DNA of 64,000 nt, taken from NCBI RefSeq assembly GCF_022678645.1, contig NZ_JALBWV010000006.1:1-64000 (forward strand), in the 5' to 3' direction. Every line of letters starts with the position of its first letter. Within the stretch, counting starts at the first letter, position 1. Under the pieces are notes generated by a model. It saw nothing but the letters and a program-made list of their open reading frames with translations, was not told the DNA's origin and made no database searches. This document shows positions 1 to 64,000 of the stretch, piece by piece. Position numbers and translations under genes: made by a program. The DNA comes from Saccharopolyspora soli. GTDB taxonomy: Bacteria > Actinomycetota > Actinomycetes > Mycobacteriales > Pseudonocardiaceae.

Positions 1-113
<113 letters not shown>

Positions 114-120
114 ACGACCG

Positions 121-999
121 TCAGAAGACGACGGTGCGGCGGCCGTGGACCAGGACGCGGTCTTCGAGGTGCGCGCGCAGGCCGCGGGCCAGCACGATCT
201 TCTCGATGTCCCGGCCCTTGCGAACCATGTCGGCCACGTCGTCGGTGTGGTCCACGCGGATCACGTCCTGCTCGACGATCGGCCCGGCGTCCAGCTCCGC
301 GGTCACGTAGTGGCAGGTCGCGCCGATGAGCTTCACGCCGCGCTCGTACGCCTGGTGGTACGGGCGGGCCCCGGCGAACGACGGCAGGAAGCTGTGGTGG
401 ATGTTCAGCGCCCGTCCCGCCCACGCCGCGCACAGCTCGGGCGGCAGCACCTGCATGAAGCGGGCGAGCACGATCGCGTTCGGGTCCTGCGTCTCGACGA
501 GCTCGCGGACCTGCTGGAACGCCGCGGTTTTCGCGTCCGGATCCGTCGCGAACGGAATGTGGTGGAACGGGATGCCATGCGCTTCGGTGATCGGGCCCAG
601 ATCCGGGTGGTTGCCGATCACCGCGCGCAGGTCGACGTCGAGTTCCCCGGACCCGACGCGGCCGAGCAGGTCGTGCAGGCAGTGGCTTTCCTTCGAAACC
701 AGGATCACCACGCGCCGCCGCTCGCCGGTGTCCGACACCCGCCAATCGGTGCGGCTGCCGAGTTCGTCGGCGACGGCGACGAACCGGCGACGCAGCTCGT
801 CGATGCCGAACGGCAGCGAGTCGGCGCGGACCTCCTGCCGGGTGAAGAACCATCCGGTGTTGGGATCCGTGTGGTAACCGGCCTCGACGATCCAGCCGCC
901 GTGCTCGGCGAGGAAGCCCGCGATGCGAGCGACGATCCCGGTCCGGTCCGGGCAACCCAGCCGGATGACGAAACGACGTTCCGAAGGACTCACAGCCAA
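121..999 (-). CDS. purU: Formyltetrahydrofolate deformylase PurU
   Basis: Hydrolyses 10-formyltetrahydrofolate to formate and tetrahydrofolate in the cytosol, balancing one-carbon pools and supplying formate for purine synthesis. The 292-residue protein has the usual length and order: an N-terminal ACT domain (residues about 8-90, beginning FVIRLGCPDRTGIVARI) and a C-terminal formyltransferase fold (about 94-290). The catalytic Asn-His-Asp set is present: Asn199 and His201 in NIHHSFLPSF and Asp237 in LDAGPIVEQD. The ATG start follows closely on the ACT domain. It is followed only by the homopolymer tract, so its downstream context is unknown. The family call is secure. Confidence 0.95.
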   Translation of the reverse strand: MAVSPSERRFVIRLGCPDRTGIVARIAGFLAEHGGWIVEAGYHTDPNTGWFFTRQEVRADSLPFGIDELRRRFVAVADELGSRTDWRVSDTGERRRVVILVSKESHCLHDLLGRVGSGELDVDLRAVIGNHPDLGPITEAHGIPFHHIPFATDPDAKTAAFQQVRELVETQDPNAIVLARFMQVLPPELCAAWAGRALNIHHSFLPSFAGARPYHQAYERGVKLIGATCHYVTAELDAGPIVEQDVIRVDHTDDVADMVRKGRDIEKIVLARGLRAHLEDRVLVHGRRTVVF

Positions 1000-1067
1000 G
1001 GATTGTCCCAGGCAGCAAAGGCTGTGCTGAACACCGCGCCCGTCCCAGCGCGCCCCGACCCGGTGAA

Positions 1068-1097
1068 GGTTCGCAATTTCTCGCGAAATTGCGAACC
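1068..1097 (-). terminator. Perfect 13-bp stem-loop between purU and the MDMPI gene
   Basis: GGTTCGCAATTTC (1068-1080), a four-base loop, then the exact reverse complement (1085-1097). It lies 18 bases beyond the stop codon of the minus-strand MDMPI-family gene and before the start of purU, so it probably ends transcription of the former. There is no T-tract. Confidence 0.6.
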
Positions 1098-1114
1098 GCC
1101 ACCCGCCCGGTGGA

Positions 1115-1858
1115 TCACCGGCCGCTGACCAGGTTGACGAGTGCGGTGTTGCCGGTGATCAGGGCCGTGCTCGGGCGGCCCCAGACCCGGCGGTACACCG
1201 CGTCGGCCGTACCGGCCACCGTCGCGTCCACCTCCAGCGCGGCATCGGTCGGCGCTCCGGCCACCGGGGGCCAACCCGGTTGGTACTCGACCAACCAAGC
1301 GCGACCCGCGTCCGGGGCGTGGTAGAGCACCTTCCCCTCGTGCTCGCGTTCCGCCCAATTGACGGTCACCGGCAGGATCACGGTCAGCATCTCGTCGATG
1401 CCGTCGGCGGCCAGCGCCGGATCGAAGATCAGCTCGTGCACGTGGTCCGGGCCGAGGCAGGCGAGCGCGTGTTCGGCGTCGAGCCGGTGGATCGCCGTCT
1501 CGTGCGCCATCCGCCGGGTCCAGCGCTCCGCCGTGCCACCGGGGAAGAACGACCACACCGGACGCGCTGGGTCTGATGTGGACAGTGCGTGCACCAGGTG
1601 CGTGAACCGGTCGTCCCACCAGGTCAGCGCATCGTCGAAATCCGCGGGCGGACGGGGTGGGCGCGGCCGTTCGTCGCCCGGTTCCAGCTCCAGGGCGAGC
1701 GCCACGTTCGCGTACACCCGAGCCAGGTGTTGCACCAGCCTTCGGACGTCCCAGCCGGGACAGGTCGATACCTCGGCGTCTGGACCGGCTTGGATCACGG
1801 CACTGCGGAACGCGGCGGCCTGGTCTCGGAATGCGTGGTGGTGGAACTCGCTCGCCAT
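1115..1858 (-). CDS. Mycothiol-dependent maleylpyruvate isomerase family protein (DinB-like)
   Basis: A 247-residue protein of the MDMPI/DinB four-helix-bundle superfamily. The N-terminal metal-binding domain (about 1-160) shows the usual features: FHHHAFRDQAAAF at the start, STCPGWDVRRLVQHLARVY near residue 32, and MAHETAIHRLDAEHA near residue 118, which carries the family's histidine-containing metal motif. The C-terminal part (about 165-247) resembles the small MDMPI C-terminal domain, ending GNTALVNLVSGR. Family members transfer or use mycothiol, and mshA lies 7 kb away, but paralogues are numerous in actinomycetes and the substrate here cannot be read from sequence. Confidence 0.85.
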   Translation of the reverse strand: MASEFHHHAFRDQAAAFRSAVIQAGPDAEVSTCPGWDVRRLVQHLARVYANVALALELEPGDERPRPPRPPADFDDALTWWDDRFTHLVHALSTSDPARPVWSFFPGGTAERWTRRMAHETAIHRLDAEHALACLGPDHVHELIFDPALAADGIDEMLTVILPVTVNWAEREHEGKVLYHAPDAGRAWLVEYQPGWPPVAGAPTDAALEVDATVAGTADAVYRRVWGRPSTALITGNTALVNLVSGR

Positions 1859-1891
1859 GCCCCCACCGTAGGAGGTCCAGTGGCGATCGGA

Positions 1892-2761
1892 TCAGTGACC
1901 TTCGTCGGACGCGACCGCGGACCAGTCGACGGTGAGTTCCCCCAACCGCCACCGCTGGCGCCGATCCAGCACCGGCCAGCCCGACTCGGCGAACAGCTGC
2001 GCGGTGTGCGCCCACCGGGCACGCGGCCCGAACGGCGCCATCGGCGCTGCCTTCGCCCAGCACGCATCGAGTTCGGCGAGCAGCGCATGCACCTTCTCGC
2101 CCGGCACGTTGCGGTGGATCAACGTCTTGGGCAGCCGCTCGGCGAGATCCGACGGCCGTTGGAGGTCGGCGGGCAGGCAGGCCAGCGTGAGGGTTCGCGG
2201 TCCGTTCCGGTCCAGCGTCACCCAGCAGCACCGCCGCCCGATCTCGTCGCAGGTGCCCTCCACCAGCAACCCGTCCGGCGCCAGCCGGGAGCACAACTCC
2301 TCCCAGGCCCGCCACGCTTCCGGCTCGGTGTACTGGCGCAGCACGTTCAACGCCCGGACCAGCGCGGGGCCGGGAAAGTCGCGCACCCCGGCGGCCAGTC
2401 CGGCCAGCTCGAACCCGCCGCGGCGGAACTCCAGCGCGGGCGGATCGGCGACGAGCTTCCCGGCCGCGACGCGGTCCGCGTCGATCTCCAGCCCGACCAC
2501 CCGAGCGTCCGGCCGCAGCGGGCGCAGTCGCGTCGCCAACTCCACGGTGGTCACCGGGGTCGCGCCGTAGCCGAGGTCGATGACCACCGGCTCCGCGGCG
2601 TTCCGCAGCGCGCGGGCGACCCAGGGGGTGCCGACGATCCACCGGTCGACGCGCCGCAGCCGGTTCGGGTTGGTGGTGCCGCGCGTGGGCATGCCGAGGG
2701 CACGAGCCCGCCCAGCCGCGAGCCGAGGCGCCCGCTTCTTGGGACGTGTTCCGGACGTCAT
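1892..2761 (-). CDS. Class I SAM-dependent methyltransferase
   Basis: A 289-residue protein with a Rossmann-type methyltransferase core: motif I near residues 58-67 (VVIDLGYGATPVTT), the acidic motif II residue in VVGLEIDADRV near residue 90, and a following RGGFELAGL segment. The first ~35 residues are basic and poorly conserved in style, so the start could be at an internal Met (ATG at 2692, MPTRGTTNPNRL) instead of 2761. It lies 33 bases upstream of the MDMPI gene on the same strand and 46 bases downstream of the DUF2505 gene, consistent with cotranscription. The substrate is unknown. Confidence 0.75.
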   Translation of the reverse strand: MTSGTRPKKRAPRLAAGRARALGMPTRGTTNPNRLRRVDRWIVGTPWVARALRNAAEPVVIDLGYGATPVTTVELATRLRPLRPDARVVGLEIDADRVAAGKLVADPPALEFRRGGFELAGLAAGVRDFPGPALVRALNVLRQYTEPEAWRAWEELCSRLAPDGLLVEGTCDEIGRRCCWVTLDRNGPRTLTLACLPADLQRPSDLAERLPKTLIHRNVPGEKVHALLAELDACWAKAAPMAPFGPRARWAHTAQLFAESGWPVLDRRQRWRLGELTVDWSAVASDEGH

Positions 2762-2807
2762 CGCCCGCAGGAGGGCAAGCGCCGTCGCGGTCCGCCGATC
2801 GCCGACA

Positions 2808-3326
2808 TCATCCCCGGCGGGCCAGCCACTCGGTGGTGAAGCGCTCCTCGTCCGAGAGCAGCTTCTGCACCCGGTCGGCGACCAGGTCCTCCAGCTTGCC
2901 GCCCAGGAACGGCACGTTCACCCGCACGCTGCCGGACACCACGAACTCGCTTATCGCGGACCCGACGGGTTCGGCCAGGTCGCGCAGCCACATCGAGCCG
3001 GTGATCGAGCAGGGCGCTCCGGCGATCTCGGCGGCGATCTCGCCGGTGTAGTGCCCGTCCTCCTCCCGCCGCCACGACTCGCTGCGGTCGATCGTCAGGT
3101 CCCCGCCCACCACGGTGCGGGCCACCGACGGCAGCGAATCGGCGGACACGCCGTGGCGCATCTGGAACCGCGCGCCGTCCTCGGTCGCCACGTGTTGCAC
3201 TAGTACGGCGTTCGAGCCGCCGAGTTCCCGCAGCCGGTCGGTGAGGTAGTCGATGTCGATCAGCGCCTCGTACACCCTGGCGGCGGGCCACTCGGAGGTG
3301 CTTCGGTGCTCGATGCGGCGTGCCAT
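2808..3326 (-). CDS. DUF2505 protein (Rv0481c-like)
   Basis: A 172-residue protein from the ATG at 3326 (MARRIEHRSTSEW). The longer reading frame to 3395 would run into murB on the other strand, and a weak ribosome site (AAGG) lies about 12 bases upstream of 3326. It looks like an actinobacterial DUF2505 protein, a START/SRPBCC-like fold: alternating strands such as ARVYEALIDIDYLTDRLREL, GDLTIDRSESWRR, and a C-terminal helix LEDLVADRVQKLLSDEERFTTEWL. It is divergent from murB with under 40 bases between starts, the same arrangement as Rv0481c-murB in M. tuberculosis. The biochemical role is unknown. Confidence 0.8.
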   Translation of the reverse strand: MARRIEHRSTSEWPAARVYEALIDIDYLTDRLRELGGSNAVLVQHVATEDGARFQMRHGVSADSLPSVARTVVGGDLTIDRSESWRREEDGHYTGEIAAEIAGAPCSITGSMWLRDLAEPVGSAISEFVVSGSVRVNVPFLGGKLEDLVADRVQKLLSDEERFTTEWLARRG

Positions 3327-3363
3327 GCTGCGGAGGTTACCTTTGGCAACCGTGAACCCATCC

Positions 3364-4479
3364 ATGTCCGGTGCCGAAGAAGTGCGCGGTGACACTTCGC
3401 CGCCCGGCGAACGCGCTGGTGGCGACCTGCCGCTGGCTGGCTACACCACGCTGCGGCTGGGCGGTCCGGCGACCGGCCTGGTGGTCGCCCGCCAACCCGA
3501 CGAGCTGACCGCGGCGGTGCGGGCGGCCGATGCTGGTGGCCACCGCCTGCTGGTGCTCGGCGGCGGTTCGAACCTGGTCATCGCGGACGAGGGCTTCGCC
3601 GGGCAAGTGGTGCGGATCGCCACCAAGGGCCGCCGGTACGACAGCGTCGGCGACGGGCTGGTCCAACTCACCGCGGAGGCGGGTGAGGACTGGGACGAGG
3701 TGGTGGCCGATGCGGTCCGCCAGGGCCTGGGCGGGCTGGAATGCCTGTCCGGCATCCCCGGCCTGACCGGGGCCACCCCGGTGCAGAACGTCGGCGCGTA
3801 CGGCGTCGAGGTGTCCGACCTGCTGGTCTCGGTCGATCTGCTGGACCGCGGCACCGGGCGGGTGCGGACGGTCCCGGCTGGCGAACTCGGGCTGACCTAC
3901 CGCAACAGCGTGCTCAAGCACAATGCGGCCGCAGTGGTGCTGCGGGCCCGGTTCCTGCTGCGCGACGGAGGCCGGTCCGCCCCGATCAAGTACGCCGAAC
4001 TCGCCCGCACGCTGGACGCGGAGCCGGGCACGCAGGTCGACGTGGCCAGCGCACGGGAGGCGGTGCTGGCGTTGCGTCGCGGCAAGGGGATGGTGCTCGA
4101 CGCCGCAGACCACGACACCTGGAGCGCGGGCTCGTTCTTCACGAACCCGATCGTCGACCGCGCCGACCTGCCCGAGGTGCTGGCGCGCATCTCCGCCGCG
4201 GTCGGCCCGGACCAGGGGGTGCCGCAGTACCCGGCGGCCGACGGCGGGACCAAGCTGTCCGCGGCGTGGCTCATCGAACGCGCCGGGTTCGCCAAGGGGC
4301 ATCCGGGTCCCGGCGGTCGGGTGCGGCTGTCCACCAAGCACACCCTCGCGTTGACCAACCGAGGTGCCGCGACGACCCGCGACCTGCTAATTCTTGCGCG
4401 TGAAGTTCGGGACGGAGTACGCGTGGCCTTCGGCGTTTCACTGGCACCTGAGCCGGTGTTGGTGGACTGTTCGCTGTAG
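3364..4479 (+). CDS. murB: UDP-N-acetylenolpyruvoylglucosamine reductase MurB
   Basis: Reduces UDP-GlcNAc-enolpyruvate to UDP-MurNAc with NADPH and FAD, the second committed step of peptidoglycan precursor synthesis. The FAD-binding domain shows GGGSNLV (66-72) and the IPGLTGATPVQN loop (131-142). Tyr179-Arg180 in TYRNS, the catalytic Ser257 in SAGSFFTNP and the C-terminal Glu363 in APEPV are all present, so the enzyme should be active. I take the ATG at 3364 (371 residues); a GTG four codons earlier at 3352 is also possible and better spaced from GGAGG at 3332. It is divergent from DUF2505 with a very short shared promoter region. Confidence 0.95.
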   Translation: MSGAEEVRGDTSPPGERAGGDLPLAGYTTLRLGGPATGLVVARQPDELTAAVRAADAGGHRLLVLGGGSNLVIADEGFAGQVVRIATKGRRYDSVGDGLVQLTAEAGEDWDEVVADAVRQGLGGLECLSGIPGLTGATPVQNVGAYGVEVSDLLVSVDLLDRGTGRVRTVPAGELGLTYRNSVLKHNAAAVVLRARFLLRDGGRSAPIKYAELARTLDAEPGTQVDVASAREAVLALRRGKGMVLDAADHDTWSAGSFFTNPIVDRADLPEVLARISAAVGPDQGVPQYPAADGGTKLSAAWLIERAGFAKGHPGPGGRVRLSTKHTLALTNRGAATTRDLLILAREVRDGVRVAFGVSLAPEPVLVDCSL

Positions 4480-4568
4480 CAGCCGAAGAGCCGAACGGCC
4501 GTAAGGGTGACTCTTCGTGACTGATGCGTAACCCTGAGTGTTAAATGGGGTAGGTGGAGGGGGCCACC

Positions 4569-5576
4569 ATGCTGAGCATCAGGGAGCTAAGAGATCGAGC
4601 GGTGATACGTCCGATCAAGCGGGCGGTCGAGGACCAGCTCTTGGACCTGCCCGGGGTGACCGGTGTGGACATCGGTGTGAAACACCGTGCCGGGGCGAGC
4701 ACCGGTCAGCAAGTCATCGTCGTTTCGGTAATCCGGAAGAAGCCGCGCGAGCTGCTCGTGCCGGGCACCTGCATCCCCGGCGATGTCTTCGGGATCCCGA
4801 CCGATGTCATCGAAGAGCAGCCGGTACTGCAGCACATCCACTGCGCCCGGAACGAGCCGCTGACGCCGCGCCAGCGGCGCAGCGAGCGCACCGGCGTGGT
4901 GCGCGGCGGAAGCGGGCTCACCCCGTGCCGGGCCGTCTACCTGGCGCCGCCCACCGTGGCCGAGGCGGGCGATTACCGCCGGATCGGCACGCTCGGGGCA
5001 GTCGTCACCGGCACCGCGCCGACGGTGGTCCCGATGGGCCTGACCACCTTCGACGTGGGTTGCCTCGACGACGCCTGGGCGGTCGGCGATCGGATGGTCG
5101 ATCCGGAAGGCGGCCGGGTGCACGCCGAGCTGGCGCGGGCGGCGCTGTCCGGGCGGGTGGACGCGGCCGCGGTCACCATCGCACCGGGCTTGGAGACCTC
5201 GTGCACGGTCGACGGCATCGGGCCGGTCACCGGGCACACCACGGCCTATCCGGGCGAGCTGGTCCGCAAGAACGGCTTCGGAACCGGGCTGACCCCCGGC
5301 GTCGTCGTCTCGGTCGACGCGACCGTGCGCATCGACCACGGCGAAGCCCTCGGCGTCCGGGTGCTGCGGGAGCAGATTCGCGTCGCTGCCGCGGAACTGC
5401 GGTTCTGCGGGCCGGGGGACGCCGGGGCGGCCGTGCTCGATCCGAGCGGTCGGATCATCGGCCTGCACGTCGCGGGCAGCCGAGGCGGCGCGGTCGGCTT
5501 CGCCAGCCCGATCGCCGACGTGCTGGCCGAACTCGACGTGGAACTGTGCACCGAATCCCAGCAGATCCGGGTTTGA
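4569..5576 (+). CDS. Trypsin-fold (Nal1-like) protein with catalytic serine replaced
   Basis: A 335-residue protein started at the ATG at 4569, with GGAGGGGG six to seven bases upstream (the longer frame from 4554 would bury that ribosome site). The N-terminal part has GVTGVDIGVKHR followed by VIVVSVIRKKPREL and FGIPTDVIEEQ, a pattern I associate with bacterial Nal1-like S1 peptidases. The expected GDSG nucleophile motif reads GDAGAAV (283-289), with Ala285 in the serine position, and no TAAHC-type histidine motif is visible. I therefore infer a non-catalytic trypsin fold. No signal peptide is seen, so it is probably cytosolic. The repeat element R1 follows. Confidence 0.6.
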   Translation: MLSIRELRDRAVIRPIKRAVEDQLLDLPGVTGVDIGVKHRAGASTGQQVIVVSVIRKKPRELLVPGTCIPGDVFGIPTDVIEEQPVLQHIHCARNEPLTPRQRRSERTGVVRGGSGLTPCRAVYLAPPTVAEAGDYRRIGTLGAVVTGTAPTVVPMGLTTFDVGCLDDAWAVGDRMVDPEGGRVHAELARAALSGRVDAAAVTIAPGLETSCTVDGIGPVTGHTTAYPGELVRKNGFGTGLTPGVVVSVDATVRIDHGEALGVRVLREQIRVAAAELRFCGPGDAGAAVLDPSGRIIGLHVAGSRGGAVGFASPIADVLAELDVELCTESQQIRV

Positions 5577-5582
5577 GTGCTT

Positions 5583-5698
5583 GTCCTTTTGGTTTTGAAG
5601 CGGCGAAGCCGCTTGGCCCACCTACGGCACTTGCACCGCTGCGGGTTCTCAGACGGCGTCTGAGGTTCCGCTACCCGCACCGCCACGCAAAACGAGCT
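5583..5698 (-). repeat. Intergenic structured repeat, copy R1 (shortened hairpin)
   Basis: Read on the minus strand it begins with the GCGTGGCGGTGCGGGTAGCG block. It continues with a perfect palindromic stem CTCAGAC-ggc-GTCTGAG (5648-5664), then AACCCGC, and ends with the hairpin AAGCGGC-gaa-GCCGCTT (5598-5614). Compared with R3-R5 the whole apical part of the main hairpin is missing while the stem base is kept. It lies downstream of the minus-strand SDR gene's stop codon and convergent with the trypsin-fold gene. Confidence 0.85.
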
Positions 5699-5763
5699 TG
5701 GAAGACAGGCTTTGAGCCGTGAGCGCGTGACGGTGCCACCGCGCTCACGGCCGCCAGGTGGGA

Positions 5764-6510
5764 TCAATCCCTGCGGTGCACGCGGGTTGCGGAGTACTGG
5801 TCGCGGGGCTTGACGACCAGGTAGTCCACGTTGACGTGGTCCGGGCGGGTCACCGCGAAGGTGATGATGTCCGCGACGTCGTCGCCGGTCAGCGGGGTGA
5901 TGCCGCGGTACACCCCAGCGGCGCGTTCCTTGTCCCCGCTGAAGCGCACCTCGGAGAACTCGGTCTCCACCAAGCCCGGTGCGATCTCGGTGAACCGCAC
6001 CGGCTCCCCCAGGTGCTCGCCGCGCAGCGTGCGGTGCAGCGCGCCCTGCGCGTGCTTGGCCGAGGTGTAGCCTCCGCCGTTGTCGTAGACCTCGGAGGCG
6101 GCCACCGAGGTCACCGTCACCACGTGCCCATTGCCGGAGGCGACCAGTTTGGGCATCAGCGCTTTGGTGATCCGCAGCGTGCCGAGCACGTTGGTCTCCC
6201 ACATCCAGCGCCAGTCGTCCTCCACCGCATCTGCGACCTTGGCCATGCCCTTCGCGCCCCCGGCGTTGTTGACCAGCACGTGGCACTCCGGCACCTGTTC
6301 GACGAACGCCGTCACCGAATCCGCGTCGGTGATGTCCAACCGCAGCGCGGTGCCGCCGATTTCCTCGGCGAGTTCGGTCAGCCGGTCGAGTCGCCGGGCA
6401 CCCAGCACCACGTGGAAACCCGCGGCGGCGAGTTGGCGCGCGGTGGCCGCACCGATGCCGGAACTCGCCCCGGTGACCACGGCCCAGCGGCCTGCAGAAC
6501 TTGTGCTCAA
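5764..6510 (-). CDS. Short-chain dehydrogenase/reductase (Rv0484c-like)
   Basis: A 248-residue classical SDR oxidoreductase. The NAD(P)-binding motif TGASSGIG is at 13-20, NNAG at 81-84, the catalytic Ser135 in VTSVAAS and the YxxxK pair Tyr148/Lys152. I choose the TTG at 6510 because GGGAGG lies nine bases upstream and the preceding codons carry no SDR sequence. Its place between murB, the L,D-transpeptidase and mshA matches Rv0484c in M. tuberculosis. The substrate is not known. About 240 bases separate it from the divergent L,D-transpeptidase gene, room for two promoters. Confidence 0.88.
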   Translation of the reverse strand: MSTSSAGRWAVVTGASSGIGAATARQLAAAGFHVVLGARRLDRLTELAEEIGGTALRLDITDADSVTAFVEQVPECHVLVNNAGGAKGMAKVADAVEDDWRWMWETNVLGTLRITKALMPKLVASGNGHVVTVTSVAASEVYDNGGGYTSAKHAQGALHRTLRGEHLGEPVRFTEIAPGLVETEFSEVRFSGDKERAAGVYRGITPLTGDDVADIITFAVTRPDHVNVDYLVVKPRDQYSATRVHRRD

Positions 6511-6749
6511 CGTCTTCTTCCTCCCAGGAGATGGCCAGTTGCACCGGTCTCCATCCGACCACGTCCGGCCGGGTGAGCGGGACCTCCCCGTCACCCGATT
6601 GATGTGACGGGACACACTAGGGGCTCAAGACATCTTTTCCGACCCCCGCACGTCTTTGAACATGGGTCGCATTTCGGCGGAAGTCCGATCCTTTCCGAGG
6701 AAAAGGACATTTTCGCCGCAAGTTCTCAAAAAGGGATAGAGGTCAGAAA

Positions 6750-7904
6750 GTGAGCGGTTCGAAACTGCGGCTGCTGTGGGCTGCGCTGGTGGGAGCGCTG
6801 ACGGCGGTGCTGTTGATTTCCGGCTGCGGTTCGCCCGCACCCGAACAGCAGCAACCTGCCGACCCGGTCGCCAAGGTGACTTTCGAACCGGGCATTGGTG
6901 CGGGTGATGTCAATCCCGCCGCGCCGATAAATGCCACAGTCGACCGCGGCAAGTTCGACAGCATCGCGTTGACCAACAGCGACGGCAAGCAGGTCGCGGG
7001 GGAACTGTCGTCGGACGGCAAGAGCTGGCACCCCACCGTGGCGCTCGGCTACGGCAAGAGCTACACGTGGTCCGGCCAGGTCACCGGTGAGGACGGCAAG
7101 CAGGTGCCGGTCCAGGGGCAGTTCAGCACGCTGAAGCCGCAGCGGACGATCCGCGCCACGATCAACCCGACCGACGACGCCGAGGTCGGCATCGCGATGC
7201 CGATCAGCGTGAAGTTCGACAAGCCCGTCAAGGACAAGGCGGCCATCCAGCGGGCGTTGACCGTGCAAACCTCGGTTCCGGTGGAGGGCGCCTGGGCTTG
7301 GCTGTCGGACCAGCAGGTGGACTGGCGGCCGAAGGCGTACTGGCCAGCGCACACCCACGTCAGCGTCAACGCGAAGCTCTACGGCGTCGCCTACGGCGAG
7401 GGCTCCTACGGGCTGGCCGACCTGAGCACCGAGTTCAACATCGGCCGGGCGCAGATCGTGAAAGCCGCCGTGGGGACCCACCGGATGGTCGTGATCCGGG
7501 ACGGCCAGCAGGTGGCCAACTACGCGGCGAGCTACGGCGAGGAGTACGACCCGGGCCGCAACACCCCCAACGGCACCTACATCGTCATGGAGAAGAACCC
7601 GGTCGAGATCATGGACAACCCCAGGTACGGCTACCACGACGTGCGCAAGACGTGGGCGGCCCGGTTCTCCAACCACGGCGAGTTCATCCACGAGAACCAG
7701 GAGAACGCAGCGGCGCTGGGGAAGGTCAACAACTCGCACGGCTGCATCAACCTCAGCGCGGCGGACGCGAAGGAGTACTACGACGGCGCCCTGCTCGGCG
7801 ACCCGGTCGAGGTGACGGGCTCGGCCAGCAGCATGCCACCCCAGTTCGACGTCCTCGACTGGCTGCTCACCTGGGATCAATGGACCCAGAAGTCCGCAGT
7901 CTGA
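6750..7904 (+). CDS. Lipoprotein L,D-transpeptidase (LprQ/LdtMt5-like)
   Basis: Forms 3-3 cross-links in, or anchors proteins to, peptidoglycan outside the membrane. The 384-residue protein begins with a lipoprotein signal whose lipobox LISGC places lipidation on Cys26. Two Ig-like domains (about 40-140 and 140-240) precede a YkuD catalytic domain with HGEFIHENQEN and the active-site motif SHGCINLS (His330, Cys332). The architecture and neighbours match Rv0483. The GTG start has GGATAGAGG upstream. A short tail after the catalytic domain (VLDWLLTWDQW) resembles the C-terminal cap of LdtMt enzymes. Confidence 0.92.
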   Translation: MSGSKLRLLWAALVGALTAVLLISGCGSPAPEQQQPADPVAKVTFEPGIGAGDVNPAAPINATVDRGKFDSIALTNSDGKQVAGELSSDGKSWHPTVALGYGKSYTWSGQVTGEDGKQVPVQGQFSTLKPQRTIRATINPTDDAEVGIAMPISVKFDKPVKDKAAIQRALTVQTSVPVEGAWAWLSDQQVDWRPKAYWPAHTHVSVNAKLYGVAYGEGSYGLADLSTEFNIGRAQIVKAAVGTHRMVVIRDGQQVANYAASYGEEYDPGRNTPNGTYIVMEKNPVEIMDNPRYGYHDVRKTWAARFSNHGEFIHENQENAAALGKVNNSHGCINLSAADAKEYYDGALLGDPVEVTGSASSMPPQFDVLDWLLTWDQWTQKSAV

Positions 7905-7917
7905 GAAGACTGTCTTC

Positions 7918-7974
7918 GGACTCGTTTTGCGTAGCGGTGCGGCGCTAAGCGGCTTCGCCGCTTCAAAAACAAGA
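7918..7974 (+). repeat. Intergenic structured repeat, copy R2 (main hairpin absent)
   Basis: Carries the left boundary CTCGTTTTGCGTAGCGGTGC and then goes directly to CTAAGCGGCTTCGCCGCTTC, the 3' hairpin AAGCGGC-ttc-GCCGCTT (7947-7963), and the AAAAACAAG tail. The entire ~110-base main hairpin present in R3-R5 is missing. It starts just after the L,D-transpeptidase stop codon. The remaining bases to mshA (7975-8225) show no further gene. Confidence 0.8.
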
Positions 7975-8225
7975 ACAAAAACAGACACGAGGGTTCTGTT
8001 CTTGGACTTGTTCGCGGCGTGCTCCGTGCCCGGCGGTCCTGGGTGTGAGGAGGGCCACCTGGTGCCGCTGGATCCGACGGTTCCGCGGCACCGAGGCGGT
8101 AGCGTCGAGCGTTGGCGCCGACAGCTGTGTTAAGGGAGTGCGGCGGGAATGTTTCCGCCTCGCCGGGTGTCGGGGTTGACGTGCGTCCGAAAACCTCGGG
8201 CCGACCGGCTTGCGATGGGCAGCAG

Positions 8226-9521
8226 ATGACCTCCAGAACCTTACGCATGCGGCCGCGCCGCGCCGCCGTCTTCTCGTTGCACACCTCCCCGTTGGAACAG
8301 CCCGGTACTGGCGACGCCGGGGGCATGAACGTCTACATCGCGCAGACCGCCAGGCGGCTCGCCGAGTACGGCACCGAGGTCGAGATCTTCACCAGGGCGA
8401 CCTCCTCGGACGTCCCGCCGATCGCTGAGCTCGCTCCTGGCGTCCTGGTCCGAAACGTGGTCGCCGGACCTTTCGAAGGGCTGGACAAGAACGATCTGCC
8501 GTCGCAGCTGTGCGCTTTCGCCGCCGGTGCGCTGCGGGTCGAAGCTCGCCACGAGCCCGGTTACTACGACATCGTGCATTCGCACTACTGGCTGTCTGGG
8601 CAGGTCGGCTGGCTCGCGCGGGAGCGTTGGGGCGTCCCGCTGGTGCACACCGCGCACACGCTCGCCAAGGTCAAGAACGCCAACCTCGCTGAGGGCGACT
8701 CCCCCGAGCCGCGCGTGCGGGTGCTCGGCGAGGAACAGGTGGTCGCCGAGGCCGACATGCTGGTGGCCAACACCGAGTTCGAGGCCGCTGACCTGATCAA
8801 CCGCTACGACGCCGATCCGGACGCCGTCGCGACGATCCCGCCCGGTGTCGATCTGGACTGCTTCACCCCTGGTGATCGCACGGCTGCCCGCGCCGCGCTC
8901 GACCTCCCCGCCGACGCCGTCGTGCTCGCCTTCGTCGGTCGGATCCAACCGTTGAAGGCCCCGGACGTGCTGCTGCGGGCCACCGCGGAGCTGCTCGCCC
9001 GGCATCCGGACAGCCGCGAGCGCTTGGTGGTGCTGGTGGTCGGCGGACCATCCGGCAGCGGACTGGAACGTCCTCGGGCGCTGCACGAACTCGCGGCGGA
9101 ACTTGGCATCACCGATGTGGTGCGGTTCCTCCCGCCACGCAGTGGTACCTCGCTGACCAGCGTCTACCGTGCTGCGGACGTCGTCGCGGTGCCCAGCTAC
9201 AACGAGTCCTTCGGACTGGTCGCGCTCGAAGCCCAGGCATGCGGCACGCCGGTGGTGGCCGCTGCGGTCGGGGGCCTGCCGGTCGCGGTCCACGACGGGG
9301 TGTCCGGGTTGTTGGTGGACGGTCACGGCGCCGAGCAGTGGGCCGAGGCGCTGGGGTCGGTGGTGCGGAACCCCGCGTTGCGGACTCGGCTGGCCGCAGG
9401 CACCACCGCGCACGCCGCGCGCTTCTCCTGGGAACGCACCACTGGGGCACTGCTGGATGCCTACGCGCGGGCGAAGATGGCCTTCCACGCGCAACTGCGC
9501 ATCCGGGAGGTAACCGCGTGA
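8226..9521 (+). CDS. mshA: D-inositol-3-phosphate glycosyltransferase MshA
   Basis: Transfers GlcNAc from UDP-GlcNAc to 1L-inositol 3-phosphate, the first step of mycothiol synthesis. It is a GT4/GT-B enzyme: the N-terminal [20 protein letters not shown] substrate loop, [11 protein letters not shown], the inter-domain [15 protein letters not shown], and the EX7E motif with Glu327 and Glu335. The start is uncertain: the frame is open back to a TTG at 8112, while ATG codons at 8226 and 8247 lie just before the first conserved strand (RRAAVFSLH). I use 8226 (431 residues). The stop overlaps the next gene's GTG by four bases. Confidence 0.93.
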
Positions 9522-10024
9522 GCCTCGACGAGGTCATCAGGTCGGCTTTGGACGCCAACGGGCTGGAGCACGTCACCGAGGGCGAGGGCCGGTTCTTCGT
9601 CACGCTGCCCGGCAGCAAGAAGCTGCAGACCAACTGCTGGCTCATCGTCGCCGAACACGCCCTGGTCGTCGAAGCCTTCGTGTGTCGGCAGCCGGACGAG
9701 GCGCACGAAGAGGTGTACCGGTTCCTGCTGCGCCGCAACGCCCGGCTCTACGGCGTGCACTACACGATCGACCGCAACGGCGACATCTACCTGGTCGGCC
9801 GGATCGGCCTGCACGCGGTGACCGCCGAAGAACTCGACCGGGTGCTGGGCCAGGTCCTGGAAGCCGCCGACGGCGACTTCAACACCCTGCTGGAGCTCGG
9901 CTTCGCCACCGCGATCCGGCGGGAATGGGGCTGGCGCGAGTCGCGCGGCGAATCGCTGGCCAACTTGCAGCCCTTCCGGCAGCTGGTGGAACGGGACGGC
10001 CCGGTCCGGCCGCTGAGCGACTGA
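9518..10024 (+). CDS. YbjN domain protein (Rv0487-like)
   Basis: A 168-residue protein that overlaps the mshA stop (GTGA) and has GGGAGG seven bases before its GTG, so it is translationally coupled to mshA. The YbjN/type III chaperone-like fold is suggested by the opening [18 protein letters not shown], then [18 protein letters not shown] and [20 protein letters not shown]. It is soluble and has no catalytic motif. The same adjacency exists as Rv0486-Rv0487. YbjN proteins have been linked to stress responses, but no role in mycothiol synthesis is established. Confidence 0.85.
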
Positions 10025-10039
10025 GCTCCGCCGCGTGCG

Positions 10040-10882
10040 CTACAGGCTGCCGCTGCGCAATGCCCGGCGGCGGCGCAGCAGCAGCCAGGCCGCCGCACCT
10101 GGTATCGCCAGCACCACGGCGAACGGGAGGACGGCGCCGAAGGCCGTCAGCAGGAATGCGCCGACCGACGAAAGCGTCCGCCAGCCGCCGAAAAGTCCCG
10201 CCAGGAAGCCGGTGTCCTCGTCGGTGACCGCGCCGGGGCGTTCCAGGCGAACCGTGATGGTGGCCATCTCGACCTGACCCGTCAGCCCGGCCGCCCGCCG
10301 TTCGAGCGAGTCCAGTTCGCTTTCGCGCGAGGTCAGCTCGCTTTCGATCGACACGATCTCGTCGACGGTCGCGGCGCGTTCCATCAGCGTCCGCAACCGC
10401 TGCACGCTGGCGCGTTGCGAGTCGATCCGGCTTCGGGTGTCGACGAGCTGATCGGTGACGTCCTGGGTCTGCTGGCTGCGTGAGGTGACCCGCCCCAGCC
10501 CGGACAGCTCGCCCAACACCTGGTCCAACTTGGCGGCCGGAACCCGGATCGTCATCGTGGTGCCCGCCCTGCGGGTGCTCTCCTGTTCGAGGTGACCCCC
10601 GACGGCCTCGCTGCGCCGCCGCACCTCGGCACCGGCTGGCTCGACCTCGTTGACCTCGATGTCCAGCTCGGCTGTCCGGATCACCTCGCGCGGGCCGATG
10701 GCCGGGCTGGAAGTCGTGCCGGTTTCGGAGCTGCTGCCCGAGCCGTTGCGTTCCTGCGGCGACTGCGGCGCCACGGCGCGGGAATCCCCGTTCGTTGATT
10801 GTTCGGCCCCCGAGGAACATCCCCCGAGCAGGCCGACCGCGACCACCGCCACGATCGGCCAACGTAATCGCTGCTTGTGCAT
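10040..10882 (-). CDS. DUF4349 lipoprotein with coiled coil and C-terminal membrane segment
   Basis: A 280-residue protein from the ATG at 10882, which has GGAAGG seven bases upstream; a longer frame to 10912 is not needed. A lipoprotein signal ends LLGGC near residue 22. The DUF4349 core follows: REVIRTAELDIEVNEV, TMTIRVPAAKLDQVLGELSGLG, then a heptad-rich stretch (DTRSRIDSQRASVQRLRTLMERAATVDEIVSIESEL) predicted as coiled coil. One membrane segment (SSVGAFLLTAFGAVLPFAVVL) and a basic RRRR tail end the protein. It is probably anchored at both ends with the coiled coil outside. Function unknown; convergent with the YbjN gene. Confidence 0.85.
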   Translation of the reverse strand: MHKQRLRWPIVAVVAVGLLGGCSSGAEQSTNGDSRAVAPQSPQERNGSGSSSETGTTSSPAIGPREVIRTAELDIEVNEVEPAGAEVRRRSEAVGGHLEQESTRRAGTTMTIRVPAAKLDQVLGELSGLGRVTSRSQQTQDVTDQLVDTRSRIDSQRASVQRLRTLMERAATVDEIVSIESELTSRESELDSLERRAAGLTGQVEMATITVRLERPGAVTDEDTGFLAGLFGGWRTLSSVGAFLLTAFGAVLPFAVVLAIPGAAAWLLLRRRRALRSGSL

Positions 10883-11691
10883 GCCACTGCCTTCCGTCTT
10901 CGCCGTGAACACGGCGAAGACGGAGCCCGACGATCTTCCGGTTGCACCGGCGGTCTGGGGATCGCGCAGCGGAACGCGCTGCGCAAGTCAATCCGCGCAC
11001 CTTCCGAGGGGGACCGCGCGGGGCGGCTTGGGAGAGAGGGGGAGTCACGAGCTCAAGCCGCCCCGCGTGGGGGTCCCGCCTGACGGGCCGGTGGGCGGGG
11101 GGCACCCTGGGCCCGGCGGGGCGCGGCCCGATGGGGGATACGAACCGCGCTCGTGCTCTCCCGAGATCGGGGAGTGCGTGGGAGCCGATCAAGGAGAGCG
11201 TTGTCAACTTCGCAGAGTCCTGCAGCTGCCACAAGGCCGCCACATTGCTCCATTAGTGTGATGTTTGGAGAGAAAAATAACGCACAGGAATCAAACTACC
11301 TTCAATTCGTCAACGGAAGTGACCGGCGCCACTTTCGTGTCACGGCACCGCGATGATCACATAACTGTCGGGTGAAGCGGACAACGAAATCCGCCGACAA
11401 GTGCGCACGCCAGCTGGGCGGACTCGGCGGAGATGAGTCGCTTCGCGCGCCACGACGCGCAGCGGCGAAACGCCGAATCGAAACACCGCCGGGCAATGGC
11501 CCGCAAGCCCCATCTCGACTCGCAACCGACCTCCCCTCCATGATGCGGAACTCCACTTTCTCGGCGCCAGTTCTACCGAAACCTGACTGGCGATTTGTCT
11601 GTTTTTCGGTTGTTGGTTTTAGGCAAAACTGGCACGACTCCGGGAGTGCTCGGTGCGGTGGCGGCGTGGGCGGACCGGCTGTCAGACCTCC
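10883..11691. other. Long intergenic region before gpmA, no gene seen
   Basis: About 800 bases without a supportable gene. The left half (11000-11150) is very GC-rich. The stretch from about 11250 to 11640 is visibly richer in A/T than its surroundings, with tracts such as GAGAGAAAAATAACGC and TTGTCTGTTTTTCGG. The overlapping frames read through in several directions with no conserved motif. No tRNA, rRNA or CRISPR pattern is present. Confidence 0.5.
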
Positions 11692-11720
11692 TGGACGAGG
11701 AATCGCGGACGGCTCTATAG
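11692..11720 (+). promoter_or_regulatory. Probable leaderless promoter of gpmA
   Basis: TGGACG (11692-11697) and TATAGC (11715-11720) are separated by 17 bases. The -10 box ends ten bases before the ATG at 11731, so transcription would start at or very close to the start codon. There is no Shine-Dalgarno sequence before gpmA, which supports a leaderless transcript. Confidence 0.5.
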
Positions 11721-11730
11721 CCTGGGGTTT

Positions 11731-12474
11731 ATGACTGCGACCCTGGTGCTGCTGCGGCACGGTGAAAGCACGTGGAACGCCGAGAACCTGTTCACCGGCT
11801 GGGTGGACGTACCGCTGTCGGACAACGGCGAGGTCGAGGCGACGCGCGGCGGTGAACTGCTGCGCGAGTCCGGGGTGCTGCCGGACGTGCTGTACACCTC
11901 GCTGCTGCGGCGAGCCATCGCCACCGCGAACATCGCCCTCGACGTCGCGGACCGGCACTGGATCCCGGTCCGGCGCGACTGGCGGCTCAACGAGCGCCAC
12001 TACGGCGCGCTGCAGGGCAAGAACAAGAAGCAGACGCTGGAAGCCTACGGCGAGGAGCAGTTCATGCTCTGGCGCCGCTCCTACGACACCCCGCCGCCGG
12101 AGATCGAGCTCGGCAGCGAGTTCAGCCAGGACGCCGACCCGCGCTACGCCGACCTCGGCGGCGACATGCCGCGCACCGAGTGCCTGAAGGACGTGGTGGC
12201 CCGACTGCTGCCGTACTGGGAGTCCGCGATCGTGCCGGACCTGCGGGCCGGTCGCACGGTGCTGGTCGCCGCGCACGGCAACTCGCTGCGCGCGCTGGTC
12301 AAGCACCTGGACGGGATCTCCGACGGCGACATCGCGGGCCTGAACATCCCCACCGGGATCCCGCTGCGCTACGACCTCGACGCCGACCTCAAGCCGACCA
12401 ATCCGGGCGGCACTTACCTCGACCCGGAGGCCGCCGCCATCGCCGCGGCAGCAGTCGCCAACCAAGGCCGCTAA
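11731..12474 (+). CDS. gpmA: 2,3-bisphosphoglycerate-dependent phosphoglycerate mutase
   Basis: Interconverts 3- and 2-phosphoglycerate in glycolysis. The 247-residue protein has the phosphohistidine motif LLRHGEST with His10, the [12 protein letters not shown] substrate loop, [26 protein letters not shown], and a second catalytic histidine in VAAHGNSLR. All key residues of a BPG-dependent mutase are present, distinguishing it from the degenerate relative at 48371. It lies directly before senX3-regX3 as gpm1 does in M. tuberculosis. An upstream in-frame extension lacks homology and was not used. Confidence 0.95.
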
Positions 12475-12490
12475 CCCCGATCGAGTCGAG

Positions 12491-12537
12491 GTGAAGGGCA
12501 CCTTCGACCGAGTAAGCCGGTCAAAGGTGCCCTTCAC
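12491..12537 (+). terminator. Long stem-loop after gpmA
   Basis: GTGAAGGGCACCTTCGACC (12491-12509), a nine-base loop, then GGTCAAAGGTGCCCTTCAC (12519-12537): a 19-bp stem with one mismatch. It lies 17 bases after the gpmA stop. It resembles the stem-loop at 35171-35219 in arm layout and loop size, although many stem pairs differ. Probably a terminator of the I-shaped, T-tract-free actinobacterial kind. Confidence 0.7.
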
Positions 12538-12736
12538 TCATCACTCAGGTGGGTGATGCGTGGCGAGGAGTCGCCTAGGCGGCGAACGGAGCGCGACGGT
12601 CGATCGGGTGGTACGTGAACTGGGTCCCAGCGCCGGGTGAAGTCGAGGTGAAGAAGGCCCCTTTTCGTGTCACGGGTATCACGGAACGCCCTCGTAGACT
12701 GGCCTTTCCCCACCCCCGCTTGCTTACGATGCAGAC

Positions 12737-13960
12737 GTGACCGCATTGGGCTACACCGCCCTGATGATCGCCGCGCTCCTGCTGGGCGCGGTCGGCGGCT
12801 TCGTCATTGGTCGGGGATCCCGGAACGGCGCGAAGCCCCAAGGTCCCACCGTTGCCGAACTTCTCCAGCGGCTGGTGCACACCAGCTACAACGGCGTGGT
12901 GGTGCTCAACAAATTCGGCGACGTGGTGCTGCACAATCCGCGCGCTGACGAACTCGGCCTCATCCGCGACCACCAGGCCGACCCGCGCGCCCGCAAGGCC
13001 GCGGAGCAGGCGCTGGTCACCGGCGAGCCGGTCCCCGTCGACCTCACCCCGCTGAACCGCGCCGCGCCGCTGCGCGGTCGCGGCCCGGCCGCGGTGCTCG
13101 GCGAGGTCCGCCCGCTCGGCGACGGCTTCGCCGTCGTCGACGCCGCGGACGAGTCCGACTCCGTCCGCTTGGAGGCCACCCGCCGCGACTTCGTCGCGAA
13201 CGTCAGCCACGAGCTGAAGACCCCGGTCGGGGCGCTCGCGCTGCTCGCCGAGGCGGTGCTGGACGCCGCTGACGACGCCGAAGAGGTCCGGCGGTTCTCC
13301 ACCAAGATCCTGCACGAGTCGACCCGGCTGGGGACGTTGGTCTCCGAGCTGATCGCGTTGTCGCGCCTGCAGGGCGCCGAGCGGCTGCCCGAGCTGACCA
13401 CGGTCGACGTCGATGCCGTCGTGGAAGAGGCGCTGGGTCGGTGCCGGTTGGCCGCCGAGTCGGCCGGGATCGAGATCGCCGTCGACGAATCCAGCGGCTA
13501 CCTGCTGGACGGGGACCGAACGCTGCTGGTCACCGCGCTCACCAACCTGATCGACAACGCGGTGTCCTACTCGCCGCCGGGCAGCCCGGTGTCGATAAGC
13601 CGTCGGCTCTCCGGCGACTTCGTGGAGATCGCGGTTACGGATCGGGGCATCGGAATCGAGCCCCAATACCACCAGCGGGTTTTCGAGCGGTTCTTCCGCG
13701 TGGATCCGGCGCGGTCGCGGGCGACCGGCGGTACGGGTCTCGGGCTGGCGATCGTCAAGCACGTCGCCGCCAACCACGGTGGCGAGGTCAAGTTGTGGAG
13801 CCGCACCGGAACCGGCTCCACCTTCACGCTCCGAGTGCCCAGGCACGGTGCGACCGACGGCCAACCGGCCGCAGAGCCGGACCGGGCGGCGAAACCAGCC
13901 CGGTCCAAGACCGAGAGTGCGGACGGGGTCACAACCGTCGAAACGGGAGGAGTCCGGTGA
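12737..13960 (+). CDS. senX3: Sensor histidine kinase SenX3
   Basis: Membrane sensor kinase of the phosphate-responsive SenX3-RegX3 system. The 407-residue protein has one clear N-terminal membrane segment (about 3-26), a PAS-like region (about 45-140), the dimerisation box VSHELKTPVGALALL with phosphoacceptor His158, and the ATPase domain with the N box TNLIDNAVSYSPPG, DRGIGIE and GGTGLGLAIVKH. The C-terminal tail is rich in Ala, Lys and Glu and may be disordered. The GTG at 12737 has no ribosome site but TACGAT lies six bases upstream, suggesting a leaderless message. The stop overlaps regX3. Confidence 0.93.
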   Translation: MTALGYTALMIAALLLGAVGGFVIGRGSRNGAKPQGPTVAELLQRLVHTSYNGVVVLNKFGDVVLHNPRADELGLIRDHQADPRARKAAEQALVTGEPVPVDLTPLNRAAPLRGRGPAAVLGEVRPLGDGFAVVDAADESDSVRLEATRRDFVANVSHELKTPVGALALLAEAVLDAADDAEEVRRFSTKILHESTRLGTLVSELIALSRLQGAERLPELTTVDVDAVVEEALGRCRLAAESAGIEIAVDESSGYLLDGDRTLLVTALTNLIDNAVSYSPPGSPVSISRRLSGDFVEIAVTDRGIGIEPQYHQRVFERFFRVDPARSRATGGTGLGLAIVKHVAANHGGEVKLWSRTGTGSTFTLRVPRHGATDGQPAAEPDRAAKPARSKTESADGVTTVETGGVR

Positions 13961-14637
13961 CCAGGGTGCTGATCGTGGAGGACGAGGAGTCCTTCGCCGA
14001 CCCGCTTGCCTTCCTGCTTCGCAAGGAGGGCTTCACCGCGGCAGTCGCCGCGAACGGTCCGGAGGCGTTGGACGAGTTCGACCGAAACGGCGCGGACATC
14101 GTGCTGCTCGACCTGATGCTGCCGGGCATGAGCGGCACGGACGTGTGCAAGCAACTTCGCCAACGCTCCTCCGTCCCGGTGATCATGGTGACCGCTCGGG
14201 ACAGCGAGATCGACAAGGTGGTGGGCTTGGAGCTCGGCGCGGACGACTACGTGACCAAGCCGTACTCGGCGCGGGAGCTGATCGCGCGGGTGCGCGCGGT
14301 CCTGCGGCGCCGCGGCGAGGCCGAGGAGCTGCAACCGCAGGTGCTGGCAGCCGGGCCGGTGCGGATGGACGTCGAGCGGCACGTGGTGACTGTGGACGGC
14401 GTGGACGTCAACCTGCCGCTGAAGGAGTTCGACCTGCTGGAGTACCTGCTGCGCAACGTCGGCCGGGTGCTCACCCGCGGTCAGCTCATCGACCGGGTGT
14501 GGGGTGCGGACTACGTCGGCGACACCAAGACGCTGGACGTGCACGTCAAGCGGCTGCGCTCGAAGGTCGAGCCGAACCCGGCGGATCCGCGCTACCTCAT
14601 CACGGTCCGTGGCCTCGGGTACAAGTTCGAAGCGTGA
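13957..14637 (+). CDS. regX3: Response regulator RegX3 (OmpR family)
   Basis: DNA-binding partner of SenX3 that controls phosphate-starvation genes. The 226-residue protein has a receiver domain with acidic pocket VEDEE (7-11), phosphoacceptor Asp52 in LLDLMLPG and the conserved Lys in VTKPYSARE. A winged-helix output domain follows (about 135-226), ending ITVRGLGYKFEA. The GTG start overlaps the senX3 TGA by four bases and has GGGAGGAG upstream, so the two are translationally coupled. Gene order and motifs match Rv0490-Rv0491. Confidence 0.95.
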   Translation: MTRVLIVEDEESFADPLAFLLRKEGFTAAVAANGPEALDEFDRNGADIVLLDLMLPGMSGTDVCKQLRQRSSVPVIMVTARDSEIDKVVGLELGADDYVTKPYSARELIARVRAVLRRRGEAEELQPQVLAAGPVRMDVERHVVTVDGVDVNLPLKEFDLLEYLLRNVGRVLTRGQLIDRVWGADYVGDTKTLDVHVKRLRSKVEPNPADPRYLITVRGLGYKFEA

Positions 14638-14766
14638 TGTTGCCCGCGTGACGTGCCGCACTGCTGCGCTGGTCGGCCTGGTCTGCGGCGTGCGCGGGGC
14701 GGCGGGATGGCCCGTTTGCTGCCCACCCCGCCCCTGATGACGTGCGCAGCCGGTAATTTGTCGAAC

Positions 14767-15801
14767 ATGCGCCTAGGGGTGCTCGACGTCGGATCCAACA
14801 CGGTCCACCTGCTGGTGGTGGACGCACATCGTGGTGCCCATCCGACCCCGATGACATCGGAGAAGACCGTGCTGCGGCTGGCCGAGCGGATCGGCGCGCA
14901 CGGTGGCCGACTCGCTGAGGAGGACGCCGCGGAGCTGATCCGCACCGTCGCCGACGCGCAGGAATCCGCCGTCGCGGCTGGTTGCGAGGAGCTGATGGCC
15001 TTCGCCACGTCGGCGATCCGCGAAGCGGACAACGCCGCCGAGGTGTTGGACCGGGTGCTCACCGAGACCGGCATCGAGCTGGAGGTGCTGCCCGGCGCGG
15101 ACGAGGCGCGGTTCACCTTCCTGGCGGCCCGCCGCTGGTACGGCTGGTCGGCGGGCAACCTGCTGATGCTCGACATCGGCGGCGGTTCGCTGGAGCTCGC
15201 GGTGGGCATCGACGAGCAGCCCGACCTGGCGGTGTCGCTGCCGCTGGGCGCGGGTCGGCTGGCCCGCACGATGCTGCACGACCCGCCGCGCCAGGACGAG
15301 GTGAAGAAGCTGCGCGAATGGCTGCAGGGCCAGTTGGCGCCCACCGCCAAGCGCTTCCGCAAGATGGCCCGGCCCGACCGGGCGGTGGCCAGTTCCAAGA
15401 CGTTCCGATCGCTGGCCCGGCTGACCGGCGCGGCACCGTCGTCGGCGGGACCGCGGGTGCCGCGCACGCTCACCGAGACCGGCCTGCGGCAACTGCTGGC
15501 GTTCATCACCCGGATGTCGTCATCCGATCTGGCCGCCCTCGATGGTGTGAGCAACGCGCGGGCGCACCAACTGGTGGGTGGTGCGCTGGTGGCCGAGGCG
15601 ACCATGCACGCGCTGGAGCTGGAGTCGCTCGACATCTGCCCGTGGGCGTTGCGCGAAGGTGTGATCCTACGGCGGCTGGACCACACGAATGGAGACAGTC
15701 ACACTGCCATTCAGGCTCGGGCCACCCTGAGCCACGCGGAGGCGGGGCCCGCGGACGGAACTGGACGGCAGACCCAGCACGGGGCACGGTGGGAGCGATG
15801 A
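14767..15801 (+). CDS. Ppx/GppA family phosphatase (Rv0496-like)
   Basis: Exopolyphosphatase or guanosine pentaphosphate phosphohydrolase of the ASKHA fold. The 344-residue protein begins MRLGVLDVGSNTVHLLVVD, the phosphate-1 loop, and contains ATSAIREADNA, the second phosphate loop LDIGGGSLELAVG and PLGAGRLARTM. I choose the ATG at 14767 because homology starts there and TAATTT sits seven bases upstream, fitting a leaderless transcript; the frame extends to 14653 without meaning. The C-terminal ~40 residues are polar and variable. Close to senX3-regX3, consistent with a role in polyphosphate or (p)ppGpp turnover, but the preferred substrate is not visible. Confidence 0.88.
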   Translation: MRLGVLDVGSNTVHLLVVDAHRGAHPTPMTSEKTVLRLAERIGAHGGRLAEEDAAELIRTVADAQESAVAAGCEELMAFATSAIREADNAAEVLDRVLTETGIELEVLPGADEARFTFLAARRWYGWSAGNLLMLDIGGGSLELAVGIDEQPDLAVSLPLGAGRLARTMLHDPPRQDEVKKLREWLQGQLAPTAKRFRKMARPDRAVASSKTFRSLARLTGAAPSSAGPRVPRTLTETGLRQLLAFITRMSSSDLAALDGVSNARAHQLVGGALVAEATMHALELESLDICPWALREGVILRRLDHTNGDSHTAIQARATLSHAEAGPADGTGRQTQHGARWER

Positions 15802-16859
15802 GTCGGGAAAGTGGGGCCGATCAGCCCACCCAGCGCACCGTGGCGGAGTTGCTCGCCGAATACGGCGGCGGCAACGCCCAGAAGGGTTCCCGGCGACGTC
15901 GCAGGCGGGCCGAGGACCCGAGCGAGACCGCCCCGCAGGCGATCATCAACCGGGTGCTGTCGGACAGCGGCCAGATGCGCGCCGTGCAGCCCGACACCGA
16001 GCCACCGCAGCGGCGCAGCCGCCGCGCGGGCCCAGAAGGCGCCGCCCCGCAACCTCCGGCTGCGCCCCAACCACCGCCTCCTCCGCCGCAGGCTGCGGTA
16101 GCGCCAGCGCCGCCCGTGCCCGAACCACCGGCGCCGGAACCGCCTGCCGAGCCCGCCGTCGGTAGCGCGACTTACTGGGCGCAGCGCTTCTCCAGCGCAG
16201 GGCAGGACAAGGCGGCAGCCCCGATGGCGCCGCCGGAAGGCGATGCCGAGGCGACGATCCAACAGCCCGCGCTGCGTCGCCCAGCTCCGCAGCCGGAGCT
16301 GCCCCCGGCGCCGCCCGCCCCACCGGCTCCGCCGAAGCGCACTCCGCCGGAGGGCGTCACCGAGCAGTTGCCGCGCGTGCCAACCCCCTCGGATCCCGGT
16401 CCGCTCGGCACCGCCATGCTGGCCTACCCGCCAGCGCAGCAGGCCGACGAAGAGGTCGAACCCGACGACCCGTACGACTTCGATTCCTACGACGACCCCG
16501 AGGTCGAATACGCCGAGGAAGACGACTACGACCCGGAGCTGCCCGCCGGACTGGACTCCGACGACTACCAGGCCGACGAGGAAGAAGAGCCCACCTCCCC
16601 CGGCAAGGAGTGGGGCAGGCTCGTGGGGCAGGGCGTCGTCGGCCTGGTCGCCGGTGGTGCGGTCTGGGTCGGGTTCCAGTGGCTGTGGATCAACAACGCG
16701 GTGGCCGCGCTCGTCGCCGCGCTGGTGATCACCGGTTGTCTGGTGCTCATCTCGTGGAAGTTCTTGCGCACCAACGATCTGCAGACGATCCTGCTGTCGG
16801 TGCTGGTCGGTTTGTTCTGCACGGTTTCCCCGGCGGCACTGGTGTTGATCAACCACTAG
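15798..16859 (+). CDS. Pro/Glu-rich protein with C-terminal membrane segments (Rv0497-like)
   Basis: A 353-residue protein whose ATG overlaps the preceding stop (ATGA). The N-terminus TVAELLAEYGG is followed by a basic RRRRRR run, then about 150 residues dominated by Pro, Ala and Glu and a strongly acidic stretch (about 220-265, repeated Asp/Glu/Tyr), all likely disordered in the cytosol. Three C-terminal hydrophobic segments (from about 272 to the end) form the membrane domain. Position after the Ppx gene matches Rv0497. Function unknown; the layout suggests a membrane-tethered interaction scaffold. Confidence 0.8.
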   Translation: MSRESGADQPTQRTVAELLAEYGGGNAQKGSRRRRRRAEDPSETAPQAIINRVLSDSGQMRAVQPDTEPPQRRSRRAGPEGAAPQPPAAPQPPPPPPQAAVAPAPPVPEPPAPEPPAEPAVGSATYWAQRFSSAGQDKAAAPMAPPEGDAEATIQQPALRRPAPQPELPPAPPAPPAPPKRTPPEGVTEQLPRVPTPSDPGPLGTAMLAYPPAQQADEEVEPDDPYDFDSYDDPEVEYAEEDDYDPELPAGLDSDDYQADEEEEPTSPGKEWGRLVGQGVVGLVAGGAVWVGFQWLWINNAVAALVAALVITGCLVLISWKFLRTNDLQTILLSVLVGLFCTVSPAALVLINH

Positions 16860-17067
16860 CGGGAGTTCACGGTTTGGGAAGTGCGACGTGGTCAACTGCG
16901 CTTCGGCGCCCGGCACGCGGTGCTTCTCCGTGCTCGACCACCCGCGGGTTCTTCGGACGGCCCCGAGGTGCGCCGGATCGGGGGGCCGCGGCGGATGACC
17001 TTCGCGAGCTGATCCGCGCACCCTCTTCAACGACCGCCCACCAACCGTCGGTCATGCTTGGCAGGAC

Positions 17068-17925
17068 ATGACAGTGCAACCGCCACCGCGCGAGGACGCC
17101 GCCGGACGTGTCCCGGTCGGGCTGTCCACCGCATCGGTGTGGCCGCAACCGGCGCGGACGGCCTTCGAGATGGCCGCCGACCTCGACTTCGACGGGGTCG
17201 AGGTGATGGTCTGGGCGGATGCGGTCAGCCAGGACGTCGGCGCGCTGCACCGGCTTTCCGAGCAGCACGGCGTGCCGGTCCTGGCCGTCCACGCGCCCTG
17301 CCTGCTGATCACGCAGCGGGTCTGGTCACCGGAGCCGGAGGAGCGGTTGCGGCGGGCGGTGGTGGTCGCCAGCGACCTGGGTGCGTCGACGGTGGTCGTG
17401 CACCCGCCGTTCCGCTGGCAGCGCCGCTACGCGGAGGGGTTCGGCGAGCTGGTGGCGGAACTGGAGGAGACCAGCGGCATCGCGATCGCGGTGGAGAACA
17501 TGTTCCCGCTGCGCCCACCGAGCACGCTGAACCGGTTGCGCGGCGGCAAGACCAGCGGGTTGTCGGCGTTCAAACCTTCGCCGGATCCGACCGAGGTCGG
17601 GTTCCGCAACTACACGCTGGACCTGTCGCACGCCGCTGCCGCGCACATGGATGCCATCGAGCTGCTGAAGCGGATGAAGGACGGTCTGGCCCACGTGCAC
17701 TTGGCCGACGGGACAGGAGCGCCGCGGGACGAGCACCTGGTGCCCGGACAGGGCAACCAGCCGTGCGCGGAGGTGTGCGAGGCGCTGGCCGCCGACGGGT
17801 ACGCGGGCGCGGTGGTGCTGGAGGTCAACACGCGCAAGGCGCGCAGTCCCGCGCAGCGAGCGGCGCTGTTGGCCGAAGCCCTGCTGTTCGCCCGGCTGCA
17901 CCTGGAGCCGCTGCGCGCGACCTGA
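17068..17925 (+). CDS. TIM-barrel sugar phosphate isomerase/epimerase family protein (Rv0498-like)
   Basis: A 285-residue protein of the AP endonuclease 2/xylose isomerase-like barrel family. Metal-ligand type motifs of the family are visible: DGVEVMVWAD near residue 43, LAVHAPCLL near 75, VVVHPPFRWQ, IAVENMFPL, LDLSHAAAAHMDA, HVHLADGTG and a late VVLEVNTRK. Length is usual. The ATG at 17068 follows GGCAGGAC. It is the Rv0498 position in the M. tuberculosis order. The substrate is unknown for this branch. About 200 bases before it hold no gene. Confidence 0.85.
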   Translation: MTVQPPPREDAAGRVPVGLSTASVWPQPARTAFEMAADLDFDGVEVMVWADAVSQDVGALHRLSEQHGVPVLAVHAPCLLITQRVWSPEPEERLRRAVVVASDLGASTVVVHPPFRWQRRYAEGFGELVAELEETSGIAIAVENMFPLRPPSTLNRLRGGKTSGLSAFKPSPDPTEVGFRNYTLDLSHAAAAHMDAIELLKRMKDGLAHVHLADGTGAPRDEHLVPGQGNQPCAEVCEALAADGYAGAVVLEVNTRKARSPAQRAALLAEALLFARLHLEPLRAT

Positions 17926-18117
17926 CGACGCCCCCTGCCCAGGGAAGCGCCGATTCCGCGCGAAATCGCCGTGGTGGCACCGCGCGGGCCGCTCCGCAGG
18001 CGGATCCGCGGAACCCCGGCGGCTGGCGGCTCGGTGGCGTTCGGGGGCCAGCCATCTGATCTTCCGGCGATTAGGAGGGCTAACCGGTGCCTGATGATCA
18101 ACTTCTCTGAAGGTCAC

Positions 18118-18123
18118 TAGAAT
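18118..18123 (+). promoter_or_regulatory. Probable -10 box (TAGAAT) before a leader ORF
   Basis: TAGAAT ends eight bases before the ATG at 18132, the spacing expected for a leaderless message. A convincing -35 box 17 bases further upstream was not seen. Confidence 0.4.
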
Positions 18124-18131
18124 CAGCGACC

Positions 18132-18188
18132 ATGAACCCGTTGCGCGCATTGGCCGCCGAATGCTTCCGACCGCTGGACCCGACGTGA
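18132..18188 (+). CDS. Possible 18-residue leader peptide
   Basis: ATG at 18132 opens MNPLRALAAECFRPLDPT and stops at TGA 18186-18188. The stop overlaps the likely GTG start of the thioesterase gene (18185) by GTGA. The thioesterase start has no Shine-Dalgarno sequence, so translation may be coupled to this mini-ORF. Evidence is positional only; no homologue is known to me and it may simply be untranslated leader. Confidence 0.3.
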   Translation: MNPLRALAAECFRPLDPT

Positions 18189-18976
18189 CTGAGGTCCTGG
18201 ATCCCTTCGCGGCGGCCACTTCGGTGCGCTCGCTTGGCGACGGCACCTTCGTCGCCAACCTCCATCCGGAATGGGCCGTCGGAGAACGCCCGCACGGCGG
18301 TTACCTGTTGGCGCTGTTGTCCCGCGCCCTCGGTGACGCGACCGGGCTTGCGCCGCTGTCGGTCAGCGCGCAGTTCCTCCGCCCGCCACGAGTCGGTCCG
18401 GTGCTGATCCGGACCGAGCTGCTCAAGACGGGCAAGACGGTGACGGCGGCCCGCGCGGCGCTGGAGCAGAGCGGGCAGACCTGCGTGGATGCCACGATCA
18501 CCCTCGGCAAGGTGCCCACCGCCGAGCCCGAGTGGTCGGACGTGCCCGAGATGCCGGTGAACCCGCCGTCGAACGCGATCGACCTCGCCGCAACCGAGGT
18601 CCGGAAGTACTTCGGGCTTTCGCGGGTCTGCGACATGCGGCTGGACGCCAACACCGCGGAGTTCCTCTCCGGCGGAGTCGGCGAGCCCCGGATGCGGTTC
18701 TGGGTCAAGCCGCGGGAAGCCCAGCCGGATCTGCTGTTCGCGCTGGTCGCCGGGGACCTGACGCTGCCGGTGACGCAGAACCTCGGCCGATTCGGCTGGG
18801 TGCCGACGGTCCAGCTGACCGCGCTGGTGCGGGCGCACCCGGCGAACGGCTGGCTGCGGCTGGTGGTGGGCTGCCGCGCGCTGCACGGCCAGTGGTTCGA
18901 CGAGGACGTCACGGTGATCGACTCGGTGGGCAGACTGGTATGCCAAGCCCGCCAACTAGCCATCGCCCCGCTGTAG
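18185..18976 (+). CDS. Acyl-CoA thioesterase-like protein (double hot-dog)
   Basis: A 263-residue protein with a tandem hot-dog layout of the TesB-like/4HBT_3 type. N-terminal half: WAVGERPHGGYLLALLSRALGDATG and LSVSAQFLRPPRVGPVLIRTELLKTGKTV. C-terminal half: VKPREAQPDLLFALVAGDLTLPV and WVPTVQLTALVRAHPANGWLRLVV, ending ITAPL-like strands. The start is taken at GTG 18185 (MTEVLDPFAAAT), with ATG 18161 in the same frame as the alternative. It sits next to fadD, so a role in acyl-CoA turnover is plausible but inferred. Confidence 0.75.
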   Translation: MTEVLDPFAAATSVRSLGDGTFVANLHPEWAVGERPHGGYLLALLSRALGDATGLAPLSVSAQFLRPPRVGPVLIRTELLKTGKTVTAARAALEQSGQTCVDATITLGKVPTAEPEWSDVPEMPVNPPSNAIDLAATEVRKYFGLSRVCDMRLDANTAEFLSGGVGEPRMRFWVKPREAQPDLLFALVAGDLTLPVTQNLGRFGWVPTVQLTALVRAHPANGWLRLVVGCRALHGQWFDEDVTVIDSVGRLVCQARQLAIAPL

Positions 18977-18989
18977 AGACTGCCCGGGT

Positions 18990-19161
18990 CTTTTGCTTAG
19001 CGGTGCGAGTAGCGGAACCTCAGACGCCTTCTCGACTCCGGGATCCCCGACTTACGTATGACCCAGTACGCGGCGTCGGGGCTGTCCTCGCGAGAAGACG
19101 TTTGAGAACCCGCGGCGGTGCAAGTTGCTGGCGTGGGCTAAGCGCCTTCGGCGCTTGCGAC
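18990..19161 (+). repeat. Intergenic structured repeat, copy R3
   Basis: Full-length copy. Left block TTTTGCTTAGCGGTGCGAGT, main stem arms CTCAGACGCCTTCTCG (19019-19034) and CGAGAAGACGTTTGAG (19091-19106), inner stem CCCCGAC/GTCGGGG, apical CGTA/TACG, then the 3' hairpin AAGCGCC-ttc-GGCGCTT (19140-19156). The 3' hairpin differs from R1, R2 and R4 by a compensatory C-G/G-C swap. It follows the thioesterase stop codon. The remaining bases 19162-19331 hold no gene. Confidence 0.9.
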
Positions 19162-19331
19162 GGCTCGGCAGTGATTCAGTTGCTCGTCGTGGCGGCGGAT
19201 CACCGCCGAAAGCGGCTACGCCGCTTGCCTTCGCGCCGAGCGTGGCGTGCCGCTCGTTGCGAACGGGACTCCCATCTGGCTAAGCCGATCAGAAGTCCCT
19301 CCCCCTGCGACAGTGCGCGCGGATTCCGGAC

Positions 19332-19375
19332 GAGCGGAACTTCTCGCCCGGATGGGCCGGTTGAAAGTTCCGCTC
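19332..19375 (-). terminator. Stem-loop downstream of fadD
   Basis: GAGCGGAACTT (19332-19342) and AAGTTCCGCTC (19365-19375) form an 11-bp perfect stem around a 22-base loop that itself contains CCGG repeats. It lies 43 bases beyond the fadD stop on the minus strand, between convergent genes. Confidence 0.6.
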
Positions 19376-19417
19376 ACCCGACGTGGCGTGCCGGTTCCGG
19401 GCGGGACGTTCTTCGGG

Positions 19418-21046
19418 TTATTGGACGTGGGTGATGTTCAGGCGGCCTTCGGCGTGTTGTTGGCGGAGGCGCTTCTTGTCGAACTTGCCGACGCTGGTCT
19501 TCGGGGCTTCGGGGATGAACGTCCAGTACTCCGGTAGTTGCCACTTCGCGACGGAGTCGGCTAGGAACTCGCGCAGCTCGGCCGCTGCCACCTGCTGGCC
19601 GTCGCGGAGCACCACGGCCACCAGCGGCCGCTCCGACCACTTCTCGTCCGGCACCCCGATGACCATCGCCTCGGCCACCGCTGGGTGGCCCATCACCTTG
19701 TTCTCCAGGTCCACCGACGAGATCCACTCGCCGCCGGACTTGATCACGTCCTTGGCCCGATCGGTCAGCTGCACGAACCCGTCCGGCGTGATGTAGCCGA
19801 CGTCGCCGGTGCGCAGCCAGCCCTCGTGGAACTTCTCCGGATCGTCCTCGCCGTAGTACGCCTTCGCGACCCACGGCCCGCGGACCTGCAGCTCACCGAC
19901 GCTCGCGCCGTCCCACGGCAGCACCACGTCGCCTTCACCGACCAACCGGCCCTGCACCCCGGTGGGCAGCCGTCCCTGGCTGGCCCGGTAGGTCCAGCGC
20001 TGCTCACCGCTGACGCCAACAGGTGCCCTGGCCACGCTGCCCAGCGGCGACGTCTCGGTCATGCCCCAGGCGTGCAGCACGGAGATTCCGTAGTTCTCCT
20101 CGAATGCCTTCATCAGCGACGGCGGACACGCCGCCCCACCGACCACGACTTCCCGCAGCGACGACACGTCCTCCGCGTTGGTCGCCAGGTGCTGCAGCAC
20201 GCCCTGCCAGATCGTCGGCACCGCCGCGGCCATCGTCGGGCGTTCCGCGGCGATCATCCGCACCAGCGGCTCGGGCCGCAGGAACCGGTCCGGCATGATC
20301 AGCGAGGCGCCGACCATGAACGCCGCGTACGGCAGGCCCCAGGACATCGCGTGGAACATCGGCACCACGGCCAGCGACCGGTCCGCCTGCGACAGGGCCA
20401 TCCCGTCGGTCATGCACACCTGCATCGAGTGCAGGTAGACCGAGCGGTGCGAGTAGACGACGCCCTTGGGGTTGGCGGTGGTGCCGGAGGTGTAGCACAT
20501 GGCGGCGGCCGAACGTTCGTCGAGTTCTGGCCAGTCGAACTCGTCCGGCTGCTCGGCCAGCAGTTCCTCGTACCCGTGCACCTCGACTCCGGCGGGTGCT
20601 TCCAGCGCGGCCCCGTCAGCGCCCACGACGATCACGTGCCGCACCGTCGCCAGCTCCGGCAGCAGCTTCTGGAACAACGGCAGCAGCGTCGAGTCGACCA
20701 GCACCACCTCGTCCTCGGCGTGGTTGGCGACGTAGACCAGCTGGTCGGGGAACAGCCGGATGTTCAGGGTGTGCAGCACGGCGCCCATCGACGGCACCGC
20801 GAAGTACGCCTCCAGGTGCTCGGAGTTGTTCCACATGAAGGTGCCGACCCGCTGGTCACCGGTCACGCCGAGGCCGCGCAGCGCGTGCGCCAGCTGGGCG
20901 GCCCGGCGGCCGACCGCCGCGTAGCTGGTGCGCCGCGCGCCGTCGCCGGTCCAGGTCACGACCTCGGCGGAGACACCGTGCGGTTCGCTGCCCTGCTGGA
21001 GGATTCGCGCGATCGAGAGGTGGCCATCCTGCATCGTGCTGAACAT
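19418..21046 (-). CDS. Long-chain fatty-acid--CoA ligase (FadD family)
   Basis: Activates fatty or related acids to acyl-CoA through an acyl-adenylate. The 542-residue ANL-superfamily enzyme shows the AMP-binding P-loop YTSGTTANPKGVVYSH, the adenine motif AWGMTETSPLG, the hinge region WLRTGDVGYITPDGFVQLTDRAKDVIKSGGEWIS and a C-terminal catalytic lysine in TSVGKFDKKRLR. The ATG at 21046 has AAGGAG nine bases upstream. Medium/long-chain acids are likely given similarity to actinobacterial FadD proteins; the exact substrate is unknown. It is absent from the equivalent M. tuberculosis position. Confidence 0.9.
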   Translation of the reverse strand: MFSTMQDGHLSIARILQQGSEPHGVSAEVVTWTGDGARRTSYAAVGRRAAQLAHALRGLGVTGDQRVGTFMWNNSEHLEAYFAVPSMGAVLHTLNIRLFPDQLVYVANHAEDEVVLVDSTLLPLFQKLLPELATVRHVIVVGADGAALEAPAGVEVHGYEELLAEQPDEFDWPELDERSAAAMCYTSGTTANPKGVVYSHRSVYLHSMQVCMTDGMALSQADRSLAVVPMFHAMSWGLPYAAFMVGASLIMPDRFLRPEPLVRMIAAERPTMAAAVPTIWQGVLQHLATNAEDVSSLREVVVGGAACPPSLMKAFEENYGISVLHAWGMTETSPLGSVARAPVGVSGEQRWTYRASQGRLPTGVQGRLVGEGDVVLPWDGASVGELQVRGPWVAKAYYGEDDPEKFHEGWLRTGDVGYITPDGFVQLTDRAKDVIKSGGEWISSVDLENKVMGHPAVAEAMVIGVPDEKWSERPLVAVVLRDGQQVAAAELREFLADSVAKWQLPEYWTFIPEAPKTSVGKFDKKRLRQQHAEGRLNITHVQ

Positions 21047-21200
21047 GGTGGGAGCTCCTTTGGTCCGGTCAAAGATCGCTCGGCCGTGGCTGTGGTGGCA
21101 GCCACAGTAGCGGCTGAGATCACCCTCCGGGAGATCTCGTCACGCAGGGCGCACCCACGCTCGTGCCGGATGCGCGGCGTGGTCTGGCACCCTGAGCGGC

Positions 21201-22022
21201 ATGACGACGATCGCCGTACTCGGAGCCGGAAAGATCGGGGAATCCCTGCTGTCGGGGCTGCTCAAGGCAGGTCGTACCCCGGCGGACCTGCTGTTCACCG
21301 AGCGGTTCGCGACGCGCGCCGCCGAGCTGACCAAGACCTACGGGATCACCCACGTCGACGTGGGTGAAGCGGTGCAGCGCGCGGACGTCATCGTCGTCGC
21401 CGTCAAGCCCCAGGACATCGATCCGCTGCTGGCGGAGGTGGCGCCTGCCCTGCCGACCGGCAAGCTCGTGGTGTCGCTGTGCGCGGGCCTGCCGACGAAG
21501 CTGTTCGAACGCCGCCTGCCTGCGGGAACCGCGGTGGTCCGAGTCATGCCGAACACCCCGATGCTGGTCGGCGAGGCGATGAGCGCGATCTCCGGCGGCG
21601 CGCACGCCGAGGACGCGCACCTGGGGCTCGTCGAGGAACTGCTGGGCAGCGTCGGCAAGGTGGTGCGGGTTCCGGAGAGCCAGCAGGACGCGGTCACCGC
21701 GCTGTCCGGCTCCGGCCCGGCGTACTTCTTCTTCCTGGTCGAAGCCATGATCGACGCGGGCATCCTGCTGGGCATCCCGCGGACCACCGCCGCCGAGCTG
21801 ATCGTCCAGTCCGCGGTCGGCGCGGCGGCCATGCTCCGCGAGGGCGGCGGCCACCCGGTGATGCTGCGCGAGGCCGTCACCTCCCCGGCGGGCACCACCA
21901 TCGCCGGGATCCGCGAGCTGGAGAAGCACGGCGTGCGAGCGGCGCTCATCGACGCCATCGAGGCGGCCCGAGACCGGTCGGTCGAGCTGGGCGAGGCCCA
22001 CGAAAACGAAGAGCCCGCATGA
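21201..22022 (+). CDS. proC: Pyrroline-5-carboxylate reductase
   Basis: Last step of proline synthesis, reducing pyrroline-5-carboxylate with NAD(P)H. The 273-residue protein has the Rossmann motif AVLGAGKIGESLLSGLL (about 5-21), VAVKPQDIDPLL, VVRVMPNTPMLVGE, and the signature LSGSGPAYFFFLVEAMIDAG and LREAVTSPAGTTIAGI that form the active site at the dimer interface. Length is typical. It lies divergent from fadD with about 150 bases between the starts, and before the excisionase-like gene as in Rv0500-Rv0500A. Confidence 0.96.
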   Translation: MTTIAVLGAGKIGESLLSGLLKAGRTPADLLFTERFATRAAELTKTYGITHVDVGEAVQRADVIVVAVKPQDIDPLLAEVAPALPTGKLVVSLCAGLPTKLFERRLPAGTAVVRVMPNTPMLVGEAMSAISGGAHAEDAHLGLVEELLGSVGKVVRVPESQQDAVTALSGSGPAYFFFLVEAMIDAGILLGIPRTTAAELIVQSAVGAAAMLREGGGHPVMLREAVTSPAGTTIAGIRELEKHGVRAALIDAIEAARDRSVELGEAHENEEPA

Positions 22023-22212
22023 CCAACCCCGTGCCAACCGCACCTCAGGGGACCGTGACGCAAGCCAGCCACAAGAAACCGCGAAACGCGAGATCCGTGC
22101 TGGACGCAACCACCACTGTGAATCGCGGAGAGGCGGAACAGGCCGGGTCGTTCGGCCATCGCAGGCATCCCAGCTGTCCCGCTACTCTCGATAGAGCACG
22201 TGCGTGAGGTTT

Positions 22213-22258
22213 CCGTCGGAGGGGAAGCCGACGGACGCGACACGTGCCGAAGGGCACG
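22213..22258 (+). promoter_or_regulatory. Two hairpins in the leader of the excisionase-like gene
   Basis: CCGTCGG/CCGACGG (22213-22219, 22228-22234) with an eight-base loop, and CGTGCC/GGCACG (22243-22248, 22253-22258) with a four-base GAAG loop. The second ends seven bases before the ATG at 22266. These could form consecutive RNA hairpins that control access to the start codon. Confidence 0.4.
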
Positions 22259-22265
22259 GTGAAGC

Positions 22266-22490
22266 ATGTCTGCGAACTCCGAACCCAGCCAGCAGGCGCC
22301 GCCGACGATGGGCCAGGTGCGGTTTCTCACCGTCGCCGAGGTCGCCAAGCTGATGCGGGTGTCGAAGATGACGGTCTACCGGCTCGTGCACGCCGGTGAG
22401 CTCCCCGCAGCACGCGTGGGGCGGTCGTTTCGAGTGGCGGAGAAGGACGTCCACGCATATCTGGAGAGCGCCTACTACAACGCGGGCTGA
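22266..22490 (+). CDS. Excisionase-family helix-turn-helix protein (Rv0500A-like)
   Basis: A 74-residue MerR/excisionase-type DNA-binding protein. The winged HTH is visible as FLTVAEVAKLMRVSKMTVYRLVHAGELPAARVGRSFRVAEKDVHAYLE. Despite the family name no phage gene lies nearby; the protein sits in the conserved proC-bS22 interval as in M. tuberculosis, so it is a chromosomal regulator. Targets are unknown. The 5' leader is structured. Confidence 0.88.
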   Translation: MSANSEPSQQAPPTMGQVRFLTVAEVAKLMRVSKMTVYRLVHAGELPAARVGRSFRVAEKDVHAYLESAYYNAG

Positions 22491-22531
22491 CCAGCGGAAA
22501 AATCTGTTCTGAGCTCGTCTGGCCCAGCCGT

Positions 22532-22551
22532 GCGGGGTGGTGGCACCCCGC
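22532..22551 (+). terminator. Terminator hairpin after the excisionase-like gene
   Basis: GCGGGGTG, loop GTGG, CACCCCGC: an 8-bp perfect GC-rich stem 41 bases after the stop codon. No T-tract. The following bases to 22831 carry no long gene; TAAAGT at about 22736 is a possible -10 box for the next gene. Confidence 0.55.
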
Positions 22552-22831
22552 GGCGCGCGAGTCGTGCGGGTGGGCTGAGCGGCTGCCCGGACGAGATCGA
22601 GGACAGGTGCGCGAAACCAGCTGACTGGCACCTCCACCGGACGCGACGCGATGTGCCGCGGTCCGCGGCGGAGGTGTCCGGTCACCGCGCCCGGCGTTTC
22701 GAGGACCACGGCGAAAGGGCCGAGTACCTGGGCAGGTAAAGTTTTGGGTCGGTCGTGCCAGGTGCGCGCGCTCATGCGGCTGCACCGGCACGGAAGACGT
22801 TCGAACCGCCGTCCAGAGTGAAGGAGTCCGC

Positions 22832-22933
22832 ATGGGCTCGGTCATCAAGAAGCGCCGCAAGCGCATGTCCAAGAAGAAGCATCGCAAGCTGCTCCGCAAG
22901 ACCCGCGTTCAGCGCCGCAAGTTGGGCAAGTGA
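22832..22933 (+). CDS. Ribosomal protein bS22 / AURKAIP1-COX24 domain peptide (Rv0500B-like)
   Basis: A 33-residue, extremely basic peptide starting [20 protein letters not shown] and ending RRKLGK. It has AAGGAG five bases before the ATG. The sequence matches the small actinobacterial protein found as an extra 30S subunit protein (bS22) in mycobacterial ribosome structures; that assignment is from recall of the family. It follows the excisionase-like gene as in M. tuberculosis and has its own strong terminator. Confidence 0.9.
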
Positions 22934-22940
22934 CCCACTG

Positions 22941-22978
22941 CCGCCGCCGACCGAGCTGGGTCGGCGGCGGTTGTTTTT
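22941..22978 (+). terminator. Rho-independent terminator after bS22
   Basis: CCGCCGCCGACC (22941-22952), a six-base loop, GGTCGGCGGCGG (22959-22970), followed by TTGTTTTT. A perfect 12-bp stem with a T-tract starts eight bases after the bS22 stop, the clearest classical terminator in the window. Confidence 0.92.
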
Positions 22979-23106
22979 GCGTGCCCAGGAGTTCACGTCG
23001 GACGTGCAACCGACCCGGTCTGGTAACCCCGTCGTACGCAGGTGATCGGGCCGTTCGGCGGTAGCATCGCAGTCGGCGACCGTGCCGGAGCAGCGCAGGG
23101 GGACAC

Positions 23107-24141
23107 ATGGGGCCGAATGTCGTGCTGGTGACGGGGGTCAGCCGCTTCCTGGGCGGTCACCTCGCCGCGCGGCTGGCGGCCAACCCGGCGGTGGAGCGCG
23201 TCCTCGGGGTGGACACCGTGCAACCCGGCCGCGATCTGCTGCGCCGGATGGGCCGCACCGAGTTCGTCCGCGCCGACATCCGCAACCCGCTGATCACCAA
23301 GGTGATCGCGAACGCCAAGGTCGACACCGTGGTGCACGCGGCGGTCAACTCCCATTCCGGGCCCGATGGTCGGGTCACCATGAAGGAGATGAACGTCATC
23401 GGCACCATGCAGCTGCTGGCCGCCTGCCAGCAGTCGCCGCTGGTGCGCAAGGTGGTGGTCCGCTCGACCTGCGCGGTCTACGGGTCGAGCTCGCGGGATC
23501 CAGCGGTGTTCACCGAGGACATGGAACCGAGGGATCTGCCGTCGTCGGGTTACGCCAAGGACGCGGTGGAGATCGAGGGTTACGTGCGCGGCTTCGGTCG
23601 GCGGCGGCCCGAGGTGGACATCACCACGCTGCGGTTCAGCAACCTGATCGGCCCGCGCATCGACGCCATGCTCACCCGCTACTTCGCGCTGCCCGTGGTG
23701 CCGACCGTGTTCGGCTTCGACGCGCGGCTGCAACTGCTGCACTCCGAGGACGCGCTGGCGGTGCTGGAGCGGGCGACGCTGGCGGACAAGCCGGGCGTGT
23801 TCAACGTCGCCGGTGACGGGGTGCTGATGCTTTCGCAGGCCATCCGGCGGGCCGGTCGGATCCCGATGCCGCTGCCCAGCATGGCGGTGTCGCCGCTGAC
23901 CCAGTTCTTCCGCAGCGCGCGGCTGGTGGACTTCTCGCCGGAGCAGCTGCGGTACCTCAACTTCGGCCGGGTGCTGGACACCACCAAGCTCCGCGAGGAG
24001 TTCGGCTTCACCCCGCGCTGGACAACCCTGCAGGCGTTCGACGACTTCGTCCGCGGCCGGGGGCTGAAACCGGTGGTCGATCCGGAGAACGTCATGGCAG
24101 TGGAACGCAGCGCCGGGGAACTCTTGGCGAAGCTGCGGTGA
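23107..24141 (+). CDS. NAD-dependent epimerase/dehydratase (GalE-like, Rv0501-like)
   Basis: A 344-residue extended SDR. The nucleotide-binding motif is VTGVSRFLGGHLAARLA (8-24), a G-rich loop variant of GxxGxxG, with VDTVQPG for NAD ribose binding. The active site shows RSTCAVYGSSS and SGYAKDAVEIE, in which Tyr and Lys form YxxxK. Length fits sugar-nucleotide epimerases, but the C-terminal substrate domain is not diagnostic, so UDP-glucose is only a guess. Its place before the acyltransferase matches Rv0501-Rv0502. The stop leads directly into the tandem repeat at 24146. Confidence 0.85.
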   Translation: MGPNVVLVTGVSRFLGGHLAARLAANPAVERVLGVDTVQPGRDLLRRMGRTEFVRADIRNPLITKVIANAKVDTVVHAAVNSHSGPDGRVTMKEMNVIGTMQLLAACQQSPLVRKVVVRSTCAVYGSSSRDPAVFTEDMEPRDLPSSGYAKDAVEIEGYVRGFGRRRPEVDITTLRFSNLIGPRIDAMLTRYFALPVVPTVFGFDARLQLLHSEDALAVLERATLADKPGVFNVAGDGVLMLSQAIRRAGRIPMPLPSMAVSPLTQFFRSARLVDFSPEQLRYLNFGRVLDTTKLREEFGFTPRWTTLQAFDDFVRGRGLKPVVDPENVMAVERSAGELLAKLR

Positions 24142-24145
24142 TGGA

Positions 24146-24271
24146 GGCGTCATGAGCGACAATTGCGCGTTCTGCGCTCGTGTAAGCCGACCGGGTGTGG
24201 GTGTCCCACGGGATGCTGGGGCGTCATGAGCGACAATTGCGTGTTCCGCGCTCGTGTAAGCCGACCGGGTG
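24146..24271 (+). repeat. Tandem 52-base repeat carrying two coupled mini-ORFs
   Basis: Copies at 24146-24197 and 24220-24271 are nearly identical. Each has an ATG opening MSDNC-F-ARVSRPG. The first mini-ORF (24152-24229, 25 residues, preceded by GGAGG) ends TGA overlapping the second ATG at 24226 (ATGA). The second (22 residues) ends TGA at 24292-24294, overlapping the acyltransferase ATG at 24294. Each copy also contains the inverted arms CATGAGCG and CGCTCGTG, able to form an 8-bp hairpin with one G-T pair. Either coupled leader peptides or a duplicated structured leader. Confidence 0.75.
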
Positions 24272-24293
24272 CGCCGCGAGATACGGAGGCGTG

Positions 24294-25217
24294 ATGGCGG
24301 ATGCGCAGGTGATCCCGCTGCGCCCGGCGGACCGGGAGCGCACCGGCGTTCCCGAACCGCCGGTTCCGGGCGAGCCGGGTTGGGAAGACGCCGTCATCGA
24401 CGTGCTGGCGTTCGCCCGCCGACGCCTGCTCGGCGACTACCGGGTCGACGAGTTCGGCTTCGACGAGGAGCTGACCGACGAGGTCTTCCTCCGCATGCTG
24501 CGGCCGTTCTACGAGAAGTGGTTCCGGGTCGAGGTGATCGGCGGGCACCACCTGCCCGGCGAGCGAGGTGCGCTCGTGGTCGCCAACCACTCCGGCACGC
24601 TGCCCTGGGATGCGCTGATGACCACGGTGGCGGTGCACGATCACCACCCCGCGCACCGGCACCTGCGGATGCTCGGCGCCGACCTGGTGTTCGAGCTGCC
24701 GGTGCTCGGCGCGCTGGCGCGCAAGGCCGGGCACACGCTGGCCTGCAATCCGGACGCGGAGCGGCTGTTGACCAACGACGAACTGGTCGGGGTCTGGCCG
24801 GAGGGATTCAAGGGCATCGGCAAGCCGTTCAAGGACCGGTACAAGCTGCAGCGCTTCGGGCGCGGCGGGTTCGTCTCGGCGGCGTTGCGCACCGGGGCGC
24901 CGATCGTGCCTTGCGCCATCGTGGGCGCCGAGGAGATCTACCCGAAGTTGGCGGACATCAAGCCGCTGGCGCGGCTGCTCGGCATCCCGTACTTCCCGGT
25001 CACGCCGTTGTTCCCGCACTTCGGGCCGTTGGGTGCGGTGCCGTTGCCGTCGAAGTGGTACATCGAGTTCGGGGAGCCGATCGAGACCTCGTCGTACCCG
25101 GAGGGTGCGGCGGACGACCCGATGCTGGTGTTCGGCCTCAGCGACCAGGTCCGCGAGATCATCCAGCAGACCCTCTACCGCCTGCTCTCCCAACGCACCA
25201 ACGTCTTCCTCGGCTGA
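24294..25217 (+). CDS. 1-acylglycerol-3-phosphate acyltransferase-like protein (PlsC family, Rv0502-like)
   Basis: A 307-residue membrane-associated acyltransferase. The catalytic NHxxxxD motif reads NHSGTLPWD near residues 101-109 and the substrate motif VWPEGFKGIGKPF near 168-180; PIVPCAIVGAEE forms the next conserved block. Family members transfer acyl groups to lysophosphatidate or similar lipids. The ATG at 24294 follows GGAGG by four bases and overlaps the stop of the upstream mini-ORF. The long C-terminal helix region ends with a polar tail. Substrate not determined. Confidence 0.88.
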   Translation: MADAQVIPLRPADRERTGVPEPPVPGEPGWEDAVIDVLAFARRRLLGDYRVDEFGFDEELTDEVFLRMLRPFYEKWFRVEVIGGHHLPGERGALVVANHSGTLPWDALMTTVAVHDHHPAHRHLRMLGADLVFELPVLGALARKAGHTLACNPDAERLLTNDELVGVWPEGFKGIGKPFKDRYKLQRFGRGGFVSAALRTGAPIVPCAIVGAEEIYPKLADIKPLARLLGIPYFPVTPLFPHFGPLGAVPLPSKWYIEFGEPIETSSYPEGAADDPMLVFGLSDQVREIIQQTLYRLLSQRTNVFLG

Positions 25218-25244
25218 TCCCGCACCGGTCGGAGCCCGCGGGCG

Positions 25245-26043
<799 letters not shown>

Positions 26044-26418
26044 CCCCGGCCACCCGGTCCGCTGATCCGCGGGCTTCGGAAATGCGCGAACTCCACCGGC
26101 ATGGCAAGGATGGATCACGAGCTATGCGCAGGATGATCCGCCCCGAGCGGTGGCGCGGCAGTCGATCCTCGGGGTGATCATCCCGCCGAATTCCTCGATG
26201 CCCCCGATGTCCGGGCGCGCAGGCGGGAGGGGCGCGCCCGGCCTTCGGACGGGCCGGTGCGATGGACGGGGATGCCACCGCACCGGCCCAACTCTCGTCA
26301 CGGCCGTTCTGTCGGGGATGGTTGCCAAGATGTCGTGCCGGGCAGCGTTCGCCGCATCCGGTTAGCCTGCCCGGACCGACCACGTTACGACGATTTCCTT
26401 ACTGCTGAGGAGAATCCG

Positions 26419-26826
26419 GTGACCTCACGGCTCAACCCGTACATCAGCTTCGACGGAAATGCCCGGCAAGCCATGGAGTTCTACAAGAGCGTCTTCGGCG
26501 GCAACCTGGTGCTGAACACCTTCGGGGACTTCGGCGCGAAGGACGCACCGGAGGCCGACAAGATCATGCACGCCATGCTCGAAACCGACCGCGGCTTCAC
26601 GCTCATGGGCGCCGACACCCCGCCCGGGATGGAACACAAACCGGGCAACAACATCTCGGTGAGCCTCAGCGGGGACGACGCTGACGACCTGCGCCGCTAC
26701 TGGGAGAAGCTCGCCGAAGGAGGCACGGTGTCGGTTCCGCTGGAAAAGCAGATGTGGGGCGACGTCTTCGGGATGTGCGCGGACAAGTTCGGCATCACCT
26801 GGATGGTCGACATCGGCGGCGAGTGA
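26419..26826 (+). CDS. PhnB-like VOC (glyoxalase-fold) protein
   Basis: A 135-residue protein from the GTG at 26419, with GAGGAGAA five bases upstream. It has the typical PhnB/3-demethylubiquinone-methyltransferase-like pattern: NPYISFDGNARQAMEFYKSVFGG, HAMLETDRGFTLMGAD, NISVSLSGDDADDLRRYWEKLAEGG and WGDVFGMCADKFGITWMVDI. Such proteins are common VOC-superfamily members without a settled function. The longer frame upstream to 26257 carries no homology. Confidence 0.88.
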   Translation: MTSRLNPYISFDGNARQAMEFYKSVFGGNLVLNTFGDFGAKDAPEADKIMHAMLETDRGFTLMGADTPPGMEHKPGNNISVSLSGDDADDLRRYWEKLAEGGTVSVPLEKQMWGDVFGMCADKFGITWMVDIGGE

Positions 26827-26886
26827 TCGGCCAGGGGTCGTGCGTGCGCAACCGGGCTGGAGCCCGGCTGCGCACTCACGACTGGG

Positions 26887-27819
26887 TCACGACCGGTCGC
26901 GGCGGCGGTAGGCGAGGCCCGCTGCCACAGCTCCGGCGATGGCGCTGGCTCCGAGCATCGAGTTCAGACCGATCCGGGCCGCCTTGCGCCCCGTCCGGAA
27001 GTCGCGGACTTCCCAGCCCCTGGCTCGGGCGATGTCGCGCAGGCGCTGGTCCGGGTTCACCGCGACCGCGGTGCCGACCGCCGAGAGCATCGGGATGTCG
27101 TTGGCCGAGTCGGAATACGCGGTGCAGCGGCGCAGGTCCAGGCCCTCGCTGGTGGCCAGCGCGCGCACCGCGTGCGCCTTCGCCCGGCCGTGCAGCATTT
27201 CGCCGACCAGCCGCCCGGTGTAGACGCCGCCCGCGCTCTCCGCGACCGTGCCAAGCGCGCCGGTGAGCCCGAGCCGCCGCGCGATGATCTGCGCCAGCTC
27301 CACCGGAGTTGCCGTTACCAGCCACACCCGCTGGCCCGCGTCCAGGTGCATCTGGGCCAGCGCTCGGGTGCCCGCCCAGATCCGGTCCGCCATCAGCTCG
27401 TCGTAGATCTCCTCGCTGAGCTCGACCAGTTCGGCAACCTTGCGCCCGGCCACGAACGACAGCGCCTGCTCCCGGCTGGCCTGCATGTCCTGCGGGTTCT
27501 CCCGGCCGCCGACCCGGAACTTCAGCTGCTGCCAGGCGAACCCGGCCAAATCGGTCGCGGTGAGGAACTTCCGGGCGGCCAGGCCGCGGGCGAAGTGGAA
27601 CAGCGAGGCGCCCATCATCATCGTGTTGTCGACGTCGAAGAACGCTGCGGCGGTGAGGTCCGGCGGAGTGGCCAGCGAGCCGTCCAGGCCGGGCGCGGCG
27701 GCAACGGCGGCTTCGGCGGACGCGCGACCGGCGACCTTCGCGCTGTCGATCTGGTTTGCTCCGGGCGCGCGCGAGCCGTGCTGATCCGCGCCATCGGCTG
27801 AGCCTTGACGTGTCGGCAC
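26887..27819 (-). CDS. HAD-IB family phosphatase (SerB1-like, Rv0505c-like)
   Basis: A 310-residue haloacid dehalogenase-type phosphatase. Motif I is [13 protein letters not shown] (Asp nucleophile near residue 62), motif II lies in [10 protein letters not shown], and motif III is [12 protein letters not shown]. Family HAD-IB includes phosphoserine phosphatases, but several actinobacterial SerB1 proteins act on other phosphates, so the substrate stays open. Residues 1-50 are a polar Ala-rich extension, and the C-terminus has a hydrophobic segment ([17 protein letters not shown]) followed by RRRDRS, suggesting membrane association. Confidence 0.88.
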
Positions 27820-27964
27820 CGCCGCGCCTCCCCCGGGGGTCCTCCGGTGTGATCGTGCGAAGTCTTCTCGGCTCGCCGATCCGGGCCGAACCGGCTGAAG
27901 CAGGGTTCTAGCTTAAGACCTGACTTCAAGCACGCTTGCGCACCACCGCCGGGGCGGTCAGCGG

Positions 27965-28597
27965 TCAGCGGAGATCATCCGGCAGCAGCTGGGCCAATCG
28001 TCGGATCGCCCGGTGCTGCAGGGCCTTCACCGCGCCTTCGTTGCGCTGCATCGCGACAGCGGTCTCGGTAACCGACAGCCCTTGCAGGAACCGCAGCCGG
28101 ATGCATTCCCGCTGGTCGGCGTTGAGCTGTCGAACGCAGCGCAGCAGCTCGCGATGGGTGGCTTCGGTGAGCACGAGCTGTTCCGGACCGAGGTGCGCCC
28201 GGTGCACCGGCACGTTGTCGGTGAGGTCCGAGGTGGGGATCTCCAACCGGTTCCGGCTGGACTTGATGTGGTCCAGGATGAGGTTCTTGGCGATGGTGAT
28301 GAACCACGCCGCCACATCGCGGCCCTGGTAGCTGATCGAGGCTATCCGGCGCAGCGCCCGCAGGAAGGTCTCACTGGTGATGTCCTCGGCCAGGCAGTGG
28401 TCGCTGACCCGGAACAGCACGTAGCGGTAGACGATCTGGGCGTATTCGTCGTAGAGGTGTCCGAAGGCGTCGTTGTCGCCCTGCTGCGCGGCGCTGACGT
28501 AGGCCCAGCTCCCGGTTCCTGGCGGGGGAACCGGGGCGTCGACGCTGCGGAACGGGGCGGTCGGGGCGGGGGGTGCGAGCGTCTTCGGGCTGCTCAT
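27965..28597 (-). CDS. ECF sigma factor, BldN-like
   Basis: A 210-residue group IV sigma factor. Region 2 shows AFGHLYDEYAQIVYRYVLFRV and DITSETFLRALRRI; the 2.4 part lies at WFITIAKNLILDHIKSSRNR. Region 4 is LNADQRECIRLRFLQGLSVTETAVAMQRNEGAVKALQHRAIRRLAQLL. The ~35-residue N-terminal extension is Pro-rich. Next to a glutaredoxin-like gene and rex-hemACD, it occupies the position of bldN in Streptomyces, where the factor acts in development; I infer orthology from context and sequence style. No anti-sigma gene is adjacent. Confidence 0.8.
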   Translation of the reverse strand: MSSPKTLAPPAPTAPFRSVDAPVPPPGTGSWAYVSAAQQGDNDAFGHLYDEYAQIVYRYVLFRVSDHCLAEDITSETFLRALRRIASISYQGRDVAAWFITIAKNLILDHIKSSRNRLEIPTSDLTDNVPVHRAHLGPEQLVLTEATHRELLRCVRQLNADQRECIRLRFLQGLSVTETAVAMQRNEGAVKALQHRAIRRLAQLLPDDLR

Positions 28598-28800
28598 CTC
28601 TTGCGACCTCCTGCCGTCGTTGGCGGACCGGCCTGGTGCTGGTGGGACGCACCGGTGCCGGTGTCATGTCGCGGTGTCCTGCGGGACACCCGCCTCCGAC
28701 AGCCGCGTAGAGCGCGGGGGTGTCGCTCATTCGGGCCTCCAGACTCGGCCTGGGTGACGCCGGGGGCGTGTGCGTTGGAGCAGCATACGTGTTGTTACTC

Positions 28801-28819
28801 AGAAGTAGGTAGTACTTCT
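28801..28819. promoter_or_regulatory. Operator-like palindrome between bldN-like and glutaredoxin genes
   Basis: AGAAGTA, five-base spacer, TACTTCT: a perfect 7-bp inverted repeat lying 204 bases upstream of the sigma factor start and 174 bases upstream of the glutaredoxin start. It fits a dimeric regulator site. The rest of the region 28598-28992 contains no gene. Confidence 0.4.
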
Positions 28820-28992
28820 CGGTGATGGTTTGGTTGCGCAGAGTGTTCGCTTGGGGCTGGCGTGTAATTCTGATAGGTGATTTTGGACACGTGACCAGTG
28901 CGATCGGTGATGTGCTCGCCGTCCCTGCGGTCGTGGTCCGCTGGGTAGGTTGGAAGTCGCGAACCGGCCCGAATTTCTCCTGGAGCGAAGGC

Positions 28993-29229
28993 ATGCACGA
29001 GGTGACGGTGATGACCCGCGAGGGTTGCCACGCATGTGCGGACGCGATCTCGGACGTGCGGCGGATCTGCGCCGAGCTCGGTGTGCGCTGGGCGGCGGAG
29101 GACGTGGACACCGACCCGGAGCTGCGCGCCGAATACGGCGACCGGGTCCCGGTGATCTTGATCGATGGTGCCGAGCACGGGTACTGGAAGGTCGAGGAGG
29201 ACCGGTTGCGCCGGGCCCTGGCGCGCTGA
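28993..29229 (+). CDS. Glutaredoxin-like thiol protein (Rv0508-like)
   Basis: A 78-residue thioredoxin-fold protein starting MHEVTVMTREGCHACADAI, with a CxxC active site (Cys12 and Cys15). The cis-proline region is DRVPVILIDG near residue 55 and a C-terminal helix follows. The ATG at 28993 has GGAG seven to eight bases upstream; the frame extends further upstream without homology. Such DUF836-type glutaredoxins may act with mycothiol. It precedes rex-hemA as in other actinobacteria. Confidence 0.85.
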   Translation: MHEVTVMTREGCHACADAISDVRRICAELGVRWAAEDVDTDPELRAEYGDRVPVILIDGAEHGYWKVEEDRLRRALAR

Positions 29230-29354
29230 AGAGGTGATCTTGCCGTCGCGACGTCGCTCACGTGCCCTGGACCACGCGTTTTGGCACGTCGGGGGGCTAT
29301 CGGCAATGATGGAGGGCGGGTTTGCACCTCCGGTGGCAGTTCGGCCCAGCGACT

Positions 29355-29384
29355 TTGTGCATGCGTTCACAAATTGGCTAACGT
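29355..29384 (+). promoter_or_regulatory. Rex operator overlapping the rex-hemACD promoter
   Basis: TTGTGCATGCGTTCACAA (29355-29372) matches the established Rex operator pattern TTGTG-N8-CACAA. TTGTGC (29355-29360) and TAACGT (29379-29384), 18 bases apart, form a plausible promoter, so the operator covers the -35 region. Rex bound here when NADH is low would shut off rex and the downstream hem genes. The start codon of rex lies 238 bases downstream, giving a long leader; nothing else is recognised between 29230 and 29622. Confidence 0.85.
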
Positions 29385-29622
29385 GTACGGGTCGGGTCGC
29401 CGGATTCTCGGTGTGGATCAGCGGATCAGGTGTGTCGGGCCGCCGGTTTTGCCAGCGGTGCTCGCGGGCAACGCCGAGGCCGCCGAGAGAGCAGACCGGT
29501 CGGCGTCGGCTCCCCGGTCCGCGCAGCGATGTCGGGAAGTGGACGGTGGCGGTTGCGTGCGGGAGCGCGGCGGCCAGGCAGAAGTTAGGCCAGTGCAGCA
29601 GGCAGGGCGAGGGAGATCCAGC

Positions 29623-30468
29623 GTGACGGCCCACGGAGCGGACGTGCAGGACGGTGATGGGCAGGCCGAGGCCGAATCCCGGACCGAGCCCAAGCAGTCG
29701 CCAGCGGTCGAGGTGCCCGCGGCGCGGGAACGTGCCAGGGCGATCCCGGAGGCGGCCGTCGCCCGGCTAGCTGTCTACCTGCGCGCCCTGTCCGGGCTGG
29801 CCGACCAGAACGTTGGCACGGTGTCCAGCGACGAACTCGCCGTCGCCGCCGGGGTCAACTCCGCGAAGCTGCGCAAGGACCTGTCCTACATCGGCTCCTA
29901 CGGCACCCGTGGTGTCGGTTACGAGGTGGCGGTGCTCATCGGGCAGATCGAGCGCACCCTCGGGCTGACCCGCAAGCACAGCGTCGCGGTGGTCGGGATC
30001 GGTAACCTCGGTCACGCGCTGGCCAACTACGGCGGCTTCCCCAGCCGGGGCTTCCCGGTGTCGGCGCTGTTCGACCTGGACCCCGACCTGATCGGTGTGC
30101 CGGTCGGCGGTATCCCGGTCAACCACATCGATGACATCGTCGAGGTCTGCGCCGACCGCGAAGTGACCATCGGCGTCATCGCCACACCGGTGCAGGGCGC
30201 CCAGGAGGTCTGTGATCGTTTGGTCGCTGGGGGCGTTACGTGCATCCTGAACTTCGCGCCCGTCGTGCTGCAGGTTCCCGAGGACGTCGAGGTGCGCAAG
30301 GTCGACTTGGCGGTGGAGATGCAGATCCTGTCGTTTCACGTGGCCCGGCGTCAGCAGGAAGCGGCCGGGCGGTCCGAAGTGGACGGCGCGGACATCGGCC
30401 CGCCGGGCCCCGGCGGCCAGGTGCCAGGTGAAATCGGATCGGCGGACAGGATGGTGGAACGGCTGTGA
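29623..30468 (+). CDS. rex: Redox-sensing transcriptional repressor Rex
   Basis: Senses the NADH/NAD+ ratio and represses respiratory and haem genes. The 281-residue protein (GTG at 29623, GGGAG seven bases upstream) has a ~40-residue polar N-terminal extension. It is followed by a winged HTH ([12 protein letters not shown] and [23 protein letters not shown]) and a Rossmann NAD(H) domain with [17 protein letters not shown]. The domain-swapped C-terminal helix [13 protein letters not shown] is present. Its own operator is upstream. The stop overlaps hemA (GTGA), so rex is part of the haem operon as in Streptomyces. Confidence 0.95.
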
Positions 30469-31850
30469 ACCTGCTCACCGTCGGGATTTCCCACCACAGC
30501 GCCCCGGTCCGGGCGCTGGAGCGCGTCGCGATCAGCGCGGACGAAGTCACCAAGATCCTCGACGAACTTCTCCGGCGCGAGCACGTGTGCGAGGCGCTGG
30601 TCCTCTCGACCTGCAACCGGGTCGAGGTTTACGTGGTCGCGGAGACCTTCCACGGCGGCCTGGACGACGTGACCTCGGTGCTGGCCCGGCACGCGGGCGC
30701 GGAAGTCGCCGAACTCGCTGATCACCTGTACGTCTTCTACGCGGGCGCCGCGGTGGAGCACCTGTTCTCGGTGTCCGCGGGCTTGGACTCGATGGTCGTC
30801 GGCGAGGCGCAGATACTCGGCCAGCTGCGGCAGGCGTACGGCACCGCCGACGAGGCGGGCACGGTCGGCAAGACGCTGCACGAGCTCGCGCAGCAGGCCC
30901 TGCGGGTCGGCAAGCGGGTGCACACCGAGACCGGCATCGACGGTGAAGGCGCGTCGGTGGTGTCCGAGGCGCTCGCCGACGCCGAGATCGCGCTCAACGG
31001 CCTGGCCGGGCGCAGCGCACTGGTCATCGGCGCGGGCTCGATGGGCGGTTTGGCCGCCGCGCAGCTCAAGCGCGCCGGCATCGGCGAGGTCGTGATCGCC
31101 AACCGCACCGCGGCCAACGGTGCTCGGCTGGCGGAGTCGCTGCGCGCTGATGGTGTCGTGGCCCGCGCGGCGGACCTGGCCGATCTGTGCAGCGCGATCG
31201 CCGCCGCCGATCTGGTGGTGACCTGCACCGGCGCGGTCGGTGCCGTGGTGACCGAAGACGTGGTGGCCGCCGCGCTGACCGTTCGCGACGACCGGCCGCT
31301 GCTGTGCTGCGATCTGGGCCTGCCTCGCGACATCGCGGCCGAGGTCGCCGATCTGCCCGGCGTGACCGTCGTCGACCTGGAGAGCCTGCAGCAGCGGCTG
31401 TGGGACAAGCAGGGCGGCACCGAGTCCGAGCGGGCCGCGCAGGTCGTCGCCGAAGAAGTGCGCAACTACCTCGCCGCGCAGCGCTCGGCCGAGGTGACCC
31501 CGACCGTGACCGCGTTGCGCAAGCGGGCCGCCGAGGTGGTGGACAGCGAGCTGCTGCGGCTGGACTCGCGGCTGCCCGAGCTGGACGGCGATGTGCGCGA
31601 CGAACTCACGCGCACGGTCCGGCGCGTGGTGGACAAGCTCCTGCACACGCCGACGGTCCGGGTCAAGCAACTGGCGTCGACACCCGGTGGGGTCGGGTAC
31701 GCCGACGCGCTACGAGAGCTTTTCGAACTCGATCCGCAGGCCACCGCGGTGCTCGGGATCCCGCAGGCCGACGACGGCCTGCCCGGTGGAGCCACCGTCG
31801 CCCAGGCTCGGCTGCGCGATCGAGCTGGACAGGACGGTGAGGACCGTTGA
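30465..31850 (+). CDS. hemA: Glutamyl-tRNA reductase HemA
   Basis: Reduces glutamyl-tRNA(Glu) to glutamate-1-semialdehyde, the first committed step of C5-pathway tetrapyrrole synthesis. The 461-residue protein has the catalytic Cys50 in [12 protein letters not shown], the [10 protein letters not shown]-terminus, the [14 protein letters not shown] block, the NADPH-binding [10 protein letters not shown] and a C-terminal dimerisation helix region ([23 protein letters not shown]). It overlaps rex by four bases and hemC by four bases, so the genes are translated in a coupled row. Rex control via the upstream operator is expected. Confidence 0.96.
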
Positions 31851-32785
31851 ACAAGACCCTCCGCATCGGTACCCGCGGCAGCGCCCTGGCAATGGCGCAG
31901 AGTTCGCAGGTGGCCGAGGAGCTGGAGAAGGCTGGTTACCCGACCCAGCTGGTCACCGTGACCACACCGGGCGATCGTTCGATGGCCCCGATCGCCGAGC
32001 TCGGCGTCGGCGTCTTCACTTCCGCGCTGCGCGAAGCGCTCGCCTCCGGCGAGGTGGATGTCGCGGTGCACTCCTACAAAGACCTGCCGACCGCACCAGA
32101 CCCCCGGCTGTCACTGGCTGCCGTCCCGCTGCGGGAAGACCCGCGGGACGCCCTGGTGGCGCGGGACGGTCTGACGCTCGGCGAATTGCCTCCGGGGTCC
32201 GTTGTGGGCACCGGTTCGCCGCGCCGCGCCAGCCAGCTGCGGGCCCTTGGCCTGGGGCTGGAGGTGCGCGGCATCCGCGGCAATGTGGACACTCGCATGC
32301 GCAAGGTGACCGACGGTGAGCTGGACGCCGTCGTGCTCGCCAGAGCCGGGCTGGCCCGTGTGGGTCGGCTTGCGGTGATCACGGAAACGCTCGATCCACT
32401 GCTGATGCTGCCCGCGCCCGCTCAGGGCGCGTTGGCGGTGGAATGCCGCGTCGACGACGTGGACACCGAGCACCTGCTGCAGTCCGTTTTGGACGATCAG
32501 GCCAGCCGCGCCGCGGTGGCCGCCGAGCGCGCCATGTTGGCCGCGCTCGAAGCGGGCTGTAGTGCGCCGGTCGGCGCGCTGGCCGAAGTGGTGGATGACC
32601 TCGACGAGGACGGGCGCGTGGCGCTGCGGCTGTCCGTGCGCGGGGTGGTGGCGACCGACGACGATCGTTTGGTGCGCGCCTCCATCACTGGTGAGACGAC
32701 CGCCGCCGAACAGCTGGGCCGGGAGTTGGCCGCCCAGCTGCTCGAAGCCAGGGCCGCTTTGCTCAGCGGTCCCGGCAGTAGTTGA
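31847..32785 (+). CDS. hemC: Porphobilinogen deaminase (hydroxymethylbilane synthase) HemC
   Basis: Polymerises four porphobilinogens into hydroxymethylbilane. The 312-residue protein starts at TTG 31847, overlapping the hemA stop (TTGA). It contains [54 protein letters not shown] and the dipyrromethane-cofactor cysteine Cys238 in [10 protein letters not shown]. All motifs of an active enzyme are present. It overlaps or abuts hemD at its end. Confidence 0.96.
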
Positions 32786-32799
32786 TGGGGAGTGCCCTG

Positions 32800-34332
32800 A
32801 TGACCCGAGCACGCAAGACCCCCGGACGGATTGCTTTCGTGGGCTCCGGTCCCGGTGACGCGGGACTGCTCACCGTTCGGGGCCGGGACGTGATCACCCG
32901 AGCCGCCCTGCTGGTGACCGACCCGGACGTACCCGCCGACATCATCGGCCTGGCCGCTGACGGCGCCGAGGTGCGCCCCGCCGTGGGCGACCCGGCGGAC
33001 GTGGCCAAAGACCTGACGAACGAGGCGTCGACCGGCCGCACGGTGGTGCGGCTGGTCGCTGGCGACCCGTTGACCGCCGACGCGGTGGTCCGCGAGGTGC
33101 GGGAGGTCGCCAAGACCGGCGCCGCTTTCGACGTGATCCCCGGTGTTTCCAGCGGCAGCGCGGTCCCGGCCTACGCCGGTGTCGCGCTCGGCGCGGTGCA
33201 CACCGAGGTGGATGTCCGAGGTGATGTGGACTGGGCGTCGCTGGCCGCGGTGCCCGGCGCGTTGGTGCTGCACACCACCGGCAGCCACCTGGCAGAGGCC
33301 GCGTCGCGGCTGGTCGAGCACGGCAATCCCGCGCAGACCCCGGTGGCGGTGACCGCCTCCGGCACCACGGTCGCGCAGCGCACCATCGACACGACGCTGG
33401 CCTCGCTGGCCGCCGATGCCGGTGAGCTGCAAGGCCACCTGGTGGTGACCATCGGCGACATCGCTTCCGAGCGCGGCAAGCTGTCCTGGTGGGAGTCCCG
33501 CGCGCTGTACGGCTGGAAGGTGCTGGTGCCGCGCACCAAGGAACAGGCCGGGGCGATGAGCGACCGGCTGTGGTCGCACGGCGCCGTGTCGCACGAGGTG
33601 CCGACGATCTCGGTCGAGCCGCCGCGCAGCCCTGCGCAGATGGAGCGCGCGGTCAAGGGCCTGGTCGACGGCCGCTACCAGTGGGTGGTGTTCACCTCGG
33701 CCAACGCGGTGCGCGCGGTGTGGGAGAAGTTCGGCGAGTTCGGGCTGGACGCGCGGGCCTTCTCCGGGGTCAAGATCGCCTGCGTCGGCGACGCCACCGC
33801 GGCGAAGGTGCGTTCCTTCGGCATCGTGCCGGAGCTGCTGCCTTCCGGTGACCAGTCCAGCGAGGGCCTGCTGCACGACTTCCCGCCGCACGACGACATC
33901 CTCGACCCGGTCGACCGGGTGTTGCTGCCGCGTGCGGACATCGCCACCGAGACGCTGTCGGCCGGGCTGCGCGAGCGCGGCTGGGAGGTCGACGACGTCA
34001 CGGCTTACCGCACGGTTCGGGCCGCGCCGCCGCCAGCGGAAACCCGCGAGATGATCAAGACCGGTGGGTTCGACGCGGTGTGCTTCACCTCGTCGTCCAC
34101 GGTCCGCAACCTGGTCGGCATAGCGGGCAAGCCGCACGCCCGGACGCTGGTGGCCTGCATCGGTCCGAACACCGCGGAAACGGCCAAGGAGTTCGGCCTG
34201 CGGGTGGACGTGCAGCCGGAGGTCCCGCGAGTGGAGGACCTGGTGGATGCGCTCGCCGCGCACGCGGCCAGGCTGCGCGCCGAAGGCGCGCTACCGCCGC
34301 CGCGCAAGGCGAAGCGCGCACGCCGCAGCTGA
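32800..34332 (+). CDS. hemD: Fused uroporphyrinogen-III methyltransferase-like / uroporphyrinogen-III synthase
   Basis: A 510-residue two-domain protein. Residues about 8-240 form a tetrapyrrole (SUMT-like) methylase fold with GSGPGDAGLLTVRG and IPGVSSGSAVPAYAGVAL. Residues about 250-500 form HemD, with YGWKVLVPRTKEQAGAMSDRL, VFTSANAVRAVW, DVTAYRTV and VCFTSSSTVRNL. The usual SUMT motif GDPFVFGRGGEE is replaced by AGDPLTADAVVREV, so the methylase activity may be lost. I use the ATG at 32800, seven bases after GGGGAG; ATG 32785 overlaps the hemC stop and is possible. Last gene of the rex-hem operon. Confidence 0.9.
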   Translation: MTRARKTPGRIAFVGSGPGDAGLLTVRGRDVITRAALLVTDPDVPADIIGLAADGAEVRPAVGDPADVAKDLTNEASTGRTVVRLVAGDPLTADAVVREVREVAKTGAAFDVIPGVSSGSAVPAYAGVALGAVHTEVDVRGDVDWASLAAVPGALVLHTTGSHLAEAASRLVEHGNPAQTPVAVTASGTTVAQRTIDTTLASLAADAGELQGHLVVTIGDIASERGKLSWWESRALYGWKVLVPRTKEQAGAMSDRLWSHGAVSHEVPTISVEPPRSPAQMERAVKGLVDGRYQWVVFTSANAVRAVWEKFGEFGLDARAFSGVKIACVGDATAAKVRSFGIVPELLPSGDQSSEGLLHDFPPHDDILDPVDRVLLPRADIATETLSAGLRERGWEVDDVTAYRTVRAAPPPAETREMIKTGGFDAVCFTSSSTVRNLVGIAGKPHARTLVACIGPNTAETAKEFGLRVDVQPEVPRVEDLVDALAAHAARLRAEGALPPPRKAKRARRS

Positions 34333-34398
34333 TCGCTTCAGCCGAAACGGCGGCTGGGTGGGGAAACCTCCGCCCAGCCGCCGTTTTGAACCTGTCGT

Positions 34399-34581
34399 CC
34401 AAGCTCGTTCTGCGTTGTGGTGCGGGTAGCGGAACCTCGGAAGCCTTCTCGACTCCGGGATCCCCGACATCATGTATGCCGATACGCCACGTCGGGGCTG
34501 TCCTCGCGAGAAGGCTTCTGAGAACCCGCGGCGGTGCCAGCTGCGAGGGTGGCCAAGCGGCTTCGCCGCTTCAAAAACAAG
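34399..34581 (+). repeat. Intergenic structured repeat, copy R4
   Basis: Full-length copy. Main stem arms CTCGGAAGCCTTCTCG (34436-34451) and CGAGAAGGCTTCTGAG (34507-34522) pair over 16 positions with one G-T. Outer GCGGGT/ACCCGC, inner CCCCGAC/GTCGGGG and apical TGTAT/ATACG are visible. The 3' hairpin AAGCGGC-ttc-GCCGCTT and the TCAAAAACAAGATC tail follow. It starts 67 bases after the hemD stop on the same strand. Confidence 0.92.
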
Positions 34582-34586
34582 ATCAC

Positions 34587-35170
34587 TCAGTTGTTCTGCC
34601 GTGCTTCGAGAGCGCGCAGCGCGAACGTGGCCAGCCAGTGGGACACGACGAAATCGCCCCCGTCGGCGAACGGCAGACCCGCCGCCAGGTGTCGCTGGGC
34701 TGATTCGCGCAGCGCAGCCGCCCGCTCGTCGGCGCCGAGCTTCCGGGCGAGGCCGAACAGCTGCGCTGCTCGGGAGAGGTTGAGCCCGAGGAGGTGGGCG
34801 AAGTGGCCGTCGGTCGGATCGCGCACCGCCACTGGTTCCAGCACCACCCGCCCGTCCGCGCCGAAGAGGTTCCCGGCGAATTCTTCGAACCAGGGCCGGA
34901 ATTCGTCCGCGCGAGCACCTCGCCCAGCAGCTCGATCTCGCAGAGACCGGGTGAGAGGAAGTCCTGCCCGGACAGCTCCCAGGCGAAGGGATAGGCGCGG
35001 TCCGCGGCGAACCAACGCCGCGCCGCGTCGGCGCACACGTCGGCGACGTCCGCGCGTCCCAGGGCGCGGAAGCCGCTGTGCAGCAACGTCAAACCGACGG
35101 CACGATGCGGGATCGTGAGTTCACCACAGCTGGTGAGCAGATCCGGTACCTGTCCAGCTTTCGAGTGATG
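34587..35170 (-). pseudogene. Truncated, frameshifted DUF2891 gene
   Basis: The C-terminal half of a DUF2891 protein is recognisable on the minus strand. YPFAWELSGQDFLSPGLCEIELLGEVLAR lies in one frame. EFRPWFEEFAGNLFGADG, DPTDGHFAHLLGLNLSRAAQLFGLARKLG and FVVSHWLATFALRALEAR lie in another. The frame changes around 34903-34912. The N-terminal third or more of the family is missing; recognisable sequence stops near the stem-loop at 35171. No functional product is expected unless a recoding event occurs. It lies beyond the terminator of the GH3 gene and is convergent with hemD. Confidence 0.75.
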
Positions 35171-35219
35171 GGTGAGGGGCGCCCGTGACCCAGTTACTTG
35201 GTCACGGGTGCCCCTCACC
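35171..35219 (-). terminator. Long stem-loop at the GH3 gene stop codon
   Basis: GGTGAGGGGCGCCCGTGACC (35171-35190), nine-base loop, GGTCACGGGTGCCCCTCACC (35200-35219): a 20-bp stem with a single G-T pair. Its outer arm includes the TGA stop of the minus-strand GH3 gene. It resembles the stem-loop after gpmA. Confidence 0.75.
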
Positions 35220-36693
35220 TCGAAAAGCCGCGGGTTCCGAGCAGGCGGTGGGTCGCCGCCTGCGAGCACACTCTTGCTGCTCCGAAGGTTTGGATCCAGC
35301 CTCGGAAGCCCGAGAAGTCGTCACCGGGGACGCCCATGTCGACGATCACCGCCTGCGGGTGGCGCTCCCGCAGCCGGTCCAGGATCGGGCGCTGCCAGTC
35401 GAACCGGTGGGAACTCCTGGTCAGCACGACCACGTCCGCGTCGGGGCCGCACTCGTCGAGGTACTGGCCGAGTTCCGCCCGGACCATGCCGTCGCCGTTG
35501 TAGGTGCTGCCGTTGACCGCCACCACCTCCAGGTCCACACCGGCGTCCCGCAGCGGTTGCTCGACGCCCCAGGACGCCTTGCCAGCGGCCGGTGAGTGCG
35601 TCGGGTCCAGCCGGATGACCAGGGCCCGCTTCCCGCGCAGCACCGGATCGCCGTGCACGACAACGACATCTTCCGCGAGTTGCCGCCCCACCGAGTCGTC
35701 GTGACTCGCGGTGGACTTCGGCCGGTTGCCGAGCCGGGCGATCCGCTCGTTGGCCTCGGCCAGCCGTTGCTCGCTCAACGTGCCGTCCCGCACCGCGCCC
35801 ACCAAAGCGCTGACGGCCGCGTCGACGTCTTCGTTGTACGCCCAGGCGCCGAGGCAAAGCGCGTCGGCGCCAGCCGCGATGGCCCGCACCGCGGCCTCGG
35901 GAAGGCCCGCGACATCCCGGATTCCGTGCATCTCCAGGGCATCGGTGATGACCACGCCGTCGAATCCCAGTTCGCCGCGCAGGATTCCGGTGAGCACCGC
36001 CGCGCTGATGGTGGCGGGCACCTCATCGATCTCGGGCAGCCGGACGTGCGACACCATGATGCTGTCGACGCCGGCGGCGATCGCCGAGCGGAACGGATCC
36101 AGGTAGTGGTCTAGGAGTTCGGCCCGCGAGAGCGCAACGGTGGGCGTGCCGAGGTGCGCGTCCGTGCCGCTGAGGCCATGTCCTGGGAAGTGCTTCGCGC
36201 AGGCGCTCGCGCCCGCCTCCTGCAGCCCCTCGACCCAGGCCGCCGCGTGCTCGCTGACCAGCGCGCGGTCCGAGCCGAAGCAGCGGATCCCGTTCGGGCT
36301 CATCGGGTTGACCGCGGTGTCCACCGCGGGCGCGAGGTCCCAGTCGATCCCGGCCTCGACCAGCGAAAGCCCGATCTGGAGGGCGGCCTGCCTGGTCCGG
36401 TCCGGATCGCCCAGCCGACCGAGCGCGTGGTTGCCGGGAACCGAAGTGCCGCCGTGGTCTTCCAGCCGGTTGACGTCGCCGCCTTCCTCGTCGATCGCCA
36501 GCAGCACGTGGTCGCCGAGCCCGTGCAGCGCCGCGGTCAGCTCCCGCAACTGCTCGCCGGAGCTGATGTCCTTGCCGAACAGGACGAATCCGCCCAGTCC
36601 GGCCTCGATGCGTTCCTTGGCCCAGCGCGTGACGGTGGTCCGGCCCAGCGCCGGGAACAGGACGCCGTGGGCGAGTCGGGACAGGTCGTTCAT
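35215..36693 (-). CDS. Glycoside hydrolase family 3 protein (NagZ/beta-N-acetylhexosaminidase-like)
   Basis: A 492-residue GH3 enzyme. The barrel domain shows LLAIDEEGGDVNRL (substrate Asp/Glu), the NagZ-type signature KHFPGHG (167-173) with GTDAHLGTP (His180 in the Asp-His region typical of NagZ), and the nucleophile Asp251 in VVITDALEMHGI. A second alpha/beta domain follows to about residue 490. No signal peptide is visible, so it may act on imported sugars. Last gene of the minus-strand sugar ABC operon, which suggests the transporter brings in N-acetylhexosamine-containing oligosaccharides; that link is inference. Confidence 0.88.
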   Translation of the reverse strand: MNDLSRLAHGVLFPALGRTTVTRWAKERIEAGLGGFVLFGKDISSGEQLRELTAALHGLGDHVLLAIDEEGGDVNRLEDHGGTSVPGNHALGRLGDPDRTRQAALQIGLSLVEAGIDWDLAPAVDTAVNPMSPNGIRCFGSDRALVSEHAAAWVEGLQEAGASACAKHFPGHGLSGTDAHLGTPTVALSRAELLDHYLDPFRSAIAAGVDSIMVSHVRLPEIDEVPATISAAVLTGILRGELGFDGVVITDALEMHGIRDVAGLPEAAVRAIAAGADALCLGAWAYNEDVDAAVSALVGAVRDGTLSEQRLAEANERIARLGNRPKSTASHDDSVGRQLAEDVVVVHGDPVLRGKRALVIRLDPTHSPAAGKASWGVEQPLRDAGVDLEVVAVNGSTYNGDGMVRAELGQYLDECGPDADVVVLTRSSHRFDWQRPILDRLRERHPQAVIVDMGVPGDDFSGFRGWIQTFGAARVCSQAATHRLLGTRGFSR

Positions 36694-36709
36694 GCGGTCC
36701 TCACTGTTC

Positions 36710-37543
36710 TCACTCCTTCACCGCGCCGCCGGTCATCCCGCCGACCAGCCTGCGCTGCACGAACAGGAAGAAGACCAGCACCGGAACGGAGAAGATCGAC
36801 GACGCGGCGATCATTGCGCCGTAGTCGACGCCCTCCTGGGTCTGGAACGAGACGAGCCAGACCGGCAGCGTGTAGTTGCCCTGCGACTTCATCAGCACGT
36901 AGGCGAACAGGTAGTCGTCCCACGCCGAGACGAAGGCGAAGATCGACGTGGCCACCACACCCGGCATCAGCAGCGGCAGCAGGATCTGCACGAAGGCGCG
37001 CAGGCGGCTGCAACCGTCGACCATCGCTGCCTCCTCCAGTTCGACCGGCACGCCCGCGACGAAGCCGCGCAGCGTCCAGATCGTGAAGGGCAGCACGAAG
37101 GTCAGGTAGGTGGCGACCAGGCCGGGCAGGAAGTCCAGCGCGTTGACCGAGCGCAGCATCAGGTAGATCGGGATGATCATGGCCGACTGCGGGATCATCT
37201 GCACCAGCACCAGGACCACCAGGAAGAGCCGTCGCCCGCGGAACGAGAAGCGGACGACGGCGATCGAGGCGCCCAGCGCGATCAGCATGGAAAGCGCCAC
37301 TGTGGACAGTGACACGACCAGGGAGTTGCGCGCGAAGGTCCAGAACTCCGGCTGGTCCAGCGCGCGCCGGAAGTTCTCCACGCTGGGCGGCCACGGGATG
37401 AACTGCGGCACGTCGCTGAGGATCTGCCCGGGAGTCTTCAGGGACGTGGCGAACATCCAGTAGACCGGGAAGATCATCACCGCGGCCACCAGCAGCGCGA
37501 GGACGTTCTTGGCGTTTCGGCGCGTTCTGGTACGGCTGCTCAT
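36710..37543 (-). CDS. Carbohydrate ABC transporter permease (MalG-like)
   Basis: A 277-residue inner-membrane permease with six hydrophobic segments, beginning NVLALLVAAVMIFPVYWMFATSLK. The cytoplasmic EAA loop reads ELEEAAMVDGCSRLRAFVQILLPLL, which contacts the ATPase subunit. The ATG at 37543 overlaps the stop of the upstream permease (ATGA). No ATPase gene is in this cluster, so a shared MsiK-type ATPase is probable. It lies 17 bases before the GH3 gene. Confidence 0.9.
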   Translation of the reverse strand: MSSRTRTRRNAKNVLALLVAAVMIFPVYWMFATSLKTPGQILSDVPQFIPWPPSVENFRRALDQPEFWTFARNSLVVSLSTVALSMLIALGASIAVVRFSFRGRRLFLVVLVLVQMIPQSAMIIPIYLMLRSVNALDFLPGLVATYLTFVLPFTIWTLRGFVAGVPVELEEAAMVDGCSRLRAFVQILLPLLMPGVVATSIFAFVSAWDDYLFAYVLMKSQGNYTLPVWLVSFQTQEGVDYGAMIAASSIFSVPVLVFFLFVQRRLVGGMTGGAVKE

Positions 37544-38496
37544 GGGGTCTCTCCCTGGGCGGCGACCTTCTTGACGTACACGGCGGCGAAGACGGCGAGC
37601 AGGATGACGGTCAGCACGGCGATCGCCGCACCCGCGCCGTAATCGTTCGCGTTGAACGCAGTGAGGTAGGCGTACACGCCCAGGGTCGTGGTCTGCCCGG
37701 ACGGACCGCCCTGGGTGAGGACCCAGATCGGCGTGAACGAGTTCACCGACCAGATCACCTCCAGGATCGCCAGCACCGCCAGGACCGGCCGCATGATCGG
37801 GATGGTGATCCGGCGGAAGGTGGCGAAGGTCCCCGCGCCGTCCAGGCGGGCCGCCTCGTACAGCGACTCCGGGATCTGACCCAGCGCGGCGAACATGGTC
37901 AGGGCGATGAACGGAAGCCCCTTCCACACCACCAGCAGGACGATCAGGCCCAGCGCCTCCGTGGGGTTGGCCAGCCAGTTGTGCGCGGAGAGATCACCCA
38001 GCACCCGCAACTGGGTGAGCAGCCAGTTCGCCACGCCGTACAGCGGCTGGTACATCCACTGCCACACCAGCGTGGCCGCCACCATGGGCATGGCCCACAC
38101 CAGGACCAGGCACGCCGTGGTGACCACCCGCACCCACGGCGACACGCCCAGCAGCAGGTGGGCGATCAGGAAGCCCAGCACCATCAGGGCGGTCACGCAG
38201 ACCACCGTGAAGACGACCGTGCGGCCCAGCACTTCCCAGAACTCGGAGTCGCCGAGCGCACGGGTGAAGTTCTCCAGTCCGGCGAAGTCCGCCTCCCCGG
38301 TGAACAACGACCGGGACCCGAAGTCCTGGAAGGACAGGATCGCCAGCCGCACCAGCGGGTAGCCGAGCACGACGAGGATCACCAGCACGGCTGGCGCGAT
38401 CATCGCCCAGGGCAGACCCGAGGACTGGATGGCGCTCCGGCGCCGGAGCTGCCGCACCGCGGGCGTTCGTTGCCGTTCGAGCATCATCACCGCCAC
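37540..38496 (-). CDS. Carbohydrate ABC transporter permease (MalF-like)
   Basis: A 318-residue membrane permease, the partner of the next gene. Six hydrophobic segments are seen, starting PWAMIAPAVLVILVVLGYPLVRLAIL. The EAA motif is SLYEAARLDGAGTFATFRRITIPIMRP. The start is uncertain among GTG 38496 and nearby ATG codons (38487, 38484). It follows the binding-protein gene by 30 bases and overlaps the second permease by four bases. Confidence 0.9.
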   Translation of the reverse strand: MAVMMLERQRTPAVRQLRRRSAIQSSGLPWAMIAPAVLVILVVLGYPLVRLAILSFQDFGSRSLFTGEADFAGLENFTRALGDSEFWEVLGRTVVFTVVCVTALMVLGFLIAHLLLGVSPWVRVVTTACLVLVWAMPMVAATLVWQWMYQPLYGVANWLLTQLRVLGDLSAHNWLANPTEALGLIVLLVVWKGLPFIALTMFAALGQIPESLYEAARLDGAGTFATFRRITIPIMRPVLAVLAILEVIWSVNSFTPIWVLTQGGPSGQTTTLGVYAYLTAFNANDYGAGAAIAVLTVILLAVFAAVYVKKVAAQGETP

Positions 38497-38526
38497 TTCA
38501 CCGTGACCGCACGGGGTTCATCGGGC

Positions 38527-39810
38527 TCAACCGCCCTGCTTGTTGAACACGTCGGTGGCGTGCTTGTCGTACTCGGCGGCCGACTGGGCGATGTCCGCGC
38601 CGCTGGCGATCTTCGAGAAGAACTGCTCGTTGTAGCGCTCGTTCTCCAACGTCGCCTCGCCGGGGCTGTTCGGCAGCGGGAAGCTGTGCCCGCTGGCCTG
38701 CGCGGCGACGGTGAGCTGCTCCGGAACTCCTTCGGCGGGCAGGAAACCGGGCACGATCGGCAGCAGGTTCAACTGTTGCGCCATCTTCTGCTGGAACGTC
38801 TTCGAGGTGATGATCCGCAGCCAGTCCTTGGCCAGCGCCTGGTCCGGGCTGTTGGTGGCGATGCCGATCGTGGAACCGGAGACGATGACCGGCAGCGACG
38901 CGTCCGCGGTGAATCCGGGCATCGGGAAGAAACCGATCTTGTCGGCCAGCGCGGGGTTCTTCTCCAGCACGCTGGCCGGTTCCCACGCTTTCACGTACAG
39001 CATCGCGGCCTTGCCGTCGGCGAAGATCTGCGTCTGGTCCGGGTCCGTCGTGTTGACGCCCACCGACGACGGGGTGGAGCAGGTGTTCTGGAAGTTCTGC
39101 CACGCCTGCAGGCCCTCGACGGACTTGGCGTCGCTCATCGTCGCGGTCCACTTGCCGTCGGACTGCTTCGCGACGTTCGCGCCCTTTCCGAAGAGGAACG
39201 GCACGCCCGCGAACCAGTACTCGCCGGGCATGTAGAAGCCGGAGAAGTTGGGCACCGCGGTGTTCTTCGCCGCGAGCACCCGGCAGTCCTGCTCAAGCTG
39301 CTCGATGGTCTTCGGGGGTTCGGTGATACCGGCGGCCGCGAACAGTTCCTTGTTGTACATCACCACTTTGGTCCCGCCGTACAGCGGCGTCGCGTACAAC
39401 TTCCCGTCGTACTCCGATGGCGCGGCCAGTCCGGACAGCCAGTTCGCGGAGTCCTCGAAGGAATTGCGGTCGAGTTCGGCGAGCCCGCCCGAGTAGGTCT
39501 GCAGCGGGGTCTGGGTGTTGCCCATCTCGACGATGTCGGGCGGGTTGTTGGTGGCCAGCGCCGTGGTCAGCTTGGTGACGATGTTGTCCCACTGCTGGAT
39601 CTCGACGTGCACCTGGACGCCGGGGTGCTGGCGGGCGAACTCGGCGTTGACGTCCTGGACGAGCGGGCTATCACCGGGGCCGCCGGTCATCATCCAGATG
39701 GTGAGGGTGTTGTCCGATTCGCCGCTGGGGCCCGCGCCGCCGCACCCGCTCAACGCGAGGACCGCGACCGACAGTGCGGCGAGCGCGAAACGCGATCGTG
39801 TTCGGCTCAT
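38527..39810 (-). CDS. Sugar ABC transporter substrate-binding lipoprotein
   Basis: A 427-residue extracellular family 1 binding protein. The lipoprotein signal ends ALSGC (Cys23). The mature protein shows TLTIWMMTGGPGDSP, VHVEIQQWDNIVTKLTTALATNNPPDIVEMGNTQ, YATPLYGGTKVVMYNKELFAAAGI and late FADGKAAMLYVKAWEPASVL, all usual for oligosaccharide-binding members. The start overlaps the ROK regulator's stop (ATGA). The ligand cannot be deduced. Confidence 0.92.
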   Translation of the reverse strand: MSRTRSRFALAALSVAVLALSGCGGAGPSGESDNTLTIWMMTGGPGDSPLVQDVNAEFARQHPGVQVHVEIQQWDNIVTKLTTALATNNPPDIVEMGNTQTPLQTYSGGLAELDRNSFEDSANWLSGLAAPSEYDGKLYATPLYGGTKVVMYNKELFAAAGITEPPKTIEQLEQDCRVLAAKNTAVPNFSGFYMPGEYWFAGVPFLFGKGANVAKQSDGKWTATMSDAKSVEGLQAWQNFQNTCSTPSSVGVNTTDPDQTQIFADGKAAMLYVKAWEPASVLEKNPALADKIGFFPMPGFTADASLPVIVSGSTIGIATNSPDQALAKDWLRIITSKTFQQKMAQQLNLLPIVPGFLPAEGVPEQLTVAAQASGHSFPLPNSPGEATLENERYNEQFFSKIASGADIAQSAAEYDKHATDVFNKQGG

Positions 39811-41018
39811 TCCTTTCGCTCCTTCGGTTCGTCGATTGCGCAGCTTTCGAGCTGGCCGAGGATCTGCTCGCGGTCGACGTCGATCGAGGCGAGGTGATCC
39901 GGACTGACCCCCAAGGCCGTGTACAGGCGGGACAGCGAGGAGGCCATCGCCCCGAGCAGCCCGGCCGAGTCACCGAGGGCGGACTTCTTGATGACGGTGC
40001 GGACGCCGACCGTCGCCGCGACCTCGTCGCTGATGCGGTGCAGCGCTGCCCCGGTGAAGGAATCGGAGAAGCCGCCGGTGAGCACCACGGTTCGCGGTTC
40101 GTAGGCGAGTGCGACGATGGAGACGAGGTGGGTGATCGCCTCGTCGACCTCGTGCAGCAGCGCACCGTACTTCTCGCGGTCGGCGAACAGCGATGAGGTG
40201 GACGCCACGTCGATGCCCCGGTCCCGCGCGTACGCGGCGAGACCAGCCCCGGAGATGAGGTCCCGGAGCCGGTGCGTCCGCCCCGGCAGTCGCAGTCGGC
40301 CGAACTCGCCGAGCAGCCCGCCCGCGCCGGTGAGGATCTGGCCGTTGATCGAGATCGCGACCCCCAGCCCGGTGCCCATGCTCAGCAGCACGGCGGTCTC
40401 CGACTCGGGCAGCGAGCCGTATTGGCGCTCGCCGAGCAGGGCCAGGTTCGAATCGTTGGCGATGATCGTCGGGACCCGCAGCAGCCGCGAGACTTCCGCT
40501 ATGAAGGCGGTTCCCTGGATCTGTTCGAGGTTGTGCGAACCGACGACCGTCTTGCTGTCCCCCGCGACGGCACCGGGTAGGCCGATCGTCACCGCGTGCA
40601 GGGGGATGCCCGCACCGTGGTCACGCACCAGCCCGCTGATGCGCTCCGCGACCCACCGCGCGAGCGCTTCGGCCGGGAGTTGCCGCGGGGTGGCGTCCCG
40701 GCTGCGGATCAGCGGTCGGCCCAGCGCATCGGAAACGAGCACGCGGCAGTGGGTGCCGCCGAGGTCCACGCCGCACACCACCGCGGAACGGCCGTTGAAC
40801 CCGACGGCCGTGGAATTGCGCCCAGGGCCCTCCCGCAGGATGCGGCGGCGTTCCAGCACCAGCTGGCCGGACATCAGGTCGTCGACGATGCGGAACACCG
40901 TTGCCCGGCTCAGGCCGGTGTCGCGGATCAGTTGCTGGCGATCCATCTCATGGCCGGACAGCAGCGCCGCCAGGACGGTGCTGCGGTTGGACACGCGGGA
41001 AAGGGAAGTGTCGGCCAC
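39807..41018 (-). CDS. ROK family transcriptional regulator of the sugar operon
   Basis: A 403-residue NagC/XylR-type repressor from GTG 41018 ([20 protein letters not shown]). The N-terminal winged HTH (about 5-75) contains [22 protein letters not shown]. The ROK domain follows with [38 protein letters not shown] and [13 protein letters not shown]. The zinc motif CxCGxxGCxE of many ROK proteins is absent: the corresponding part reads [11 protein letters not shown]. It is first in the operon, directly overlapping the binding-protein gene, and a palindrome lies just upstream. Confidence 0.87.
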
Positions 41019-41024
41019 AATTAC

Positions 41025-41037
41025 TCTCACAGTGAGA
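41025..41037 (-). promoter_or_regulatory. Palindromic operator before the ROK regulator gene
   Basis: TCTCAC-A-GTGAGA, a perfect inverted repeat of six bases with a one-base centre. It lies six bases upstream of the GTG start (41018) in an A/T-rich stretch that could hold the promoter. It is a good candidate for autoregulation by the ROK protein. Confidence 0.55.
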
Positions 41038-41245
41038 AGAATTGAATGCGCTGACTCTAATTGGTCCACCCGGCTTCCGGCCAGACCTCGTCATTACGTT
41101 CGGGTAAAGGCTGACAACCCGTCTCCGTGCTCGTTTCGGGTGGCTGCACCCCAGCGGGAGCGGCGTCGCTTCGAAACAGGGCAGTTCCCCGCGGGTGGTC
41201 GACAGGGTCCGGCGAGCCGCGACCGGATCGCTGATCCGACGCCCT

Positions 41246-41275
41246 CGACCCGAGGGTTCCTCGGGTCGTTAGGCT
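41246..41275 (+). promoter_or_regulatory. Inverted repeat and -10 box upstream of hemB
   Basis: CGACCCGAGG, three-base centre, CCTCGGGTCG (41246-41268) is a perfect 10-bp inverted repeat. TAGGCT (41270-41275) follows immediately and could be a -10 box, so the repeat would cover the -35 region. It may be an operator, or a hairpin insulating hemB from the divergent operon. hemB starts 41 bases further on. Confidence 0.5.
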
Positions 41276-41316
41276 CGTGGTGTCACCCCGCCGAGTCTGC
41301 CTGGGGAGCCGCTGTT

Positions 41317-42300
41317 ATGTATCCCTCGCACCGTCCGCGTCGCCTGCGGCGAAACGCCGCCGTGCGCCGCTTGGTGTCCGAGACGTCCGTGGAGCCGCGG
41401 CACCTGGTGCTGCCGATGTTCGTTCGCGAGGGCGTCGGCGAGCCGGTGCCGATCCCGTCGATGCCCGGTGTCGTGCAGCACAGCCGGGATTCGCTGCGCA
41501 AGGCCGCGGTCGACGCGGTCAGCGCCGGGGTAGGTGGCCTGATGCTCTACGGCGTGCCCGCGCAGCGGGACGCGGTGGGTTCGGGCGCGGTCGACCCGGA
41601 CGGCATCCTCAACGTCGCGCTGCGCGACGTTGCCGCCGAGGTCGGCGACGACACCGTCCTGATGGCCGACCTGTGCCTGGACGAGTTCACCGATCACGGG
41701 CACTGCGGCGTGCTGGACGACGACGGCTCCGTGGACAACGACCGCACGCTCCAGCTCTACGGCGAGATGGCCGTGGCGCAGGCCCAGTCCGGGGCACACG
41801 TGGTGGGTCCCAGCGGCATGATGGACGGCCAGGTCGGCGTGATCCGCGAGTCGTTGGACGCGACGGGCTTCAGCGACACCTCGATCCTCGCCTACTCGGT
41901 GAAGTACGCCTCGGCGTTCTACGGCCCGTTCCGCGACGCGGTCGACTCGCAGTTGAAGGGCGACCGCAAGACCTACCAGCAGGACCCGGCCAACGGCCGG
42001 GAAGCGCTGCGCGAGGTGGACCTGGACCTCGCCGAGGGCGCCGACCTGGTGATGGTCAAACCGGCGATGTCCTATTTGGACGTTGTGCGCAACGTCGCGG
42101 AAGTTGCCGACGTGCCGGTGGCCGCCTACCAGGTGTCCGGTGAGTACTCGATGATCGAGGCTGCGGTCGCCAACGGCTGGCTGGACCGGCAGCGCACCGT
42201 GTTGGAGACGCTGACCTCGATCCGCCGGGCAGGTGCGGACATCGTCCTGACCTATTGGGCGGTCGAGGCCGCGGGGTGGCTGCGGGACGCACGGGCATGA
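41317..42300 (+). CDS. hemB: Delta-aminolevulinic acid dehydratase (porphobilinogen synthase)
   Basis: Condenses two 5-aminolevulinates to porphobilinogen. The 327-residue protein (ATG at 41317, GGGGAG eight bases upstream) has the two Schiff-base lysines Lys196 ([12 protein letters not shown]) and Lys248 ([10 protein letters not shown]). The metal region reads [16 protein letters not shown]: only some of the zinc cysteines are present ([13 protein letters not shown]), with Asp replacing others, so metal use may be Mg-type. The [11 protein letters not shown] block is conserved. hemB is separated from hemACD by the inserted ABC operon. Confidence 0.95.
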
Positions 42301-42881
42301 CCGAGTTGGGGCAGCAGGTGGACGCATTCGGCCGACCGCAACCGGATCCGTCGGTGCCGCGGTCGTTGCTGCTGGCGCGTTGGCTGTGGATCGGGGCGGT
42401 GCTGGTCGGTGTCGTGCAGGCGTTCATCCAGCTCGTCGACCGGCCGAGGCTGATCGCCGAACTTCGCCAGCTGCAACCGGAGATGAGCCAGCAGGACCTG
42501 GACGCCGCGGCCAACAGCGGGATCATGTTCACGTTCCTGCTCAAGGCGATGATCCTGCTGGTGTACGTGCTGTTGTCCAGGCGGCTGCTGGAAGGCCGCA
42601 ACTGGGCCCGCGTCGTGCTCACCGTCTTCGGCGGGTTCGGGGTGTTCAACGCGCTGCTCACGGTGCTCCTGGTCGCGCTGGTCGGCACCGCGCTGGTCCG
42701 GGAGCTCAGCGGGGTCGCCATCACGGGCGTCGACGTCGCCTTCTCGTTGGTCGTGATGGTCATCGAGATCGCCGCGGTCGTGTTCATGTACCGCCCGGAG
42801 TCCAACCAGTTCATCCGGGCGGCGCGCGACCGGCGGCGAGCCGGTCACCCGCCGGGTCCGGTTGGTAACGGTTGGTCATAG
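42297..42881 (+). CDS. Small membrane protein, first of five paralogues
   Basis: A 194-residue protein with four hydrophobic segments; ATG overlaps the hemB stop (ATGA). The cytoplasmic linker before the third segment carries [17 protein letters not shown], the motif shared with the four following genes, and the C-terminal end has [15 protein letters not shown]. The N-terminal ~20 residues are polar. Function unknown; probably arose with its neighbours by tandem duplication. Confidence 0.8.
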
Positions 42882-42886
42882 TGCCT

Positions 42887-42914
42887 GGACAGCGGCTGGT
42901 CCGGTTCCTAATCT
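42887..42914 (+). promoter_or_regulatory. Probable leaderless promoter of the second paralogue
   Basis: TGGACA (42887-42892) and TAATCT (42909-42914), 16 bases apart. The GTG at 42922 follows the -10 box by seven bases and has no Shine-Dalgarno sequence, so the transcript should be leaderless. Confidence 0.6.
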
Positions 42915-42921
42915 GAGGCAT

Positions 42922-43458
42922 GTGACGTCGCCGCAGGAACCTGAACGCGAGCCGTTCGCCGCGCCGCCGGTATCCGCGAACGAGCTGTCCGGGCCGGGTC
43001 GGCCGAACACGGTCGACTACTCGTTCTGGGCGGGCATCGCCAGCGTGGTCGTCGGTTTCGCGATGCTGGCGGCGGCCTTCCTGCTGGTGTCCGACGCGGA
43101 ACTGCAACTGGTGGTGCGGGAGACCGAGGTCCAGGGCCAGCGGATCACCCTGGAACAGGCGCGCGGCATCTACCTCGCGGTGGTGGCGGTGATGACCGCG
43201 ATCGTCGCGGTCATCGCGGGATTGTGGATCATGTTCCTGTTCTTCATGCGCCGGGGGCGGAACTGGGCCCGCATCGTGATCACGGTCGCCGGTGCGCTGT
43301 GGTTCCTGCTGACCATCCCGTCAGTGGTCGGTGGTTCCGCGGGCGACATCACCACCGCGCTGCTCGCGGTGCTCCAACTGCTGGCGGTGGCGGCGACGGT
43401 GGTTTTCGCTCATCTCGCACCGTCGAACCAGTACTTCCAACTCGCCCGGCGCGGTTGA
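42922..43458 (+). CDS. Small membrane protein, second paralogue
   Basis: A 178-residue protein beginning MTSPQEPEREPFAAPPVSANEL, a polar N-terminus, then four hydrophobic segments (about 32-55, 80-103, 110-130, 138-160). The shared motif appears as RGRNWARIVITVAGALW and the C-terminal motif as APSNQYFQLARRG. The GTG is taken from the promoter spacing and from similarity to the third and fourth paralogues, which begin with nearly the same five residues. Confidence 0.8.
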   Translation: MTSPQEPEREPFAAPPVSANELSGPGRPNTVDYSFWAGIASVVVGFAMLAAAFLLVSDAELQLVVRETEVQGQRITLEQARGIYLAVVAVMTAIVAVIAGLWIMFLFFMRRGRNWARIVITVAGALWFLLTIPSVVGGSAGDITTALLAVLQLLAVAATVVFAHLAPSNQYFQLARRG

Positions 43459-43461
43459 GGT

Positions 43462-43560
43462 CGTCGGAGGTTTTCGCGAGGACAGCCCCGGCGTGGCGCG
43501 GCGTACAAAAGCCAGCCGCTTTCGCTGGCATTTGAGCGCGCATTAATGTCGGAGCCCCAC
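43462..43560 (-). repeat. Degenerate copy R9 of the structured repeat
   Basis: On the minus strand the block CACGCCGGGGCTGTCCTCGC followed by GAAAACCTCC corresponds to the right half of R3-R5. The left arm and 3' hairpin are not clearly conserved. Orientation is opposite to the preceding gene, unlike most copies. Confidence 0.5.
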
Positions 43561-43592
43561 CCAACTGGTACTCGCTGTATTACGGTCGGCGC

Positions 43593-44153
43593 GTGACGTC
43601 TCCGCAAAACCCTTGGCAGCACGCGCCGAATCCGCCGCAGTTCGCGCCACAACCCGGCTTCGCCGGTGGTTATCCGCCGCAGTTCGCGGGCCCGAAGCCA
43701 CCCGGCGCGGTGGCCTTCGCGAGCCTGCTCGGCATCGCGGTTCCGCTCCTCTCCGCCGTGTTGAGCGTCGTCAGCCTCGCGCTCATGTTCGTGCAAATCG
43801 GCGAGTACCTGAGCAGCATGTGGGGCGTCGTCGCCTGGAACACCTCCTTCACCTTCTCCGCCGTGGTGCTCAGCGTGTTGTGGGTGGTGTTCTCACTGCG
43901 GATGCGGGCCGGTCGGGGGTGGGCGCGGACCACTTTGGCGATCCTGGCCGTGCTCTGGCTGCTCTACGACCTCTACTCGATCGTCATGTTCTTCGTGAAC
44001 ACCGGCGGAGATCTGGGAATGGTCATCCGCTACCCGACCATGCTGATCGGTGTCGTGCAGATGTTGCTGGTGTTCGTCACAACGGTGCTCTTCCTGGTTC
44101 TGGTGTTCCTGAAACCGTCGAACGACTACTTCAAGCTCATGCGCGGCCGATGA
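43593..44153 (+). CDS. Small membrane protein, third paralogue
   Basis: A 186-residue protein starting MTSPQNPWQHAPNPPQFAP, a Pro/Gln-rich cytoplasmic head, then four hydrophobic segments. Shared motif: AGRGWARTTLAILAVLW (Asn replaced by Gly), C-terminal motif KPSNDYFKLMRGR. The GTG lacks a ribosome site; TATTAC (43578-43583) lies nine bases upstream, so a leaderless transcript is likely. Confidence 0.8.
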   Translation: MTSPQNPWQHAPNPPQFAPQPGFAGGYPPQFAGPKPPGAVAFASLLGIAVPLLSAVLSVVSLALMFVQIGEYLSSMWGVVAWNTSFTFSAVVLSVLWVVFSLRMRAGRGWARTTLAILAVLWLLYDLYSIVMFFVNTGGDLGMVIRYPTMLIGVVQMLLVFVTTVLFLVLVFLKPSNDYFKLMRGR

Positions 44154-44168
44154 GTTTCGCCAACCAAG

Positions 44169-44198
44169 TGGACAGCGGGTGAGCCGTGTTCATACTGT
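44169..44198 (+). promoter_or_regulatory. Probable leaderless promoter of the fourth paralogue
   Basis: TGGACA (44169-44174) and TACTGT (44193-44198), 18 bases apart; the GTG at 44206 is seven bases beyond the -10 box. The -35 hexamer is identical to that of the second paralogue. Confidence 0.55.
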
Positions 44199-44205
44199 TT
44201 GCCCT

Positions 44206-44865
44206 GTGACTTCGCCACAAAATCCTTGGCAACAAGGTGGGTACCCGCAGAGCGGGACTCCTTCCGGCGGTTTTCCGCAGCAATACCCGCAGTACCCGCG
44301 GCAGAACCCGTTCGCGGCGCCGCCGGTGTCGGCGCACGAGATGGGCGCGGTTCGGCGGCCGATGACCATCGAGATCGCGTTCTGGATCGCGGTCGTGGTG
44401 CCACTGCTCGCGACGGTGCTCTCAGTGGTGAGCTATCTGCTGCTGCAGGGCGTCGTGAACGACGCCATCGGCAGCGCGGGCAGCGGCTCGACGGAGATCG
44501 ACGCGCAGATCTCGTCCGTCGCCAACGGCGTCATGCTGTTCTTCTTCATCGTGCTCACGATCATCTACCTGGTCCTGACCGCGTTGTGGATCCTGTTCGG
44601 CTTCAAGATGCGGGTCGGCCGGAACTGGGCGCGGATCACGCTCACGGTGTTCGCCAGCGTTTGGGCGCTGTCCGGCGTCGTCGGCCTGATCCAGGGCGGC
44701 ACGATGACCACGACCGGCTCGCTGGGCGACCTGGAGGTGCCCGGCTCGTACTACGCGATGGCCTACGCGCAGTCCGGATTGGGCCTGGTCGCGATGGCGG
44801 TGTTCATCACGCTGGTCTTCCTGAAGCCGTCGAACTGGTTCTTCCAGGCGGCGAACCGGCACTGA
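44206..44865 (+). CDS. Small membrane protein, fourth paralogue
   Basis: A 219-residue protein starting MTSPQNPWQQGGYPQSG, with a Gly/Pro/Gln-rich head of about 45 residues, PFAAPPVSAHEMG (nearly identical to the second paralogue), and four hydrophobic segments. Shared motif VGRNWARITLTVFASVW; C-terminal motif KPSNWFFQAANRH. Its stop overlaps the next ATG. GTG chosen from promoter spacing and paralogue alignment rather than the longer frame to 44179. Confidence 0.8.
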   Translation: MTSPQNPWQQGGYPQSGTPSGGFPQQYPQYPRQNPFAAPPVSAHEMGAVRRPMTIEIAFWIAVVVPLLATVLSVVSYLLLQGVVNDAIGSAGSGSTEIDAQISSVANGVMLFFFIVLTIIYLVLTALWILFGFKMRVGRNWARITLTVFASVWALSGVVGLIQGGTMTTTGSLGDLEVPGSYYAMAYAQSGLGLVAMAVFITLVFLKPSNWFFQAANRH

Positions 44866-45284
44866 TGGAATCGCCGCGACCGCTGCGCTACGCCATCGTC
44901 CTGTGGTGGGTGGTGGCGTTCGTCCTGGTGCTGCAGACGGTGCTGATGTGGGTCGGTCGCGACGCTTTGCCGCAACGGCTGATCGAAGGGCGGCAGGCGA
45001 CGGCGGCGGACGCTGCTGCCCGCGCGGAGCAGCTCCTGCTGGTCAACACCGGGTTCGCCGCCGTTCTCGCGGGCGCCTACCTGCTGTTGGGGGCGATGCT
45101 GTTCAACCGGCGGCCGTGGGCGCGGATCGCCCTGTCGGCGTTCGCGTTGGTGCACCTGGTGTTGTTGCTGGGTACTGGGGCGGTGTTCAGCACGAACGCG
45201 ATCTTGCTGATCCTCGGCGTGGCTGCGGCGGTGCTCATGTGGCGGCGGCCGAGCACGGAATGGCTGACGGGTGAACATGACTGA
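44865..45284 (+). CDS. Small membrane protein, fifth paralogue
   Basis: A 139-residue protein whose ATG shares its first base with the preceding stop codon (TGATG). Four hydrophobic segments are seen without the polar head of its neighbours. The shared motif is weaker: RRPWARIALSAFALVHL. It ends RRPSTEWLTGEHD and overlaps the next gene. Function unknown. Confidence 0.75.
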   Translation: MESPRPLRYAIVLWWVVAFVLVLQTVLMWVGRDALPQRLIEGRQATAADAAARAEQLLLVNTGFAAVLAGAYLLLGAMLFNRRPWARIALSAFALVHLVLLLGTGAVFSTNAILLILGVAAAVLMWRRPSTEWLTGEHD

Positions 45285-45711
45285 GCCGGTGTTGTACGCG
45301 GAGCGCGGCAGCAGCTGGTGGCCGGTGCTGTGGGGCCCAGCGTTCGCGGTGCTCGGGCTGGGCGTCGAGGCGTTGACGCCTGGCCCGGTGCACCTGACGA
45401 CGTGGCTGCTGATCGCTGGTGCGCTCGCGGTCACCGCAGCGATCTGGGTCTACGGTCGCCGTCGGCTGGTCTCGGTGCGGCTCACACCGACCGAGCTGGC
45501 GCAGGGGCGGGAAGAACTCGCGGTCAGCCGCATCACCGCTGTCACCGACGTGGGAGCGCCGGTGGGGGCACGGGTGCTCGGCGGAAGCTGGACGGTCCCG
45601 AAGGGAACGGGCGAAGTACCGCTTCGAATCGAAGCCGACGAAGTAGTCCTGGCCTGGGCGAGGAACCCCGAAGCACTGACGAGGGCACTGGCCCGCCTAG
45701 TGGAGCAGTAG
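45277..45711 (+). CDS. DUF3093-like membrane protein
   Basis: A 144-residue protein (ATG 45277; GTG 45271 possible) that overlaps the preceding gene's stop. It starts MTEPVLYAERGSSWWPVLWG, has two membrane segments (about 15-35 and 42-60), then a cytoplasmic domain VSVRLTPTELAQGREELAVSRITAVTDVG resembling the DUF3093 layout. The family assignment is tentative. It probably forms an operon with the fourth and fifth paralogues. Confidence 0.6.
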   Translation: MTEPVLYAERGSSWWPVLWGPAFAVLGLGVEALTPGPVHLTTWLLIAGALAVTAAIWVYGRRRLVSVRLTPTELAQGREELAVSRITAVTDVGAPVGARVLGGSWTVPKGTGEVPLRIEADEVVLAWARNPEALTRALARLVEQ

Positions 45712-45822
45712 CCATGCTTTCGGGTCTACGAACACCTGATCGAATTAAGTGAGCTAGCCCGCTGTGGTGCGCTTGAATGATCTCCGCTGTCTAGCGGCGG
45801 GAGCAGACCCGGACAGCAAAGT

Positions 45823-45860
45823 GCCCCGGGCGGCATGCAGAGCAGAGGCGGACCCGGGGC
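45823..45860 (+). promoter_or_regulatory. Inverted repeat in the leader of the HEPN/Abi gene
   Basis: GCCCCGGG (45823-45830) and CCCGGGGC (45853-45860), an 8-bp perfect inverted repeat around 22 bases, 50 bases before the TTG start. A shorter CCGCT/AGCGG hairpin lies just upstream at about 45784-45797. Possible attenuating or protein-binding structure. Confidence 0.35.
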
Positions 45861-45910
45861 CTACGCGGATCAATTTACCACAAGACCATTGGCAGCGGAG
45901 GAGATCCGGC

Positions 45911-46576
45911 TTGACCAGACGAACGACGCACGCCGAACTGCCGGAATGGGTCCGCACCCTGCTGTCGGAATCCCGCTTCGATCGGTACCTCAAGGCCGCT
46001 GGTGGCGAGATCGACGTAGCCGTCCGCCTTTACGACTGGAACGTCGAGGTGTCAGCGGCGTTCTTCGGCCCGCTGCACTGGCTTGAGGTTTCCCTCCGCA
46101 ACGCGCTGAACCACCGGCTGCGCCATCGGTACGGTCAAGATGACTGGTGGTCAGCAGCGCCGTTGACGGACAACGGTCGGCTCAAGGTCTCCCGTGCTCG
46201 CCGGAAGCTCGGTCAGCAGAAAGTCGGGCAGTTCTCCCCGGATGACGTGGTCGCCGAGCTCACCTTCGGGTTCTGGGTTTCGCTGCTCAGCCGGGTCCAC
46301 GACCGCATGTTCTGGGTTCCGGTGCTGCACAAGTCCTTTCCGAACTACGCGGGTTCTCGGCATGCGCTCCACGGAGATTTCATGGGCATGCTGGACTTCC
46401 GGAACCGGGTCATGCACCACGAACCGATCTTCTACCTCGACCTGCCGGAGTACCACCAGCGGATCTATCGACTGCTGGGTTACCTGTCGCCGGACGCGGC
46501 CGAACACGCTGGCCGGACCGACCTGATCACCGACGTCCTCGAACGGCGCGACGAGGTTTGGCCTCGGATGGGGTAG
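45911..46576 (+). CDS. HEPN-type Abi family protein (abortive-infection candidate)
   Basis: A 221-residue protein of the Abi-like family. The HEPN signature R-x4-H is present as FRNRVMHHEPIF near residues 163-174, the putative RNase site, and LHWLEVSLRNALNHRLRHRYG near residue 57 is the other conserved family segment. FGFWVSLLSRVHDRMFW fits the hydrophobic core. The TTG at 45911 has GGAGGAG seven bases upstream; the frame is open further back but that part has no homology. Inserted between hemB and hemL relative to M. tuberculosis. No partner antitoxin is seen, so it may act alone. Confidence 0.75.
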   Translation: MTRRTTHAELPEWVRTLLSESRFDRYLKAAGGEIDVAVRLYDWNVEVSAAFFGPLHWLEVSLRNALNHRLRHRYGQDDWWSAAPLTDNGRLKVSRARRKLGQQKVGQFSPDDVVAELTFGFWVSLLSRVHDRMFWVPVLHKSFPNYAGSRHALHGDFMGMLDFRNRVMHHEPIFYLDLPEYHQRIYRLLGYLSPDAAEHAGRTDLITDVLERRDEVWPRMG

Positions 46577-46627
46577 ACGCGCGGCTGGGTTGGGGTGCGC
46601 ACGGCACGTCGTGAGACGCTTCGCTGC

Positions 46628-46990
46628 GTGACGAATCCCGAACCGCAGCCTTCGGATGGGCCGAAGCACAGCGCCGACGCAGCCGAACCCGTCGACTATT
46701 CCGTCGGTTCGGCCAGGTTGAACCAACCCTGGCGGGCTGCTGTGGCCGGGATCGAGTTCGTCGTGGCGGTTGGCCTGTTGCTGGCGGCTTGGTGGGCGTG
46801 GCGGCATGGCGCGGTGACGATCTACCTGTCCGGCCCGCACGGCGCCGTCGATGTCGTCACCAGGTCGATCGGGAGTTGGCTGGCGGCTGCGGTGGGCGCG
46901 GTGACCTTGGCCGGGTTGCTGCTGCTCGATGCGGTTCGGCAGTTGATGTTGGCCTCGCGGGCCCGCCGTCGGGAGTCCCACGGGGTGTGA
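46628..46990 (+). CDS. Small membrane protein of unknown function
   Basis: A 120-residue protein from GTG 46628. A polar head of about 35 residues ([19 protein letters not shown]) precedes two hydrophobic segments (about 43-62 and 82-105), ending [12 protein letters not shown]. The short loop between contains [13 protein letters not shown]. No family recognised. It lies 35 bases before hemL on the same strand. Confidence 0.65.
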
Positions 46991-47024
46991 CCGGCCGCTG
47001 CGCTGCGCCTGTCAAACTGGGGAC

Positions 47025-48374
47025 GTGACAGCTTCTGCGAACCCCGCATCGAATACGAACGACGATCCGGCTCCGCGGTCGCGGCAGCTGTTCGAACGCG
47101 CTCTCGCGGTGACGCCGGGCGGCGTCAATTCGCCGGTCCGAGCGTTCCACTCGGTCGGCGGAACGCCGAGGTTCATGGTGCGCGGCGAAGGTGCCTACCT
47201 CTGGGACGCCGACGACAACCGGTACGTGGACCTGGTGTCGTCGTGGGGACCGATGATCAACGGGCACGCGCACCCGGACGTGGTTCGGGCTGTTCAGGAG
47301 GCTGCTTCGCACGGCCTTTCCTTCGGCACCCCGGGTGTCGGCGAGATCGACCTCGCGCAGGAGATCATCGACCGCGTCGAGCCGGTCGAACAGGTCCGGT
47401 TGGTCAATTCGGGCACCGAGGCGACGATGAGCGCCGTCCGGCTGGCACGCGGTTTCACCGGACGGCAGAAGATCGTCAAGTTCGCCGGGTGCTACCACGG
47501 CCACGTCGACGCGCTGCTGGCCAGCGCCGGGTCGGGGGTCGCGACCCTCGGTCTGCCGACCTCGCCGGGGGTCACCGGTGCCCAGGCGGCCGACACCATC
47601 GTGCTGCCCTACAACGACCTCGACGTGGTGCGGCAGGTGTTCGCCGACCAGGGTGACGAGATCGCGTGCGTGATCACCGAAGCCGCAGCGGGCAACATGG
47701 GCGCGGTAGCGCCGCTGCCCGGTTTCAACGCCGGGCTGCGGGAGATCACCAGCGCAGCCGGGGCGCTGTTGATCATGGACGAGGTGATGACCGGTTTCCG
47801 GGTCTCCGCGGCTGGCTGGTTCGGCATCGACGGCGTCGCGGGTGATCTCTACACCTTCGGCAAGGTGATGTCCGGCGGGTTGCCCGCTGCGGCGTTCGGT
47901 GGTCGAGCCGACGTCATGGACCGCCTTGCCCCGTCCGGCCCGGTGTACCAGGCGGGCACGTTGTCCGGGAACCCGGTCGCCGTGGCAGCTGGGCTCGCCA
48001 ACCTGCGCGCTGCCGACGCCGAGGTCTACGCGGCGCTGGACCGCAACGGCGAGCGGCTCGGCGACCTGCTCGGCAAGGCGCTGACCGCCGAAGGCGTGCC
48101 GCACCAGGTCGCGTTCGCGGCGAACATGGTCAGCGTCTTCTTCAGCGAGACGCCGGTGCGGGACTACGAGCAGGCCCAGGCCCAGCAGGTCTGGCGGTTC
48201 CCCGCGTTCTTCCACGAGCTGCTCAAGCGCGGCGTCTACCCACCGCCGAGCGCGTTCGAGTGCTGGTTCGTCAACGCGGCGATGGACGACGCGGCGTTCG
48301 AGGCGATCGCCGATGCGCTGCCGCACGCGGCCCGGGCTGCCGCCGCGGCGAAGGCGCCGGAGGCGGGAGCATGA
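47025..48374 (+). CDS. hemL: Glutamate-1-semialdehyde 2,1-aminomutase HemL
   Basis: Converts glutamate-1-semialdehyde to 5-aminolevulinate, following HemA. The 449-residue PLP enzyme has [59 protein letters not shown], the PLP lysine Lys280 in [12 protein letters not shown] and GTLSGNPVA. The GTG start has no strong ribosome site. Its ATGA overlap with the next gene starts a tight row hemL-gpm-like-resA, the same order as Rv0524-Rv0526. Confidence 0.96.
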
Positions 48375-49006
48375 GCGACGTGAAGACCGTGGTGCACTTC
48401 CTGCGCCACGGTGAAGTGCACAACCCCGAGGGGATCCTCTACGGGCGGCTGCCGGGATACGGGTTGTCGGACCGCGGCGAACAGCAAGCCAAGGTCGTCG
48501 CCGAGTTTCTGGCCGGGCGTGACATCGCCCACGTCGTCGCTTCGCCGCTGCAACGGGCCCAGCAGACCGCCCTGCCGATCAGCGCGATGTGCCAGCTCGA
48601 CGTCGCCACCGACGACCGGCTCATCGAGGCCGACAACCGCTTCGAAGGGCTGAAGGTCTCCGTCGGGGACGGTGCGCTGCGGTCGCCCAAGCACTGGCCG
48701 AAGCTGTGGAACCCGCTTCGGCCGTCGTGGGGCGAGCCGTACCTGAAGATCGCGCACCGCATGCTGGGCGCGGCGCACCGGGCCCGTGCGGCGGCGTCCG
48801 GTCGGGAAGCGGTGTGCGTTTCGCACCAGCTGCCGATCTGGACGCTGCGCCGCTTCCTGGAGGGCAAGCCGATGTGGCACGACCCGCGGCGGCGGCAGTG
48901 CTCGCTGGCGTCGCTGACCAGCCTGGTCTTCCGCGGCGAGGAACTGGTGCGAATCGCCTACGTGGAACCCGCCGGGGGAACCGATCCGAAGGTGACAGGG
49001 GCATGA
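48371..49006 (+). CDS. Histidine phosphatase superfamily protein (Rv0525-like)
   Basis: A 211-residue protein with the phosphohistidine loop [19 protein letters not shown] (His12-type) and a second histidine in [15 protein letters not shown]. It keeps the general histidine-phosphatase fold but lacks the 2,3-BPG mutase substrate loops seen in gpmA, so it is probably a phosphatase with an unknown substrate. It overlaps both hemL and resA by four bases, hence translationally coupled in the haem/cytochrome c operon. Confidence 0.88.
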
Positions 49007-49593
49007 AACAGCTGTTGGTGCGCTTCGGGCTGGTCGCTGCGGCGTTAGCCCTGGTCGGCGGGTGCGCTACCCAGGGCGACGACGCAGTTTCGCAGGGCAG
49101 CGAGTTCACCTTCGTCTCGCCCGGCGGGCAGACCCGGCTCTTCTACCCGCAGCAGGAGCGCGGCCGGGTCTCCGGGCTGGCTGGCGAAAGCCTCCTGGAA
49201 CCGGGCAAGCAGATCGGGCTGGACGACTTCAAGGGCCAGGTCGTGGTCCTGAACATCTGGGGCTCGTGGTGCGGACCGTGCCGGTCCGAAGCCGACGATC
49301 TGCAGGCGGTGCAGGACAAGACCGCCAGCCAAGGGGTACAGGTGCTCGGCGTCGACGTGCGGGACAGCCGCTCGGCGGCGACCGACTTCCACCGCGACCG
49401 GCAGCTGACCTACCCGTCGATCTTCGACCCGGCGGGGCGATCGCTATTGGCCCTGCGCCAGTTCCCGCGCAGCACCGTGCCAGCGACGATCGTGCTCGAC
49501 CGGCAACACCGGGTCGCGGCGATCTTCCTGGAGGCGATGTTGGAAAGCGACCTGCTCCCCGAGGTGCAGAAGGTCGCCGCCGAACCGCGTTGA
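49003..49593 (+). CDS. resA: Membrane-anchored thiol-disulfide oxidoreductase ResA/TlpA-like
   Basis: Outward-facing thioredoxin-fold lipoprotein that keeps apocytochrome c cysteines reduced. The 196-residue protein has a lipobox LVGGC (Cys21), the core VVLNIWGSWCGPCRSEADDLQ with Cys90 and Cys93, and the cis-Pro loop FPRSTVPATIVLDRQHRVA. Overlaps the preceding stop (ATGA). Expected to receive electrons from CcdA, encoded after the repeat R5. Gene symbol assigned by similarity and context. Confidence 0.9.
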   Translation: MKQLLVRFGLVAAALALVGGCATQGDDAVSQGSEFTFVSPGGQTRLFYPQQERGRVSGLAGESLLEPGKQIGLDDFKGQVVVLNIWGSWCGPCRSEADDLQAVQDKTASQGVQVLGVDVRDSRSAATDFHRDRQLTYPSIFDPAGRSLLALRQFPRSTVPATIVLDRQHRVAAIFLEAMLESDLLPEVQKVAAEPR

Positions 49594-49611
49594 CCGGTTC
49601 AGAGTCTGTCC

Positions 49612-49797
49612 TCGAACTCGTTTTGCGTTGCGGTGCGGGTAGCGGAACCTCAGGGGCTTTCTCGACTCCGGGATCCCCGACATCATGTATGTCCGATACA
49701 CCGCGTCGTGGCTGTCCTCGCGAGAAAGCCCCTGAGAACCCGCGGCGGTGCCAGTTGCGCACGTGGGCTAAGCGGCTGGCGCCGCTTCAAAAACAAG
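49612..49797 (+). repeat. Intergenic structured repeat, copy R5
   Basis: Full-length copy with a perfect main stem: CTCAGGGGCTTTCTCG (49649-49664) and CGAGAAAGCCCCTGAG (49721-49736). Outer GCGGGT/ACCCGC, inner CCCCGAC/GTCGTGG (one mismatch) and apical TGTAT/ATACA are seen. The 3' hairpin AAGCGGC-tggc-GCCGCTT and TTCAAAAACAAGATC follow. It begins 19 bases after the resA stop. The next ~290 bases up to ccdA (49798-50086) show no gene; TACCCT at 50075-50080 is a likely leaderless -10 box for ccdA. Confidence 0.92.
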
Positions 49798-50086
49798 ATC
49801 AAAGACAGGCACTCAGCTCAGACCGCCTCCACTGCGGGCTCCGCCTGGACCCGCGCCGCCCAGGGGACGCAGCGTTCGCCGTTCGCTGGCACACGCGGCC
49901 GTTCCTTCGGGTGTGATACTCGCCTCCTAGCTGGTCAGCGCGGGTGGCCGGTGGTCCCGAAAACGCGGGACCAAAGGCCCTGGCAGCCTTGCCTCGTGCC
50001 TGGGCAACGCCTTCACCAGGAACGATGTGGGCCGGTTCACCCAGCCCGGTGCGTGGTCGTGGTCTTGACTTTCCTACCCTCGAAGC

Positions 50087-50869
50087 GTGAACCCCACCGA
50101 GCTCGCCGCGTCCGGTCCGCTGCTGTTCGCGGCGGCGGTCGCAGCGCTCGCCGGGGCGATCAGCTTCGCCTCGCCCTGCGTGGTGCCGCTGGTGCCCGGA
50201 TACCTGGCCTATCTGGCCGGTGTCGTCGGCGCCGATGCCCCGCCGGTTGATGTCGTGGAAGCCGAGCAAGGCCGTCGCGGACGCTGGCGGGTGGCCGGGG
50301 CCGCCCTGCTCTTCGTGGCGGGGTTCAGCGTGGTGTTCGCGGCCGGTGCTGTGCTCCTCCTCGGGTTGTCGGACGTTCTGCTGGCCAACGAACTGGTCCT
50401 GCAGCGCATCGGTGGGATCGTCACCGTTGCGATGGGACTCGTGTTCCTCGGCTTGGTGCCTGCCCTGCAACGTGATGTGCGGGTGCACAGCGTGCCCCGC
50501 GCCGGGGTTTGGGGCGCACCGCTGCTGGGCGCGGTTTTCGGACTCGGGTGGACTCCCTGCCTCGGGCCGACGTTGGTCGGCGTCATTTCGGTCGCGGCAG
50601 GCACCGAAGTCGACACGGGCACCGCGGTCCGCGGCGTGCTGCTGGTCATTGCCTACTGCCTGGGGCTCGGCGTGCCGTTCGTGCTGCTCGCCATCGGTGC
50701 GAGGTGGGCGGTCCGCAGCGCGAGCTGGCTGCGTCGGCGGGGGCGCGCCATCCAGATCGCGGGCGGGGCGCTGCTGGTCGTGGTGGGCCTGCTGCTCGTC
50801 ACCGGTTTGTGGGGAGAGCTGATCGCCATGCTTCGTGGCCCGATCGCCGGTTTCGAGACGCCGATCTGA
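50087..50869 (+). CDS. ccdA: Cytochrome c biogenesis protein CcdA
   Basis: Polytopic membrane protein that carries reducing equivalents from cytoplasmic thioredoxin to ResA. The 260-residue protein has six hydrophobic segments with the two redox cysteines in the expected places: Cys31 in FASPCVVPLVPG and Cys158 in GWTPCLGPTLVG. The GTG at 50087 has no ribosome site and TACCCT lies six bases upstream, consistent with a leaderless message. Stop shares a base with resB's ATG (TGATG). Confidence 0.95.
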   Translation: MNPTELAASGPLLFAAAVAALAGAISFASPCVVPLVPGYLAYLAGVVGADAPPVDVVEAEQGRRGRWRVAGAALLFVAGFSVVFAAGAVLLLGLSDVLLANELVLQRIGGIVTVAMGLVFLGLVPALQRDVRVHSVPRAGVWGAPLLGAVFGLGWTPCLGPTLVGVISVAAGTEVDTGTAVRGVLLVIAYCLGLGVPFVLLAIGARWAVRSASWLRRRGRAIQIAGGALLVVVGLLLVTGLWGELIAMLRGPIAGFETPI

Positions 50870-52491
50870 TGCGCGGCTACCTGACCACCACCCTGGCGTT
50901 CCTGCGCAACACCTGGCGCGGGTTGACTTCCATGCGCACCGCGCTGGTGCTGCTGTTCCTGCTCGCGCTGGCCGCGTTGCCCGGCGCGCTGATCCCGCAG
51001 CGCTCGCTGAACCAGTCCGAAGTGGACCGGTACTTCCGCGAATACCCGACGCTGGCGCCGATCCTCGACAAGCTCGGCGCGTTCGAAGTCTTCAGTTCGG
51101 TCTGGTTCGCCTCCATCTACGTGCTGCTGTTCATCTCCCTGATCGGCTGCCTGCTTCCGCGCTGCTACGAGTACTACAAGCAGTGGCGCAGCAAGCCGGT
51201 GCGGACGCCGCGCAACCTCAGCCGGATGCCGCACCACGAGACGGCCACCCTCGACGCCTCGGTCGACGAGGTGATGACCGCGGCGCGCAAGCGGCTGCGC
51301 GGCTGGCGGATGGTCGAACGCGACGAAGCCGACGGCTCGCGTTCGATCAGCGCCGAGCGCGGATTCCTGCGCGAAATCGGCAACCTCGTCTTCCACTTCG
51401 CCCTGGTCGGCCTCCTCATCGGGGTAGCGGGCGGCAAGCTGTACGGCTACGAGGGCCAGGTCATCGTGCTGGCCGACGGCTCCGAGTTCTGCAACTCCGG
51501 GACCTACAACTACGACTCCTTCCGCGCCGGGCTCACTGTCGACGGCACCCAGCTCAGCCCGTTCTGCGTGCGCGTCAACGACTTCGACGTGAAGTACCTG
51601 CCGACCGGGCAGGTCGAAAGCTTCCGCGTCGACACCCAGTACCAGTCCGGTGACGACCTGGCGACCAACACGTGGCGCCCCTACCTGCTGCAGGTCAACC
51701 ACCCGCTGCGCACGGCCGGTGACCGCATCTACCTCAGCGGCAACGGATACGCCCCGAAGTTCACGGTGACCTTCCCCGACGGTCAGCAGCGCACCGGACT
51801 CGTCCAGTGGCAGCCGGTTTCCACGCAGACGATGCTTTCGCAAGGCGCCACCAAGTTCGATCCGCCGGGCGTGCAGGACGAGGCGCAGCGCCGCCAGAAC
51901 CAACTCGCGATCACCGGCCTGTTCGCCCCCACCGCCACCTTCGACGGAGCCGTGCTGAGCTCCGGTTTCCCGGACCTGCTGGACCCGACCGTGGCCGTGG
52001 ACGTGCTGCGCGGCGACCTCGGGCTCGACTCCGGGCGCGGCCAGTCGATCTTCGGGGTGGACCAGTCGATGGTGGACCAGGGCAGGCTCAAGCGGGTCGC
52101 CCGCCAGAACCTGCGCCTCGGCCAGGAGATCCGCCTCGACGACGGCACCACGATCCGCTTCGACGGCGTCGAGCGCTGGGCGAACCTGCAGATCTCGCAC
52201 GATCCGTTCCAGCCGTGGGTGCTCGGCTTCGCCATCACGATCATCTTCGGCATCGGCACTTCGCTGACCATCAAGCGACGTCGGGTGTGGGTTCGAGCCG
52301 GGCCGAGCCCGGAACCGGATGAATCCGGTTCCGCGCGTACCGTTGTCGAAGTCGGCGGACTCGCCCGCACCGATCAGGCTGGCTACGGCGAGGAGTTCAC
52401 CAAGCTGGCCGCCGACCTGCTGGTTACGGGTGTCGACCACTCGCCGCAGTCCCGCGCGGTCGCTGGACCCGCGCGCGAAAGGAAGAGCTGA
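50869..52491 (+). CDS. resB: Cytochrome c biogenesis protein ResB
   Basis: System II haem-handling/apocytochrome ligation component. The 540-residue membrane protein has N-terminal hydrophobic segments (about 20-45, 75-100), a third at about 170-190 (FHFALVGLLIGVAGG), a large extracytoplasmic domain (about 195-440) and a last segment (about 448-465, LGFAITIIFGIGTSLTI), then a cytoplasmic tail. Histidines in ISHDPFQPW and GNLVFHFALVG are typical. Overlaps ccdA and ccsA, giving a tight ccdA-resB-ccsA operon. Confidence 0.95.
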   Translation: MRGYLTTTLAFLRNTWRGLTSMRTALVLLFLLALAALPGALIPQRSLNQSEVDRYFREYPTLAPILDKLGAFEVFSSVWFASIYVLLFISLIGCLLPRCYEYYKQWRSKPVRTPRNLSRMPHHETATLDASVDEVMTAARKRLRGWRMVERDEADGSRSISAERGFLREIGNLVFHFALVGLLIGVAGGKLYGYEGQVIVLADGSEFCNSGTYNYDSFRAGLTVDGTQLSPFCVRVNDFDVKYLPTGQVESFRVDTQYQSGDDLATNTWRPYLLQVNHPLRTAGDRIYLSGNGYAPKFTVTFPDGQQRTGLVQWQPVSTQTMLSQGATKFDPPGVQDEAQRRQNQLAITGLFAPTATFDGAVLSSGFPDLLDPTVAVDVLRGDLGLDSGRGQSIFGVDQSMVDQGRLKRVARQNLRLGQEIRLDDGTTIRFDGVERWANLQISHDPFQPWVLGFAITIIFGIGTSLTIKRRRVWVRAGPSPEPDESGSARTVVEVGGLARTDQAGYGEEFTKLAADLLVTGVDHSPQSRAVAGPARERKS

Positions 52492-53492
52492 TGTCGGTCA
52501 ACCAGACGCTGTCGACCTACAGCGACATGGCGTACGCGACCTCCGTGGTCATCTACATCGCCGCGATGCTGCTGTACTTCGGCGAATTCGCCTACGGCCG
52601 GGCCGGGACGGTTGGCCGCCGACGTGAGTCGGTGCTGGTCAACGCTGGCCGCGGCGAGTCCACCGCGACCGGCGTGATCGGGCACGTGGAGACCCCGAAG
52701 AAGCGCCCGCTGGCCGAACGACTGGGCGGCATGGCCGTCTCCATGACCGTGCTCGGCGCGTTGGTGCACGCTGCCTCCCTTCTGCTGCGCGGTGTCGCCA
52801 CCGGCCGGGTGCCGTGGGGCAACATGTACGAATTCGGCTCGGCGATCTGCCTCGCCGCGGTGATCGCGTGGCTGATCGTGCTGTTCCGGCAGTTGCGCAC
52901 CGAGCGGCGCGAAGCCACTCCGGCGCAGCTGCGCGGGCTCGGCGGGTTCCTGATGCTGCCGGTCGTCGTGCTGCTTTTCCTGTCCGGCACGGTGCTCTAC
53001 GCCCAGGCCGCGCCGCTGCAGCCAGCGCTGCAGTCCTACTGGATCGTGATCCACGTGACCGCGGCGATCATCTCCAGCGGTGCCCTGCTGTTCGCCGGTG
53101 TCGCCAGCGTGCTGTACCTGCTGCGCTCCCGGTACGAGAACAACCCGTTGAAGCTGACCCGGTTCGGCTCCCGGCTGCCGACCAGCCAGGCGCTGGACCG
53201 GATCGCCTACCGCGCCACCGTGATCATCTTCCCGGTCTGGACGTTCGCCATCGTCGCGGGCGCGATCTGGGCGGAGGCGGCGTGGGGTCGCTTCTGGGGT
53301 TGGGACCCGAAGGAGACCTGCTCGTTCATCGCCTGGGTCGTCTACGCGGCGTACTTGCACGCTCGGGCCACCGCCGGTTGGCGGGGCATCCGTGCCGCGT
53401 GGATCAACATCTTCGGTCTGGCGGTCATGATCTTCAACCTGTTCTTCATCAACATCGTTGTCGCCGGTCTTCACTCGTACGCTGGACTGTGA
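52491..53492 (+). CDS. ccsA: Cytochrome c biogenesis/haem transporter CcsA (CcsB)
   Basis: Partner of ResB in cytochrome c maturation system II. The 333-residue polytopic protein carries the tryptophan-rich WWD domain as EAAWGRFWGWDPKETCSFIAW near residues 262-282 with conserved histidines in IVIHVTAAIIS and VAGLHSYAGL. Eight or so hydrophobic segments. Its ATG shares its first base with the resB stop (TGATG). Same order as Rv0527-Rv0529. Confidence 0.95.
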   Translation: MSVNQTLSTYSDMAYATSVVIYIAAMLLYFGEFAYGRAGTVGRRRESVLVNAGRGESTATGVIGHVETPKKRPLAERLGGMAVSMTVLGALVHAASLLLRGVATGRVPWGNMYEFGSAICLAAVIAWLIVLFRQLRTERREATPAQLRGLGGFLMLPVVVLLFLSGTVLYAQAAPLQPALQSYWIVIHVTAAIISSGALLFAGVASVLYLLRSRYENNPLKLTRFGSRLPTSQALDRIAYRATVIIFPVWTFAIVAGAIWAEAAWGRFWGWDPKETCSFIAWVVYAAYLHARATAGWRGIRAAWINIFGLAVMIFNLFFINIVVAGLHSYAGL

Positions 53493-53728
53493 GTTCATGA
53501 TCGGGGTGCGCCGGGGCACCGCCACGAGTTGGCCGCACCGGTCGCATCGCCCGGTGCACTGCCCGCCACCTGCGCAATCCCGGCTCCGCGAGCCCTGATC
53601 GGCGGCGGAGCCGACCGCCCACCCCCGGTGACTTGCGGGTATATCTGGGACTACCGTGCCTTGCTGGGGCGGGGAGATCTCGATTCGGTCCGGCAGGGCC
53701 CGACTCGATTGTTGGAGGGACGGCAACG

Positions 53729-55312
53729 GTGACCGGACAGTACGAAGAGTCCGAAGCGCGGCGCGAGACCGGAGCTGCCGCGGCGCAGGCCGATGGTGCG
53801 CTCGCCGAGCCCCAAGCCACGGGCAACGGCGCGGCGCCGACTTCGGAAGGGCAGTACGTCGAGCCGGAGACGTCGCCGGGGCAACCGCATCCGGCCACCG
53901 AGCACCCGACACCGTCGTATGTGGACCCATCGCAGGTCGAGCAGTCAGGTCCGCATTCCGGGCCATATCCGATCGGCGCCCCGCCGCAACCGTATTACCC
54001 GGGCGGCGCACCGACCGGCGCCGCGGCGCCACCCCAGTACGTCGACCCGAGCCAGTCCGGTCCGCAGCAGTTTCCAGCGGCGCCGTACTACGGCGATGCG
54101 ACGGCATCCGGCCCGCACCACCAACCGAACGTTTCGGGGCCGCACTCGGTACCTGGGGCGCAGTCGGGGCCCTACTCGGTTTCCGGTGGACCGTCCGGAC
54201 CGTTCCCACCAGCTTCCGGTGGGCCGTCCGGACCGTACTCGACAGGCGACCAACCCTTCCCAGGGCAGCCGTACGGACAGCAGAACCAGCAGGGCGTGCC
54301 GCAACCCGGCCCGCAGCAGTCGTTTTCGTCATATCCCCAGGCTGCTCCATCCGCAGGCAGTGGGGATCGGCCATTCGGCCAGGACCTCTCGTCCGCTCAG
54401 CTACTCCGGCAGACCAAAAGGTCACCCCAATCGGGTTGGCGCAAGGCCGTCTACGTGGCCAGTGGCAAGACGGTGAACTTCGGCGAAGGACCGGCCGACC
54501 GGCGGCGCCGCGAGCTGATCACCAGGGTCAACCAACCGCTGCAGGGCTGCTACAAGATCGCGATGCTGAGTCTCAAGGGCGGGGTCGGCAAGACCACGAC
54601 CACCGCGACGCTCGGCTCCACCTTCTCCTCGCTGCGTGGCGATCGGGTAATCGCCGTCGACGCGAACCCCGACCGCGGCACGCTGAGCCAGAAGATCCCG
54701 CTGGAGACCACCGCGACGGTCCGCCACCTGCTGCGGGACGCGCACCGGATCCGCAAGTACAGCGACGTCCGCGCATACACCTCGCAGGGGCCGAGTCGAC
54801 TGGAGATCCTCGCCAGCGAGCAGGACCCAGCCGTTTCCGAGGCGTTCAGCGAGGACGACTACCGACGCACCGTCACGCTGCTGGAGCACTTCTACAACGT
54901 GGTGCTGACCGACTGCGGCACCGGTCTGATGCACTCCGCGATGAAGGGCGTGCTGGACCTGGCCGACTCGCTGGTCATCGTCTCGTCCAGCTCGATCGAC
55001 GGCGCGCGCAGCGCTTCGGCCACATTGGACTGGCTGGATGCGCACGGGTACGGCGATCTGGTGGCCCGGTCCGTCGCGGTGATCAACTCGGTGCGCCCGG
55101 CCTCCGGCAAGGTCGACGTGGACAAGTTGGCGGCGCACTTCGCGGCGCGCTGCCGCGCGGTGTCGAAGATCCCGTTCGACCCGCACCTGGAGGAGGGTGC
55201 CGAAGTGGAACTGGACCGGCTCGACGCGCCGACCCGGATGGCGCTGTTGGAACTGGCCGCGATCGTGGCCGACGACTTCCCGCACGCGCCCGGCCGCAAT
55301 CGGCACTCCTGA
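53729..55312 (+). CDS. ParA/MinD-like ATPase with Pro/Gln-rich N-terminus (EspI-like, Rv0530-like)
   Basis: A 527-residue protein from GTG 53729 (GGAGGG eight bases upstream). Residues 1-230 are disordered, rich in Pro, Gln, Gly and Ser with repeated YVDPSQ and SGPYS/SGPHS units. The C-terminal half is a deviant Walker ATPase: LSLKGGVGKTTTTATLGS, VIAVDANPDRGTLSQKI and VVLTDCGTGLMHSAM. The layout matches the ESX-associated EspI proteins. No ESX core gene (EccC and so on) is visible in the window, though an orphan type VII-like cluster lies 2.5 kb downstream. Confidence 0.85.
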   Translation: MTGQYEESEARRETGAAAAQADGALAEPQATGNGAAPTSEGQYVEPETSPGQPHPATEHPTPSYVDPSQVEQSGPHSGPYPIGAPPQPYYPGGAPTGAAAPPQYVDPSQSGPQQFPAAPYYGDATASGPHHQPNVSGPHSVPGAQSGPYSVSGGPSGPFPPASGGPSGPYSTGDQPFPGQPYGQQNQQGVPQPGPQQSFSSYPQAAPSAGSGDRPFGQDLSSAQLLRQTKRSPQSGWRKAVYVASGKTVNFGEGPADRRRRELITRVNQPLQGCYKIAMLSLKGGVGKTTTTATLGSTFSSLRGDRVIAVDANPDRGTLSQKIPLETTATVRHLLRDAHRIRKYSDVRAYTSQGPSRLEILASEQDPAVSEAFSEDDYRRTVTLLEHFYNVVLTDCGTGLMHSAMKGVLDLADSLVIVSSSSIDGARSASATLDWLDAHGYGDLVARSVAVINSVRPASGKVDVDKLAAHFAARCRAVSKIPFDPHLEEGAEVELDRLDAPTRMALLELAAIVADDFPHAPGRNRHS

Positions 55313-55349
55313 CGCCGGTGTGGGCGGCTCGCGCCCACACCGCCGGAGT

Positions 55350-55541
55350 TCAGTCCTCTTCCCCCGGGTGCGGCTTGCGCTTCTGCTCGTCGAGCCGACG
55401 CAGGAAATCGGGATCGTCATCCGGCGCGATCGGCGCCTGCCGGGGACGCCGCCGCGCCGCCCCGGTCGGGTCGGGGCCGAACGCCTTCCACATCAGCACG
55501 ACGATGGTGAGCGCACCGATCGCTGCCAGCACATAGACCAT
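55350..55541 (-). CDS. 63-residue membrane protein
   Basis: ATG at 55541 has GGAGG eight bases upstream, which decides the start over a much longer frame to 55769. One N-terminal membrane segment (VYVLAAIGALTIVVLMW) is followed by a basic, Pro-rich cytoplasmic tail (RRRPRQAPIAPDDDPDFLRRLDEQKRK). No family recognised; convergent with the ParA-like gene. Confidence 0.75.
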   Translation of the reverse strand: MVYVLAAIGALTIVVLMWKAFGPDPTGAARRRPRQAPIAPDDDPDFLRRLDEQKRKPHPGEED

Positions 55542-55782
55542 CGTGGCCACCTCCAACTGTCCCGCTTCGAGATTAGCCAATCCCAGCTGCGGTTGTCGTC
55601 GTCGTAGGTGGCACGGTGGCACGGCGGATCCAGGTGGCGCCTCGCTGGTGGGCGAGGAACCACCTCGATCGGCGGTCGTCGGCGGACCGCCAGCGATCTT
55701 CAGATCTTCGTCAGGGGCGCTCCAGCGGTTGTGGGCATCCCCATTCGGTCCCAGGTGGGCGGCGCGCACGCCGCTGACTCGG

Positions 55783-55900
55783 ACCTTCGCGGATTCTCAG
55801 GCGTCGTCTCGCTGGTGCAGGGCCCCCCGCGTGGTGACGGTGATTCCTGGGGCGAGGCGGCGTCTGAGGTTCCGCTATCGGCACGCTGTGCGAGCCGATC
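55783..55900 (-). repeat. Intergenic structured repeat, copy R6
   Basis: On the plus strand the arms are CTCAGGCGTCGTCTCG (55796-55811) and CGAGGCGGCGTCTGAG (55853-55868), a 16-bp stem with three G-T pairs; on the minus strand it reads TAGCGGAACCTCAG at the left. The inner loop differs completely from R3-R5, and the 3' hairpin is not recognised. It is downstream of bldC on the same strand. Apart from it, 55542-55936 holds no gene. Confidence 0.75.
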
Positions 55901-55936
55901 TGAGCATCCTTTTCAGCGAATGCGGGTGGCCTTCCG

Positions 55937-56161
55937 TCAGGCCGACCGGTTGACGTCGTTGGTCAGTTCGGCGAGCAGGGTGCGGACCTCGGACTCGCGG
56001 AAGCGGCGGTGGCCTCCGGGGGTTCGGATGGAGCCGATCCGGCCAGCGGTCGCCCACCGCGTCACGGTCTTGGGATCGACCCGGAAGAGCGCCGCGACCT
56101 CACCGGGGGTGAGGAGCTGCTCCTGACCGTTCTGGCGAGGCTGCTGGGTCGTCGCGGTCAC
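55937..56161 (-). CDS. bldC: Developmental regulator BldC
   Basis: A 74-residue MerR-like winged-HTH DNA-binding protein. LLTPGEVAALFRVDPKTVTRWATAGRIGSIRTPGGHRRFRESEVRTLL is very close to the Streptomyces BldC that delays the onset of development. The GTG at 56161 has GGAGG six bases upstream. A palindrome GGTCAC-ag-GTGACC overlaps the start region. The divergent DUF4229 gene starts about 200 bases away. Confidence 0.93.
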   Translation of the reverse strand: MTATTQQPRQNGQEQLLTPGEVAALFRVDPKTVTRWATAGRIGSIRTPGGHRRFRESEVRTLLAELTNDVNRSA

Positions 56162-56169
56162 AGGTGACC
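56156..56169. promoter_or_regulatory. Palindrome over the bldC start codon
   Basis: GGTCAC-AG-GTGACC, a perfect six-base inverted repeat covering the GTG start and the first leader bases, partly overlapping the ribosome site. A dimeric protein bound here could block bldC expression. The centre is too short for a good RNA hairpin. Confidence 0.35.
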
Positions 56170-56357
56170 TCCACGTTGCGAGAAATGGTTATTCGGGCAT
56201 TCCGGTCGCATCCTGGCACCTGGATGGTCAGGTACTCGAACATTTGGGTTTAGGTAAAGGGAAGGTAAGGGACGAAAACGGCGCTTCGGGCGAGGTCGCA
56301 AGCCGTGCCCGCAGGCGCCCGGCCAGGCGCTCATCCGGTTGCTCTACCCTGGATGAC

Positions 56358-56669
56358 GTGCAGGAACAGCGAGACGCCGAAACTCCGGGCCAAGGTTCGA
56401 AGTCGAACCTCGCGCGGGACATCGCGCTCTACACCGTCCTCCGGCTGGGGATGGTGGCGGCGGTCACCGCGGTGTTGATGCAGGTGGCGCCCGTGCTGGT
56501 CGCGTTGGCGGTGTCGCTCGTGGTGGTGATGCCGTTGTCGATGCTGGTGTTCGTCGGACCGCGCCGCAGGGTCGCCGCCGGGATGGCGGAGCGCGCGGCT
56601 GAGCGCCGGGCCCGTCGCGAAGAGCTCCGCGCGCAGCTGCGCGGCGAGCGAACCCCGGACGTGCAGTGA
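56358..56669 (+). CDS. DUF4229 small membrane protein
   Basis: A 103-residue protein from GTG 56358, with TACCCT (56345-56350) seven bases upstream and no ribosome site, so probably leaderless. The polar head ([20 protein letters not shown]) precedes two hydrophobic segments ([19 protein letters not shown] and [21 protein letters not shown]) and a basic/acidic coiled tail [21 protein letters not shown]4229 proteins of this size accompany men genes in actinobacteria. The stop overlaps the next gene. Confidence 0.8.
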
Positions 56670-57763
56670 TCGAAAGCATCGATCGTTCCTGCGCACGAAC
56701 CCGAGGCTGGACCAGTGAGGCGGTTCGCGTCATCGAAGCCGACGCGAACCGGAGTGCGGACACCCACCTGTTGCGATACCCGTTGCCCGCGGAGTGGGGA
56801 ATTGATCTTTATCTCAAGGATGAGTCAACACATCCGACTGGCTCGCTCAAGCACCGGCTGGCCCGATCGCTGTTCCTGTACGCGATCTGCAATGGTTGGG
56901 TGACGGAAAACACATCGGTCATCGAGGCGTCGTCGGGTTCCACCGCGGTCTCCGAGGCCTACTTCGCGCGTCTGCTGGGCCTGCCGTTCATCGCCGTGAT
57001 GCCGCGCTCCACGAGCCGCGAGAAAGTGTCGCTGATCGAGTGGCAGGGCGGTCGCTGCCACTTCGTGGACGAACCAGGTGCGATCTACCGCGAGTCCCGT
57101 CGGCTGGCCGCTGAACTCGACGGTCACTTCATGGACCAGTTCACCCACGCCGAGCGGGCCACCGACTGGCGGGGCAACAACAACATCGCCGAATCGATCT
57201 TCGAGCAGCTGGCGCTGGAACCGCACGCCGAGCCCACCTGGGTCGTCGTCGGCGCGGGCACCGGCGGTACCTGCGCGACGATCGGGCGCTACCTGCGCTA
57301 CCGGCGGCACAACACGAAGCTGGCCGTCGTCGACCCGGAGCACTCGGTGTTCTTCGACGCGTGGCGGGACGGTGACCCGGCCCGCACCAGCGACTCGGGT
57401 TCGCTGATCGAGGGCATCGGGCGGCCGCGGGTGGAACCGTCGTTCATCGGGCATGCGATCGACCGGATGATCAAGGTGCCGGATGCGGCGTCGATCGCCA
57501 CCATCCGCTGCGTCGAGCAGGTGCTGGGGCGGCGCGTCGGCGGATCCACCGGCACCAACCTGTGGGGCGTGTTCGCGCTGGTGTCGGAGCTGGTCGAGCA
57601 GGGCCGCACCGGCAGCATCGTGACGTTGCTCTGCGACGGCGGGGAGCGCTACACGCACACCTACTACGACGACGAGTGGGTCGCGGAGCGCGGCCTGGAT
57701 CTGAGCCCGCCACGCGCGGTCCTGGACCACTTCCACGCCACCGGCGAGTTCCGGGCAAACTGA
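56666..57763 (+). CDS. PLP-dependent cysteine desulfhydrase (Cds1-like)
   Basis: A 365-residue fold-type II PLP enzyme of the cysteine synthase superfamily. The PLP lysine is Lys62 in the highly conserved [34 protein letters not shown] and the phosphate loop [12 protein letters not shown] follow, and [14 protein letters not shown] is diagnostic of the Cds1 (Rv3684) type, which releases sulfide from cysteine. GTG start overlaps the DUF4229 stop (GTGA). Sulfide production is known for the family; here it is inferred. Confidence 0.88.
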
Positions 57764-57790
57764 GCGCCATAGCCCGCACGGGAGGTTGGT

Positions 57791-58363
57791 TTGTCGGTGA
57801 GGCGTTGGGGTTTGCTGTCTGCGGTCGCGCTGCTCGGGATGGCATCCGGGTGCACACCGGGCGAGCAGGCCCCGCCAGCCGCCGCGCCGACGACGCAGCC
57901 CACCACCACCGAGGAGTCCGCGACGGAATCAGCGGCGCCGTCGATCAGCCGGAACGTACCGCTGGAACAGCGGAAACGTCTCGCCGAACTGCCCGCCGAC
58001 CAGGTTTGCGGGCTGGTCGACCTGGACGAGTTGGGCGCCTTGGCCTTCCCGGTGCGCAGCGGTGAACCGCAGGAGGTCGGCTTCGACCCACCGGTGCGCG
58101 GCTGCCGCTTCCAGGCCCGCACGGGCGGACGGTCCGTGCTGATCGGCGCCCAACCGGAGGGATTCGCGACGCTCGGCCGCGACGAGGTGCAGTTGGGTGC
58201 CGTTCGTGGCACCCAGACCATGCACGCGAGCGACTGCACCGTGTTCGCCGGTGTGTCGGGTGCGACGCTGCAAGTCTCCGTGACGGCGGGCGAAGCGGAC
58301 ACCGACCAGTGCGAGAAAGCCCAACTCATCACGCAGTACGTGCTCGCCGCCGTCGTGGTTTGA
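57791..58363 (+). CDS. DUF3558 lipoprotein
   Basis: A 190-residue lipoprotein from TTG 57791 (GGAGG six bases upstream). The signal ends MASGC (Cys21), followed by a Thr/Pro/Ala-rich linker to about residue 55. The DUF3558 domain has two conserved disulfide-type cysteines (VCGLVDLDELG and RGCRFQAR; later SDCTVFAG and DQCEKA). Such lipoproteins often sit beside actinobacterial type VII substrate genes, as here. Function unknown. Confidence 0.85.
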   Translation: MSVRRWGLLSAVALLGMASGCTPGEQAPPAAAPTTQPTTTEESATESAAPSISRNVPLEQRKRLAELPADQVCGLVDLDELGALAFPVRSGEPQEVGFDPPVRGCRFQARTGGRSVLIGAQPEGFATLGRDEVQLGAVRGTQTMHASDCTVFAGVSGATLQVSVTAGEADTDQCEKAQLITQYVLAAVVV

Positions 58364-58469
58364 TCCGCTCAGCGTCGAAATGGGTCAAGACGGGCCTTTC
58401 CGGCACGTTCGGTCACAAAACGAGAACGGTCCGCGCATTCGGTGAACCGGAGTAATCGCCGTGCAGTCG

Positions 58470-58501
58470 AATCCCCCGTGGAAACGGCGAATCGGGGGAT
58501 T
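58470..58501 (+). promoter_or_regulatory. Hairpin sequestering the ribosome site of the T7SS-like gene
   Basis: AATCCCCCG (58470-58478) pairs perfectly with CGGGGGATT (58493-58501) around a 14-base loop. The right arm contains GGGGG, the only plausible Shine-Dalgarno element, eight bases before the ATG at 58507. Folding would hide the ribosome site, so translation may be conditional. Confidence 0.5.
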
Positions 58502-58506
58502 GATTG

Positions 58507-58836
58507 ATGGCCGACAATTTGCGCGCGATTCCGGACGAGCTGAAGGGCTTCGGGGGCTTGTTGGAACGCAACGCCGGATATTTCAAGAAGATCGACCAGT
58601 GGGCGGAGAGCACCGCGTCCGACACCAGCGGTTTCACCGGCCTGATGATGGTGCTCATCCCCGTGGTGGAGATGGTGACCGCGCTCTACGGCGAAACCCT
58701 GGAATGGGCCAACTCGGCTTTGCTGAAGGTCAAGGAGGACCTCGCCGAAACGGCGGCGGACTACGAGGAAACCCAGCAGAAGGTCGCCGCTTTATTCAAG
58801 AAGATCCAGGACGACCTGGACCAGATCAAGGCGTGA
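58507..58836 (+). CDS. Type VII secretion target, EspC-like (WXG100-related)
   Basis: A 109-residue helical-hairpin protein starting MADNLRAIPDELKGFGGLL. The middle GFTGLMMVLIPVVEMVTAL is unusually hydrophobic for a WXG100 protein. The C-terminal helix LLKVKEDLAETAADYEETQQKVAALF carries Tyr-x-x-x-(Gln/Glu) features of a YxxxD/E-type secretion signal (DYEETQQ). The similarity is to ESX EspC/DUF2580-like substrates; no signal peptide is present. Followed after 13 bases by the next gene. Confidence 0.7.
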   Translation: MADNLRAIPDELKGFGGLLERNAGYFKKIDQWAESTASDTSGFTGLMMVLIPVVEMVTALYGETLEWANSALLKVKEDLAETAADYEETQQKVAALFKKIQDDLDQIKA

Positions 58837-58849
58837 GGGGGGCAGCGCC

Positions 58850-59821
58850 ATGGCTTCGTACGAAGACGCCGAAGACCCGTTGGCCGTGCTCGAAGCGGAC
58901 CCGAGCAAGAGCAACGCCGAATCCCTGCAGCAGGCGATCGAGGACGCTGGCTGGCAGGTGCAGGCGGTCAACTGGGTCTACGAGCAGGTCACCGGCCAAA
59001 ACCTGATCGAGCAGCTGATCTCGCCGATCACCGGGGACTTCTCCAAGATCGAGACCAACGCCGAGGCATGGGGGCAGGTCGGCGACGCCCTGCGGGCGAT
59101 CCGCAAGAACCTCAACCAGGGCATCAGCGACCTCCGGGAGTCCTGGGAGGGCTCCACCGCGGTCGCGTTCGAGACGTTGTTGGTGAGCACCTGGACCGTC
59201 GCGCTCGAAGGCGACGCCATGCTGGCCCAACTGGTCGGCAAGGGCTTCCAGAAGGCCGCCGACATGTCGCGGAAGATGACCGACAAGGCCCTGGAGCTGA
59301 TCAAGAAGCTGGTCGACCGGCTCATCGAAACCGCGGCCACCGGCTGGATCCCGGTGGCGGGCTGGGCCAACGTCGTCCGCAACGTCGAGAAGTGCGTCGA
59401 GATCGTGCTGGCGGTTCTGGAGCTCTTCGAGGCGCTGCAGCAGATGTACGAATCGGTTGTGCAGCTGGTGGAGTCCATCAAGAACGCGGGCACCAACCTG
59501 GCGAAGATCAAGGACGCCAACAGCCTGGGCGACGTGGTGAACGTCGGCCTCCAGGCCAAGGACGACTTCACCGCGGTCAAGGATTCCGCCACCGGCGTCA
59601 AGGATTCCGCGACCGGTGTCAAGGACGCGGCCACCGGCGTCAAGAGCGCGGCGACCGGCGGCTCCGGTGGCTCGGGTTCTGGCGGTTCGGATTCGGGTTC
59701 CGGTGGGTCGGGTTCCGGCTCGGGCTCGGGATCGGGTGGCTCCGGCTCGGGATCGGATGGTTCGGGATCATCGAGCGGCAGCAACTCCGGCTACCAGACC
59801 CTGTCCTCCGGCAGCCTGTGA
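58850..59821 (+). CDS. WXG100-like protein with VKDSATG repeats and Gly/Ser tail
   Basis: A 323-residue protein. Residues about 30-130 form a helical hairpin with the WxG element ESWEGSTAVAF near residue 100. A long helical region with hydrophobic stretches follows (about 130-225, TAATGWIPVAGWANVVRNVEKCVEIVLAVLELF). Four imperfect heptads VKDSATG, VKDSATG, VKDAATG, VKSAATG (about 243-270) precede a ~55-residue tail of Gly and Ser only. The shape suggests a type VII substrate with a flexible tail; enzymatic motifs are not visible. Confidence 0.7.
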   Translation: MASYEDAEDPLAVLEADPSKSNAESLQQAIEDAGWQVQAVNWVYEQVTGQNLIEQLISPITGDFSKIETNAEAWGQVGDALRAIRKNLNQGISDLRESWEGSTAVAFETLLVSTWTVALEGDAMLAQLVGKGFQKAADMSRKMTDKALELIKKLVDRLIETAATGWIPVAGWANVVRNVEKCVEIVLAVLELFEALQQMYESVVQLVESIKNAGTNLAKIKDANSLGDVVNVGLQAKDDFTAVKDSATGVKDSATGVKDAATGVKSAATGGSGGSGSGGSDSGSGGSGSGSGSGSGGSGSGSDGSGSSSGSNSGYQTLSSGSL

Positions 59822-59843
59822 TCGGCCGGGAAGGAGACGCGAC

Positions 59844-60272
59844 GTGAGTGAAGACTGGAAGACCCCCGAGATCCGCGCCGCCGAGGAGCTGATGGAAGAA
59901 CGCATGCGCCAGGCCGAGGAAGCGCTGGAGAAGGTCACTCGGTTCGAAGCCGAGTTGCCCGAGATCAAGCTCACCGACGACAAGATCGAGGAGATCGAGC
60001 AGCTCATCCGGTCGGGTCAGGCGCCCGCGGAGATCGCCGCGCTGCAGGAACGCATCGACGCTGGCGAGTTCAGCTGGCGCGACATCGCCGACGGCAGCGC
60101 GCTGCGCGATGAGTCGGTGCAGGCCGCGTTCTCGGCCAGCGTGCAGAACATGCAGCATGCCAAGGAATTGCTGGACGCGGGCTACGACGCGGCAACGGTC
60201 ATCAACAACGACCCGAACCGCCCCGCCCAGGACAGCTACGATGACGAACCGCCGGACTCGTTCCTGCGGTGA
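59844..60272 (+). CDS. Coiled-coil acidic protein of the T7SS-like cluster
   Basis: A 142-residue protein (GTG 59844, AAGGAG seven bases upstream). The N-terminal third is a charged helix (AAEELMEERMRQAEEALEKVTRFEAEL); the remainder has regular helices and ends in a disordered acidic tail SYDDEPPDSFLR. No cysteine or membrane segment. It may be a chaperone or partner of the adjacent WXG100-like proteins; no family is recognised. Confidence 0.65.
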   Translation: MSEDWKTPEIRAAEELMEERMRQAEEALEKVTRFEAELPEIKLTDDKIEEIEQLIRSGQAPAEIAALQERIDAGEFSWRDIADGSALRDESVQAAFSASVQNMQHAKELLDAGYDAATVINNDPNRPAQDSYDDEPPDSFLR

Positions 60273-60285
60273 GAGGTGATCGAGG

Positions 60286-60762
60286 ATGAACCGCAAGACG
60301 CTGATCGGTCTCACGATCGGTTGGGCGGTGCTCGTCGGCCTGGTCGCGGCCGTTTTCCTGGGCATGGCGATATTCAGCGGGACCTCGTTGGCGAAGGCCA
60401 GCACCGCCTCCGGTTCGTCCGGACCGGTCTACCGCTGGGACGGCAAGCCGATGCTGATCACCAGTTCGCAGCCGGGCAAGTCCGCGGTCTGCAAGGTCGT
60501 TCCGGACAACGGCGAACCGCGTGACGTGAACAGCTACCGGGCCGAGGGGCGGCGCTACGTGGACCCCGTCACCCCGTGGTTCTCCGGCTCGGCCTCGGTG
60601 ACCTGCACCACCCCGGTGGTGATCAGGACTGGCGCGACCCTGTCGATGTACGAACTGGCGACGAAGAACCGCATCGTGCAGATCGGCGCCGCAGTCATCG
60701 CCGTCGCGCCGTTCCTCGCGGTGACCGTCTTCGGTCTCGGGACGCGCAAGACCCGGGTCTGA
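60286..60762 (+). CDS. Two-pass membrane protein of the T7SS-like cluster
   Basis: A 158-residue protein with an N-terminal membrane segment (IGLTIGWAVLVGLVAAVFLGMAIFSG), an outside domain of ~85 residues containing two cysteines (AVCKVV and VTCTTP, possibly a disulfide) and a second segment (IGAAVIAVAPFLAVTVFGLG) near the C-terminus. Last gene of the cluster, convergent with menA. Function unknown. Confidence 0.7.
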   Translation: MNRKTLIGLTIGWAVLVGLVAAVFLGMAIFSGTSLAKASTASGSSGPVYRWDGKPMLITSSQPGKSAVCKVVPDNGEPRDVNSYRAEGRRYVDPVTPWFSGSASVTCTTPVVIRTGATLSMYELATKNRIVQIGAAVIAVAPFLAVTVFGLGTRKTRV

Positions 60763-60805
60763 CCGTGCGAGCAGGCCTCCGTCACGCAGCGGGGCCTGCT
60801 CGGCG

Positions 60806-61678
60806 TCAGCCGAAGGTCAGGGCGAGACCGGTGATGATCGACCAGGCCAACATGGCGAAGCCGGTATCGCGCAGCGCCGGGATCAGCGCGCGCCCCTGCG
60901 CGCCGCTCGCCACCGCGCGCAACGGGACGATGAGCAACGGCAGCGCGAGGAAACCGAGCAGCGCCCAGGAGTTCCGCAGCCCGATCAGGACCGTGATCAG
61001 GAACGGGATGAGCGTCAGGGCGATGTAGAGGGTGCGGGTGTCGCGGTCGCCGAGCAGCACTGCCAGGGTGCGCTTGCCGGTTTCGCGGTCGGACGGGATG
61101 TCGCGGAGGTTGTTGGCGACCAGGACCGCGCTGGACAGCGACCCGATCCCCACCGCTGCGCCGACGCCGAAACCGGAAAGCGTGTCGGCCTGCACGTACA
61201 TGGTGCCCAGCACCGCGATCAGGCCGAAGAAGACGAAGACGGCGACCTCGCCCAGGCCCGCGTAGCCGTAGGGGCGAGAGCCACCGGTGTAGTACCAGGC
61301 TCCGGCGATGCAGAGCGCGCCGACGACCACCAGCCACCAATGTCCACTGAGGACGGTCACGCCCAGGCCCGCGATCGCGGCGAGTCCGAAGCAGGTCCAG
61401 GCCGCTGTGCGCACCGCGGCTGGCCGAGCCGAACCCGAGCCGACGAGCCGGAACGGGCCGACCCGGTGGTCGTCGGTGCCGCGGATGCCGTCGGAGTAGT
61501 CGTTGGCGAAATTGACCCCGATGATCAACAGCAGCGAAACGGCCAGGGCGAGTACCGCGGTCAAGGGGTCGAACCCGTCCACCCCTGCCGCCGCGCCGGT
61601 TCCGGCGAGTACCGGCGCGATCGCGTTCGGAAACGTCCGAATGCGCGCACCTTCGATCCATTGAGCGACAGTCGCCAT
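60806..61678 (-). CDS. menA: 1,4-dihydroxy-2-naphthoate octaprenyltransferase MenA
   Basis: Prenylates DHNA to demethylmenaquinone in the membrane. The 290-residue polytopic protein has the UbiA-type Asp motif FANDYSDGIRGTD and the second one NNLRDIPSDRETGKRT, both needed for Mg-diphosphate binding, and about eight hydrophobic segments. The N-terminus RTFPNAIAPVLAGTG is typical. ATG 61678 is chosen; ATG 61687 three codons earlier is possible. In M. tuberculosis this is Rv0534c. Confidence 0.94.
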   Translation of the reverse strand: MATVAQWIEGARIRTFPNAIAPVLAGTGAAAGVDGFDPLTAVLALAVSLLLIIGVNFANDYSDGIRGTDDHRVGPFRLVGSGSARPAAVRTAAWTCFGLAAIAGLGVTVLSGHWWLVVVGALCIAGAWYYTGGSRPYGYAGLGEVAVFVFFGLIAVLGTMYVQADTLSGFGVGAAVGIGSLSSAVLVANNLRDIPSDRETGKRTLAVLLGDRDTRTLYIALTLIPFLITVLIGLRNSWALLGFLALPLLIVPLRAVASGAQGRALIPALRDTGFAMLAWSIITGLALTFG

Positions 61679-61769
61679 GTGAGTCATCTTCGCGCACGGG
61701 CACGGGCAGTCGGCGAGAGCCTCCCCGCAGCGGTCCGGAGAGTGCGCGGATCGGCTCGCATGACGTACG

Positions 61770-61835
61770 TCTCAACGCCACGTCGGGGTCGTCGCGAGAA
61801 AACCTCTGAGAATCCCGTGGCGCCGCTTGGTGGAA
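61770..61835 (+). repeat. Partial copy R7 of the structured repeat
   Basis: Right half only: CGCCACGTCGGGGTCGTCGC, the right arm CGAGAAAACCTCTGAG (61795-61810) and AATCCCGTGGCGCCGCTT. No matching left arm is present. It lies between the start of menA and the end of menE. Confidence 0.6.
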
Positions 61836-61947
61836 ACGCAGCCGTGCGGCGGTTACGTCGGGGTTGCGCTCGCGCCTTGTGACCGCGTGATTGCCTCCGA
61901 CGTCGCCGCCTTGCCGCGAATGCGGTGCTGAGCAGGCTGGATTGGAC

Positions 61948-63156
61948 TCAACGACGCGCGAGACGAGCGGCCAAGGCCCGCCGATCCGGCTTTCCGGGGC
62001 CGCGCAGCGGCAATTCCGAGATGAAGACGATGCGCTTGGGCGCGGCGGCCGCGCTGAGCCGCTCGCGCACTGCGATCCGAAGGGCGTCCGAGGACGGCGG
62101 CTCGGCCGGGTCGGTCGGCACGACTGCGGCCACCACCGCCTGACCCCACTCGGAATCCGGTACGCCGAGTACGCATGCCTCGCGGACCCCCACCTGTTCG
62201 GTGAGGACCCGCTCCACCGCCAGGGGGGCGACGTTGACACCACCAGTGATGATCATGTCGTCGGTCCGTCCCAGCACCTCCAGCCGATCGCCCCGCCAGC
62301 AGCCCACATCCCCGGTGCGGAACCACCCGTCGGCGAACACCGCCGACTCCGGCTGATGCCGGTAGCCCCTGGCCAACATCGGTCCGGCCAGTTGGATGGG
62401 CCCGGTCTGGACGGACTCGGTCGCCCCGCCGATGCGAACCTTCGCGATATCCAGCGGCTGCCCGCCGTAGACGCAGCCGCCCGACGTTTCGCTCATCCCG
62501 TAAGTCGTGGTCACGCGGACACCGCAGTCCTGGGCCTGCCGCAGCAAGGCCGGTGGGGTGGCGGCACCGCCGAGCAGCACCGCGTCGAATTTCCGCAGCG
62601 CGTCGAGGCCGTCGCCGCCCGCGTTCAGCAGTCGGGACAGCTGGGTGGGCACCAGGGCCGTGTAGTGCGGGCCGTCGGCGCCGAGCAGCTGCCGCGCCGC
62701 CGTGGCGAACCGGTCGGGGCGGAACCCGTCGGAGGTGTCGGCGGCGTGCGGGTGGGTTCCGGCGAGCACCGCTCGGACCAGGACTTGGATGCCCGCGACG
62801 TGATGCGCGGGCATCGCGAGCAGCCAGTAGCCGGGGCCGCCGAGGCGGCGGTGGGTGGCTTCGGCGGAGGCGCGCAGCGCCGATGCCGGTAGCAGCACGC
62901 CCTTCGGGTCGCCGGTGGAGCCGGAGGTGGCGATTACCAGCGCCGTCGGGTCGTCGGCGGCGTCTTCAGCGGCGGCTAGCGGAGCGTCGCCGATGAGGGC
63001 GTCAGCGAGCCGTCGGGCCTCCTCCGCCTGGTCCGCGGCGACCGGCAGCAGAGCAGGCCCGTCGCCGTCCAGCGCCCGCGCCAGGGCAGGTAGCACGGTC
63101 AACGCACCGGTTCCCGGTGGCACGGGAAGCGGCTGCAGGTCGCGGGCTTTCGGCAT
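61948..63156 (-). CDS. menE: o-Succinylbenzoate--CoA ligase MenE
   Basis: Activates o-succinylbenzoate as its CoA thioester for ring closure by MenB. The 402-residue ANL enzyme is somewhat short, typical of actinobacterial MenE. It has the P-loop VIATSGSTGDPKGVLL, TTYGMSETSGGCVY, WFRTGDVGCWRGDRLEVLGRTDDMIITGGVNV and the C-terminal catalytic lysine in PLRGPGKPDRRAL. Neighbouring menA and menB support the assignment over a generic acyl-CoA ligase. Confidence 0.93.
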   Translation of the reverse strand: MPKARDLQPLPVPPGTGALTVLPALARALDGDGPALLPVAADQAEEARRLADALIGDAPLAAAEDAADDPTALVIATSGSTGDPKGVLLPASALRASAEATHRRLGGPGYWLLAMPAHHVAGIQVLVRAVLAGTHPHAADTSDGFRPDRFATAARQLLGADGPHYTALVPTQLSRLLNAGGDGLDALRKFDAVLLGGAATPPALLRQAQDCGVRVTTTYGMSETSGGCVYGGQPLDIAKVRIGGATESVQTGPIQLAGPMLARGYRHQPESAVFADGWFRTGDVGCWRGDRLEVLGRTDDMIITGGVNVAPLAVERVLTEQVGVREACVLGVPDSEWGQAVVAAVVPTDPAEPPSSDALRIAVRERLSAAAAPKRIVFISELPLRGPGKPDRRALAARLARR

Positions 63157-63439
63157 CCGCCCATTGTTGACGAGCCCAGGTCCGGCGAACTCCGGTGCCC
63201 CGGCGAGAGGTTCCGCACTCGATCACCTGTTCTAGCGATCAAGTGTTCGAATCATCGGGTCGATGGGATTAGTACGCGGCTGGAAAGGAGCAACGGAAAT
63301 GATGGTCTTTATCGTGCTGATGTGCCCGGCTGACCTGCTGGTCGATCTCTTCGACAGGTCGGCGGATGAACATGAGCGGGACCGGTTTCGGGCCGGAGCA
63401 ACCGACTCCGGGCCGTCCGAATCCGGTCCCGACGACTCT

Positions 63440-63521
63440 GGCATACACGATGTCGGAGATCCCGGACCGAGAAGGCTTCTGAGGATCCGCTACGCGCACC
63501 GCCACGCAAAAGGAGTTCGAA
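63440..63521 (-). repeat. Partial copy R8 of the structured repeat
   Basis: On the minus strand: CCTTTTGCGTGGCGGTGCGC, TAGCGGATCCTCAG, left main arm (plus-strand 63468-63483 CGAGAAGGCTTCTGAG), then the CCGGGATCTCCGACATCGTG loop part. The right arm and 3' hairpin are lost. It starts just after the menB stop on the same strand. The rest of 63157-63439 contains no gene. Confidence 0.75.
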
Positions 63522-63529
63522 GCAGGCTC

Positions 63530-64000
63530 TCAGAAGCACCAGGGGAAGGAGGACCAGTCTGGGGTTCTTTTCTGCAGGAACGCATCGCGTCCTTCGACGG
63601 CTTCGTCGGTCATGTAGGCGAGGCGGGTGGTCTCGCCAGCGAACAGTTGTTGGCCGATCAGTCCGTCGTCGATGGCGTTGAACGCGTATTTGAGCATGCG
63701 TTGAGCGGTCGGGGATTTGCCGTTGATCTCCCGGGCCCACTGCAACGCGGTGGCCTCCAACTCGTCGTGGGGGACGACCTCGTTGACCATGCCCATCTGG
63801 TGGGCCTGCTCGGCGGTGTAGGGGCGTCCCAGGAAGAAGATCTCGCGGGCGAATTTCTGGCCGACCTGGCGGGCGAGGTAGGCCGAGCCGAAGCCGCCGT
63901 CGAAACTCCCGACATCGGCATCGGTCTGCTTGAAACGGGCGTGCTCGGCGCTGGCCAGCGTGAGATCGCACACGACGTGCAGGCTGTGTCCGCCACCAGC
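63530..64000 (-). CDS. menB: 1,4-dihydroxy-2-naphthoyl-CoA synthase MenB (C-terminal part, cut by the window edge)
   Basis: Crotonase-family enzyme that closes the naphthoquinone ring. The last 156 residues are present and the 5' end lies beyond base 64000. Visible motifs are [16 protein letters not shown] at the edge, the oxyanion/active-site region [19 protein letters not shown], [25 protein letters not shown] and the C-terminal [14 protein letters not shown] that completes the active site of the neighbouring subunit. Adjacent to menE and near menA. Identity is secure despite the truncation. Confidence 0.92.

Follow-up and report, generated by a model that had tools for sequence, protein, structure and literature searches.

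Repeat R4 is one copy of a real, widespread, covarying and mobile element, about 240 copies of which were found in the genome (9.35 Mb) containing the window, i.e. the whole 64-kb stretch of DNA analysed here. The placement of this element, one-sided with respect to stop codons and maintained across genera with different ends, is surprising and is not explained by known IS5-type transposition. It is probably a non-autonomous, REP-like 3'-UTR hairpin, mobilised by IS5-family elements and retained where it stands close behind a stop codon in one orientation, with a putative function.

A high-copy element at the 3' ends of central genes (gap-pgk, clpP, proteasome ATPase) in a clade of antibiotic producers offers a testable case of mobile hairpins turning into 3'-UTR elements. 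Its one-sided placement rule finds no explanation in a symmetric transposition target, and the many natural replicates per genome provide a way to separate insertion targeting from selective retention. Annotation of gene 3' ends in these genomes would then have to include it.

Copies of the element in the window

The element occupied nine places in the window, as three full copies, one copy with an internal deletion, one diverged copy, one left half, one core-less derivative and two fragments. The sequence-only reading had given positions for R3, R4 and R5 and ascribed a common layout to them, which was borne out by reading of the sequence and by alignment of the copies. The features are the following:

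32839..34332 (+): gene upstream of R4, tetrapyrrole methylase / uroporphyrinogen-III synthase (PF00590 + PF02602)
34387..34389 (+): TGA occupying the TNA target position immediately left of R4; it does not serve as a stop codon here (read from the sequence)
34390..34410 (+): R4 left end, IS5-type terminal inverted repeat (ACCTGTCGTCCAAGCTCGTTC), from alignment with other copies
34411..34575 (+): R4 structured core and 3' hairpin (model R1, 178.8 bits, R4 being among the model's training sequences)
34436..34451 (+): R4 main stem, 5' arm, starting with the CTC(A/G)G motif (nested copies landed at CTCAG)
34462..34468 (+): R4 inner stem, 5' arm CCCCGAC
34491..34497 (+): R4 inner stem, 3' arm GTCGGGG
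34507..34522 (+): R4 main stem, 3' arm
34555..34571 (+): R4 3' hairpin, AAGCGGC-TTC-GCCGCTT
34572..34584 (+): R4 right end, truncated terminal inverted repeat
18994..19160 (+): R3 core and 3' hairpin, with the TAG of an acyl-CoA thioesterase gene (18185-18976) 17 nt upstream
49624..49791 (+): R5 core and 3' hairpin, 30 nt behind the stop of an AhpC/TSA-type gene (49003-49593) and bearing a TCA/TCA target duplication
5594..5689 (-): internally deleted copy that retains a short CTCAGACG/CGTCTGAG hairpin
7921..7973 (+): core-less derivative, consisting only of both ends and the 3' hairpin, after the TGA of an L,D-transpeptidase gene (6750-7904)
55779..55884 (-): diverged copy, main-stem pairing kept (by eye)
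63428..63518 (-): left half of a copy, immediately behind the TGA of a - strand gene called at 63530-63973
43471-43507 and 61759-61832: two fragments of the element

A terminator-like hairpin lies between the stop of the gene at 32839..34332 and R4. R3, R4 and R5 were at first taken to lie all between convergent genes; gene calling then placed R5 between tandem genes, and this reading was given up. At orthologous R4 loci of other species no copy was seen; the downstream genes differ there, so that no clean empty site was available. Relatives varied at the R3 site: the G014 copy had a stem with different pairing, those of G005 and G006 were truncated and inverted, and G008 had none. The G014 copies at this site and at the proteasome-ATPase site (see below) may be either orthologous to or independent of those in the window's genome. 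R3 and similar copies possessed a longer 3' tail (window positions 19204-19230) with a second hairpin (CCGAAAGCGGCTACGCCGCTTGCC), also present in several other copies. Near the R3 site (loci L132-L135), a second repeated palindrome of the genus, about GCGATTTCAATGGAAATC...GATTTCCATTGAAATCGC, was encountered at the same intergenic place in several relatives.

Copy number, distribution and novelty

A conserved 18-base motif of the element, allowing at most two mismatches, was detected at 244 sites of the window's genome compared with seven for a control, and was divided almost evenly between strands (127 and 117). When R4 was compared with this genome by blastn, 331 first-look candidates were obtained, of which 40 were scored, yielding 43 listed matches; 40 of these 43 were copies displaying 85-100% identity (R4 included), and the remaining three were weak matches or echoes of the palindrome.

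Among 61 genomes examined by blastn, 25 contained the element: 21 out of 22 from the genus, four out of 15 from the rest of the family and none out of 24 from outside the family. A covariance-model survey of the family recovered it in 55 of 200 genomes and in 13 of 46 sampled genera (own genus counted), while none of 295 further genomes from a sample of the class, which included at least one member of the same family, matched the model. These two surveys scored 14 and nine candidates per genome, respectively, so that copy numbers are floors and weak copies are missed. The 20-kb stretches analysed were picked partly around known copies, and the density of copies within them is uninformative on the genome. 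The protein encoded upstream of R4 had its best match, 95% identical, among named Saccharopolyspora species, in a comparison that may lack the window's own record; its relatives thus place the host in Saccharopolyspora.

The statement made from the sequence alone that the element had no named family agrees with Rfam, which gave no match to the window at gathering level. Nine sub-threshold Rfam matches were recorded around R4 (E 0.15 and worse), eight of them on the neighbouring upstream terminator, and membership in an Rfam family was ruled out on this basis. A plasmid or phage origin was likewise discarded, as blastn of R4 against both collections returned no match. No description of the R4 element was found in the open-licence PMC literature, as judged from listings. 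The transcriptome of S. erythraea is reported to include 190 putative ncRNAs (Marcellin 2013; PMC3610266).

Structure and covariation

The element totals ~180-250 bp and comprises a core of ~130 nt folded into a covarying hairpin, the 3' hairpin and short ends on either side. The predicted fold of R4 reached -93.2 kcal/mol versus -70.1 (sd 4.1) for shuffled sequences (z -5.7), none of 200 shuffles being as low; the opposite strand yielded a z of -3.9.

Covariation was assessed on alignment A2. It comprised 47 of the 55 distinct full copies collected in the window's genome and in relatives; the other eight, chimeric or strongly rearranged, were omitted. Thirty-six pairs were counted, belonging to the main, inner, apical and 3' hairpins and to a nearly invariant GCGG/CCGC foot. 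Pairing was observed in 97.4% of cells, as opposed to a shuffled mean of 88.7%, and double-sided changes affected 21 of the 36 pairs and 120 cells, as opposed to shuffled means of 9.0 and 28.1. None of 500 shuffles reached the observed value on any of five measures, and only 39-47% of cells were paired when pairing partners were slid by one to three columns. Double changes were frequent in the main stem (11 of 13 pairs). The compensating differences that the sequence-only reading had noticed among three copies were thus upheld over 47 for the main stem, the inner stem and the 3' hairpin. The outer GCGGGT/ACCCGC helix that it had proposed was not: it displayed no double change and a pairing level (92.9%) identical to that of shuffles (92.9%), and the nearly invariant GCGG/CCGC beside it fits at least as well. 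Twelve unpaired columns of the core were identical in all 47 copies, among them an AAC flanking the main stem on both sides and C, G and TC in the internal loop.

Were each copy selected for its + strand RNA, G-U departures would be expected to outnumber A-C departures. Over the stems from the main stem on, i.e. omitting the first 12 pairs, single-side departures from pairing were distributed as 24 G-U to 25 A-C (46 rows from the window's genome) and 8 to 12 (23 rows from two relatives); over all 44 pairs the figures were 30:25 and 11:12. The rows were the best primary matches (46 of the 88 in alignment A3 and 23 of the 42 in A4), with weak, partial and opposite-strand matches omitted. This equality argues against simple selection on RNA in place. 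Of the earlier suggestion that folding is selected as an RNA structure, the strong covariation stood, and selection on + strand RNA was not borne out, G-U not being favoured over A-C. The stem is renewed, but not evidently as RNA in place.

Covariation may also arise without selection, if template switching between the arms of a palindrome rewrites one arm from the other; this would keep the stem paired in any old quasi-palindrome. Both the equal G-U and A-C departures and the multi-base blocks that differ together between copies (TTCTCG/CGAGAA versus GCCTGG/CCAGGC) are in line with such a process. Arm correction alone, however, would not keep the 12 invariant unpaired columns, and the stem differences at gap-pgk include single steps through G-U pairs. 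We regard template switching as an unlikely source of the covariation.

In chimeric copies (L128:868-1049, L051:12067-12268, L023:3884-4095 and L154:8505-8685), an alternative right arm, about GGAACCCCAGAGGGGTGGGCACCGTGAACCCGC, was found unpaired with the left arm and able to form a hairpin of its own.

Ends, target duplications and an IS5-family partner

Many Saccharopolyspora copies ended in imperfect inverted repeats ((G)NGCCTGTCTT..GAAC), with GAGCCTGTCTTCGAACTCGTTTTG as the approximate left end and CAAAAACAAGATCAAAGACAGGCAC as the approximate right end. Terminal inverted repeats were thus found for the common Saccharopolyspora type, while other end types were weaker, decayed or recognised by eye only. 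Some copies were flanked by 3-bp TNA repeats and several lacked any duplication. Duplications read by eye were TCA/TCA (R5 and L024:18763), TGA/TGA (L164, L151) and TAA/TAA (L161).

An empty site was identified at the stop codon of the gene for the proteasome ATPase (C-terminus GQYL). It read GGCC-TTA-CAGG in G008 and G017 and TTCC-TTA-CAGG in G005, and the filled site of the window's genome read GGCC-TTA-[element]-TTA-CAGG, an exact duplication. At the same stop, G006 harboured an element of another subfamily in the same orientation between TTA copies, and a third copy stood behind the proteasome ATPase in G014. The ends of the G006 copy were different (GAGCCTGTYGGYGAATG); IS5 relatives in G006, G008 and G021 ended in GAGACTGTTGGGTAAC or a sequence close to it, which is similar to these ends but not the same.

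A partner with matching ends was encountered in G003, a single-contig relative. The end TGCCTGTCTTTGAAC was present there at 82 + 81 sites with at most one mismatch (control, 0), and three end pairs located 960 bp apart enclosed an IS5-family transposase gene. This 960-bp IS displayed TGCCTGTCTTTGATC at both ends and had 15-bp ends in common with the G003 element (TGCCTGTCTTTGA(A/T)C). Its transposase matched PF13340 and PF01609, and NF033580 (IS5) with 199.5 bits for a cut-off of 110. Nine full copies (99-100% identity) and one split copy were found, and we infer from these identical copies in one species that the IS was recently active. According to a motif test, eight of the nine full copies were inserted inside element copies at CTCAG, a C-TNA-G site; flanks were read for eight IS copies, two being identical and possibly representing one duplicated place. 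The IS copies themselves followed no stop-codon placement rule. In the window's genome, a 59% identical transposase was flanked by GAGCCTGTTCTTGAACTTG behind TGA, with ends similar but not identical. For the other kinds of ends, no IS with exactly matching ends was found.

These inverted ends, TNA duplications, the empty site and the IS5-family IS with matching ends support the proposal of a mobile palindromic element, and the element is a non-autonomous mobile element. Copy L286 of genus g68 possessed other inverted ends, TTTCAG(A/T)ATGATT, and L283 displayed the same left end (by eye). One core thus goes with several kinds of ends.

At G003 loci including L193 and L195, copies sat inside other copies, in each case at the core's CTCAG; nested insertions were read in both orientations. 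A third palindrome, about GTGAGTGTTTTGG...CTATAG...CCAAAACACTCAC, was observed at L126, L046 and L045 and at IS loci of G014 (L217, L223, L228, L231, L234, L236). Six G014 IS5 copies abutted its CTATAG centre on the printed flanks, which indicates that these IS5 relatives, too, land in a repeat.

An immobile family of dispersed cis-regulatory elements or small RNAs, maintained at the 3' ends of genes, would agree with the covariation, the 3'-UTR position and the copy behind gap in four species, but is contradicted for at least one copy by the empty site with its TNA duplication, and has against it the inverted ends shared with an IS and the nested copies; it is very improbable. A REP element mobilised by a Y1 transposase of the RAYT type is equally improbable. 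High copy number, extragenic location near stops and a GT(A/G)G head, present immediately 5' of the palindrome in 45 of the 47 copies, would point to it. PF01797 was detected in only nine of 22 genus genomes and was not found in the element-rich G003 and G014; moreover, six Y1 loci taken from 35 listed matches showed no convincing element copy within ~1.5 kb, one match to the element there having an E of 0.07. RAYT/REP membership was rejected on the transposase link, no examined Y1 gene being flanked by inverted element copies.

Placement behind stop codons

The left end was located within 30 nt (stop to core) of a co-directional stop in 59 out of 108 copies, whereas 7.5 were expected (p ~1e-39), and stop-to-core distances peaked at 20 and 22 nt. 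For the right end and an opposing stop, the same 30-nt limit gave 10 copies, with 7.5 expected (p 0.21). Copies adjacent on one side only amounted to 57 left versus 8 right. The expectation for each side was derived from non-coding TNA sites with random orientation, and genes were called with our own codon-usage script, not a standard gene finder. The set omits two L246 matches duplicating L182 copies, weak matches and secondary opposite-strand matches. Preference for a TNA target alone is adequate for the right count but was ruled out for the left excess. An outward promoter was rejected by argument as cause of the orientation bias: between convergent genes a gene lies ahead in either orientation, yet it is the left end that adjoins the stop.

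A further 33 copies, at most two or three per species, included 23 left-adjacent and 2 right-adjacent ones (21 and 2 out of 31 without L032 and L277, already present among the 108). Among the 33, 14 copies came from seven other genera; 11 of these 14 were left-adjacent, one of them doubtfully (L288, by a gene call overlapping the core), and none of the 14 was right-adjacent. Left ends in these genera were mostly unlike the Saccharopolyspora repeat, L279 and L293 matching it in part (by eye), and for this reason the placement rule seems to belong to the core.

Within the window, R3 obeyed the rule (17 nt), R5 did so loosely (30 nt) and R4 is not stop-adjacent, 78 nt separating its left side from the hemD stop. 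At the proteasome-ATPase site the element stands between the stop and a terminator-like hairpin. It also resides inside operons, between gap and pgk in the four species looked at, and stands behind clpP in two species, clpX being next in the window's genome.

Stops beside the element in the placement set were TGA (37), TAG (16) and TAA (6), compared with 1291, 201 and 86, respectively, for all called gene ends; TAG and TAA were over-represented beside the element.

Retention or targeting

The preferred reading, retention of IS5-mobilised copies, would operate as follows. IS5-family transposases would move the element in trans, and the core, carried with different ends, would follow different ISs. 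A hairpin behind a stop would form the first part of the transcribed 3' UTR. Copies so placed and oriented may be kept either because a transcribed core is best tolerated there or because it acts on the mRNA (decay, translation termination), much as REPs act in E. coli.

Alternatively, insertion itself could put the left end after stops through a property of the core, such as a structured strand or a bound factor engaging transcribed or translated gene ends. Such orientation-specific targeting is possible, if doubtful. It is favoured by the validity of the rule across copies with different ends, and by the proteasome-ATPase stop, where the window's genome and G006 received independent insertions of different subfamilies and ends in the same orientation, each with a TTA duplication. 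The symmetric TNA target, however, offers no reason for an orientation, and nested insertions occur in both.

Age comparisons, performed on 100 of the 108 placement copies, bear on the two readings. Left-adjacent copies numbered 29 among the younger 50 and 28 among the older 50, and this equality agrees with targeting. The youngest quarter displayed 12 left-adjacent and 4 right-adjacent copies versus 15 and 0 in the oldest (p 0.10), which points to retention, and, under a post hoc cut, copies with the closest relatives were less often left-adjacent than the others (5/16 versus 52/84, p 0.03). Taken together, these comparisons weakly favour retention over targeting, without deciding.

Conservation of shared sites was mixed. 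At gap-pgk, the core was identical at 115 of 127 positions between the window's genome and G014, versus 6 of 16 in the left flank and 136 of 192 in the right one; at a second site common to both genomes, 105 of 114 core positions were identical versus 23 of 45 and 67 of 99 in flanking non-coding DNA. The core of gap-pgk was not better conserved than the right flank between G005 and G004 (109/126 versus 110/120) or between G005 and G014 (111/127 versus 104/121), and the G005 copy had a decayed stem. Core identity might also have been raised by gene conversion between copies.

A bolder form of targeting, in which the core would be a stop-codon-homing module that swaps transposon ends between IS types and directs one-orientation insertion behind stops via transcription or translation termination, appears improbable. 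We know of no such targeting mode for DDE transposons.

Comparison with known systems

Like ERIC, Correia and QMITE2 repeats, the element is intergenic, and some of these are situated at gene 3' ends; effects on mRNA decay are reported for ERIC and Correia (PMC10969869). Compared by description only, they differ in that the placement rule is absent from the portions of their descriptions considered here.

REP elements resemble it in their many copies, their 3'-UTR palindromes and their GT(A/G)G head. REP palindromes are kept by complementary changes (PMC2817692), and E. coli REPs cause ribosomes to stall when located at most 15 nt from a stop codon (PMC5082802, citing Liang et al. 2015). A REP is a single palindrome of about 20-40 nt (table of PMC2817692), whereas the present core spans ~130 nt with nested stems and a 3' hairpin. 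The element, ~150 nt with several stems, further differs from REPs by its IS5-type ends and TNA duplications, and no RAYT link was found.

With IS5-derived MITEs the element has in common its short length, its intergenic location, and terminal inverted repeats and a 3-bp duplication shared with an IS5-family IS. MITE transcripts that fold are described in a MITE review (PMC10969869), in the main text of which 'stop codon' and 'orientation' each occur zero times. Unlike these MITEs, the element displays a long, strongly covarying core associated with several end types, and an orientation-specific position after stops. In Saccharopolyspora it fits the definition of a MITE, and its position is REP-like.
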